Positions 1 through 38,114 of a DNA stretch of 38,114 nucleotides are shown here, in pieces. The DNA comes from Salinivirgaceae bacterium (GTDB lineage Bacteria > Bacteroidota > Bacteroidia > Bacteroidales > SZUA-534), in the NCBI GenBank assembly GCA_017551905.1, contig JAFZKK010000020.1, positions 1-38,114 of the forward strand. Direction: 5' to 3'. The position numbers were made by a program, and so were the translations under genes. Each line of letters opens with the position of its first letter. Position 1 is the stretch's first letter. The notes beneath the pieces are model-generated. The model was not told the origin of the DNA. It did no database searches and was given only the letters and a program-made list of their open reading frames with translations.

Positions 1-31
1 GGTTTGCGTTAGTGTCAGTGTCAGCGTTTTC
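1..31 (-). repeat. Degenerate six-base-period repeat at the window edge
   Basis: The bases run as imperfect hexamers (GTTAGT, GTCAGT, GTCAGC on the + strand; CTNACN on the - strand) and end at a GTTTTCG. A similar run in the opposite orientation lies directly before menD (23304-23335). Its orientation here would suit a promoter for a gene running leftwards out of the window. That gene is not visible, so this is inference. Confidence 0.35.
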
Positions 32-118
32 GACAGAAATACATTTTTTTTGTAAAAATTTCAAAAAAAATGACGGCAGCGTGTAATATTTCGCGAAAGC
101 CGTTGTCTAAAATGCAGA

Positions 119-706
119 ATGATTCAAAAAGCGAACACTGACGAACACAGGCGCATTGCCCGAATAGTTGACTATTTGGGCGCGAACGACCGTCGCAAGG
201 CAGCGGCCGAGTATGCCTATTTTGTGAATCAGTATTCGCAGCAAGTTCTTGATTTTATGGTGCGTATGGTGGGCAGCAAAGCCGATGCCGAGGAGTTGGC
301 GCAAAACGCTTTCGTCAAGGCATTCAGCCGGATAGAGTCATTCGAAGGGCGGGCTTCGTTCCTGACGTGGGTGAGCCGCATAGCCTACAACGAATCGATT
401 AACCACCTGAAACGCCGTAAGATACGTTGGATTGACATTGATGAAGTGCCGATTGCAGACAGCGACCAACTCGACAACGAACTGTCGACCGGAAGCGAGG
501 AGCGCATAAGGCTGATGGAGGAAGCAATCGACATTCTGCCGCCCGACGAGCGGATGCTGGTGCACCTCTACTATTACGAGGACAAACCTCTGCAAGAGAT
601 TGCCTACGTAATGGACGCCGAACCTAACGCGCTGGCAGTCAGGCTTCACCGAATTAGGAAAAAGTTATTGATAATGATTAAAAAGAAAGAATATGAACAA
701 GTTTAA
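119..706 (+). CDS. ECF-type RNA polymerase sigma factor
   Basis: A 195-residue extracytoplasmic-function sigma factor, a normal length for the family. It should bind core RNA polymerase and direct it to a small set of promoters. Region 2 lies at about residues 30-100 and contains a DAEELAQ segment followed by a core-binding/-10 recognition helix (SFLTWVSRIAYN). Region 4 lies at about 130-187 with the helix-turn-helix PLQEIAYVMDAEPNALAVRLHR. The two are joined by an acidic linker. The ATG at 119 is the first usable start after the AT-rich leader; I found no convincing TAnnTTTG promoter upstream. The next gene begins 14 bases before this stop and looks like its membrane-bound anti-sigma factor. 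The target regulon cannot be read from the sequence. Confidence 0.9.
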   Translation: MIQKANTDEHRRIARIVDYLGANDRRKAAAEYAYFVNQYSQQVLDFMVRMVGSKADAEELAQNAFVKAFSRIESFEGRASFLTWVSRIAYNESINHLKRRKIRWIDIDEVPIADSDQLDNELSTGSEERIRLMEEAIDILPPDERMLVHLYYYEDKPLQEIAYVMDAEPNALAVRLHRIRKKLLIMIKKKEYEQV

Positions 707-1583
707 CGACAACGACATACGCGAAGCTCTGCGCCGGAGCGAGGCAAAAAGGCAACATGCCGAAGTACCCGGCGACTTCCTGACCAATGTTTTGGATGCG
801 ATTGACGATGAAGCCGATGCCAAACACAAAACCATAAAACTATGGCGCTGGGTGGCCGCCGCCGCTTGCATTGCGCTTGTAGCCGGCATTGGCTCTGCAA
901 TTCTGTTTGCCGACAAAACCACTCAAGAGTCGGAAATGATTGCCGAAACGCCAGTTGAAGAAAAGATTGAAAATCAGCAATCCACCACGGTTAAAACCGA
1001 CACTGTAACAGAGCCCGCTGCGATTCCGGAACCGAAAATTGAAGCACCAAAACCAAAGGCGAAACCTACCGCAAAGCCCAAACCTGCGGCAGAACCTCAA
1101 CCGGCACCGAATCCGAATTTGAGAATGGAAAGGCCGACTTATGCCGAAAACGAGCCAAAAACCGACGACACCTATCTCGACCCAGCCAAAATGGACGAGT
1201 TTATTTTGAAAATGGCTGAATTTCAAGGCGTAAACAAAATAAAATCAGAGTGTTCAATCGCCAGCGACACCATCTTTGATGAGTCTTTCTATGTCTTTCC
1301 CGCCAAAGAAGATTACGATGTGCTCGGACTTTTTGTGCTGATGGCCAGCAACTATTCCAACACCACGCCGGGTTACATTTTCAACAACTCCGAACAGCAG
1401 GTGTTCTTCACTATCGACGATGTGCAAAACGGGCTGAACTATCTTTGGATAGCCGAGCAGATAGGCAATTCTAATGTGATGATTTACAGCGTTCACGCAC
1501 CTATTGACATTGAATATAAATCAGACTGTTTCCAACAGTTCTACAATGACTTAACGTTTGCAAACTACAATACATATTACTAA
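693..1583 (+). CDS. Probable membrane-anchored anti-sigma factor
   Basis: A 296-residue protein whose start overlaps the sigma factor end by 14 bases, which implies translational coupling. Residues 1-48 are a charged cytoplasmic segment (PGDFLTNVLDAI resembles the short helical anti-sigma region seen in Bacteroidetes). One transmembrane helix lies at about 50-70 (WVAAAACIALVAGIGSAILF). A Pro/Lys/Ala-rich spacer at about 110-147 would span the periplasm, and a C-terminal domain of about 140 residues follows that I do not recognise. The role is inferred from position and topology: holding the ECF sigma factor at the membrane until an envelope signal arrives. There is no canonical zinc-binding anti-sigma motif, so the assignment rests mainly on context. 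Confidence 0.65.
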   Translation: MNKFNDNDIREALRRSEAKRQHAEVPGDFLTNVLDAIDDEADAKHKTIKLWRWVAAAACIALVAGIGSAILFADKTTQESEMIAETPVEEKIENQQSTTVKTDTVTEPAAIPEPKIEAPKPKAKPTAKPKPAAEPQPAPNPNLRMERPTYAENEPKTDDTYLDPAKMDEFILKMAEFQGVNKIKSECSIASDTIFDESFYVFPAKEDYDVLGLFVLMASNYSNTTPGYIFNNSEQQVFFTIDDVQNGLNYLWIAEQIGNSNVMIYSVHAPIDIEYKSDCFQQFYNDLTFANYNTYY

Positions 1584-1601
1584 TCATAAATACGTACTAA
1601 A

Positions 1602-2783
1602 ATGAAGAAAATAACAATTTTAAGCATTATGGCATTGTTCTGCGCCAACGTTGTGGCTCAGTCAGAAAGCCAAACTATTCTTTACAAAAGCAGATGTTGT
1701 ATGACGGCCAGTCCGCCAACGATTACGACATATATTACGGATGAAGAAAATAATGTTATAGGCCAAACGACATCCGTTAGATGGCCAAACAACGAAAAAG
1801 ACAGTTGGATGAAAGACACTTGCTGGGTTAAAGCACCTGTCATCAGCCCCAACTATTATGACTCCTTGTTTCCTGGTATGAGAACTGCAACTCCTAATAA
1901 CACGAATGTTAATTTGGTGGTTATCAATTGGATGCTGGCTATTGAAAACGACGAAACCGTGATGCACTGTTTCTTCACAATGCCAGCCGATACTGTAACC
2001 AACCTTTTCCTTGCAATGGAGGAAACCGCCATTGTTGACTTAAGGACAGGTGTTAATTATCGAATCAGGCGAACAGAGCCAGAATGTATGAGGAAGCACA
2101 TTGGCGTGACAGCAAAAAAAGGCGATGTTCTCGACTTCAAAATCTATTTCCCAAAACTTTCTGAAACCACTAAAATTGTGTCAATCTATACAGTTCCATT
2201 ATGGACTCAATATGGCGGAGTCGAATACATTTTAACACGAGAAAATAAAGTCCAAAAAGAGTACGACGACGTTCCGAATATAATTTCACCAACCTTTGTA
2301 AGTAAAAGTGAAGAAAAATATAATAAAGACAACTGGGATACCTGGCGGCACTACAAAGATGCGCACCTTATAAAGCCCCTTAAAGATGGCACAATGGCAC
2401 TTTGGAACACGCCCGAGGCAACCTATATTGCCATTGCCCGCGAACAAAACTCAATGGGAGAATACTACGCTATACGGTCCGGAACAATGCTTATCGACAA
2501 CCGCGGTAACCGCTACAAACTCAAACGAGTTGGCAGTGGTAATCTGCCTATGGATGAATTATTTTGGATAGACGGCTATTCGGGTGATTTTCTCGCGTTT
2601 TTATTGGAATTTGAGCCTATGCCGCCTTCTGTCACCTCCTTCTCCTACGTTGTGCCAGACCTTGAGCCTTTTTACGTGATGTTTGCAAATCCCAAAGGCG
2701 GAGTACGCTCCAATCTGAATGTCAACGAACTTCGAGCAAACCAGTCGTTATTTGAGTATAATCCGAGAGTAATTAAAGAATAA
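1602..2783 (+). CDS. Secreted protein of unknown function
   Basis: A 393-residue protein with a clear signal peptide (MKKITILSIMALFCANVVAQ, predicted cleavage after the AQ) and no further membrane segment. The mature part is rich in beta-forming, aromatic and charged residues. I recognise no catalytic motif and no T9SS sorting domain. It starts 18 bases after the anti-sigma-like gene and is followed by a strong terminator at 2834-2858, so it probably closes the sigma/anti-sigma operon. In that position it could be an envelope component sensed or controlled by the sigma system, but this is only context. Confidence 0.75.
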   Translation: MKKITILSIMALFCANVVAQSESQTILYKSRCCMTASPPTITTYITDEENNVIGQTTSVRWPNNEKDSWMKDTCWVKAPVISPNYYDSLFPGMRTATPNNTNVNLVVINWMLAIENDETVMHCFFTMPADTVTNLFLAMEETAIVDLRTGVNYRIRRTEPECMRKHIGVTAKKGDVLDFKIYFPKLSETTKIVSIYTVPLWTQYGGVEYILTRENKVQKEYDDVPNIISPTFVSKSEEKYNKDNWDTWRHYKDAHLIKPLKDGTMALWNTPEATYIAIAREQNSMGEYYAIRSGTMLIDNRGNRYKLKRVGSGNLPMDELFWIDGYSGDFLAFLLEFEPMPPSVTSFSYVVPDLEPFYVMFANPKGGVRSNLNVNELRANQSLFEYNPRVIKE

Positions 2784-2833
2784 TTTCCCCAAATAGTTTT
2801 TTTATTAATCAACTAACCAAACCATTATGGTGG

Positions 2834-2858
2834 GCGCACCTTCAGGTGCGCTTTTTTT
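2834..2858 (+). terminator. Rho-independent terminator after the sigma operon
   Basis: A perfect 7-bp stem (GCGCACC / GGTGCGC) closes a TTCA loop and is followed by seven T. It is preceded by AACTAACCAAACCATTATGG (2811-2830), a leader-like motif whose ATG at 2826 opens a 15-codon frame running through the hairpin and ending at 2873. A very similar motif occurs at 9611-9634. Confidence 0.85.
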
Positions 2859-2931
2859 ACTATTAAAAAGCTAACAAAAACGAACATATTTTCAAAAAGT
2901 TCGTATATAAGCAACAAAATGAGAAACGACA

Positions 2932-3997
2932 ATGAAAGCGAGTTATTTAAAGATTATATTAACAATAGCCATGATGATTGGCTACGGAAGCGTATTTGCG
3001 GAAAACAAAACCATAACTACTAATACGACATATTCCGGCAGTTCCACAATTGTTGTAATCGATGGAGACCTAATTATAAATAATGGCATAAAATTGACAG
3101 TAACAGACGGTGCCACACTAATTGTGAATAACGATTTACATATAAGAAATAAGGGTAAGATAGACGTTTCGAACAATGCTTTAGTTATGATTAAGGGAAT
3201 AGTTTATCAAGATGCGGGTCATGCTAATTTGGATAATACTTCTTTTTTTTGTCAGTGGAGGTTTGGATGCTAAAAACAACAATTTTTCCCTGCCTGACCC
3301 TGACATGGGCAAAACTTATATAGCTGGTAACAATACATACGGAGACCCTGGTGTTCTGGCTGAAATTGTGGAAAATTTATATGATAAATTGGAGGGTTCA
3401 GGTATTGAATTCACTATGCCGGAATATGTAACAACAATATTACATGCCGAGGAATCGGTTTTACCCATTGAACTCACCTATTTCGTTGCCCACCAAACTT
3501 CGAAGGGCGTAAAATTCGAGTGGCAGACGGCCTCTGAGAAGGACAACGACTACTTCAACATTGAGTACAGTACCGATGCGCTTAACTTCAGCGAGTTGGC
3601 AACAGTAAACGGTGCGGGCACGTCAACGGAAATCATAAACTATGAATACAATTACAGCACCAATGCTACCGGTGTGATGTATTACCGTCTGCGCCAGACC
3701 GATTACGACGGCCAATCGGCCTTCTCTGACATAGTGGCTCTCTCCCGCCCTGCCGAGCACCAAACCGCCAACGCCAGCAATATCGACATAAAGCTTTATC
3801 CGAATCCAGCAACCGATTATATGCAAATTAAAGGGGATGGTATCGTGAGTGTAGAATTTGTAAATGCAAGCGGACGGGTTCTGTCAGCGGCCGGACTACA
3901 GGCTTCGTACAGCATAAGCAATCTGCCGCAAGGGGTAAATTATGTAATTATACACACAACTCAAGGCAACGCCATTCGGCAATTTATAAAACATTGA
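2932..3997 (+). pseudogene. T9SS-secreted protein gene, frameshifted at a T8 run
   Basis: Two overlapping frames make one protein. Frame A (2932-3273) gives a signal peptide ending near VFAENK and a repetitive beta-rich region with NNGIKLTVTDGATLIVNNDL. Frame B (open from 3212 to 3997) continues with a fibronectin-like module (VLPIELTYFVAHQ, FEWQTASEKDNDYFNIEYS) and a T9SS type A sorting domain (KLYPNPATDYMQI to the terminal RQFIKH). The frames meet at eight T at 3243-3250. Seven T would join them as NTSFFVSGGLDA, giving about 354 residues. As written, the product stops after 113 residues without its sorting signal. This could be a true null allele, phase variation by slippage, or a homopolymer sequencing error. 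The intact product would be an exported, surface-attached protein of unknown function. Confidence 0.75.
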
Positions 3998-4059
3998 TTT
4001 CCAAATCAGTTATTTCCGAATCCGAATTCGCACCAATGCGTAAGGCACAAAAATAAAAA

Positions 4060-4087
4060 AGCCGCCCAAGACAACTCGTGGGCGGCT
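4060..4087. terminator. Bidirectional terminator between convergent genes
   Basis: The perfect 9-bp arms AGCCGCCCA and TGGGCGGCT enclose a 10-base loop. Five A precede the hairpin and three further T follow it, so it can stop transcription from both the T9SS cargo gene (+) and the PII-like gene (-). Confidence 0.85.
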
Positions 4088-4108
4088 TTTAACAATTTTA
4101 CACCTCGC

Positions 4109-5323
4109 TTACAACGCTCTAACATACGTCGAAGGCGAGTCCAAAACCTTGATTTTGTCAACGTTCTCCTTGTCGATGGTGCTGATTTGCAGCAGCGAAT
4201 CGACCACCGTGTCGGCCATTGTGGCGGGGATGCTGACGGCGCTGCGCACGAGCGATTGTTTGCCGAGCTCGCCTTGTCCCGAAATTCTTGTGATACGCGT
4301 TGTGGTTGCGCCCGTTGCGCCCACGTTAAGGCAGGTGGCGCGCAGGTCGTCGATGCGGTCCTCGTCCGAGATGATGGTCACCTCGCAGTTGTCGGGATGC
4401 ACGTAGGCGTTGCGGCTGTCGGCGGCGTCGGCGGCGTCCAAACGGCGGCGCCAGTTGGTGTTGCCCTTCAGCGAGTCGATGGCGGCAATCACCTGTTCCA
4501 TTGACGCTGCAAACTTCTGCCCGCCAATCTTCATATACGTATCGATAAGTCCCACAGTGATAGGCGTTTGGTAGATGAAGCCACGGCCCGGGCGGTCGAG
4601 TTTGGCCTGTTCTGCCAGCAGTTGGGCAATGCTACTCGAATCTTGTTCGGGCATAATCAGATGCACAATCTCCTTCTCGGCCGGAATGGTGACGCGGATA
4701 AGCCCCAGTTGGTCGCGGATGTCGTTGCCGGTGGCGTTGGTGAGTTGCGGCACGCAGATGCCCAGGTCGAGCGCGTTTTTGGCCAGATTGTCGCCCTCGC
4801 CATTCTCCGACAGAACGCAAATCATATACGAAAGGTGATTCAACAGCGTAACGTCGTCGTTTTCAACCTTTTTGCTTTCCAAGAAAGCCAGGTTGATGAC
4901 CGGCGGCTGATTGCTGAACTCCATAAGGTCTTGCGAGAAGATGGTTCCGCGGCCCGGCACGTTCAATCCCGCCAAGGCGATGATGGCGCTGATGGTGTCT
5001 TTGGCGTTCTCGCGCGGCACGGTGAACCTGAAAATGGTTGAAGGTGTGCTTCTTAACTTGACCGTATCGCCCGGAATGCCGAACGGCAGCGGTTTCACAA
5101 GTTCGCGAACGTTACGGGCCTGTTCAATATATGCGTCAACCTCAAGTTGCGTCAAAAAATCCTGAAGCAAGGCACTTAAATTGTTGTTAATCATACAAGT
5201 TATAAGGCTCACACGATGCGGTGTGTAGATGCCTTTGGCCATTTGTGTCCGCCAGACGGTACGCGACGGCGAGAACGCGCGGTTCTTGCCCGTCTTTTCC
5301 ATTTCTATATTATTATCATTCAT
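4109..5323 (-). CDS. Protein with three PII-like modules, partner of the DUF1538 protein
   Basis: A 404-residue soluble protein. After an N-terminal extension of about 90 residues there seem to be three related alpha/beta modules of the PII-like (ferredoxin) type. Module 1 (about 95-150) has VPGRGTIF and module 2 (about 160-255) has RPGRGFIY; both resemble the glycine-rich GRG-T-I-F turn of nitrogen-regulator PII proteins. Module 3 (about 310-395) keeps the fold pattern (GATGATTTRITRISGQGELG) but not the exact motif. The gene overlaps the end of the DUF1538 gene by 8 bases, so the two are translated together. PII-type genes next to DUF1538 membrane proteins are known to me as a recurring arrangement, and the likely role is nucleotide-responsive control of that protein. 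The fold call is by eye. A later start at Met44 (MINNNLSALLQDF) is possible. Confidence 0.65.
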   Translation of the reverse strand: MNDNNIEMEKTGKNRAFSPSRTVWRTQMAKGIYTPHRVSLITCMINNNLSALLQDFLTQLEVDAYIEQARNVRELVKPLPFGIPGDTVKLRSTPSTIFRFTVPRENAKDTISAIIALAGLNVPGRGTIFSQDLMEFSNQPPVINLAFLESKKVENDDVTLLNHLSYMICVLSENGEGDNLAKNALDLGICVPQLTNATGNDIRDQLGLIRVTIPAEKEIVHLIMPEQDSSSIAQLLAEQAKLDRPGRGFIYQTPITVGLIDTYMKIGGQKFAASMEQVIAAIDSLKGNTNWRRRLDAADAADSRNAYVHPDNCEVTIISDEDRIDDLRATCLNVGATGATTTRITRISGQGELGKQSLVRSAVSIPATMADTVVDSLLQISTIDKENVDKIKVLDSPSTYVRAL

Positions 5324-7373
5324 TGTCGTTGGTCTTTAGGGTTTTACGTTGTTTCAGTCGGGTGAAGATTCCGAACACAAGCACGGTGATAATCGGCCAG
5401 GCCGAAGCCATTGCCAGAATGCCGAATCCGTCGGAAATGTTGAGTGCTCCGCCGATGCCAAGGCCCAGCGCCAGCACCAGCGGCACGGTAACAGGTCCTG
5501 TTGTCACGCCGCCGCTATCCCACGCTATCGATGCGAAACCGTCTTCGCTGAAAATGGTGAGTATCAGCAACAAAGCGTACGAAGCGACTATCAGCCAGAC
5601 GAGCGGCAAATCGAACAAGATGCGCGACAGGCCGAGCACAATGCCCATTCCCACGCCCACCGACACAACTTGCACAATCTGTTTGCGCTTGATGGCGCCA
5701 ACGGTCAGGTCTTCGACAGTGATTCCCAATGCGTTAAGCGCGGGCTCGGCGAGTGTTGCGCCATAGCCAAGGCCGAAGGCAAACAGCAGCACCAGCACAA
5801 TTCCCAGCACCGACAGTTTGCTGTTGAACAGCGGCTTTTCGGTAATTATCTGTGTATACGTGTGTTTCTCGTTATCATAATAATCAGGATTGTACTCAAC
5901 AGGCTTCACTTGACCATTCTCGTAAAGGTTGAAGAAGGTCAGATTTTCGCCCTCTGGGCTGATGCCGCTGTAGAGCATTGTGCTGTCGAAGTTGTTGATT
6001 ACCACCTGTTCAACGAATTTCTCCTCGCTTGCGAAAGCCTTCGGAAGTTGCGCTCCCACCTCACCGCCGAGCGAGCCCAGACCGAGTTTGATGCCCGATG
6101 TGAGCAGAATCATACCGATGAGCGTGAAACCGAGTCCCAGAGCCACCTCGTCTTTGTTGCGGATTTTCTCGCGAAGGAAGAGCGTGAGCACCAAAATGAG
6201 CAGCAGCGTGAGCGGAATCACAGCCCGCAGGCCGCCAACCGTCTCCTCTTTGAGCGTCTCGCTCAACGGCTCGGTGACGGGCGCCTCGCTCGAAATCTCG
6301 ACCGACGAGAGCAAGCCGCGCTCATAATCGCCAGCGCGGTGTGCAAGCCAGTCCTGAAGTGTTTGGTTTCCAAGATATTGACGGCAAACCGACTCGTCGT
6401 TGGCAATGGCCAGAATGGTTTGGTTGAACTTGGCCGAATCGTTGCCAAACAAGGCGCGGCGGCCTTTCTCGCTACCGTGCGTAAAGGCGTGCTCGGCAAT
6501 CATTGCCTCGTTGCCGTTGAAAAGTTGTGCTGAAACAGCCTTGTTTTCAGGCGCGAAGAAGTTCTCCTCCGTTGTAGCGGACGGAATAAGCGTGTTCAGG
6601 TAAAGTCCAAGACCCAGCACAGCCGCAATCGGGAATGCCGACGCCAGCATAATGATACCGAATCCGCCGTCGTTGCCCGAACCTTTGTTGGCCGTGCGCG
6701 AAACACCGATACCCAGCGCCAGCACAAGCGGCACGGTGACGGCTCCTGTTGTTACGGCGCCGCAGTCCCACGCCAGGCCGATTATCTTCGACAGATTGAC
6801 GTTGAACGACGCATAAACCGTCAGTGCCATTACCAGCGGAATGACCACGAATATTATCGGTTTGATGTTCCAGTTGTAGTAGAAACGGCACATACCCAGC
6901 GCCACAGCCAGACCAACGCCCGCTCCAACAGAGTTGACGAGCATTCCCGAGTATTTGTCGAGAATCATATAGAGCAGCGGCGAGTCCCACGCCGTGATGG
7001 TTGCCCCGGCGGTCTTTAGCGAGCTGATGGCAGGTTCGGCAAGTGTTGAGCCGAAGCCCAGAATGATGCCGAAAATGCAGATTGGCACAATGCCCACTTT
7101 GGCAGGCAGCTTCACTCCCACGCGCTCGCCAATGGGCATCATACCCAGCACAAGCCCCTCAAGGAAGAAAGCCAGACCGAACACCACAAGGGCTATGCCG
7201 CCCGCCGTTCCAAGCGCGTTGGCCAACGGTGTGCGCAAAATAGCCACCTGAAAAAACACAAGGTAGAGTATGATAAAGGCTACCGACTTTATCTGCCCCA
7301 CAATCCGCGATTTGGCATAACCGCCTATCATCATAAGCGAATCGCCAATCGGAAGACGTTTTCTATTCATCAT
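5316..7373 (-). CDS. DUF1538 integral membrane protein, internally duplicated
   Basis: A 685-residue polytopic membrane protein made of two homologous halves. The signatures repeat: GSTLAEPA near residue 105 and GATLAEPA near 535; AWDCGAVTTGAVTVPLVLAL near 200 and AWDSGGVTTGPVTVPLVLAL near 615; GGFGIIMLASAFPI and DGFGILAMASAWPI after these. The stretch at about 270-380 is hydrophilic and probably exposed. Inverted or direct duplication with conserved Gly, Thr and Asp in helices is typical of secondary transporters, but the substrate of DUF1538 proteins is unknown to me. It leads a two-gene operon with the PII-like protein, and a good promoter match lies 80 bases upstream (7454-7484). Confidence 0.85.
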   Translation of the reverse strand: MMNRKRLPIGDSLMMIGGYAKSRIVGQIKSVAFIILYLVFFQVAILRTPLANALGTAGGIALVVFGLAFFLEGLVLGMMPIGERVGVKLPAKVGIVPICIFGIILGFGSTLAEPAISSLKTAGATITAWDSPLLYMILDKYSGMLVNSVGAGVGLAVALGMCRFYYNWNIKPIIFVVIPLVMALTVYASFNVNLSKIIGLAWDCGAVTTGAVTVPLVLALGIGVSRTANKGSGNDGGFGIIMLASAFPIAAVLGLGLYLNTLIPSATTEENFFAPENKAVSAQLFNGNEAMIAEHAFTHGSEKGRRALFGNDSAKFNQTILAIANDESVCRQYLGNQTLQDWLAHRAGDYERGLLSSVEISSEAPVTEPLSETLKEETVGGLRAVIPLTLLLILVLTLFLREKIRNKDEVALGLGFTLIGMILLTSGIKLGLGSLGGEVGAQLPKAFASEEKFVEQVVINNFDSTMLYSGISPEGENLTFFNLYENGQVKPVEYNPDYYDNEKHTYTQIITEKPLFNSKLSVLGIVLVLLFAFGLGYGATLAEPALNALGITVEDLTVGAIKRKQIVQVVSVGVGMGIVLGLSRILFDLPLVWLIVASYALLLILTIFSEDGFASIAWDSGGVTTGPVTVPLVLALGLGIGGALNISDGFGILAMASAWPIITVLVFGIFTRLKQRKTLKTNDNE

Positions 7374-7453
7374 AATAACACAGAATTATTAAAACACTTT
7401 TCGAATTTCAATCAAAACGCACAAACGCCCCGATTAAAACCCCTATTTTTTCC

Positions 7454-7484
7454 CAAAAATACCAATCTGATTTGAAAAAACAAT
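7454..7484 (-). promoter_or_regulatory. Bacteroidetes-type promoter for the DUF1538 operon
   Basis: On the - strand ATTG is followed after 19 bases by TATTTTTG, which matches the Bacteroidetes TTTG / TAnnTTTG pattern with one change in the -33 element. It lies about 80 bases before the start codon at 7373, in the gap after the ABC-F gene. Confidence 0.45.
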
Positions 7485-7489
7485 GTATT

Positions 7490-9463
7490 TCAACCTCCAG
7501 TTTCTACTCTTTCCAATTCGACAGTCAATTTTTCCCAATTGTTAAGCTCATCGGCAAGCTGTTTTTTGGTGGCTTCGTATTTCTCGAAAAAATCCGATGT
7601 GGCGCTCTCCGGGCGGTTTGCAAGCTGATTGTCCATATCCGCAATAGCCGATTCAAGCTCCACAATCAGCGCCTCGCAGTCCTCAACCGCTTTTTTCGCC
7701 TTGCGGATGCGCTTTTCTTGCTCCTTTTGCTCCTCGTAGCTCAATTTGCTTTGCGGTGCAACTGGCTGTGGTTTAGCCTTTTGCTCATCGGATTTCTGAT
7801 TTTGTGGCGTTGCCGTTTTTTCGTTCTTCTGCCCCATCTCAAACTGGCGCATATTCTCCAACTTTTTGTGGTATAGGAAATCGCTGATGCCCCCCAAATG
7901 TTGCTTCATTTTATGGTTGCGGAACTCATAGACGATGTTCACCATACCATCAAGGAAATCGCGGTCGTGCGAGACGACAATCAGCGTGCCGTCGTAGGCC
8001 ATAAGTGCTTGTTTCAGAATGTCTTTCGAGCGCATATCAAGGTGGTTGGTCGGCTCGTCGAGCACAAGCAGATTGGCCGGCTCAAGCAGCAACTTGGCCA
8101 TCGAGAGACGCGCCTTTTCTCCACCGCTCAACACACTGACTTTCTTGTCGATATCCTCGCCACGGAACAAGAACGCCGCCAGAATATCACGGATTTTGGT
8201 GCGGATTTCGCCCTTTGCCACATCGTCGATGGTTTGGAAAACGGTTTTGTTAAAATCGAGCATTTCACTCTGATTTTGAGCATAATAGCCAATCTTAACG
8301 CCGTGGCCGATTTTTACTGTTCCCTCACACGGATGAATGCCTAAAATCACCTTGGCCATTGTGGTTTTGCCCTCGCCGTTGCGGCCCACGAACGCCACTT
8401 TTTGACCACGTTCGAGCGTGAAATCAATATCGTTTAGCACCAATTTTTCGCCGAAACTTTTGGTCATCGCCTTGGTTTCCACCACAATCTGCCCCGAGTG
8501 CGGTGCGGGCGGAAACCGGAAGTGAATTGACGATGTATCGAACTCATCAACCTCGATGCGCTCAACTTTTTCTAATTGTTTGATGCGCGACTGCACCTGC
8601 ACCGCCTTGGTGGCCTTGTAACGGAACCGCTCGATAAATTTTTCGGTGTCCTCAATCATTTTCTGTTGGTTCTCGTAGGCCGCCATTTGCTGTTCAAGCT
8701 GTTCCTGGCGTTGAATAACATATTGTGAATAAGGCACTTTAAAGTCGTAAATCTTGCCAAGCGATATTTCGATGGTGCGGGTTGTGAGGTTATCGAGGAA
8801 GGCGCGGTCGTGCGAGACCACCATAACGGCGCCCTCGTAGGTTTTCAGCATATCCTCGAACCACTGAACCGACTCAATATCAAGGTGATTGGTGGGTTCG
8901 TCGAGCAGCAGCACATCGGGATGGCGCAGAATGACTTTTGCCAGCTCGATACGCATACGCCAACCACCGCTGAACTCGGCCGTGGGACGCTCAAAATCAG
9001 TGCGTTCGAAGCCCAAACCGAGCAGCGTGCTCTCAATCTCGCCGTCGATGTTGTGGCCGTTGAGCAAGTGGAAACGGTCGTTTTTCTCGGTCAGGCGGTT
9101 GATGAGCGCCATATACTCATCGCTCTCGTAATCAGTGCGTTCGGCAAGCTGGCTGTTCAGTGCGGCAATCTCTTTTTCGAGCGCCTTCACTTCGACAAAC
9201 GCGCTCTGCGCCTCGGCATACACCGTGCGCTTGTCCTCAACCGACAGTTGCTGAGGCAGATAGCCGATTGCAACCCCTTTCGGCACCGACACCTGCCCGC
9301 TGTCGTATGGCTGCAAGCCGCACATAACCTTGAGCAGAGTCGATTTTCCGGCGCCGTTTTTGCCGGTCAGACCAATGCGGTCGCGCGGGTTCATCAGGAA
9401 ACTGATGTTGTTGAACAACGGAACGCCCGAAAACTCTACGGTGAGATTGCTTACTGAAATCAT
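7490..9463 (-). CDS. ABC-F family ATPase (ribosome-associated type)
   Basis: A 657-residue protein with two ABC domains on one chain and no membrane segments. Domain 1 has Walker A GKNGAGKST (34-42), signature FSGGW and Walker B/H-region LLLDEPTNHLD. Domain 2 has Walker A GRNGEGKTT (about 357) and signature LSGGEKARLS (about 443), again followed by LDEPTNHLD. A helical interdomain linker of about 80 residues (EQLEQQMAAYENQ) and a charged C-terminal coiled coil (about 565-650) are characteristic of the Uup-like branch. ABC-F proteins act on the ribosome in translation or antibiotic protection; nothing here shows resistance. The gene is probably monocistronic with its own promoter, TACCTTTGC, 17 bases before the ATG. 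Confidence 0.9.
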   Translation of the reverse strand: MISVSNLTVEFSGVPLFNNISFLMNPRDRIGLTGKNGAGKSTLLKVMCGLQPYDSGQVSVPKGVAIGYLPQQLSVEDKRTVYAEAQSAFVEVKALEKEIAALNSQLAERTDYESDEYMALINRLTEKNDRFHLLNGHNIDGEIESTLLGLGFERTDFERPTAEFSGGWRMRIELAKVILRHPDVLLLDEPTNHLDIESVQWFEDMLKTYEGAVMVVSHDRAFLDNLTTRTIEISLGKIYDFKVPYSQYVIQRQEQLEQQMAAYENQQKMIEDTEKFIERFRYKATKAVQVQSRIKQLEKVERIEVDEFDTSSIHFRFPPAPHSGQIVVETKAMTKSFGEKLVLNDIDFTLERGQKVAFVGRNGEGKTTMAKVILGIHPCEGTVKIGHGVKIGYYAQNQSEMLDFNKTVFQTIDDVAKGEIRTKIRDILAAFLFRGEDIDKKVSVLSGGEKARLSMAKLLLEPANLLVLDEPTNHLDMRSKDILKQALMAYDGTLIVVSHDRDFLDGMVNIVYEFRNHKMKQHLGGISDFLYHKKLENMRQFEMGQKNEKTATPQNQKSDEQKAKPQPVAPQSKLSYEEQKEQEKRIRKAKKAVEDCEALIVELESAIADMDNQLANRPESATSDFFEKYEATKKQLADELNNWEKLTVELERVETGG

Positions 9464-9479
9464 AGCTCAAATTTTGGCG

Positions 9480-9509
9480 CAAAGGTAAAAGTTGAGTTAA
9501 AAGTTTAAA
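9480..9509 (-). promoter_or_regulatory. Promoter of the ABC-F gene
   Basis: On the - strand TTTA is followed after 18 bases by TACCTTTG, a perfect TAnnTTTG -7 box, continuing as CGCC. The predicted transcript would have a leader of only about 10 bases before the ATG at 9463, which is usual in Bacteroidetes. Confidence 0.6.
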
Positions 9510-9520
9510 GTTTTAAGTTC
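9491..9520 (-). repeat. Degenerate AAACTTT-type repeats overlapping the promoter
   Basis: On the - strand the sequence reads as imperfect units of about seven bases (CTTAAAA, CTTTAAA, CTTTTAA, CTCAACT) leading directly into TTTACCTTTGC. Related runs lie just upstream of tadA and of menD in the same orientation relative to the gene. Confidence 0.45.
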
Positions 9521-9572
9521 TATGTTTTTAGGCAAAAGTGACAAGGCATAAGGCAAAAGTATCACTAAGGGC

Positions 9573-9685
9573 GCAATAAAAAAAGCCTCCGAATCGAAGG
9601 CCTTTCTTTTACTTAACCAAACCAACTTATTATGAAAACTTTACATCAAAAACGAATGTCATCGATTTATGTTTTAAAAATATAG
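9573..9685 (+). promoter_or_regulatory. Hairpin followed by a leader motif and a 17-codon frame
   Basis: The gap of 371 bases between the ABC-F and SpoIIE-like genes holds this element. A 17-base imperfect hairpin (9585-9601, GCCTCCGAATCGAAGGC) lies between an A run and a T-rich tract, so it could terminate in either direction. It is followed by ACTTAACCAAACC and TTATTATG. The ATG at 9632 opens a short frame, MKTLHQKRMSSIYVLKI, ending at 9685. A matching AACCAAACC motif lies beside the 2834-2858 terminator. It could be a leader peptide/attenuator or the remains of a lost gene's 5' end. Confidence 0.4.
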
Positions 9686-9782
9686 GTGATTGATATGGTA
9701 AAAAAAAGAAACACACGTCACTTTTTTTGCAACCCGACAACACTTTTATCGCAATTTATTTCTACCTTACGTTTTGCAATTC

Positions 9783-9807
9783 GCAATAAAAACACCACTT
9801 TTATTGC
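9783..9807 (+). repeat. Perfect 9-bp inverted repeat upstream of the first SpoIIE-like gene
   Basis: GCAATAAAA (9783-9791) and TTTTATTGC (9799-9807) are separated by 7 bases, 28 bases before the ATG at 9835. The right part, CACTTTTATTGC (9796-9807), repeats CACTTTTATCGC at 9741-9752 with one change, 55 bases upstream. It could be an operator or a leader hairpin. A TACG-TTTTG sequence near 9767-9775 resembles a -7 box with one extra base. Confidence 0.4.
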
Positions 9808-9834
9808 TATTGAGCAACGGAAACAAAACAAGGA

Positions 9835-12051
9835 ATGAAACCGTCACGCATCAACTTGAATATCTGTTTATTATGGCTTATCGCAAGTATACTGCCATTG
9901 GGATTGTCGGCGCAAGATAACGACGCCCGCGTGCAGCATATTTTAGACAGCGTGACCGACGTTGCCAACAACTCGCCCGACATAAACTTGCGCCTCGAAG
10001 CTCTCGACTTCATAACCATAAACCACCCAAATGTTGATTCGACGCTGAAATACTGCGAGATTGAAGCCAAACTTGCAAACGAGCATGGCGATTATTTCAA
10101 GTTGGTGTCAGCGCTCAGGGTTGCGGCATGGTGTCACTACTACAACTTCAACTACAATCTGGCTAACGAATACTATTTCAAGGCGTTGCACGTAAGCGAC
10201 TCGGTTCAGTACAAATTCGGAATAGGCATGTGCTACCATAGCATTGCCAACACCATGGCCATGATGAGCAACTTTGCCGAAGCCGACAAATACGACTACC
10301 TGGCCCTGCAGATTTTCTACGAGCTGAACGACACCGCCAACATAAGCGAGATACATAGGTCGCTTGGCCTCATGTATGCTGATTTTCAGCTGTATGGTAC
10401 CGCCGAGGAACATTTCAGCAAAGCCCTCGAACTCGACATCCTTCAAAACAACACAAAGAAAATTGCCGACGACTATCGGCATTTTGCGGTGACAAACCTT
10501 TGCCGATACGACGATTTGCTGCAAGACAGCCTGATTCTGAAATCGCGCGACTATGCGCTGAAAAGCTACCGTCTGATTAAAAAGACAGGCACCGACCTTG
10601 ATATGATGATAGCCTGCCTCACCCTGATGAGGATATACTACGAATATGCCGAAGACAACACCGCCCGACAGCAACAACTAATGGATAGTAGCCGGATGTT
10701 TTTCCGCAAAGGCCGTTCGATAGCCGCCAAAGACGGGTTCCTCGAAAAATCGTGCGACTTCAAGCTGCAAGAAGCACGTTACGCCATTTGTGACAAAAAC
10801 TACGGCACGGCGCTCCGGCTCATAAAAGAGACCGAGGAGATTATGCGCGAAGACTCGTCGGCATTACTATTTATGGACTTGTATTCAGCTTATAGTCACT
10901 ATTATACAGCCGCAGGCGATTACAAAAAAGCATACGAGTATCTATGTCGAAGAACCGACCTGAAAGATAAATTCATAAACAGCAACTCATCGCTTTACAC
11001 CTCAAAATCGAATGTGCAGAACGAGTTTGACGAGATGATGACAAAAATCAGTCTCGAAGACCAGAAGAAACGAATCCGCCAAATGGAGGAAGAGCGCCTA
11101 TGGCGGATAATCAGCGGCTCGGCAATCGGATTTATAATACTGACAATCATCATAATAATAACGCTACGCCGCGGACACCGCCACAAACTGGTGCTGAGCC
11201 GCATACTCGAGCAACGCAAGGAAGAAGTTGAAACCCAGCGGAATCAGCTTGAGACGATGAACAACCAGATGAAACAGAGCATCAACTTCGCACAACATAT
11301 ACAAAATTCAATACTTCCTCAAAATCAAGCTCTTGAGGAAATTTTTGGGGAGATGCTGATTCTATGGAAGCCGCTCGATATTGTGTCGGGCGATTTCTAC
11401 TGGGGCATACAGTCGGACGGTAACAAGCTGTTGGCGGTGGTCGACTGCACCGGCCACGGCGTCCCGGGCGCGTTCATGAGCATGCTTGGCGTGCGCTCGC
11501 TGGGCGACATTGTGGCCTCGGCAAAAACGGACGGCAGAGAGCTCAACGCCGCCGACATCCTCAACCGTATGCGCGACAATGTGATAACATCGCTCCACCA
11601 GACCGAGCAAAACAGCCTGACACTCGACGGAATGGACATGGCGCTGATAATACTGAACGACAGCACCTTAGAGATGCAATACGCCGGTGCGTTCCGTCCG
11701 CTTGTAATAATTCGTGGCGACGAGGCGATAACGGTAAAAGCCGACAAGATGCCCGTAAGCTTCATAAAAGCCGACGACCGCCCGTTCCGCAACAACGTGA
11801 TAGAGATGCAGAAAGGCGACACCGTATATATGTTCTCCGACGGCATCCCCGACCAATTCGGCATAAAAGACGACGGCAGCGAGGGCAAATTCACATCCAA
11901 GCGGCTTGTGAAACTTCTTCAGGAAATACACGACAAACCGTTTGCCGAACAGAAAAAACTCATCGAAGAAGAACTTGACAAGTGGCGGCAGAACGGCAAA
12001 TCGTCTTATCCGCAAACCGATGACATAGTTATATGCGGTTTCAAAATCTGA
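9835..12051 (+). CDS. TPR-membrane-SpoIIE-type serine phosphatase
   Basis: A 738-residue signalling protein. The signal peptide (to about LSAQD, residue 27) is followed by a helical repeat region of TPR type at about 30-400 in the periplasm. One transmembrane helix lies at about 424-443, then a coiled coil (444-480), and a C-terminal PP2C/SpoIIE phosphatase domain (482-738) on the cytoplasmic side. The metal-binding acidic residues expected for this family are present: D520 in SGDFYW, D537 in DCTGHGVPGAFMS, D669 in FSDG and D729/D730 in TDD. Such enzymes usually dephosphorylate an anti-sigma-antagonist protein in a partner-switching pathway; no such partner is in the window. A close paralogue follows after 13 bases. 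Confidence 0.88.
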   Translation: MKPSRINLNICLLWLIASILPLGLSAQDNDARVQHILDSVTDVANNSPDINLRLEALDFITINHPNVDSTLKYCEIEAKLANEHGDYFKLVSALRVAAWCHYYNFNYNLANEYYFKALHVSDSVQYKFGIGMCYHSIANTMAMMSNFAEADKYDYLALQIFYELNDTANISEIHRSLGLMYADFQLYGTAEEHFSKALELDILQNNTKKIADDYRHFAVTNLCRYDDLLQDSLILKSRDYALKSYRLIKKTGTDLDMMIACLTLMRIYYEYAEDNTARQQQLMDSSRMFFRKGRSIAAKDGFLEKSCDFKLQEARYAICDKNYGTALRLIKETEEIMREDSSALLFMDLYSAYSHYYTAAGDYKKAYEYLCRRTDLKDKFINSNSSLYTSKSNVQNEFDEMMTKISLEDQKKRIRQMEEERLWRIISGSAIGFIILTIIIIITLRRGHRHKLVLSRILEQRKEEVETQRNQLETMNNQMKQSINFAQHIQNSILPQNQALEEIFGEMLILWKPLDIVSGDFYWGIQSDGNKLLAVVDCTGHGVPGAFMSMLGVRSLGDIVASAKTDGRELNAADILNRMRDNVITSLHQTEQNSLTLDGMDMALIILNDSTLEMQYAGAFRPLVIIRGDEAITVKADKMPVSFIKADDRPFRNNVIEMQKGDTVYMFSDGIPDQFGIKDDGSEGKFTSKRLVKLLQEIHDKPFAEQKKLIEEELDKWRQNGKSSYPQTDDIVICGFKI

Positions 12052-12064
12052 AAAGCACAATGAA

Positions 12065-14269
12065 ATGAGAAAATTAGCATCCATATTATCGATATTAATA
12101 ATGCTCACGGCATTGTGCACAACACGAGCAACGGCGCAAGACATGTATGATATTGACAGCATCATGCGCGTTGTGGAAACCATGCCCGACGACACCAACA
12201 AGCTGACTGCACTTAATTTGATATGCCGCAATCACCCCAGCGCCGATTCGGTTTACAAATACTCAGTTGAGATGCTCAACCTTGCCAAAGCCCAACATTA
12301 TCCCCAATGGGAAGCCCGGGCTTACCACTTGCAGGCTTGGTACTTCTACAACATAAACGAACTTGAAAAGGCATTGGAAAACTACTACAAATCGCTCCGC
12401 TTAAACGACTCATTAGGCGTACAAAAAGAAACAGCCATGTGCTATACGGGGGCGGGCGAGTGTCTGAACGAATTAGGCGACAGGCAAACCGCCAACAAGT
12501 ATTTCAACATTGCGCTCGACATTTTGGCGGAAATCGGGGAAACAACCGCCTCCACCTATATTTTGCGTGACTTGGGACTCATGTGTATCACCACAAAACT
12601 GTACGACAACGCTCGCAAATACATATACGACGCTTTGAAAATCAACGTTCAAGAAGGCAACACCCGCGAAGTACTCATCGACCACCACTACTTGGGATAC
12701 ATAAACTGCATAGAATACGAATCAACCAAAAACGCACTGACCATACTTGACGCCCGCCGGCACAGCGACGTCGCTTACAACCTGTCACTCAAGCTTGGCA
12801 ACGACTACTACATCTGCCATACCGCGCAAGTCCAAATGCAAGTGTATCTGAACTATGCGACAGTTCTTGACGAACCGCTGCGCACAGTTATGCTCGACAG
12901 TAGCCTCCATTTCTACAACACCGCCGCCGAGCTTGCCAAGACACTTGGCTACTACGATGGCTATTACTATGATATCGAATTATGGAAAGCGAAATATTTG
13001 CTCATCACAAAATCGGTGAATAAGAGCCTTGAACTATTGCGCACTATTGAGAAAAAGGCAGAAAGCGAATCCGCAACTATCGCCTTCCCCGAAATCTACG
13101 GACTTTATACCCAATGTTATGTAGCCTTAGGCAACTACCATAAAGCGTTGAAATACAAGAAAAAACAGATACTGCGCCAGAACATTGACAACAACCTTGA
13201 CTTTACGTTAAGCTCGGTACGAATAAACGCAAAAGAGGAGTTCGAGCGCAACCTGCGCCAGCACCAGCTCGATGAGGAGCGCGAAGCCATAATCTACAGC
13301 CTGCAAAAACGGCACATGCGCATTGTCAGCTACATCATCTTCGGATTCTTGCTTGTCATAAGCGGGTTCGCGATAATAGTGTTCCGCAACTGGAAACGCG
13401 AGCACCGCACAAACATAGTGCTGATGCAGCAAAACAAGAAATTCATCGAACAGCGCGACAAACTTGCCGACATCAACTACCAGATGACCTCAAGCCTGAT
13501 GTACGCCCGCGGAATACAGACGGCCATTATGCCGACACCGGATAGTTTGAACACCATTTTCGGCAACAGCCTGATAATATGGAACCCGATGGAGATTGTC
13601 TCGGGCGACTTCTACTGGGCCAAACAGATAGGCCGGCACAAACTGATAGCCGCCGCCGACTGCACCGGACACGGTGTCCAAGGCGCATTCATGAGCATTC
13701 TGGGAATGACCGCTCTCAACGACATCACCTCAAGCGACAACTTCACAATTGGAGACAACACCGCCGCCGAGCTACTTAACATGCTCAGAATTAAGATGAT
13801 TGAGACACTCCACCAGCAAGACAAAGACTGGACCAACTCGAAACCCGAAGGCATGCACATCGCCCTATGCATATTGGACACCGAAACGCGCAAGATGCAA
13901 TATGCCGGCGCCTACCGTCCGCTCATCATCGCCCGCCGCGACGGACTAATAATCTACCAACCCGACAAGATGATTATCGGATACCAACCCAGGAAAAACG
14001 ACCCGTTCACCAACAACACAATTGAATTGTCGGAGGATGACACTATATATATGTATACCAACGGCATTGCCGAGCAACTCAACAACGACAAAAAAGGTGT
14101 CAAATTCACATCGATAAGGCTGAACAACCTAATTGAGGCCAACTACACCAAGCCATTTGCCGAGCAACGACAGATAATTGAAGACACCGTTAAGAAATGG
14201 CGCACTGAGTCGGGCGACATCAGCGAGCAAACCGACGACCAGTTGCTCATCGGATTCCGCATCGATTAA
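12065..14269 (+). CDS. Paralogous TPR-membrane-SpoIIE-like protein with altered metal site
   Basis: A 734-residue protein with the same plan as its upstream neighbour: signal peptide (ending near TRATAQ), TPR-like helices, one transmembrane helix (about 417-440), coiled coil and SpoIIE-like domain. D515 (SGDFYW), D532 (DCTGHGVQGAFMS) and D724/D725 (TDD) are kept. The fourth metal-ligand motif, normally [ST]DG, reads YTNG with Asn666 (codon AAC at 14060-14062). This should weaken or change metal binding, so the protein may be a slow phosphatase or a regulatory pseudo-enzyme. The gene begins 13 bases after the first one and shares its transcript; a terminator follows at 14290-14320. The pair looks like a tandem duplication with diverged sensor regions. 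Confidence 0.85.
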   Translation: MRKLASILSILIMLTALCTTRATAQDMYDIDSIMRVVETMPDDTNKLTALNLICRNHPSADSVYKYSVEMLNLAKAQHYPQWEARAYHLQAWYFYNINELEKALENYYKSLRLNDSLGVQKETAMCYTGAGECLNELGDRQTANKYFNIALDILAEIGETTASTYILRDLGLMCITTKLYDNARKYIYDALKINVQEGNTREVLIDHHYLGYINCIEYESTKNALTILDARRHSDVAYNLSLKLGNDYYICHTAQVQMQVYLNYATVLDEPLRTVMLDSSLHFYNTAAELAKTLGYYDGYYYDIELWKAKYLLITKSVNKSLELLRTIEKKAESESATIAFPEIYGLYTQCYVALGNYHKALKYKKKQILRQNIDNNLDFTLSSVRINAKEEFERNLRQHQLDEEREAIIYSLQKRHMRIVSYIIFGFLLVISGFAIIVFRNWKREHRTNIVLMQQNKKFIEQRDKLADINYQMTSSLMYARGIQTAIMPTPDSLNTIFGNSLIIWNPMEIVSGDFYWAKQIGRHKLIAAADCTGHGVQGAFMSILGMTALNDITSSDNFTIGDNTAAELLNMLRIKMIETLHQQDKDWTNSKPEGMHIALCILDTETRKMQYAGAYRPLIIARRDGLIIYQPDKMIIGYQPRKNDPFTNNTIELSEDDTIYMYTNGIAEQLNNDKKGVKFTSIRLNNLIEANYTKPFAEQRQIIEDTVKKWRTESGDISEQTDDQLLIGFRID

Positions 14270-14289
14270 GACTTACGAAGAATAAAAAA

Positions 14290-14320
14290 GCGACACCAAC
14301 TGTTGTTGACATCGCCTTTT
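14290..14320. terminator. Terminator between convergent genes
   Basis: Arms GCGA-CAC-CAAC and GTTG-ACA-TCGC pair as two 4-bp stems around a 3x3 internal loop with a TGTT loop. Six A precede and four T follow it. It would stop both the SpoIIE-like operon (+) and the TerB-like gene (-). Confidence 0.65.
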
Positions 14321-14343
14321 GAGATATCAAGATTAAGACTGAA

Positions 14344-15021
14344 TCACATATATTTCTGCACAAGTTTTACGGTCTTTTCCCTCGGGTAGTTGTTCTGACT
14401 TGCCACTCTAAAAATCAATTCAGCTTCTTCGTCTGTAATCTTACCATCGGCGGCAATCATGGCTGCGATGTTTTTAATTAGTTCGGGAATCTGAGAATCC
14501 TGAATGGCATATGTCAAATCGCCATCATCTATTTCCTTCTGAATCTCTTTGAGCTCATCGTCATTAAAGCACAATTTCTCTTTGAACACTCTTCTGAATA
14601 ATTGTTTTTCCTCCTTGCTCTCAGAGCCATCAATTGTTTCCGCAACCAACACTGCCTTCACAATCATTCGGTCTGAGATAGCTTTTTTACCAAAAAAGAC
14701 AGTTGTCAGAAGTTTCAGAATGGCTCCCATCACGACAAGAATGCCCAAAATTCCAAACACCCAGAACCAAACCAGATAGCTACCTGTTCTGGCGGTAGCC
14801 GGAGCTATCCAAAGCACACCTTCGGTAAGATAAGTGTGTATAATATTACCCTGAAGATTGATTCCGTGCCAAATACCATTATACCAGCAATAACTTTTTG
14901 CGCCATCGATTACACACAACCAACCAGCTATTAACCACAGTATAGTATAAGTGCCAATTATGGTCACCAATAATGCCAAGATTTCCTTAACCCAAAATTT
15001 TGTTACCGATTTCTTCTCCAT
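14344..15021 (-). CDS. Membrane protein with TerB-like C-terminal domain
   Basis: A 225-residue protein with two hydrophobic helices (about 12-34 and 82-106) around a short exported loop rich in Trp, Tyr and Gly, then a cytoplasmic helical domain from about 115. The C-terminal part (IAAMIAADGKITDEEAELIFRVAS) matches the acidic helical pattern of TerB/DjlA-type domains, in which a conserved AADG..T..E turn binds metal. TerB-like domains often sit in envelope-stress or tellurite-resistance contexts, but none of those genes is nearby. The gene stands alone between a terminator and the tadA gene. The TerB call is by eye. Confidence 0.6.
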   Translation of the reverse strand: MEKKSVTKFWVKEILALLVTIIGTYTILWLIAGWLCVIDGAKSYCWYNGIWHGINLQGNIIHTYLTEGVLWIAPATARTGSYLVWFWVFGILGILVVMGAILKLLTTVFFGKKAISDRMIVKAVLVAETIDGSESKEEKQLFRRVFKEKLCFNDDELKEIQKEIDDGDLTYAIQDSQIPELIKNIAAMIAADGKITDEEAELIFRVASQNNYPREKTVKLVQKYM

Positions 15022-15087
15022 TTCATTATTTTTTAGATAGTTAACAATTGTTTAATTAGCCGTGTAATATTATAAAAAATATATCAA

Positions 15088-15516
15088 TTATCGTTTTTTC
15101 GCAAAAAACTCTTTCATCAATGCGGCACACTCTTCTTCGAGCACTCCGCCGACGATTTCGGTTTTGGGGTGGTGAATGCCGGCGAAATGGTGGCAGCCGC
15201 GCTTCTCGTCGGGGGCGCCATAGACAATGCGGCTTATCTGCGCCCACGCAAGGGCACCGGCACACATCGGGCACGGCTCAACGGTTACATACAATGTGCA
15301 GTCGGTCAGGTATTTGCCGCCAATGTAGCCGGCAGCCGACGTTACGGCTTGCATCTCGGCGTGGGCCGTCACATCGTTGAGCGTCTCGGTCAGGTTGCAT
15401 GCGCGGGCGATTATCTGGCCGTTGCAGACAACCACGGCGCCAATGGGCACCTCGTCCTTCTCGAAGGCGATTTTGGCCTGCTCAAGGGCCTTGCGCATAT
15501 ATGATTGGTCATCCAT
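15088..15516 (-). CDS. tadA: TadA-type tRNA adenosine deaminase / nucleoside deaminase
   Basis: A 142-residue cytidine-deaminase-fold enzyme with the complete zinc site: H52 and the proton-shuttle E54 in HAEMQ, and C82/C85 in PCPMC. The segment ALAWAQISRIVYGAPDEKRG is typical of TadA, which converts A34 of tRNA-Arg(ACG) to inosine; the length fits. A guanine or cytosine deaminase of the same fold is less likely. The start at 15516 follows a degenerate repeat run (15527-15604) and a TTACC that resembles a partial -7 box. It lies 132 bases downstream of the aldo/keto reductase gene on the same strand, with a REP hairpin between them. Confidence 0.88.
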   Translation of the reverse strand: MDDQSYMRKALEQAKIAFEKDEVPIGAVVVCNGQIIARACNLTETLNDVTAHAEMQAVTSAAGYIGGKYLTDCTLYVTVEPCPMCAGALAWAQISRIVYGAPDEKRGCHHFAGIHHPKTEIVGGVLEEECAALMKEFFAKKR

Positions 15517-15526
15517 AATCGGTAAG

Positions 15527-15604
15527 AGTTTAGTGTTGAGCGCTTCGCAGTTTAGAAAGTTGAGTTTAACAGGTTTAAACGCTTCGCTGTTTAACAGGTT
15601 TAAT
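15527..15604 (-). repeat. Degenerate TTAAAC-type repeats before tadA
   Basis: GTTTAACAGGTTTAA occurs exactly twice (15564-15578 and 15589-15603, 25 bases apart), and CGCTTCGC followed by A/T and GTTTA occurs twice (15541 and 15580). Read on the - strand, it is a string of CTAAAC/TTAAAC/TCAACA units running towards the tadA start. It forms most of the 132-base gap between the reductase gene and tadA. Confidence 0.55.
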
Positions 15605-15610
15605 AGTAGC

Positions 15611-15635
15611 GGACGCCATAATATGACGCCCCTAC
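15611..15635 (-). repeat. Solitary REP element (GTAG plus hairpin)
   Basis: On the - strand GTAG (complement of 15632-15635) is followed by a 21-base hairpin (15611-15631) with a 9-bp stem, G-T wobbles at positions 3 and 6 and an ATT loop. It has the same architecture as the REP units at the RAYT gene 2.3 kb away. It lies 13 bases after the aldo/keto reductase stop and may act as its terminator or mRNA stabiliser. Confidence 0.75.
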
Positions 15636-15648
15636 TAATGCCTTTCTT

Positions 15649-17496
15649 CTACTGCATAACGTCAACGCCGGCACGCAAATCGGCAACAAACTGCTCAATA
15701 ATCGGCCAACTCTCGTCGGCGGTTGATACACCTTGCAGGCGGTTGTCGAGCGGACATTGACCGGTTTTACGGCGGTTCTCAACGTATGGCACTTCGGTGT
15801 CGAACACAACTTTTATTCCGTTATCGGTTAGCATTTTAAGTGCCGGGGTGCTGACAACTTCGGTGCGGACACCTTTCACTCCGCCCAATATCATCAACGC
15901 TGCTGCGCCTTTGCCAACAATCTTGTCGGACATCAGGGCACCCTTAAGAAAATCGCGCTCACCGCTGACAAGGTCGTAAAGGTCGAGCACGCCGCGCTGC
16001 TTGAAGGTGCGCGTCTGGCCGTTGTTGTAAACCACGCACGAGTAGCGCCCCTCGTCGAGCTGTCGTGAAAGCGCCGACAGAATGACGGTTGCGCCCATCT
16101 CGGCACCATCGCGCTTCAGTTCCTCGACAAAACGGTCGATTCGCTGCATCTCGCGCGGAATGTTGATTCGCTGCGGACACTCGGGCAGACAATGGTTGCA
16201 GCCAATGCAGTGGTTGGCCTGTCGAAGGCGCGGCACGCTGCGGTCGTAGCCCACAAGGAAAGCCTTGCGCGCTTTGGCGTACTCGGGGTCTTGGCGGTCC
16301 TCTACCACAAGTCCCTCGTTGATACATTTATTGTAATGGCTGAAAATGCCCGGAATATCGAGTCCGTATGGGCACGGCATACAATACTGGCAGGTGTTGC
16401 AAGGCACCATCGGGAACGACGCGTAAAGGTCGGCAATCTGCGAAAGCAACCGCTTGTCGTCGTCACTCAAAGGTTTGAGCGGCGAGTAAGTCCGAACGTT
16501 GTCCTGAAGGTGTTCCATATAGGTCATTCCGCTCAAAACCGACAGAATGCGTGGCTGCGAACCCGCAAAACGGAACGCCCACGAAGCCACGCTGGCATCG
16601 GGCTCGCGCTGTTTGAGAAGGGCTGTGGCGTGGTCGTTCAGGTTGGCCAACCGTCCGCCCAAAAGCGGTTCCATCACCAAAACCGGAATGTTGCGTTTCT
16701 CGAGTTCGGTGTAGGTGTATTCCGAATTCTGGTTCATCGAGTTCATCTGCGTGGCGTGCTTCCAATCGACGTAATTGTGCTGAATCAGAATGAAATCCCA
16801 ATGGTAGGTGTCGTTCAGCGTGAGAAGATAGTCGAAGCCCTCGCGGTCGCCGTGGAACGAGAATCCTAAGTTGCGGATACGCCCGGCCTCGCGCTCGCCG
16901 ATAAGAAAATCCAACATCCCGTTGTCGATATACCGCGACTGCATCTGCTGCTTGCTGCCAATGCCGTGAAGAAGGTAGTAATCGATATAATCGACCTGCA
17001 GCTGGCGAAACGAGTTCTGGTACATCGCCATCGACGACTCGCGGGTGTTGTTGGCGAAGTTCGACAGCTTGGTCGATACAAGGTACTCGCTGCGTTTGTG
17101 GCGGCTCAAGGCCTTGCCGAGCGCTCCCTCCGACTTGCCCTGGCAATAGGCCGGCGACGTGTCGAAAAGGTTGACGCCGTGCTCAATGGCATAGTCAATC
17201 AGCCGGTTGATTTGCTCTTGGTCGAGCTCGCCGTTGCGGTCCTCGCGGCCGCTCATTCCGCCCTTGGTGGGGAATCGCATACAGCCGTAACCCAACAGCG
17301 ACACCTTTTGTCCGTGAAGGTCGGTGCGGTAGGTCATCTGGCCCTCGGGCTCGCTGCCCGCGCCACTCGTAGCCGAAGCCGATTTCTGATTGCCACTGCC
17401 GCAAGCCGACACAGCCGCCGCTGCCGCAATGCCCCCGCCCAATGTCTTCAAGAACTGGCGGCGGGTGATTTTTACGTCGTTAGCCATAGTTTTCAA
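15649..17496 (-). CDS. Tat-exported lipoprotein: aldo/keto reductase + ferredoxin + DUF1893-like domain
   Basis: A 615-residue fusion. A Tat signal (RRQFLK) ends in a lipobox with Cys32, so it should be a membrane-anchored lipoprotein exported folded with its cofactors. The aldo/keto reductase barrel covers about 55-345 with the full tetrad D112, Y117, K143 and H177. Two cysteine motifs of [4Fe-4S] type follow: CNTCQYCMPCP (about 370) and CIGCNHCLPECP (about 430). The last 130 residues (ILSALSRQLDEGRYSCVVYNNGQ, DKIVGKGAAALMILGGV, VPYVENRRKTGQCP) resemble DUF1893/TM1506, a deaminase-like fold of unknown role. Substrate and electron partner are unknown. The reductase-ferredoxin part is common in anaerobes; the third domain is the odd part. 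A second possible start is Met4. Confidence 0.85.
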   Translation of the reverse strand: MKTMANDVKITRRQFLKTLGGGIAAAAAVSACGSGNQKSASATSGAGSEPEGQMTYRTDLHGQKVSLLGYGCMRFPTKGGMSGREDRNGELDQEQINRLIDYAIEHGVNLFDTSPAYCQGKSEGALGKALSRHKRSEYLVSTKLSNFANNTRESSMAMYQNSFRQLQVDYIDYYLLHGIGSKQQMQSRYIDNGMLDFLIGEREAGRIRNLGFSFHGDREGFDYLLTLNDTYHWDFILIQHNYVDWKHATQMNSMNQNSEYTYTELEKRNIPVLVMEPLLGGRLANLNDHATALLKQREPDASVASWAFRFAGSQPRILSVLSGMTYMEHLQDNVRTYSPLKPLSDDDKRLLSQIADLYASFPMVPCNTCQYCMPCPYGLDIPGIFSHYNKCINEGLVVEDRQDPEYAKARKAFLVGYDRSVPRLRQANHCIGCNHCLPECPQRINIPREMQRIDRFVEELKRDGAEMGATVILSALSRQLDEGRYSCVVYNNGQTRTFKQRGVLDLYDLVSGERDFLKGALMSDKIVGKGAAALMILGGVKGVRTEVVSTPALKMLTDNGIKVVFDTEVPYVENRRKTGQCPLDNRLQGVSTADESWPIIEQFVADLRAGVDVMQ

Positions 17497-17503
17497 TTTT
17501 GTT

Positions 17504-17533
17504 CAAATATATTCATTTATAAAAAGCTACAAC
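17504..17533 (-). promoter_or_regulatory. Promoter of the reductase lipoprotein gene
   Basis: On the - strand GTTG is followed after 18 bases by TATATTTG, a perfect TAnnTTTG. The -7 box ends only 7 bases before the ATG at 17496, so the leader would be almost absent, or Met4 (17487) is the true start. Confidence 0.5.
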
Positions 17534-17589
17534 ACTGGCGGATTTTTAGTGGTAGATTTTTTTCGAATAATTCGGAAATCGACATCGAT

Positions 17590-17630
17590 ACCTGTCGGAA
17601 AGTGGTAAAAAAAGTGAGATTCCGACAGGT
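17590..17630. repeat. Perfect 11-bp inverted repeat
   Basis: ACCTGTCGGAA (17590-17600) and TTCCGACAGGT (17620-17630) enclose a 19-base loop with seven A on the + strand (17607-17613). It lies between the RAYT stop and the reductase promoter. It may be a terminator for RAYT, a paired operator, or a remnant of a palindromic element. Confidence 0.6.
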
Positions 17631-17656
17631 TTCGTTTGGGGTTAGGTTGGGCGCGA

Positions 17657-17671
17657 CATTGTCGGACAATG
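17657..17671. repeat. 15-base palindrome next to the RAYT stop codon
   Basis: CATTGTC-G-GACAATG is a perfect odd palindrome ending 3 bases from the RAYT stop codon. An imperfect outer pairing (GGGC/CCCC side) may extend it. Function unknown; it could help to end the RAYT transcript. Confidence 0.5.
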
Positions 17672-17674
17672 CCC

Positions 17675-18313
17675 CTATCCATAAAAACAATCCGATTCCC
17701 ATTTGGCCGGATTTTGTTCGATGTATTCGGCAATAAGGTTCATCTCGTTTTGGTTGCGGACAATGTGGTCGTAATATCGCGGTTGCCACGCAAACGGGAT
17801 GTTTTGTTCGCGGGCGAAACGGGTTACGGCGGATTTGAATTGACCGATTATGTGCGACAATCGTCCGCAACGATTGGCCCGGCGTTGCATTTCCAAATTG
17901 ATTTCGTTCCCGGTTGATTGGAACAACGTAGGGACGTCACATTGTGGCGTCCGAATATTATCACAATACGCCAACCACGCATCAATATCATCGCGGCTGC
18001 CGCATTGCGACAGCCCTACGGCCGAATGTGGTAAATTGTTGGGTATATTTGGTTTATCACCATCAACAACGACAATCAAATGAATATGATTGGGCATTAT
18101 CACATATAATGGAACCTCAACATCCGCGTGTAATTCGCCGATTTTTTCAACACATTGTTTGGCACATTCCCCCACCACCGTCAATTGCGTTTGGCCGTTG
18201 CGCACGGTGCCGAAATAATGTTCGCGGTCGGCGGTGCAAATGGTGACAAAATATTCGGCGCCATTGTAATCGTGCCATTTGGCGCGGGGCGTGTGTCGGA
18301 CAGGTAACGGCAT
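17675..18313 (-). CDS. REP-associated tyrosine transposase (RAYT, Y1/HUH family)
   Basis: A 212-residue single-strand-specific HUH nuclease of the IS200-like Y1 superfamily. It has the N-terminal FVTICT strand, the HUH motif H76-I-H78 in MPNHIHLIV, the helix LSHIIGQFKSAVTR (152-165), and the catalytic tyrosine region RYYDHIVRN (Y180 or Y181) followed by EYIEQNPAKW. Proteins of this family cleave and bind REP hairpins preceded by GTAG, and GTAG-REPs lie around and within this gene. Residues 99-129, between the HUH strand and the next helix, are encoded by an inverted REP pair (17928-18019) that stays in frame and adds about 31 residues to a linker that varies in the family. No transposon ends flank the gene, consistent with a domesticated single-copy RAYT. 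Confidence 0.9.
   Translation of the reverse strand: MPLPVRHTPRAKWHDYNGAEYFVTICTADREHYFGTVRNGQTQLTVVGECAKQCVEKIGELHADVEVPLYVIMPNHIHLIVVVDGDKPNIPNNLPHSAVGLSQCGSRDDIDAWLAYCDNIRTPQCDVPTLFQSTGNEINLEMQRRANRCGRLSHIIGQFKSAVTRFAREQNIPFAWQPRYYDHIVRNQNEMNLIAEYIEQNPAKWESDCFYG
17928..18019. repeat. Inverted REP pair (BIME-like) inside the RAYT gene
   Basis: The left unit is GTAG (17928-17931) plus a 21-base hairpin (17932-17952; 9-bp stem, G-T wobble at position 6, ATT loop). The right unit is inverted: hairpin 17995-18015 (ATT loop) and CTAC at 18016-18019. A 42-base spacer lies between. Both units have the same geometry as the pairs at 18381 and 18488, and the whole lies within codons 99-129 of the transposase gene without a stop. 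Confidence 0.85.
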
Positions 18314-18341
18314 TGTTATTCGTTATTGTTTGCAACGATTT

Positions 18342-18349
18342 CAAAAATA
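18342..18349 (-). promoter_or_regulatory. Candidate -7 box for the RAYT gene
   Basis: TATTTTTG on the - strand matches TAnnTTTG exactly and lies 28 bases before the ATG. A TTTG lies upstream but about 24 bases away, wider than usual. This promoter sits between the gene and the REP pair at 18381-18460. Confidence 0.4.
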
Positions 18350-18380
18350 ATGAAATGCACGGTTTTTCACACACAAATTT

Positions 18381-18460
18381 GTAGGGACGTCACATCGTGG
18401 CGTCCGCATTTCTCGAATTACAAACGTATCATCACGGCTGCCGCGGTGCGACAGCCCTAC
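18381..18460. repeat. Inverted REP pair upstream of the RAYT gene
   Basis: GTAG (18381-18384) plus hairpin 18385-18405 (GGACGTCAC / GTGGCGTCC around ATC), then an inverted unit with hairpin 18436-18456 and CTAC 18457-18460. The spacer is 30 bases. This and the next pair repeat with a 107-base period and share flanking sequence (CAATGATT, ATCGATTT). Together they fill most of the 331-base gap between the RAYT gene and the hypothetical gene ending at 18645. Confidence 0.88.
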
Positions 18461-18487
18461 GGACGGCAATGATTCCAATCGATTTTT

Positions 18488-18567
18488 GTAGGGACGTCAC
18501 ATTGTGGCGTCCGCATCTCACGAATTACAAACGCATCATCGCGGCTGCCGCGGTGCGACAGCCCTAC
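18488..18567. repeat. Second inverted REP pair upstream of the RAYT gene
   Basis: GTAG (18488-18491) plus hairpin 18492-18512, a 30-base spacer, an inverted unit with hairpin 18543-18563 and CTAC 18564-18567. It is nearly identical to the pair at 18381-18460, including the spacer (CACGAATTACAAACGCATCA here). After it, 18568-18644 holds only a GC-rich CACCGCGCGCG and no recognised feature. Confidence 0.88.
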
Positions 18568-18644
18568 GGATGCGAATGATTTTTATCGATTTCTTTATGG
18601 ATGCACCGCGCGCGTCCGTTATGTATATCATCTACATCATCGTT

Positions 18645-19655
18645 TCAGAAGGGAATAGGCTCCTCATACCTTAACCGGATTTCTGGTATAAACTCAACAA
18701 TTTTGTCACAATGCGGACATACAGAAATATCCCCAACATATCCGTGAATACCCATAGGCAACTCAACCCGATACCATTTTAGTGTTTCTGATGTTGCACT
18801 GCAATCTATGCAAGAAATATGATTGGGTTTCGAATCTATCGCTTCTGATAATTTATTACGAATGCGGCTTATTTCCAATCTGTCCCAATCTAAATCTGGA
18901 CCACCTACGGCAATGCTTCCGATTGGATTGGGAATATCCATAATGTTTGTTATCAAGCCGTTATGTATTTCAAGAATCACGTATAAATTTACATATCCTT
19001 TTGGACTGATTTGTAGTGCCGGCAAAGAAAACCATTTGCATTTTTTTACTTCACACTCAACAATCACCTTGTCATTATCACACCTGAGCAACCAATCTTT
19101 CCAATAATCAACAATGTTTTTAGCTCCTACGATTGTTTTTCTATCATATATGACCATTGTGGCATCTTCTGATATCAAATTTTCCACGTTAGAAAAATCC
19201 CTTTTCAAAAATGCCTCACCAAAGATTTTTAAAAACTCTGTGTCTATAAAAGAGCCTACATCATCTGAAACTTTTAATGTGCGGAAAGATTCTTCGGAAC
19301 GAATATCGTTTTCATCAATGGTATCCGCATATTTTGCTCCATAAACATCTTTTAGTGTGAGAGTTTTGTTGTATTTAATATTGTATTCTGCCAAAGACAT
19401 AATTTGCCCGTTAACCGATACGCTATCTGGTTTAATAAAATTCCTTATTTTTTTAGGTACGGGTAAGGCCTTGTCTTTTTGCATCCACGTCTTGAAGAGA
19501 AGGAATCCTCCAATTAGTAGGACAAGCGGCATAAAAACAATCGCAATCACTTCAAAGGCAATATTTTTGTCCTTTTTGTGTGCCTTAATTATAAATGGCA
19601 ATCCGATACATATCAGAGCCGCATAGCAAATAGCAATAATTTGAATTATGCTCAT
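18645..19655 (-). CDS. Membrane protein with NTF2/SnoaL-like domain and zinc ribbon
   Basis: A 336-residue protein, last in a six-gene cluster. Two hydrophobic helices lie at about 3-22 and 34-55. Residues about 140-250 look like an NTF2/SnoaL fold (FGEAFLKRDFSNVENLISEDATMV, then TIVGAKNIVDYWKDW). The C-terminus carries CIDC (about 279) and CPHC (about 312), spaced as in a zinc ribbon. The domain order is helices, cytosolic NTF2-like, zinc ribbon. The function is unknown. NTF2-like domains bind small ligands or partner proteins and occur in immunity proteins and in ring scaffolds. Base composition is clearly more AT-rich than in the men or DUF1538 genes. Confidence 0.7.
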   Translation of the reverse strand: MSIIQIIAICYAALICIGLPFIIKAHKKDKNIAFEVIAIVFMPLVLLIGGFLLFKTWMQKDKALPVPKKIRNFIKPDSVSVNGQIMSLAEYNIKYNKTLTLKDVYGAKYADTIDENDIRSEESFRTLKVSDDVGSFIDTEFLKIFGEAFLKRDFSNVENLISEDATMVIYDRKTIVGAKNIVDYWKDWLLRCDNDKVIVECEVKKCKWFSLPALQISPKGYVNLYVILEIHNGLITNIMDIPNPIGSIAVGGPDLDWDRLEISRIRNKLSEAIDSKPNHISCIDCSATSETLKWYRVELPMGIHGYVGDISVCPHCDKIVEFIPEIRLRYEEPIPF

Positions 19656-19671
19656 TTTATTTTGTTGAATT

Positions 19672-20079
19672 TTAACGGAATAGTGTTTGCCTTATTGTCG
19701 GACACTGCGTTTCAAACAAATCATATAACCCACGTCCTTCCAATATCTCATCAACATATTGTTCCATTTCGCTACATTTTGTCACAATACCATATAATCT
19801 TCCGATTGTTAAACGCAATGCAGAACCTATGGTTTCTTTTCGATGCTTTATTATACCCAAAGGAATAGTTATTGGTAATGACATATTTTGCATATAATGG
19901 TTTTCTGATTTTTCCATTACTTCTATTATACCAACTCTGCACATATATGCAATAGCAAACAAATTCTCTTTCTTTTCAATTACATCATCTTCATCAAAAA
20001 TATATGGTTCCAAACTATCCAAAGCAAGAGTAACTTTCCCCATTGCAATTGCGACTCTATTTAAATCTAACGCACCCAT
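19672..20079 (-). CDS. Hypothetical helical protein
   Basis: 135 residues, soluble, predominantly helical by eye, with a conserved-looking core SLPITIPLGIIKHRKETIGSALRL and an acidic middle (DEDDVIEKKEN). I recognise no family. It lies 16 bases before the NTF2/zinc-ribbon gene and 12 after the small membrane protein gene, so it is cotranscribed. Confidence is in the gene, not in a function. Confidence 0.6.
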   Translation of the reverse strand: MGALDLNRVAIAMGKVTLALDSLEPYIFDEDDVIEKKENLFAIAYMCRVGIIEVMEKSENHYMQNMSLPITIPLGIIKHRKETIGSALRLTIGRLYGIVTKCSEMEQYVDEILEGRGLYDLFETQCPTIRQTLFR

Positions 20080-20091
20080 AATTATATAACA

Positions 20092-20280
20092 TTACCAAAT
20101 AAAGAAAATCCACAACAATCCTTTTATTTCCGACAAAATGGTGTCGATGAATATGATTTCAGCAATCGAATCCACCCTACAATATCGTATAAAAAAAACC
20201 ACCGCCATTATTTCAGCAACAACAATATATGCGGCTAAAAGCAATCCCCAAATTCCTGATGATTCATTATTATTCCCCAT
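20092..20280 (-). CDS. Small membrane protein, hypothetical
   Basis: 62 residues with one strong helix (about 10-32, GLLLAAYIVVAEIMAVVFFI) and a second hydrophobic stretch at the C-terminus (IKGLLWIFFIW). Only 4 bases separate it from the gene before it and 12 from the gene after it, which supports a real gene. It could anchor or regulate the products of its neighbours. No family recognised. Confidence 0.5.
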   Translation of the reverse strand: MGNNNESSGIWGLLLAAYIVVAEIMAVVFFIRYCRVDSIAEIIFIDTILSEIKGLLWIFFIW

Positions 20281-20284
20281 AATT

Positions 20285-20569
20285 TTAATAGTTAAGGTAT
20301 TTACTTAATGCCGCCTTGCACTCTTCATCAAAAATCTTCTCGTAATCAAAATCCGCCCCGGCTGCCAACAAATGAAACATCGGGTCTTCTTTCAACTGCT
20401 GATAAATCGTTGATATGGCAGATTGAATAATCATTCCTCCCGTAAAAGGGTCATTTATCAAATCTGCATTTTCCCTTGCAGCCTTTTCCACTCTGTCATC
20501 AAAAAGTTTCCTGATTTCAGTTCGCAAAAATTTTTCTTCTTTGCTTTGATTCAAATCTGACGGTTCCAT
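20285..20569 (-). CDS. Hypothetical acidic protein
   Basis: 94 residues, soluble and helical, with many charged residues (KEEKFLRTEIRKLFDDRVEKAARENAD) and a glycine turn (DPFTGGMIIQSAIS). No recognised domain and no signal sequence. It lies 33 bases after the lipoprotein gene and 4 before the small membrane protein gene. Confidence 0.55.
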   Translation of the reverse strand: MEPSDLNQSKEEKFLRTEIRKLFDDRVEKAARENADLINDPFTGGMIIQSAISTIYQQLKEDPMFHLLAAGADFDYEKIFDEECKAALSKYLNY

Positions 20570-20602
20570 AATCCATTGATTTTTATTGTGATTAATTTAA
20601 CA

Positions 20603-21316
20603 CTAATATCCCATTACCATATTGACAACGTTATTTGGGTAGCGCAAACGTAAAATATGTGGTGTATCATCATTTACGGCATTAAACGTCCAAACGTGAC
20701 CATTGTCAAAAGATACTGCAACGGTTTCGTCTGGTGTTGTATGAAGTTGTAATTTTTCGTTTTTAATATTTGAATAAATTTCAAAAACATAGAATATGGA
20801 CTGTCCATAAGTAATTTTTCGTTTCATTCTACCTACTACTAACTCTATGTCTATTCCGTGGTCTCTATATCTCTGAATACCACTAATCATTTCTCCGGAT
20901 GCGGCTTTAAAAAATTCATTTAGCACCATATCGTCATTATAACCTGGATAGAATTTTTTGAAATATTGAATGGCATCAGGATATTGATATGTCTTAGCAT
21001 TAGCAACATCTCCACGCAAAAGCGCACTATTGTACGAACGGAATTGTCTTAACATATTTTGTTCTGTGTCATCAACTCCCGTATATTCCAAAACTTCACC
21101 CAATGAAAAACCCTGCGGAATCATTTTGTCAGAACTACAAGGTTTTATATTTACGACATAGTTGTAATTTTCTATTGCAGCAACATTGTTTGTTGAAGAT
21201 GTCACCGTATTAGCCTTGCTATTATTGGTCTCACACGAAGTCAGAGTCGTTTGTGCGAATACACACACACCAATAATTACACTTTTATGTATTAAACGTA
21301 TTGATTTCATAATCAA
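20603..21316 (-). CDS. Hypothetical lipoprotein, possible NTF2-like fold
   Basis: 237 residues with a lipoprotein signal peptide; the lipobox LTSC places the modified Cys at about residue 28. A Ser/Thr/Asn-rich linker follows. The segment from about 90 (FRSYNSALLRGDVANAKTYQYPDAIQYFKKFYPG) to the end alternates helix and strands in a way that suggests an NTF2-like cone fold, as in the last gene of the cluster, but the similarity is weak. It would be a periplasmic or surface protein. A second start at Met3 is equally possible. It lies 24 bases after the preceding gene. Confidence 0.6.
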   Translation of the reverse strand: MIMKSIRLIHKSVIIGVCVFAQTTLTSCETNNSKANTVTSSTNNVAAIENYNYVVNIKPCSSDKMIPQGFSLGEVLEYTGVDDTEQNMLRQFRSYNSALLRGDVANAKTYQYPDAIQYFKKFYPGYNDDMVLNEFFKAASGEMISGIQRYRDHGIDIELVVGRMKRKITYGQSIFYVFEIYSNIKNEKLQLHTTPDETVAVSFDNGHVWTFNAVNDDTPHILRLRYPNNVVNMVMGY

Positions 21317-21340
21317 TTTATTTCATTGTTTTATAATTTA

Positions 21341-21721
21341 TCACAACAACATCGAACCTATATCATTGTTCATTTTTTGCCACATTAGATATTGGTCCAT
21401 ATCTTCAGGGAATGTCCATTCTTTCTTGAAAAAACCAATAATTGGATTGTTTTTCACTTCACATTGAATGGTAACTTTTCCAAATGTTTGTTGAATGTAA
21501 AACATTGTAGAACCGGCCATATTTGATACTCCAACCGCGACAAAATTGTTTTCATTCCGATATATCCTTGCATTTTCGTGCCCGGAAAGAATACAATCAA
21601 TAAGAACCGCATATTTTTTTCTAACACCTCCTTGCGAAGCCACTTCTTGTGACTGATTGGCTAAATCGTAAATGAACTTACCAACGATAAGCAAAACAAT
21701 GGCAATGACAATTGTTAACAT
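21341..21721 (-). CDS. Hypothetical membrane-anchored protein
   Basis: 126 residues: an N-terminal transmembrane helix (about 2-19, LTIVIAIVLLIVGKFIYDL), then a small beta-rich domain (KKYAVLIDCILSGHENARIYR, VAVGVSNMAGSTMFYIQ). First gene of the six-gene cluster; its start codon lies 11 bases from the structured element at 21733-21915. No family recognised. The 3' flank contains a near-repeat of that element (see findings). Confidence 0.6.
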   Translation of the reverse strand: MLTIVIAIVLLIVGKFIYDLANQSQEVASQGGVRKKYAVLIDCILSGHENARIYRNENNFVAVGVSNMAGSTMFYIQQTFGKVTIQCEVKNNPIIGFFKKEWTFPEDMDQYLMWQKMNNDIGSMLL

Positions 21722-21732
21722 AATTTAAAAAA

Positions 21733-21915
21733 CTATTGTCCTAACAATGCCAACAAGGACGGATTAAAACAAGAAGCGTGGCACTGATATGCCACTTCTT
21801 TGACTGACGGTCGTGAGAAAACCTTGTTACTAAGAAATGAAAACAGCCCACGCAAAGCGCGAACCGTCATACACTCTTGAGTAACAGATTGAAAATTTCT
21901 CACGTTTTCAGTCAC
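21733..21915 (-). ncRNA. Structured element with a 60-codon frame: candidate RNA or small gene
   Basis: The - strand has a 60-residue frame (MTENVRNFQSVTQECM... ending LLALLGQ), but the DNA is rich in nested pairing. GACTGA 21802-21807 pairs with TCAGTC 21908-21913, CGTGAGAAA 21812-21820 with TTTCTCACG 21896-21904, and TGTTACT 21825-21831 with AGTAACA 21880-21886. CGGT (21808-21811), in an internal loop, could pair with ACCG (21863-21866) as a pseudoknot. A separate hairpin with GTGGCA/TGCCAC lies at 21773-21799. Such nesting is more than a short gene needs, so an RNA or a palindromic mobile remnant is as likely as a protein. Which strand acts is not decided. Flank 21916-22052 holds one more hairpin (21948-21969) and otherwise AT-rich sequence. 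Confidence 0.4.
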
Positions 21916-22047
21916 AAGTCGAGCATAACGCTTCGTACAACAAAATATGGTATGAGTCGAAACTCAAACCGTATGCAATATACAAAATAGTTTGTCTATT
22001 GCTCATAATATTTTTTAAAACACTAAAATAAAAACACAACATTTACC

Positions 22048-22055
22048 CACCTTTG
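22048..22055 (+). promoter_or_regulatory. Weak -7 box for the MFS gene
   Basis: CACCTTTG, continuing as CACCG, differs by one base from TAnnTTTG. It lies 52 bases before the ATG at 22107. No TTTG at the -33 distance was found. If real, it rules out a start at the upstream ATG at 22053. Confidence 0.3.
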
Positions 22056-22106
22056 CACCGCCGAAGCGCTTGCCATAACAACGGTTCGCTTCATCGGCAA
22101 ACATCA

Positions 22107-23306
22107 ATGGAACAGCAAGATACAAACATCGACAAACCGAAACTTTGGAACGCCAACTACATAAAGATTTGGTGCGCCAACTTTATGATTTTCTTTTCGT
22201 TTATGCTGCTGGCGCCGCTGCTGCCGCTTTATTTGAGCGACACATTCGGCACCAACAAAGAGACCATTGGGTGGGTGCTGTCGGGTTATACGCTTACCGC
22301 GCTGCTTTTCAGGCCGTTCAGCGGATTTTTGGTCGATAGTTTTCCGCGCAAACAGGTGCTTCTGGTGGTTTATTTTCTGTTCTTCGCGTTTTTTGCAGGC
22401 TATTTGGTGGCGGGCTCGCTGCTGATGTTCGCCATTGTGCGGACGCTGCACGGCGCACCGTTTGGCGCAACTACCGTGGCCAACAGCACCGTTGCCATCG
22501 ATGTGTTGCACCCCGAACGCCGCGCTGAAGGCATTGGTTACTACGGACTTAGCAACAATATTGCCACCGCTTTGGCGCCCACCGTGGCCTTGTGCGTGTT
22601 TCAGATTTGGAACAGTTACGATGTGCTTTTCGCTATCTCGTTGGCGTGCGCCGGCATCGGCTTTGCCATCAACTCGACGCTGAAAATCGCGCCGCGCGAG
22701 CAAGTGAAGCCGCAGACACCCGTCTCACTCGACCGATTTTTTCTTGTGAAAGGCTGGCCCGAAGCGGCCACACAAGCCTGTTTCGCCTTCTCGTACGGCG
22801 TGCTCTCGACCTACATTGCCATCTACGGCAAAGAAGAGTTGGGCATTACGGGCGGCACGGGGCTGTTTTTTATGCTGCTGGCTGGCGGCCTGATTATGGC
22901 GCGGCTCATTGGCAGCCGCTCGCTACGCGACGGAAAGATAACGCGCAACGCATCGTTTGGCGTGTTGGTGTCGATGTTCGGATACTTGCTTTTTGCGGCG
23001 GTCCACTCGCCCGTGGGCTACTACGGCGCGGCGCTCATCATAGGGTTTGGCAACGGACATATGTTTCCGGCTTTTCAGACGATGTTCATCAATCTGGCAC
23101 CCAATAGTTTACGCGGAACAGCTAATGCCACGCAACTCACATCGTGGGATGTGGGCGTGGGCGCAGGCGTGCTTGTAGGCGGAATTTTTGCCGAAAATCT
23201 CGGCTACCACGCGGCGTTCTGGGCGGCTTTGGTGGTGAATGTTGTGGGCGTGCTGGCGCTATTCCTGCGCATCAATGGGCATTTTGCGAAGAATAGGCTG
23301 AGATGA
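22107..23306 (+). CDS. Major facilitator superfamily transporter
   Basis: About 399 residues from the ATG at 22107 (MEQQDTNID). An upstream in-frame ATG at 22053 would add 18 residues unlike a transporter N-terminus and falls in a promoter-like sequence. About twelve transmembrane helices. The loop after helix 2 carries FLVDSFPRKQVLL, close to the MFS motif A (G-x-L-x-D-R-x-G-R-R). The second half has the matching GSRSLRDGKI. This type of 12-helix MFS exports small molecules or drugs; the substrate cannot be read. It precedes menD by 57 bases on the same strand, which may be chance or may reflect readthrough. Confidence 0.85.
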   Translation: MEQQDTNIDKPKLWNANYIKIWCANFMIFFSFMLLAPLLPLYLSDTFGTNKETIGWVLSGYTLTALLFRPFSGFLVDSFPRKQVLLVVYFLFFAFFAGYLVAGSLLMFAIVRTLHGAPFGATTVANSTVAIDVLHPERRAEGIGYYGLSNNIATALAPTVALCVFQIWNSYDVLFAISLACAGIGFAINSTLKIAPREQVKPQTPVSLDRFFLVKGWPEAATQACFAFSYGVLSTYIAIYGKEELGITGGTGLFFMLLAGGLIMARLIGSRSLRDGKITRNASFGVLVSMFGYLLFAAVHSPVGYYGAALIIGFGNGHMFPAFQTMFINLAPNSLRGTANATQLTSWDVGVGAGVLVGGIFAENLGYHAAFWAALVVNVVGVLALFLRINGHFAKNRLR

Positions 23307-23352
23307 CGCTAACACTGACTCTAACGAAAACGTAAACAAATTTGTATTTTCG
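23304..23352 (+). promoter_or_regulatory. Six-base-period repeats and -7 box before menD
   Basis: Imperfect hexamers CTAACA, CTGACT, CTAACG run from the MFS stop codon to about 23335, followed by TATTTTCG (23345-23352), one base from TAnnTTTG. No TTTG is found at the -33 position, which the repeats occupy. The leader to the ATG at 23364 would be about 5 bases; the alternative ATG at 23370 fits as well. Confidence 0.4.
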
Positions 23353-23363
23353 CACAATCATTA

Positions 23364-24983
23364 ATGCGTATGTATTCCACAAAAAAGAACATACAACAGT
23401 TGCTGTCGCTTATGGAGCAACATGGCGTGACGGATGTGGTCATTTCGCCTGGGTCGCGCAACATGCCGCTGGCACAGTCGTTTGCGGCGCATCCGAAGTT
23501 CACCTGCCATGCCGTTACCGATGAGCGTAGCGCTGGATTTTTTGCTATTGGGTTGGCAATCAGCCTGAACCGACCAGTGGCCGTATGCGTGACATCGGGG
23601 TCGGCGTTACTCAATTTGGCTTCGGCGGTGTCGGAGGCTTACTATCAGCAAGTGCCGCTTTTAGTTATATCGGCCGACCGACCTGCCGCATGGATTGGGC
23701 AAATGGACGGCCAAACAATTCCGCAGACGGGCGTTTTCGGAACGCTTGTGCGCAAAGAAGTGTCGCTGCCCGAGCCTGCAACCGAAACCGACATCTGGCA
23801 CTGCAACCGCCTGATTAACGAGGCTTTACTCGAACTCAACCACCACGTTTGCGGCCCTGTGCACATCAACGTGCCAATTAGCGAGCCGTTTTTCGATTGC
23901 TCGGCATCAACCATTGAAACAGAGCGCGTTATATGCCGTTGCCAGCCCGACATCGAAATGTGGCGCACGGCACGTAAGCCAATGATAATTGTCGGTCAAC
24001 TGCAAAAGACTGAAGCCGAGAGACTTAAGCCGACACTTTCACAACTTGATTGCCCGATAATCTGCGAGCATATTTCAAATTTAGGCTGCCACCCGAATTT
24101 CATCGGCAATGCCGATTTGATTCTCAATTCAACTGATACAAAGCAATTTATGCCCGATTTGGTTATCTATCTTGGTGGGCACATTGTTTCGAAGCGGATA
24201 AAAAACTGCGTAAGAGCCGCCAAGCCGCACCAATGCTGGCGTGTGGATGCCGAAGGCACTTGCACCGACACTTTCCAATGCCTGACACATATTATAGAAA
24301 TGCAGCCAACGGATTTTGTCGCGCAACTGCCATCCATTGATTGCAACTATCTGAAAATGTGGCAGGAAGCAAACCGCAAAATTGAATCGGAACTTGCAAA
24401 AACCGATTTTGGCTACTCACCGCTCGGCATCATCGGCAAGACATTCGAGCGGATACCCGACAATGCAGCTATTGTGCTGGCTAACAGTAGTATGGTGCGT
24501 TACGCGCAGTTTTTCAAGTTGAACGCCAATGTCGATATTGTCTGCAACCGAGGCGTCAACGGAATCGACGGAACACTCTCAACTGCAGTTGGTTACGCAT
24601 CGGCAAACGCCAACAAACTAGTTTTTTTACTGATTGGTGATTTGAGTTTCTTCTACGATATGAACGGCCTTTGGCAGACCAATTTACCACACAATCTGCG
24701 AATCGTACTTATCAATAATGGCTGCGGCGAGATTTTCAGGATACTGCCAGGCTTGCCCAAAAACGCCAACATTGAGCGTTTTGTAATGGCATCACACCAA
24801 ACATCGGCAAAAGGCTGGGCAGAATCGTTAGGTATTGAATATCAATCGGCTAAAAGCGTATCAGAAATAGAAAAATGCATCGATTTAATGATGCAAAGCT
24901 CAAAAACTGCCATTGCGGAATTTTTCACAAATCCAGCCGATGACGAATCTGTATTTAACAATATTCAAAACATAAAAATATGA
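23364..24983 (+). CDS. menD: 2-succinyl-5-enolpyruvyl-6-hydroxy-3-cyclohexene-1-carboxylate synthase
   Basis: A 539-residue thiamine-diphosphate enzyme that condenses isochorismate with 2-oxoglutarate, the first committed step of classical menaquinone synthesis. The N-terminal domain has [21 protein letters not shown] and TSGSALLNL. The substrate loop has [15 protein letters not shown], typical of MenD. The C-terminal TPP-binding domain has [16 protein letters not shown] and the metal motif [15 protein letters not shown]. The middle domain is more diverged. The length is normal. The stop overlaps the menB start in ATGA (24980-24983), so the two are coupled. Confidence 0.95.
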
Positions 24984-25798
24984 CACGCGATTGGAAAACG
25001 ATAAAAGAATACCAGGACATCCTGTTCGATTTTTACAACGGCATTGCCCGAATCACCATTAACCGCGAGCGTTACCGCAACGCTTTCACGCCGACCACGA
25101 CTGCAGAAATGGGCGATGCACTGGCCTATTGCCGTGAGTGTCAGGATGTTTACGTGGTTGTGCTGACTGGTGCTGGCGACAAGGCGTTCTGCAGCGGCGG
25201 CGACATGCACGTTAAAGGGCGCGGCGGCTACATCGACGAGTCGGGGAAACCGCGCCTGACGGTGCTCGATGTACAAAAGCAAATCCGCTCACTGCCAAAG
25301 CCTGTGGTAGCGGCTGTCAACGGCTACGCGATAGGCGGCGGCAACGTGCTGCAGGTGGTTTGCGACCTGACAATCGCCTCCGAAAATGCTATTTTCGGGC
25401 AGACGGGGCCAAAGGTCGGGTCGTTCGACGCAGGTTTCGGCTCATCGTATCTGGCAAGTATTGTCGGGCAGAAAAAGGCGCGCGAAATTTGGTTTATGTG
25501 CCGTCAATATTCGGCTCAAGAGGCGCTGGAAATGGGTATGGTGAACAAGGTTGTGCCGCTCAATCAACTTGAAGATGAGTATGTTGCGTGGGCCGAAAAG
25601 ATGATGGAATATTCCCCTCTCGCCTTGCGCATGATTAAGCGCGGACTGAATGCCGAACTCGACGGACAGGCTGGTATTCAAGAGTTTGCGGGCGATATGA
25701 CCATGCTCTACTATTGTCTTGATGAGGCGCAAGAAGGCGGTCGTGCGTTCCTTGAAAAACGGAAACCTGATTTTAAAAAGTACCCGAAATTTCCGTAA
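24980..25798 (+). CDS. menB: 1,4-dihydroxy-2-naphthoyl-CoA synthase
   Basis: A 272-residue crotonase-fold enzyme that closes the second ring of the naphthoquinone from O-succinylbenzoyl-CoA. It has the oxyanion-hole segments [11 protein letters not shown] and [12 protein letters not shown], and [18 protein letters not shown], which carries the MenB-specific Asp and distinguishes it from ordinary enoyl-CoA hydratases. The C-terminal [13 protein letters not shown] is also typical of MenB. The start overlaps the menD stop by 4 bases. menC begins 16 bases after its stop. Confidence 0.95.
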
Positions 25799-25814
25799 TT
25801 GTTTAGGAGTTAGA

Positions 25815-26870
25815 ATGCAACTCACGGTAATTCCATATACGCTTCATTTTAAGCAACCTGCGGGCACTTCGCGAGGCGTTTACACCGAGCACAAGGTCTG
25901 GTTTCTGCGGATGCAGGACGACCGTGGCCGCATAGGTTGGGGCGAGGTGGCGCCACTGCCGAATTTGAGTTGCGACGATGTACCTGATTTTGAGTCGGTT
26001 CTGCACGATGTAGCATCCAATTTCAACGGCACAATCGACTATGAGCGACTGCGCAACTTTCCGTCGATTCTGTTTGGACTCGAATGTGCGCAAATGGCTT
26101 GTAATGAGTTTGATGCAATAGATATGAGCACGCCTTTCGCCACTGGCGCCGACGGCATTAAAATCAACGGCTTGGTGTGGATGGGCAGTTTCGAAGAGAT
26201 GAGCGCACGTGTAGATGAGAAACTGCGGCAAGGCTTCAGTTGTATCAAAATAAAGATTGGCGCCATTGATTTTGAGAAGGAATATGAGTTGTTACAACTT
26301 GTGCGTCAGCGTTTTCCGTCAGACAAGATAACCATTCGCGTTGATGCCAACGGCGGTTTCACACCTGCCGACGCACCGCAGAAATTGGAGCGTTTGGCTC
26401 GGCTCGACATTCACTCAATCGAACAACCGATAAGGGCTGGACAATGGGCAAAAATGGCCGAATTGTGCCGCACATCGCCTATCAAAATCGCTTTAGATGA
26501 GGAACTTATCGGTGTGAACGATACGGCGCGCAAAATCGAACTTTTAGACACTGTCAAACCGCAATATATTATTCTGAAACCCACACTGCACGGCGGTTTG
26601 CGCGGCTGCAACGAGTGGATTCGGCTTGCCCGTGAGCGCGGCATCGGTTTTTGGGCCACATCGGCGCTGGAGTCGAACATTGGGTTGCTGTACATTGCGC
26701 TTTGGGCCGCCACGCTCGGAGTCGACATTCCGCAAGGGCTCGGCACGGGCGCGCTCTACACCAACAACATCGATTTGCCGCTGCAAGTTGTTGGCGAAAA
26801 ATTGTGGCTTAAACCATTGACTGACTATGACTTTAGCCGATTTTTTAAAGGAATGGAACAACTCGGCTGA
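25815..26870 (+). CDS. menC: o-Succinylbenzoate synthase
   Basis: A 351-residue enolase-superfamily enzyme that dehydrates SHCHC to o-succinylbenzoate. The start at 25815 (MQLTVIPYTLHFK) is chosen because the frame open further upstream lies within menB and codes for a non-conserved basic stretch. The catalytic set is visible: Lys in SCIKIKIG (about 146), metal ligands Asp in RVDANGG (about 177), Glu in IEQPI (about 203) and Asp in ALDEEL (about 227), and Lys in ILKPTLHGG (about 255). Its last 44 bases overlap menE in another frame. Confidence 0.92.
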   Translation: MQLTVIPYTLHFKQPAGTSRGVYTEHKVWFLRMQDDRGRIGWGEVAPLPNLSCDDVPDFESVLHDVASNFNGTIDYERLRNFPSILFGLECAQMACNEFDAIDMSTPFATGADGIKINGLVWMGSFEEMSARVDEKLRQGFSCIKIKIGAIDFEKEYELLQLVRQRFPSDKITIRVDANGGFTPADAPQKLERLARLDIHSIEQPIRAGQWAKMAELCRTSPIKIALDEELIGVNDTARKIELLDTVKPQYIILKPTLHGGLRGCNEWIRLARERGIGFWATSALESNIGLLYIALWAATLGVDIPQGLGTGALYTNNIDLPLQVVGEKLWLKPLTDYDFSRFFKGMEQLG

Positions 26871-27801
26871 CATGGTTGCCGTGCACACTTCGGGCTCGAC
26901 GAGCACGCCAAAAACGTTGATGGTTGAGAAGCGGAGGATGCTTGCCAGCGCCCGAATGACGTGCGATTTTCTGAATCTGAAGGCTGGCGATTCGGCGTTG
27001 CTCTGCATGTCACTCGACTATATTGGCGCCAAGATGATGGTTGTCAGGGCGATAGAGCGCGATTTGCGACTGATTGAGGTTGAACCGACAGGACACCCGC
27101 TTGCCAACGTTACCGACACGATAGATTTTGCGGCAATGGTTCCGTTGCAGGTTTACAACTCGTTGCAAGTACCCGATGAGCGCAAAAAACTAATGAATAT
27201 CAAGAATTTAATAATAGGCGGCGGTGCCATTGACAGCGCATTACAATCCGAACTGAACGGTTTTCCCAATGCCGTCTGGTCAACCTACGGAATGACCGAG
27301 ACGCTCTCGCACATAGCTCTGCGGCGCCTCAACGGGCCATTGGCAAGCGAATGGTACACGCCATTAAACGGTGTCAGTGTTGGGCTTTCGGCTAACGGCT
27401 GCCTGACGATTGACGCCCCTCTCCTATCCGACTCCACACTGATAACCAACGACATAGCGGAGTTGAACCGAGAAGGCGGCTTCCGCATCATTGGCCGCGC
27501 TGACAATGTGATAAACAGTGGAGGAGTGAAAATCCAAATCGAGGAAGTTGAGCGCAATTTGCACGACTACGGCATTGACAATGTGGCGGTTAGTTATTGC
27601 GCAGACGCCAAATTCGGGCAGGCGGTGGTGTTTGTCACAACCCACAACGCCACCGACGAGGCTCTCTGCCAAGCAATCAGCCAGTTACCGAAATACTGGC
27701 AACCGAAACGCATTATCACTGTTGATGCGATACCAATGGCTGGGAACGGGAAGATTGCACGGAAAGAGGTGCAGAAAATTGCTGAACAATTGAACGCGTA
27801 A
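26827..27801 (+). CDS. menE: o-Succinylbenzoate-CoA ligase, short form
   Basis: A 324-residue acyl-AMP ligase that activates o-succinylbenzoate to its CoA thioester for MenB. It has the P-loop TSGSTSTPK (21-29), STYGMTET (about 152) and the hinge GRADNVINSGGVKI with the late lysine in GNGKIARKEV. It is well below the roughly 450 residues of enterobacterial MenE; the missing part is the N-terminal lead-in before the P-loop. Short forms are usual in Bacteroidetes as far as I know. The start overlaps menC by 44 bases; Met16 at 26872, directly after the menC stop, is an alternative but would leave only five residues before the P-loop. Confidence 0.88.
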   Translation: MTLADFLKEWNNSADMVAVHTSGSTSTPKTLMVEKRRMLASARMTCDFLNLKAGDSALLCMSLDYIGAKMMVVRAIERDLRLIEVEPTGHPLANVTDTIDFAAMVPLQVYNSLQVPDERKKLMNIKNLIIGGGAIDSALQSELNGFPNAVWSTYGMTETLSHIALRRLNGPLASEWYTPLNGVSVGLSANGCLTIDAPLLSDSTLITNDIAELNREGGFRIIGRADNVINSGGVKIQIEEVERNLHDYGIDNVAVSYCADAKFGQAVVFVTTHNATDEALCQAISQLPKYWQPKRIITVDAIPMAGNGKIARKEVQKIAEQLNA

Positions 27802-27828
27802 CACACGCTCTTAATTTCTAAAAACAAA

Positions 27829-27863
27829 CACCGCCGCAACCTGTTCTTAGGTTTGCGGCGGTG
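27829..27863. terminator. Strong hairpin between the convergent menE and giant gene
   Basis: CACCGCCGC-AACC (27829-27841) pairs with GGTTTGCGGCGGTG (27850-27863) with one bulged base. On the - strand it is followed by TTTGTTTTTA, so it works best for the giant gene, and it can also block readthrough from the men operon. Confidence 0.8.
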
Positions 27864-27885
27864 AGTGTTAGCGGGTTGCAAATGG

Positions 27886-30800
27886 CTATGGCTTAACGTA
27901 AACCAATCTAATAGGATGATTATTTCCATTTGAATCTTGCCATGTTGCATTAGCTGCACTTGAGTCGCCATTCAAATAGATAATCGGAGTATTAGTATCA
28001 AGTTGTGTTACTTCAGATGTTTGCAATGGCCAGAAATAACCTACTTTATCAGGGTCATCTGCATAGATGGAATTTGCATCAGTTCTGATAAATATGTGAG
28101 GGTCGGAATATGTATAGGTTCCTACTGGCGGATTGCTTCCGTTTTCGTCGTTGAATTTTCCTTTGTCGCTTTCATCCTTTGCCTTATATACATTATAGCC
28201 ATTAACCATGTGATTACCATCATTATATGGCGAGAACTCCCAATAACAATTATTCATTAATTCTTGCCATTGTGTAGTTGTAGCTATAGACCAATTGTCG
28301 CCCCATGAATCAGCACCTGTGTATTCTTCAGAATTCCACGAACATTTTGTTCCTATCCGTGTCTTATCTTCGGCACCGAAGTTCATAGTTGCCCATTTGG
28401 TTTGACTATTCAAACCTAAATCAACATAATAGTGACCGTTTTCATCGCTGGTTAACCAGTTTGGAATGGCATTACGCACTACACGGAAACCTAAGTCATT
28501 ACTTGTTGAACATGGCGTAGATTCTGTACTGCAATCAATCAAATTACCAGAAACACCGCGTGTGACACGATAATCAGCTTCATAACCAATCCAATCGAAG
28601 CACCATTCAAGAACGTTACCACTCATATCGTATATGCTAAGTGTATTAGGACTTTTTGTTTTTATTTCATAGTTAACACTACCATATTCCACAACAGCGG
28701 CAACTTCAGACAAAGTGTTGCTTCCGCTATATGTGTAATTCCTGACATCTTCGTCAGTTAATCCGTTACCGCCACGGGCTATGTACTCCCACTCTGCGCT
28801 GGTTGGCAGACGGTAACCATTGGCGGCTTCATTTATGATAACATTTTCGTGTGATTCAGTACTTGGGTCACCCAAATTCAAATCCCATATATAATAATTT
28901 TGGTAATTCGCTCCGCAATATTTATCACCTTCTGACCGAATGCCTCTCCAATTCTTTGGGTCGGTTGTATAATCGCCGTTTTGGTCTATTATTGAATAAA
29001 CAGGAGTCAACCCTTCAGCAATACTACGCAGATTACAGTAAACAAGCGCATCGCACCAAGAGACATAATAAACTGAAGATGTGATTTTGTCATCACCTGT
29101 TTCTTCCGGAGTCTCGTCACCTCCATACATGCAATATGTTTCATACTCAGCTTGCGTAACCTCATGGTCGCATACATACAAATCGGTGATTTCAACATCT
29201 GCTTGGCCGTTAAATACTGGAGAATTTGTTATTGTAATAGTCTTAGGAACTTTCGCTCCTGCGACATATACAAAATCTTCTGGCACGGAGTTATTGCTAA
29301 TTTTCGCCAGCTTGCCATCTGCGCCAATCTGCCAATTAGTATTGTCATCCATAACAAATTTGCTGACTGGCAGCTCCTCAACACCAGACTCTTTTACAAG
29401 CACTTGTGTTTCCGGTGCGTATTGGCCTTCCGACAGGGTAATGGTTGTGATGTTATCGGTTGTGAGTTTGCCTACGGTTATTGTCTTGCCTTCGGCCAGA
29501 CTTACTTTACCAACCCAAGCGTCGTTCTTCATAGTAAATGTTCCCGAATTGGTTACACCGCTCTCGCCAGAAACCACAGCTCCACCGGCAAGAGTTACTT
29601 TGGCGCTTGAACCGACAGTGACACTACCGGTTATTTCCAGATTCTCAACGGTTACAGGCACTGTGGTGCTTACGCTGATACCGCTGTTAATCTTGTCTTT
29701 CGGCTTACCGGTTGAGTTATCAAGGCCATGAGCTCCGCGCAATGTGATTGACCGTGCCTTTATGGTGCCCGTAAGCTCCTGCTCGCTGTCAAGCTCGCCA
29801 TCAACAAAGATTGTGTAGCGTGTGTACTTATCAATCATCTTGCTTGCAGCCTTCTGAATGGTTGCAAACGGCTTGTTGCGTGTGCCATCGTTGCTGTCGC
29901 TGCCTTCAGGGCTTACATAGAATACCGTGGTGGTGATTGGAACCCAAACGGGGCGGATGTACGCACCATCGTATCGATTATTCACACTTCTATTCATTGG
30001 CGAAGATGTAGTTGTATATTGAACACAGAACACATAATTTTCACCTTGCTCAATTGATGATGCCCAATATTTAAAATCATAATTAGAATAATTAACAGTA
30101 AACGCCAAATCGCCATAACTACCGTGTTTTGGCCAATAATTAGAAGGATTACTACTACTTGCACCTATTTTACATTGATGCACACCAGCATCAGTAACAT
30201 CATCGCTCCAAAGTGTTACTGGTTTGTATACCAAATAGTAGTATCTATTGCCATCATCAGTAGCCACTCTTGTTGACACCCAATAACATTCATTCCACAA
30301 CTCCATCCAGTCTTCGTAGGTTGGAACACGCCAGTTGCCTCCCCACTGCGCGTATGCGGCATCATCTTCGAGTTCAAGGACATCGAGTCCGTCCTCATCA
30401 TTATATTTTGTGTATGTTTGGTTATATGTACTGAGCCACTCGCCTTTATATTTATAATTATCAAATGTAAATGAGCCTTTTGGTTCAGTCTCTCCCCATG
30501 CGTATTTATCGCCAATGCTCGGATATGCATTATATGCATTTTGACTTTGGTATGGAACGTAATAGTTAGAACTTTCCGGCCCCGTATATCCTAAATTCAC
30601 TGCAGCCCACTTTTTGCCACTTGTCAATCCAAGGTCCACCTTTGCATGGCCGTCTGACGAGCCATCATCAGCCACATCGGCAACAAGACGGACACATGCA
30701 CCGCTATTCTTGTCCAGTCGTCGCGGTTCTGCATATCGATAATCGAAATACAAGCACTTACCGCCATTGGCTGTCCAATAGTAAGCCCATGGTGGCAATC

Positions 30801-33800
30801 TTGTTCCATTATAATTATAATAACCATCAGCATCATAACCGCCTCCATTAATAACATATGGCACCCCATCACTTGTACCAGTCTGATAACTTCTGGCTCC
30901 TACAGCCGGCAGAAATACCGCGCCGTTCTCTTCCAAAAGCTGCCATTGAGTGGATGTATAAATATTGGCGTCATATCCTTGTTTTCCGTTGTAGGTCGGG
31001 TTTTCGCCAGGAGTGAATGTGATTCCAGCGGCATCCAATTCAGCTGAAGTCAATGTCCAGTTGTCGGGCAGCAACAAAATACCAACAACATGGTCTTTAC
31101 CATCAGAGCTGAAGTTTATTCTCACCATGCCGAATTTCTTTTTCGATTCGGTTTCGGTGCCACGCCCATATAACAGATACTGCCACTCTTCGGCGGTTAG
31201 TGTGCGCCACATTCCATGAGTATTGCCACCGTTTTCTATGGCATTGTACACACCCCAGTCCGCATTAGCGTTTGAGCCAGTCAGATTTGCATTCAGATAG
31301 TCATCATCATTGTTCGATAATGAGAATGGCTGATAGGCTGTCGCACCGCTGTTCCAACCGCTTGTTCCGTAGCCAAAACGGTCAACCCAGTCATTGCTTG
31401 TTGCCGAAGCTTTTCTGGCTGCTTCATAATCACCTTTGTCGGTTTGGTTATCAGCAAAACGCCAAGTGCCGGTGCTTGCCTGATATTTAAGGTTGCCCTG
31501 CGAGAAACGGATTGATTTACTGTCGGAAATCTTGAACGTTCCTGCTAATGCGCCTTGGTTTTGTGCTCCCGAAACACCTGCCTTTTGCAACTTGCCATCG
31601 TTGTCAACCATCCATTCCACATCTATTTCAGCACCATAACTATTTGTAACAGTCTGTTTCTCAATGGCAAATTTAGAAATATTGATTGTGGCACCATCCG
31701 ATATGTTAAGTATTTGTCTGTCTTTCTTGTATTCGTTTGGTTTAAATGTGGCGTTACATTCATAGGTTACGACATCGCCAGTAATGTTGACTACTGCATT
31801 TTTATCCAAGTAAATGATGTTTGAAGTGCCCGTATTGGCATAACCTTTCATATTGAATGTCGCGCCTTCTTTCACATACACTCCAGTACCTTGTATCGTA
31901 GCACCTGTTGGTTTTCTGTTATTATAGATGCCACCACCTTTCATATCAAGTGTGGCGCCTTTTGCCAAATAAACACCGCTGCCACCACTTTCCGAATAGT
32001 TGTCATTGATTTCGCAATTGCGGCCTTCTTCAATAGTAAACACTCCTCTATTGGCTACATACACACCGCCACCGTTCGTAGCGTTGCCGGCATCTTTATT
32101 GCCATTATATGCAACACCGGCATAGCCGCTCATTGTAAACGTGCCGCCAACATAAACACCTCCGCCAAACTGACTTGAATTGCTATATACATAGCCTTTG
32201 TATGACTCGTATGAGCCTGTGCCACTTAAAGCCGCCGAACCTCCATAGGCGATATACATGCCGCCACCATTTGTTTCGGCTGTGCAGTTTTGGATTTTGC
32301 CTTTGCCCACAGTCAGCGTTGCACCGTTAGCCACATAAACACCGCCACCGTTACCACCGGCAATGTTCGAACTAATGTAGCAGCCATCGTTGAATGTAAC
32401 GCTAACCCCATTATCCAAATAGATGGCGCCACCGTCTTGAATGGCTTCGTTATTTGATATTTCACTATAGTAATATTTCGAATCAATAGTGGCATTTCCT
32501 GTCAAATAAATACCGCCACCACGTTCGGCTTCGTTATTCTTTACTGAAGAATAACTGTCGGAAAGGGTTATTATTCCGTTATTGGTAGCATATACGCCAC
32601 CGCCGTAACTTGTAGCAAGGCAATTGCTAACAAATGCATAGTTGTAATATTTGTCAGTTACAAGAATAAGCTCGCCACCATCAACATATACACCGCCACC
32701 ATTTTCTGCAGAGAAATATTTGATTGAACTACCTTTTAATGTGAGTTTGCCGCCTTCTCCTATGTAGGCGCCGCCAACACTTGCCAGATTGTCTTCTGTG
32801 CCGCCCGAAATGGTGCAATTGTCGAGTATGAGGCTCTTTCCGGCAGGCACGTTAATCACGCGGTCGGCCGACACACGGCTCATCTGCAAATTGCTGATGG
32901 AAATGGGCACTGTGGTGTTAATGTCAATAACGTGTTGCGCCGTGGTGGTGCCTTCATATTGGCCGTTTTCACCAAAATTGATGATGATTGACGATGCCTT
33001 GCCGTCAATGTTTTGGCCAACAGCAATGTCGTCGGTATAATTGAGAACTTTGATTTTGTAAGTTTCTGAATCATTGTTCTTGGCCTCAATAAAACGTAGA
33101 GCTGCTGTAAGAGTTTTGAAAGGAGTCTTATCACCGTCACCAGTTTCATCATTGCCATTCTCGCCATCAACTATAATGGGCGGGATTTCTTTGAAATGAG
33201 CCTCAAAATACACTTTGTCAACGTTAGAGGCTTTTACCTGTAACGGATTGGCAGAATAGGAAACGCCGTAAGAATAAGAATAATACTCTTTTTTCAGCCA
33301 ATAATCGAACATCATTCCCTCGGGGGCTGTCAGGGCTTCCAATGTAATGGTGCTGCCAAAGGCTGCCGAATACTCAGCATTCGAATAACTACTAGTCTCA
33401 ACATAACTTGTAGTAGTATCTTCGCCGACAATAATCTTCACATAATATTTATCGTAGTCACTATTATTGTCATTGTAATAGGCTACGGGCGAGAATTTGC
33501 AACCAGGATATGCCTTTTCGCAATTCACAACAAAATCATAGCGTTCGTATTGTGTGGCGTTCCCGTCCCAGTCTTCGTTAATCAAGGCGAAAGTCATCTT
33601 ATAGTTGGTTAGCGAGACCATTGGCCATAAAGAGAATAGATAATCATCGCCATCATAATAATACCTTATCATCACAACGGCATCTTCACCCGAAGCGGAC
33701 TCTTGGGAATTGCTGTTGAGAAGAATTATGCCATCGGACTTGCAAGGGAGCAACAAGCCTTTCTCGTTTATTGTAGCCAAACGGCCGAAAGAAGAATTAT

Positions 33801-36800
33801 GATAGTGCCAATTACCATCATCATCTTGATAGCTAGTCCAACCACTTATACCAAAATAATTATAAGTATACTCATCAGCCTCTAATGTATAGTTTCCGTC
33901 ATATTCATTGCTTATAGAATTTTCTAATTCTTCAATTTCATCATTCCATTCAAAGCCTTCTCTTTTAGTTATGTCACTCAAATAGTACTTGAAGCGGTCA
34001 GTTTCCTCCAACTCCATGAACCGTCTGATTTCGCCACTTGCATCTATAAAATAGTTTGTGGTATCATTATTAACTATTTTAGGCGCAACCACAAATCTTC
34101 CGCAGTTATTGGCTACGTAATCAACACTGCCTGCATTTGCAAGAGCAATACGATTATAGTTTTCCGGAAGAATAACAGCAGCAGTGTCGAACGCCAAGTT
34201 GCCGGCGATGCTTATCACCGCACATTCTGATGAATAATTACCCGGCAGACATACATAATTGTTTGCGGCCACCTTAGCATAACCGCTCATGATAAAGGTG
34301 GCAAATTGCCTATCATCATTACCATCATAATAATCCCCCAAATAAACACCATCTCCGAAACTATTCGTCCCATTGTTGTCGCTCACAGTCTGATTGCCAC
34401 TAATTAAGCCACCGCTCATTGTCATAGTACCAACCGCATACACTCCACCTCCTCCAGGATTATTAGAGTTGATGGCCGTGTTGTTGCTGATTGTGCCGCT
34501 TTGCATCTGAACTTCTCCGCCTTCAGCAATAAAGAGTCCGCCTCCGAATGGAGCAGTATTGCCGGTTATGGTTGCGCTACCCTTCATAATCAATGTGGCG
34601 TCTTCATCCACATATACACCGCCTCCACAATTGTTTGCCATATTGTTGGTAATAACCACACCATTGCCGATGGTAACATTGCTGTATTCGCCAACATAAA
34701 GACCGCTACCATTATAAGAATAGCCATTGCTGATAGTCAGGTCTTCAATGGTAACAGGCACTTCGGTATATATATCTAAAACAGAGTATATGTCATCACT
34801 CGCTTCAGGCGCGCCATTTTCCGGTTTATACGCACCTTTCAATGTGCCACCATTTTTGCCTTTCAGTGTTATAGAAGTGGCGTTGACATCAATATCAGCA
34901 TCACTATCATAACCAAGATATTGTGCTCCTTGGAGTTCTCCCACAACACATATTGTCCAATCGTCTTTGTCAGGACTGTTGTTGATTCGTGTTACGGCAG
35001 ACACAATCGACGGCAGTGCCGCATTTATCGAATTGCCGGCATTGCCTTCTTGCCCTTCAGTCGATACATACAATACCGATTGTGAGAATTTGGCGGTCAG
35101 ACTCATGTCGCCAGCCAACGAATCAATTAAATAGTTGCCTGTGATTGTGCTATCGCCTACTATCCAACCTCTGAAATCATACCCGTCGTTGGCGTTAGCG
35201 GTGAGAATTAACTTTTGGCCTTTAATAGCGTCTGCGACAAAAACACCCGGTGTGCTATTATCAAAAACGACTGGAGTTCCATCGCTGTAAATGGCAGAAA
35301 TAGAACCCGCTCCATTAGGCATAGCAGTAACGGTCAGTTTGCAAGCATACATTGATGATATTTTACCCGACGCCGTCTGCAGAACGTTTATGTATGAATT
35401 CATGTTAATCAAGGTGCTATCCTGGTTAACCATCATCATTTCAAGGTTTCTCAACGCATCGACAATAGCAAAGTTTGAACGGCCAATTGTATTGTCGTTG
35501 ATATAGATGCGTGCGCTGTCGGAGTCAACTGTCAGGTAATTGTCTATGTCTTTGTGGCGGCTTATGCTTGCCACGGCAAACTTGGCTTTGGCGGCCTTGC
35601 CGGCTTCACTGTCATCGTCAATATAAACCAACGAGCCAAACCTGTCGATAATGAAATACGGTTCCGGCTCGGTTTTTCCGCGTCGTATGCTTGCCACGGC
35701 GAATGTGCTTTTGGCGGCTTTATCGTTTTCGTTTTCATCCAAATCGATATAGAATGTCGCCTGGTCGCCATCAACGTTCAGCACATCGTCGCCGCCCTTG
35801 CCCGAGCGTCCGGCTACGGCAAACTTGGCTTTGGCAGCCTTGTCGGCGTCAGTGTTTTTGTTAGCGTTAAAATCGACATAGACTGTCGAGCCGTCGCCAT
35901 CAATAGTGAACAGGTTCTCATCGCCCTTGTTGCGGCGTATGCTTGCCACTGCGAATTTGGCTTTGGCGGCTTTATCGCTTTGGTTGTCATCAACATAAAT
36001 AACCGAACCGCTGCCGTCAACGGTCATCAGGTTCTCATCGCCCTTGTTGCGACGAATGCTTGCCACTGCGAATTTTGCTTTGGCGGCTTTACCATTTTGG
36101 TTATAGTTATCGTTATCGTCAACATAGATTGTCGCGCCTTGGTCGTCAACAGTCATCAAGTTCTCATCGCCCTTGTTGCGACGTATGCTTGCCACTGCGA
36201 ATTTGGCTTTGGCAGCTTTACCATTTTGGTTATCGTCATCGTCAATATAGATTGTCGCACCTTGGTCGTCAATGGTCAGCAGGTTTTCATCGCCCTTGTT
36301 GCGACGAATGCTTGCCACTGCGAATTTGGCTTTGGCAGCTTTACCATTTTGGTTATCGTCATCGTCAATATAGATTGTCGCACCTTGGTTGTCAACGGTC
36401 AGCAAGTCTTCCTCGCCTTTGTTACGGCGAATGCTTGCCACTGCAAACTTGGCTTTGGCGGCCTTCGAGTCATCGTCATAATCTACAAACACTTTGACGC
36501 CCGTCTCATAAACAGCGAACAGCAGGTTGCCATCGTTGTCTTTAACTTGGAAGATAGGCTCGTCGGAAGCCACTTTGGGTTGGATGACTGTGGTTGTGCG
36601 GGATGCGTACATGGTGTACGGCACCGGCTGAATCTGCAGTGCGCCCATATTGGTGTAGGTGGAGCCGTCGGTGCTCACCTCAACTTGCATCATCACTTGC
36701 ATTGTCTCCCACGGGATGGCCGTAAAGCTGCCTTGCAGACCCGTTCCCTCGCCAACATTGACATTGACATTGCCGTAGGCGTTGGTGGTTGTCTGGTGCA

Positions 36801-36972
36801 CCTCTTTGTAATAGACACTGTCGGCCAGCATCACACTTAGGCGCAGACTCACGGCTTTGTTTTCGAGCACTTTGCCGCCGTCGCGGATAACAGCTTGATA
36901 GCTAAACGAATTCTGAGCAACAGCCGCAACAGCCGTCAACAACGCAACAAAACCCAACAATAATTTTTTCAT
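27886..36972 (-). CDS. Giant secreted mosaic surface protein (3028 residues)
   Basis: The signal peptide ends near AVAQ (residue 20). Segments, with approximate residues: 20-140, an N-terminal beta domain (SFSYQAVIRDGGKVLENKAV) usual in Bacteroidetes secreted repeat proteins; 168-505, eight full tandem repeats of about 40 residues plus one degenerate copy (AAKAKFAVASIRRNKG); 540-630, an InlB-type repeat (LTANANDGYDFRGWIV); 634-980 and 1265-1800, right-handed beta-helix regions with GGGVYV polymorphic repeats, separated by a unique domain; 1809-2104, a domain with RFSQGNLKYQ; 2109-2342, a FISUMP module (VDLGLTSGKKWAAVNLG); 2347-2560, a short third helix; 2562-2839, a formylglycine-enzyme/C-type-lectin-like domain (YRLPTSAEWEYIARGG, GFRVV); 2842-3028, a second FISUMP module. 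There is no T9SS sorting domain at the end. Probably an adhesin or surface-display protein; the ligand is unknown. Confidence 0.85.
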   Translation of the reverse strand: MKKLLLGFVALLTAVAAVAQNSFSYQAVIRDGGKVLENKAVSLRLSVMLADSVYYKEVHQTTTNAYGNVNVNVGEGTGLQGSFTAIPWETMQVMMQVEVSTDGSTYTNMGALQIQPVPYTMYASRTTTVIQPKVASDEPIFQVKDNDGNLLFAVYETGVKVFVDYDDDSKAAKAKFAVASIRRNKGEEDLLTVDNQGATIYIDDDDNQNGKAAKAKFAVASIRRNKGDENLLTIDDQGATIYIDDDDNQNGKAAKAKFAVASIRRNKGDENLMTVDDQGATIYVDDNDNYNQNGKAAKAKFAVASIRRNKGDENLMTVDGSGSVIYVDDNQSDKAAKAKFAVASIRRNKGDENLFTIDGDGSTVYVDFNANKNTDADKAAKAKFAVAGRSGKGGDDVLNVDGDQATFYIDLDENENDKAAKSTFAVASIRRGKTEPEPYFIIDRFGSLVYIDDDSEAGKAAKAKFAVASISRHKDIDNYLTVDSDSARIYINDNTIGRSNFAIVDALRNLEMMMVNQDSTLINMNSYINVLQTASGKISSMYACKLTVTAMPNGAGSISAIYSDGTPVVFDNSTPGVFVADAIKGQKLILTANANDGYDFRGWIVGDSTITGNYLIDSLAGDMSLTAKFSQSVLYVSTEGQEGNAGNSINAALPSIVSAVTRINNSPDKDDWTICVVGELQGAQYLGYDSDADIDVNATSITLKGKNGGTLKGAYKPENGAPEASDDIYSVLDIYTEVPVTIEDLTISNGYSYNGSGLYVGEYSNVTIGNGVVITNNMANNCGGGVYVDEDATLIMKGSATITGNTAPFGGGLFIAEGGEVQMQSGTISNNTAINSNNPGGGGVYAVGTMTMSGGLISGNQTVSDNNGTNSFGDGVYLGDYYDGNDDRQFATFIMSGYAKVAANNYVCLPGNYSSECAVISIAGNLAFDTAAVILPENYNRIALANAGSVDYVANNCGRFVVAPKIVNNDTTNYFIDASGEIRRFMELEETDRFKYYLSDITKREGFEWNDEIEELENSISNEYDGNYTLEADEYTYNYFGISGWTSYQDDDGNWHYHNSSFGRLATINEKGLLLPCKSDGIILLNSNSQESASGEDAVVMIRYYYDGDDYLFSLWPMVSLTNYKMTFALINEDWDGNATQYERYDFVVNCEKAYPGCKFSPVAYYNDNNSDYDKYYVKIIVGEDTTTSYVETSSYSNAEYSAAFGSTITLEALTAPEGMMFDYWLKKEYYSYSYGVSYSANPLQVKASNVDKVYFEAHFKEIPPIIVDGENGNDETGDGDKTPFKTLTAALRFIEAKNNDSETYKIKVLNYTDDIAVGQNIDGKASSIIINFGENGQYEGTTTAQHVIDINTTVPISISNLQMSRVSADRVINVPAGKSLILDNCTISGGTEDNLASVGGAYIGEGGKLTLKGSSIKYFSAENGGGVYVDGGELILVTDKYYNYAFVSNCLATSYGGGVYATNNGIITLSDSYSSVKNNEAERGGGIYLTGNATIDSKYYYSEISNNEAIQDGGAIYLDNGVSVTFNDGCYISSNIAGGNGGGVYVANGATLTVGKGKIQNCTAETNGGGMYIAYGGSAALSGTGSYESYKGYVYSNSSQFGGGVYVGGTFTMSGYAGVAYNGNKDAGNATNGGGVYVANRGVFTIEEGRNCEINDNYSESGGSGVYLAKGATLDMKGGGIYNNRKPTGATIQGTGVYVKEGATFNMKGYANTGTSNIIYLDKNAVVNITGDVVTYECNATFKPNEYKKDRQILNISDGATINISKFAIEKQTVTNSYGAEIDVEWMVDNDGKLQKAGVSGAQNQGALAGTFKISDSKSIRFSQGNLKYQASTGTWRFADNQTDKGDYEAARKASATSNDWVDRFGYGTSGWNSGATAYQPFSLSNNDDDYLNANLTGSNANADWGVYNAIENGGNTHGMWRTLTAEEWQYLLYGRGTETESKKKFGMVRINFSSDGKDHVVGILLLPDNWTLTSAELDAAGITFTPGENPTYNGKQGYDANIYTSTQWQLLEENGAVFLPAVGARSYQTGTSDGVPYVINGGGYDADGYYNYNGTRLPPWAYYWTANGGKCLYFDYRYAEPRRLDKNSGACVRLVADVADDGSSDGHAKVDLGLTSGKKWAAVNLGYTGPESSNYYVPYQSQNAYNAYPSIGDKYAWGETEPKGSFTFDNYKYKGEWLSTYNQTYTKYNDEDGLDVLELEDDAAYAQWGGNWRVPTYEDWMELWNECYWVSTRVATDDGNRYYYLVYKPVTLWSDDVTDAGVHQCKIGASSSNPSNYWPKHGSYGDLAFTVNYSNYDFKYWASSIEQGENYVFCVQYTTTSSPMNRSVNNRYDGAYIRPVWVPITTTVFYVSPEGSDSNDGTRNKPFATIQKAASKMIDKYTRYTIFVDGELDSEQELTGTIKARSITLRGAHGLDNSTGKPKDKINSGISVSTTVPVTVENLEITGSVTVGSSAKVTLAGGAVVSGESGVTNSGTFTMKNDAWVGKVSLAEGKTITVGKLTTDNITTITLSEGQYAPETQVLVKESGVEELPVSKFVMDDNTNWQIGADGKLAKISNNSVPEDFVYVAGAKVPKTITITNSPVFNGQADVEITDLYVCDHEVTQAEYETYCMYGGDETPEETGDDKITSSVYYVSWCDALVYCNLRSIAEGLTPVYSIIDQNGDYTTDPKNWRGIRSEGDKYCGANYQNYYIWDLNLGDPSTESHENVIINEAANGYRLPTSAEWEYIARGGNGLTDEDVRNYTYSGSNTLSEVAAVVEYGSVNYEIKTKSPNTLSIYDMSGNVLEWCFDWIGYEADYRVTRGVSGNLIDCSTESTPCSTSNDLGFRVVRNAIPNWLTSDENGHYYVDLGLNSQTKWATMNFGAEDKTRIGTKCSWNSEEYTGADSWGDNWSIATTTQWQELMNNCYWEFSPYNDGNHMVNGYNVYKAKDESDKGKFNDENGSNPPVGTYTYSDPHIFIRTDANSIYADDPDKVGYFWPLQTSEVTQLDTNTPIIYLNGDSSAANATWQDSNGNNHPIRLVYVKP
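35460..36470 (-). repeat. Tandem coding repeats of about 110-130 bases in the giant gene
   Basis: Eight copies plus one degenerate copy of a unit encoding K-AAKAKFAVASIRR-NKG-DENL-T-DD-GATIYIDD. Copies 1-5 are the most similar, and parts of copies 2 and 3 (about 36180-36390) are nearly identical in DNA over about 90 bases, which implies recent duplication. The variable-length Asp/Asn-rich spacers (DDDDNQNGK, DDNDNYNQNGK, DFNANKNTDADK) look like loops, perhaps metal binding. Confidence 0.9.
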
Positions 36973-37051
36973 AACAAAATCATATTAACTTATTGAACAT
37001 AAAATATTTGCCATACGATTTTCTACTCATAAGGCACGGGGTAATCGGCTA

Positions 37052-37059
37052 CAAACTTA
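37052..37059 (-). promoter_or_regulatory. Candidate -7 box for the giant gene
   Basis: TAAGTTTG on the - strand matches TAnnTTTG exactly, 79 bases before the ATG at 36972. The -33 region has only TTTTCG at about 25 bases. The rest of 36973-37136 is AT-rich with no other feature seen. Confidence 0.35.
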
Positions 37060-37136
37060 TAAAATAAAGCTGAATGACGAGTGCGAAAAGTGTTTAGAAT
37101 ATTGAACTGAAAAGCATAATTTAAGTTCTTATGCCA

Positions 37137-38036
37137 TCAGAACACATTGAAATTAATCCGCATTTTAGAGCGAATCTGTTCACAGGCGATGTGAGTGCGG
37201 ATTTCGTTTTCGATGCTGTTACCAATGCTGCCGCCCTCCATAATCGATGAATAGAAAGCGTTCAACTGCCGCACTTTGCTTGAGGCGTCAGATGCGCTAC
37301 CGGTCCATAGCGACGGCTGGTCGGTGTTGGTGCTGCATATACTTGTTATGGTCGATGTAAGCATATCGGCCATTGCCATATTGTTGTAGTTAAGCACTTT
37401 AATGCTATGCGACGATGCCATGCCATATTTGTCGATGACAATGTTGCCAATGGTTCCGTTGTCGAAATCGAGACGGACGCGCAACGCATCAGGCAGGGTG
37501 CTGAAACTTGAAAACACATTAACGGCCACACGGTGGATGTCGGAATGCAGAAGTGTGAGCATCAGGCTTATCTCATTGTGCGCCAGCAACATCAAATTAT
37601 CGTTGCTTGTGCGCGAAATGTTGCATTGTATGTCGAGCGGTTGCCGACAGTGCTCATGCAGCTGTTGATAAACGTCGGAATAGATGAACGGATGCCCGAC
37701 AAGTATTGTGGTGTCGGCCTCGTCGCGCAGACGCATCAACGAGCGCAACTCATCGGCGGTAAAATTGTAAGTGCCGTCGAGATAGACATCAAGCGAGTGA
37801 CGCACAGCCTCCGACACAAGCGGCATATAAAGATTGTCGTCGATGGAGAAAATCACCGCCTGACAGCTGTCGCATAAATCGGTAAACGACTGAAAAACAT
37901 TGTATTCGCTATGCTGTTGGCGGTCGAAGAGAAGGCTGGGGTCGTAGATACCGCAGAAGTCGAATGCGGGTGTCTGCGCCAGAGTTTTCATGTAAACATC
38001 GGCGTTGCGCAAACCTACTATTCCAATCTTCAGCAT
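37137..38036 (-). CDS. Degenerate Gfo/Idh/MocA-type oxidoreductase
   Basis: About 299 residues from Met at 38036 (MLKIGIVGLRNADVY); an upstream in-frame ATG at 38051 falls at the expected transcription start of the promoter at 38057-38064, so the inner start is preferred. The N-terminal Rossmann part has the family layout: AQTPAFDFCGIYDPS, then AVIFSIDDNLYMPLVSEAVRHSLDVYLDG, then TILVGHPFIYSDVYQQL. Two hallmark elements are missing: the dinucleotide-binding loop lacks the GxGxxG glycines (VGLRNADV), and the catalytic Lys of the EKP motif is absent (YLDGTY). A non-catalytic or sugar-binding role is therefore possible. It ends 164 bases before the giant gene start on the same strand, separated by a promoter-like site. 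Confidence 0.7.
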   Translation of the reverse strand: MLKIGIVGLRNADVYMKTLAQTPAFDFCGIYDPSLLFDRQQHSEYNVFQSFTDLCDSCQAVIFSIDDNLYMPLVSEAVRHSLDVYLDGTYNFTADELRSLMRLRDEADTTILVGHPFIYSDVYQQLHEHCRQPLDIQCNISRTSNDNLMLLAHNEISLMLTLLHSDIHRVAVNVFSSFSTLPDALRVRLDFDNGTIGNIVIDKYGMASSHSIKVLNYNNMAMADMLTSTITSICSTNTDQPSLWTGSASDASSKVRQLNAFYSSIMEGGSIGNSIENEIRTHIACEQIRSKMRINFNVF

Positions 38037-38056
38037 ATTATTGATAAGCATTTACG

Positions 38057-38064
38057 CAAAACTA
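38057..38064 (-). promoter_or_regulatory. Candidate -7 box for the Gfo/Idh-like gene
   Basis: TAGTTTTG on the - strand, continuing GCG, matches TAnnTTTG exactly. Transcription should begin about 7 bases further on, near 38050, which favours the ATG at 38036 over that at 38051. The -33 element is poor. Confidence 0.45.
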
Positions 38065-38114
38065 TACCTAAAAAATCCAGACGGATAGGCGTTTTCGTGT
38101 TTGTTATCAACGCA

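What the first reader, a model, noticed from the sequence alone, without database searches (positions are those of the whole stretch)
17675..18567. A REP pair sits in frame inside its own RAYT transposase gene, with two more pairs upstream
The Y1/HUH transposase gene (17675-18313) carries an inverted pair of GTAG-hairpin units at 17928-18019 that encodes residues 99-129 without breaking the frame. Two near-identical pairs lie upstream at 18381-18460 and 18488-18567. All six hairpins share one geometry: GTAG, 9-bp stem, wobble at position 6, 3-base loop. Known RAYTs recognise GTAG-REPs. An element embedded in the gene that mobilises it could let the protein bind its own mRNA or gene, or mark a past insertion tolerated in a variable linker.
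Basis: partly seen in the sequence, partly recalled or inferred. Interest (0 to 1): 0.75.

Follow-up and report, generated by a model that had tools for sequence, protein, structure and literature searches.

The report
Transposase gene containing its own hairpins
A bacterial transposase gene carries, in a predicted floppy part of the protein it encodes, a near-copy of the paired DNA hairpins that lie next to the gene and that it is predicted to recognise; many relatives carry different hairpins in different reading frames at the same spot, so the DNA element rather than the peptide is likely what persists, an arrangement already reported for this transposase group in 2018.

Summary
Six GTAG hairpins of one geometry lie at the stated places; 200 of 200 shuffles had none. 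The inner pair encodes residues 99-129 of a RAYT, in a linker predicted to be disordered. It is no curiosity of this gene: 85 of 119 parsed relatives carry a GTAG hairpin in the same gap. In-frame REPs inside RAYT genes were reported in 2018 for TnpAREP subclass 2.4 (PMC6006769), so the base phenomenon is known. What I add: in-gene REPs match the gene's own flanking REPs (23 of 41 exact; permuted mean distance five times larger); relatives read them in two frames, never the one with an in-frame TAG; one orthologous locus pair differs in REP type inside and just downstream of the gene together. Peptide-level function is therefore unlikely. I favour a self-carried cognate REP, placed by RAYT-type ssDNA transposition and kept as DNA; whether it is merely tolerated or useful is open. 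REPs also lie in frame in other genes of this genome, notably eight secretion-tail-like domains.

The parts
17675..18313 (-). RAYT / TnpAREP-like Y1 HUH transposase gene, 212 aa
   Evidence: PF01797 26.1 bits (cut-off 23); NF047646 54.9 bits, below its cut-off of 80; PDB 4er8 by sequence E 1.4e-4 and by fold E 3.5e-6
18080..18088 (-). HUH motif His76-Ile77-His78
   Evidence: H76 and H78 invariant in 35 aligned homologues
17723..17725 (-). predicted catalytic Tyr197 (YIEQNP)
   Evidence: Y197, I198 and N201 invariant in 35 aligned homologues; role by analogy with E. coli TnpAREP (passages of PMC6006769)
17995..18019 (-). in-gene REP unit B, GTAGGGCTGTCGCAATGCGGCAGCC, residues 99-107
17928..17952 (+). 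in-gene REP unit A, GTAGGGACGTCACATTGTGGCGTCC, residues 121-129, inverted to unit B
17928..18019 (-). 92-nt inverted REP pair (REPIN-like) inside the gene, in the HUH-to-helix linker
18381..18460 (.). upstream REP pair 1 (units 18381-18405 + and 18436-18460 -)
18488..18567 (.). upstream REP pair 2 (units 18488-18512 + and 18543-18567 -); unit A identical to the in-gene unit A
15611..15635 (-). single related REP, GTAGGGGCGTCATATTATGGCGTCC, 2 mismatches to the search pattern, outside the RAYT locus

Best explanation
The RAYT gene holds, in frame between its HUH motif and its predicted catalytic tyrosine, an inverted pair of GTAG hairpins that nearly repeats the pairs beside the gene, and this copy was likely placed there by RAYT-type single-strand transposition and is predicted to be tolerated because that linker looks disordered. 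Shown: in 33 of the 41 loci with both, the in-gene hairpins are within two edits of one of the gene's own flanking hairpins; hairpin types differ between RAYT lineages; they are read in two reading frames giving unrelated peptides. So what is kept is likely the DNA (or RNA) hairpin and not the peptide. Inferred: the RAYT recognises the in-gene copy as it does its other REPs; the copy is exchanged with or re-seeded from the cognate REP population, so that inside and outside change together; insertions in the folded core are purged while the linker accepts stop-free frames. Also inferred, and less sure: the in-gene copy is retained more than chance because it keeps a cognate REP physically joined to its transposase when the gene is transferred.
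For: 85 of 119 RAYT genes have at least one GTAG hairpin in the HUH-to-W gap; 110 units in 28,353 nt of gap against 9 in 44,625 nt of core; linkers recoded at random with synonymous codons keep a hairpin in 9 of 5,950 trials. With the linker cut tighter and gene starts approximated: 6.06 units per kb against 2.14 and 3.36 in the 100 nt up- and downstream and 0.09-0.13 in the core; of 119 loci 40 have linker and flank REPs (within 600 nt), 45 linker only, 16 flank only, 18 neither. Cognate match: 41 of 120 rows had both; best linker-to-own-flank edit distance 1.51 on average, 23 of 41 exact, 33 within 2, against 7.53 with flanks permuted (lowest of 2,000 permutations 6.10). Own genome: the full-length paralogues on C89 and C104 each carry a linker REP identical to one in their own flank, and the types differ between paralogues. 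Genome level: GTAGAGACAGGGCATGCCCTGTCT is in 3 of 36 genomes, the three in which I found it in a RAYT linker. Frames: of 73 units in gene orientation 51 are in phase 0, 22 in phase 1, 0 in phase 2, where GTAG puts TAG in frame (palindromic units are counted on both strands); the frame changes at least 13 times on a core-only tree. Natural pair L095/L099: same site after an hsdR-like and before an hsdM-like gene, core 91% identical in DNA, dS 0.42, yet linker REP type, number and frame differ, and the sequence just downstream of each gene shows a hairpin of that gene's own linker type (GGACAAGGCATGCCTTGTCC against GGACGTTGCATGCAACGACC). Identical linker REPs are shared by 21 of 205 pairs whose cores are 65-70% identical in DNA, while 0.025% of 24-nt core windows are identical there. 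Covariation in 12 of the 20 distinct 25-nt units: 5 of 9 pairs changed on both sides, covariation score reached by 0 of 500 shuffles. Core dN/dS is 0.06-0.25 in pairs with at least 86% identical core protein, so the enzyme is under purifying selection.
Against: No binding, cleavage or transposition was tested. The linker copy can be the only exact copy in a genome (G008, G051 and the truncated C105 gene of G000), which does not fit a copy constantly refreshed from a live population. GTAGGGACGCGATTYATCGCGTCC is dispersed in all 11 genomes of the genus although I found it in a RAYT linker in only two of them. 8 of 41 loci have linker and flank REPs more than 2 edits apart, L095 among them, because its GTAG-footed flank hairpin is of another type. 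The downstream hairpins of L095 and L099 have GTAC, not GTAG, feet; the one in L099 has one mispaired position, was not listed by the mismatch-free finder, and was read by eye from the printed sequence. 34 of 119 relatives have no linker hairpin, 16 of these with flank REPs, so it is not required. REPs also sit in frame in other genes, so tolerance alone may suffice. The units came from a hairpin search, so their pairing is partly built in, and one of its five measures (further pair types, 7 against a shuffled mean of 9.5) is not raised. Only 3 of 19 pairs with cores 80-90% identical share an identical linker unit. The loci are not independent and the tree is poorly resolved (61 of 115 inner branches open). 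Linker density is inflated because each insertion both lengthens and defines the linker.
Confidence: 0.6

Rival explanations
1. Neutral by-product: REPs accumulate around RAYT genes because RAYT acts near its own locus; insertions in the core are lost and those in the disordered linker drift along with no use.
For: Core almost free of REPs, flanks rich, density falling with distance; linker predicted disordered; REPs also in frame in unrelated genes; 34 of 119 relatives lack them. [quoted passage not shown]
Against: The linker is denser than the freely permissive intergenic flanks (6.06 against at most 3.36 per kb) and 45 of 119 loci keep a REP in the linker but none within 600 nt outside; identical linker units recur where cores are only 65-70% identical in DNA (21 of 205 pairs).
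Confidence: 0.4
2. Autoregulation: the hairpins in the mRNA or gene are bound by the RAYT protein and limit its own expression.
For: TnpAREP proteins bind GTAG hairpins as ssDNA (PMC8266576, passages); compensated changes in the stem (with the selection caveat given above); in-gene hairpins match the flank type.
Against: The binding described in the passages seen is to ssDNA; I saw no RNA binding there. In the in-gene pair the unit B hairpin is outcompeted in the isolated ssDNA fold (no RNA fold was run). Number, orientation and place of units vary widely and 34 of 119 relatives have none.
Confidence: 0.12
3. The REP-encoded peptide has a protein-level role (for example in REP recognition), and DNA identity is secondary.
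For: The insert lies directly after the HUH strand and correlates with flank REP type.
Against: REPs of one class are read in two frames giving unrelated peptides (for example VETCHGAS in L026 against CRDVARYVS in L024); length and composition vary; model disordered.
Confidence: 0.05
4. Linker swaps come from recombination between different RAYT genes, carrying the linker REP as passenger, with no role of RAYT itself.
For: Related RAYTs coexist in one genome; linker replacement can be wholesale.
Against: In L095/L099 the 200-nt windows from 2.5 kb before to 1.9 kb after the gene are 78-94% identical apart from the linker window (68%, 120 of 200 positions aligned), so a donor tract would have had to end at the linker; the downstream hairpin differs as well.
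Confidence: 0.15

Closest known systems
TnpAREP subclass 2.4 with REPs inserted in the tnpAREP gene (Quentin et al. 2018, PMC6006769; abstract, passages, outline and section 31 seen; supplement not seen)
   Different: The passages read do not report reading-frame switching, the match of linker to own flank REPs, or a concerted switch at one orthologous locus; the window protein has YIEQNP where the subclass consensus is YIxNNP
REPIN / BIME (inverted REP doublets; Bertels and Rainey 2011, PMC3116915, search listing only)
   Same: Two REPs inverted with their GTAG feet outwards, several copies beside a RAYT
   Different: One copy is inside the coding sequence of the RAYT
Intragenic GTAG/CGTC REPs and Rickettsia RPE elements (Di Nocera et al. 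2013, PMC3733652, abstract and passages seen)
   Same: Palindromic elements inside ORFs; dimers or groups of them encode 20 to 30 residues
   Different: Those lie in varied host genes; here the host gene is the transposase associated with the element, at one recurrent site
E. coli TnpAREP and its REPs (PDB 4ER8; PMC8266576 passages)
   Same: Fold and HUH/Y core, GTAG guide plus hairpin
   Different: In the alignment about 12 residues of 4er8 lie where the window protein has 78 (86 to 165), the REP-bearing linker included

Membership tests
RAYT / TnpAREP (Y1 HUH, class 2) | HuH motif and one Tyr with downstream NP (Y---NP) | tested here: met
   NHIH 75-78, Y197...N201-P202 in the window protein; H76, H78, Y197 and N201 invariant in A1; definition
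RAYT / TnpAREP (Y1 HUH, class 2) | Profile match to REP-associated tyrosine transposase | tested here: inconclusive
   NF047646 54.9 bits, E 8.5e-15, below its cut-off of 80; PF01797 26.1 bits, above its cut-off of 23
RAYT / TnpAREP (Y1 HUH, class 2) | Fold of TnpAREP | tested here: met
   Foldseek best match 4er8_A, E 3.5e-6, probability 1.00, TM-score 0.42 (query) and 0.52 (target)
RAYT / TnpAREP (Y1 HUH, class 2) | Binds and cleaves its REPs as ssDNA | not testable with these tools
   needs protein
TnpAREP subclass 2.4 | Consensus NH[IFV]H and WQ | tested here: met
   NHIH, W176-Q177 (consensus as printed)
TnpAREP subclass 2.4 | Consensus YIxNNP | tested here: inconclusive
   YIEQNP, one position off; L095 and L099 have YIKNNP, the own-genome paralogues YIENNV and YIQNNV
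TnpAREP subclass 2.4 | Variable insertion between the HuH strand and alpha-C, made of in-frame REPs | tested here: met
TnpAREP subclass 2.4 | GT[AG]G REPs in the flanks | tested here: met
   two pairs upstream
TnpAREP subclass 2.4 | Score against the authors' subclass profiles | not tested
REPIN | Inverted REP doublet in several copies | tested here: met
   three copies, 92, 80 and 80 nt
Autoregulatory RNA element | Hairpins needed for regulation by the encoded protein | not testable with these tools
   no expression data

The most novel reading that the evidence does not exclude
RAYT genes of this group carry their cognate REP inside the coding sequence as a self-held identity tag: the gene is its own transfer unit of enzyme plus element, the linker accepts any stop-free frame, and in-gene and outside REPs are swapped together when specificity changes, so that the coding sequence of a transposase archives the history of its target.
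Probability: 0.28. Interest if true: 0.75.

Novelty: new member of a known kind. Interest (0 to 1): 0.5.

Why it matters
How REPs and their transposases stay matched is an open question. If the in-gene element is the cognate one, each RAYT sequence states its likely target, so specificity could be read from the gene alone, even on short metagenome contigs. Orthologous pairs such as L095/L099, with 92% identical core proteins but different REPs, give ready-made natural variants for finding the residues that set REP specificity.

Tried and rejected
Peptide function of residues 99-129: disfavoured because relatives read the element in two frames. Chance hairpins or a by-product of the amino-acid sequence: rejected by shuffles and random synonymous recoding. 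REPs confined to the RAYT: rejected, since other genes of the genome carry them in frame. A live dispersed family behind every linker REP: not upheld, since searches showed genomes where the linker copy is the only exact one and one REP type spread in genomes where I found no RAYT carrying it. RNA-family, tandem-repeat and promoter scans were not run. One unexplained point: units opposite to the gene are never in phase 0 (0 of 71); for double-foot palindromes this is the same frame as the TAG frame, but single-foot units could use it.

Dropped rows and limits: 12 of 133 loci gave no parsable RAYT; three parses were duplicates of the same gene and one 707-residue false parse in L063 was dropped, leaving 119; 118 of these entered the tree. 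still held the false parse (120 rows) and also took GTGG feet; one search took GTAG only (87 and 85 genes with a linker unit). Hairpins with other feet or more than one mismatch are missed, so the 34 genes without a unit may include decayed ones. One search used 12 of 20 distinct 25-nt units, chosen for like stems. Searches assumed the REP at position 1501 and mis-placed L183, L184, L186 and L187; one search replaces them, and its 80 places are those in fetched loci, not a full census. One search's 25 ORF hits include short ORFs that may be spurious. The middle's output was cut; one search reprinted the linkers. The pattern found a tail in 14 of 46 loci scanned, so its misses are not counted as empty sites.

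Full report
Observation. The window is one whole contig (G000:C24) of a 3.15-Mb, 161-contig genome. The ORF 17675-18313 on the minus strand encodes 212 residues. Exactly six hairpins of the stated geometry exist in the window and 200 of 200 dinucleotide shuffles have none. One inverted pair, 92 nt, lies in frame and gives residues 99-129; two 80-nt pairs lie upstream, within a 107-nt direct repeat that is 90% identical. The exact units occur only at this locus in the genome; related units occur elsewhere.

What the gene is. It matches PF01797 just above its cut-off, NF047646 REP_Tyr_transpos below its cut-off, and TnpAREP 4er8 by sequence and by fold. HUH, the WQ dipeptide and the Tyr-x-x-x-Asn-Pro motif are present. 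The AlphaFold model has confidence about 90 or more over most of the core and below 50 at 91-107 and 119-138, which hold both REP-encoded stretches.

Not a one-off. The 120 listed homologues out of 2,898 hits vary strongly in this linker, which in many of them reads, by eye, as translated REPs of several kinds (VGLSYYGSR, RLPQCDSPT, DAARDVPT, VETPYYDVST and others). From I took 133 loci; 121 were parsed, giving 119 distinct RAYT genes after duplicates and one false parse were dropped. 85 of 119 have a GTAG hairpin in the HUH-to-W gap. The gap holds 110 units in 28,353 nt, the core 9 in 44,625 nt. Recoding the linkers at random with synonymous codons leaves a hairpin in 9 of 5,950 trials, so the amino acids do not force it.

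DNA, not peptide. Of 73 units in gene orientation, 51 are in phase 0, 22 in phase 1 and none in phase 2, where GTAG would place TAG in frame (palindromic units count on both strands). In the own genome the window RAYT reads its REP in phase 0 and the C89 paralogue in phase 1. On a tree built without the linker the frame changes at least 13 times and presence of a hairpin at least 21 times (61 of 115 inner branches are unresolved, so these are rough). Twelve distinct 25-nt units, chosen from 20, show compensated changes at 5 of 9 pairs, with a covariation score reached by 0 of 500 shuffles; because the units were found by a hairpin search this is supporting, not independent, evidence, and one measure (further pair types) was not raised.

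Inside matches outside. In the 41 of 120 rows with REPs both in the linker and within 1.5 kb, the best linker-to-own-flank edit distance averages 1.51 (23 exact, 33 within 2, 8 farther), against 7.53 for permuted flanks with a minimum of 6.10 in 2,000 permutations. At genome level one palindromic REP occurs in 3 of 36 genomes, those in which I found it in a RAYT linker. Three further searches were mixed: GTAGAGACAAGGCATGCCTTGTCT in 4 of 36 genomes, two of them with it in the linker, in G051 as the only copy; GTAGGGACGTCGCGTGCGGCGTCC in 6 of 36, the linker being the only copy in G008 and, in a truncated gene, in G000; GTAGGGACGCGATTYATCGCGTCC in all 11 genomes of the genus, most copies (13 and 8) in the two whose linkers carry it, 1 to 7 in the rest.

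A natural experiment. L095 and L099 are the same RAYT at the same site between hsdR-like and hsdM-like genes (Pfam run on the L095 neighbours only; L099 has ORFs of like size there). Their cores are 92% identical in protein and 91% in DNA (dS 0.42). In 200-nt windows from 2.5 kb before to 1.9 kb after, identity is 78-94% except in the linker window (68%, with 120 of 200 positions aligned). L095 has two palindromic units in phase 0 plus tandem partial copies; L099 has one unit of another type in phase 1. Just downstream of each gene lies a hairpin of that gene's own linker type: GGACAAGGCATGCCTTGTCC in L095, GGACGTTGCATGCAACGACC in L099. Both have GTAC instead of GTAG feet; the L099 one has one mispaired position and was read by eye. 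Inside and outside thus differ in concert.

Tolerated or kept? Linker density (6.06 per kb) exceeds that of the nearest flanks (2.14 upstream, 3.36 downstream), and 45 of 119 loci have a REP in the linker but none within 600 nt outside. Identical linker units are shared by 7 of 2,694, 7 of 498, 21 of 205, 5 of 42, 2 of 15, 3 of 19 and 10 of 13 pairs in rising bands of core DNA identity (under 60% to over 90%); in the 65-70% band 0.025% of 24-nt core windows are identical. This leans towards retention or re-seeding, but each insertion also lengthens the linker, and REPs in other genes show that plain tolerance happens. I therefore put cognate self-carriage first and neutral tolerance second.

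Literature. Quentin et al. [quoted passage not shown] section 31; supplement not seen). Di Nocera et al. 2013 (PMC3733652, abstract and passages) list REPs in other genes. PMC8266576 (passages) describes TnpAREP cutting ssDNA REPs. The listings held no other paper that I could recognise, from its title and abstract start, as treating REPs inside RAYT genes, frame switching or co-switching; most subscription papers are not in that library.

Verdict. The frame switching, the match to flanking REPs and the concerted difference at one locus are additions that make the origin of REP specificity testable.

Noticed in passing
G000: C22:15900, C48:5701, C49:3357, C97:29848, C110:4516, C130:55131, C136:30898, C136:34111 (L165, L178, L180, L207, L213, L217, L218; also L263-L270): Eight genes carry a REP in frame at the same turn of a secretion-tail-like C-terminal domain (VYxxMGxLV[GRDVARNVS]T...SGVYIVKxG), with three different REP types at that one spot; L256 has a shorter site without it and L255 and L258 look like decayed copies. 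The Por_Secre_tail model (PF18962) gives 40 hits at E up to 0.01 in this genome and reaches two of the eight (C130 and C136:34056), below its cut-off, so the name is an inference.
   Followed up: partly
L021 (G000:C141:12248-12315): A REP pair lies in frame near the C-terminus of a DNA methylase (PF01555), encoding VGLSYNGSR...RLSHCGSPT.
   Followed up: partly
L202 (G000:C77:7365) and L024:1-1098: A REP encodes ETLRATSLQ in a 765-residue ORF without Pfam match; the gene before the C89 RAYT has very similar flanking residues and VEPLRATSLQ there, a possible decayed copy.
   Followed up: no
L095, L034 and some homologues: Linker REPs show tandem partial duplications (for example 18-nt repeats before the full hairpin in L095), so copy number also changes by slippage-like events.
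   Followed up: no
G008:C1:70605, G051:C33:11422, G000:C105:46351: The linker REP is the only exact copy in the genome.
   Followed up: partly
window 27886-36972: A 3,028-residue ORF with about eight repeats spaced 117-132 nt apart at 35492-36493.
   Followed up: no
window 9835-14269: Two adjacent ORFs of 738 and 734 residues share a 170-nt repeat at 73% identity, possibly a tandem duplication.
   Followed up: no
window 15019-15042 and 18334-18357: A 24-nt inverted repeat, 88% complementary; its second arm lies just upstream of the RAYT start.
   Followed up: no
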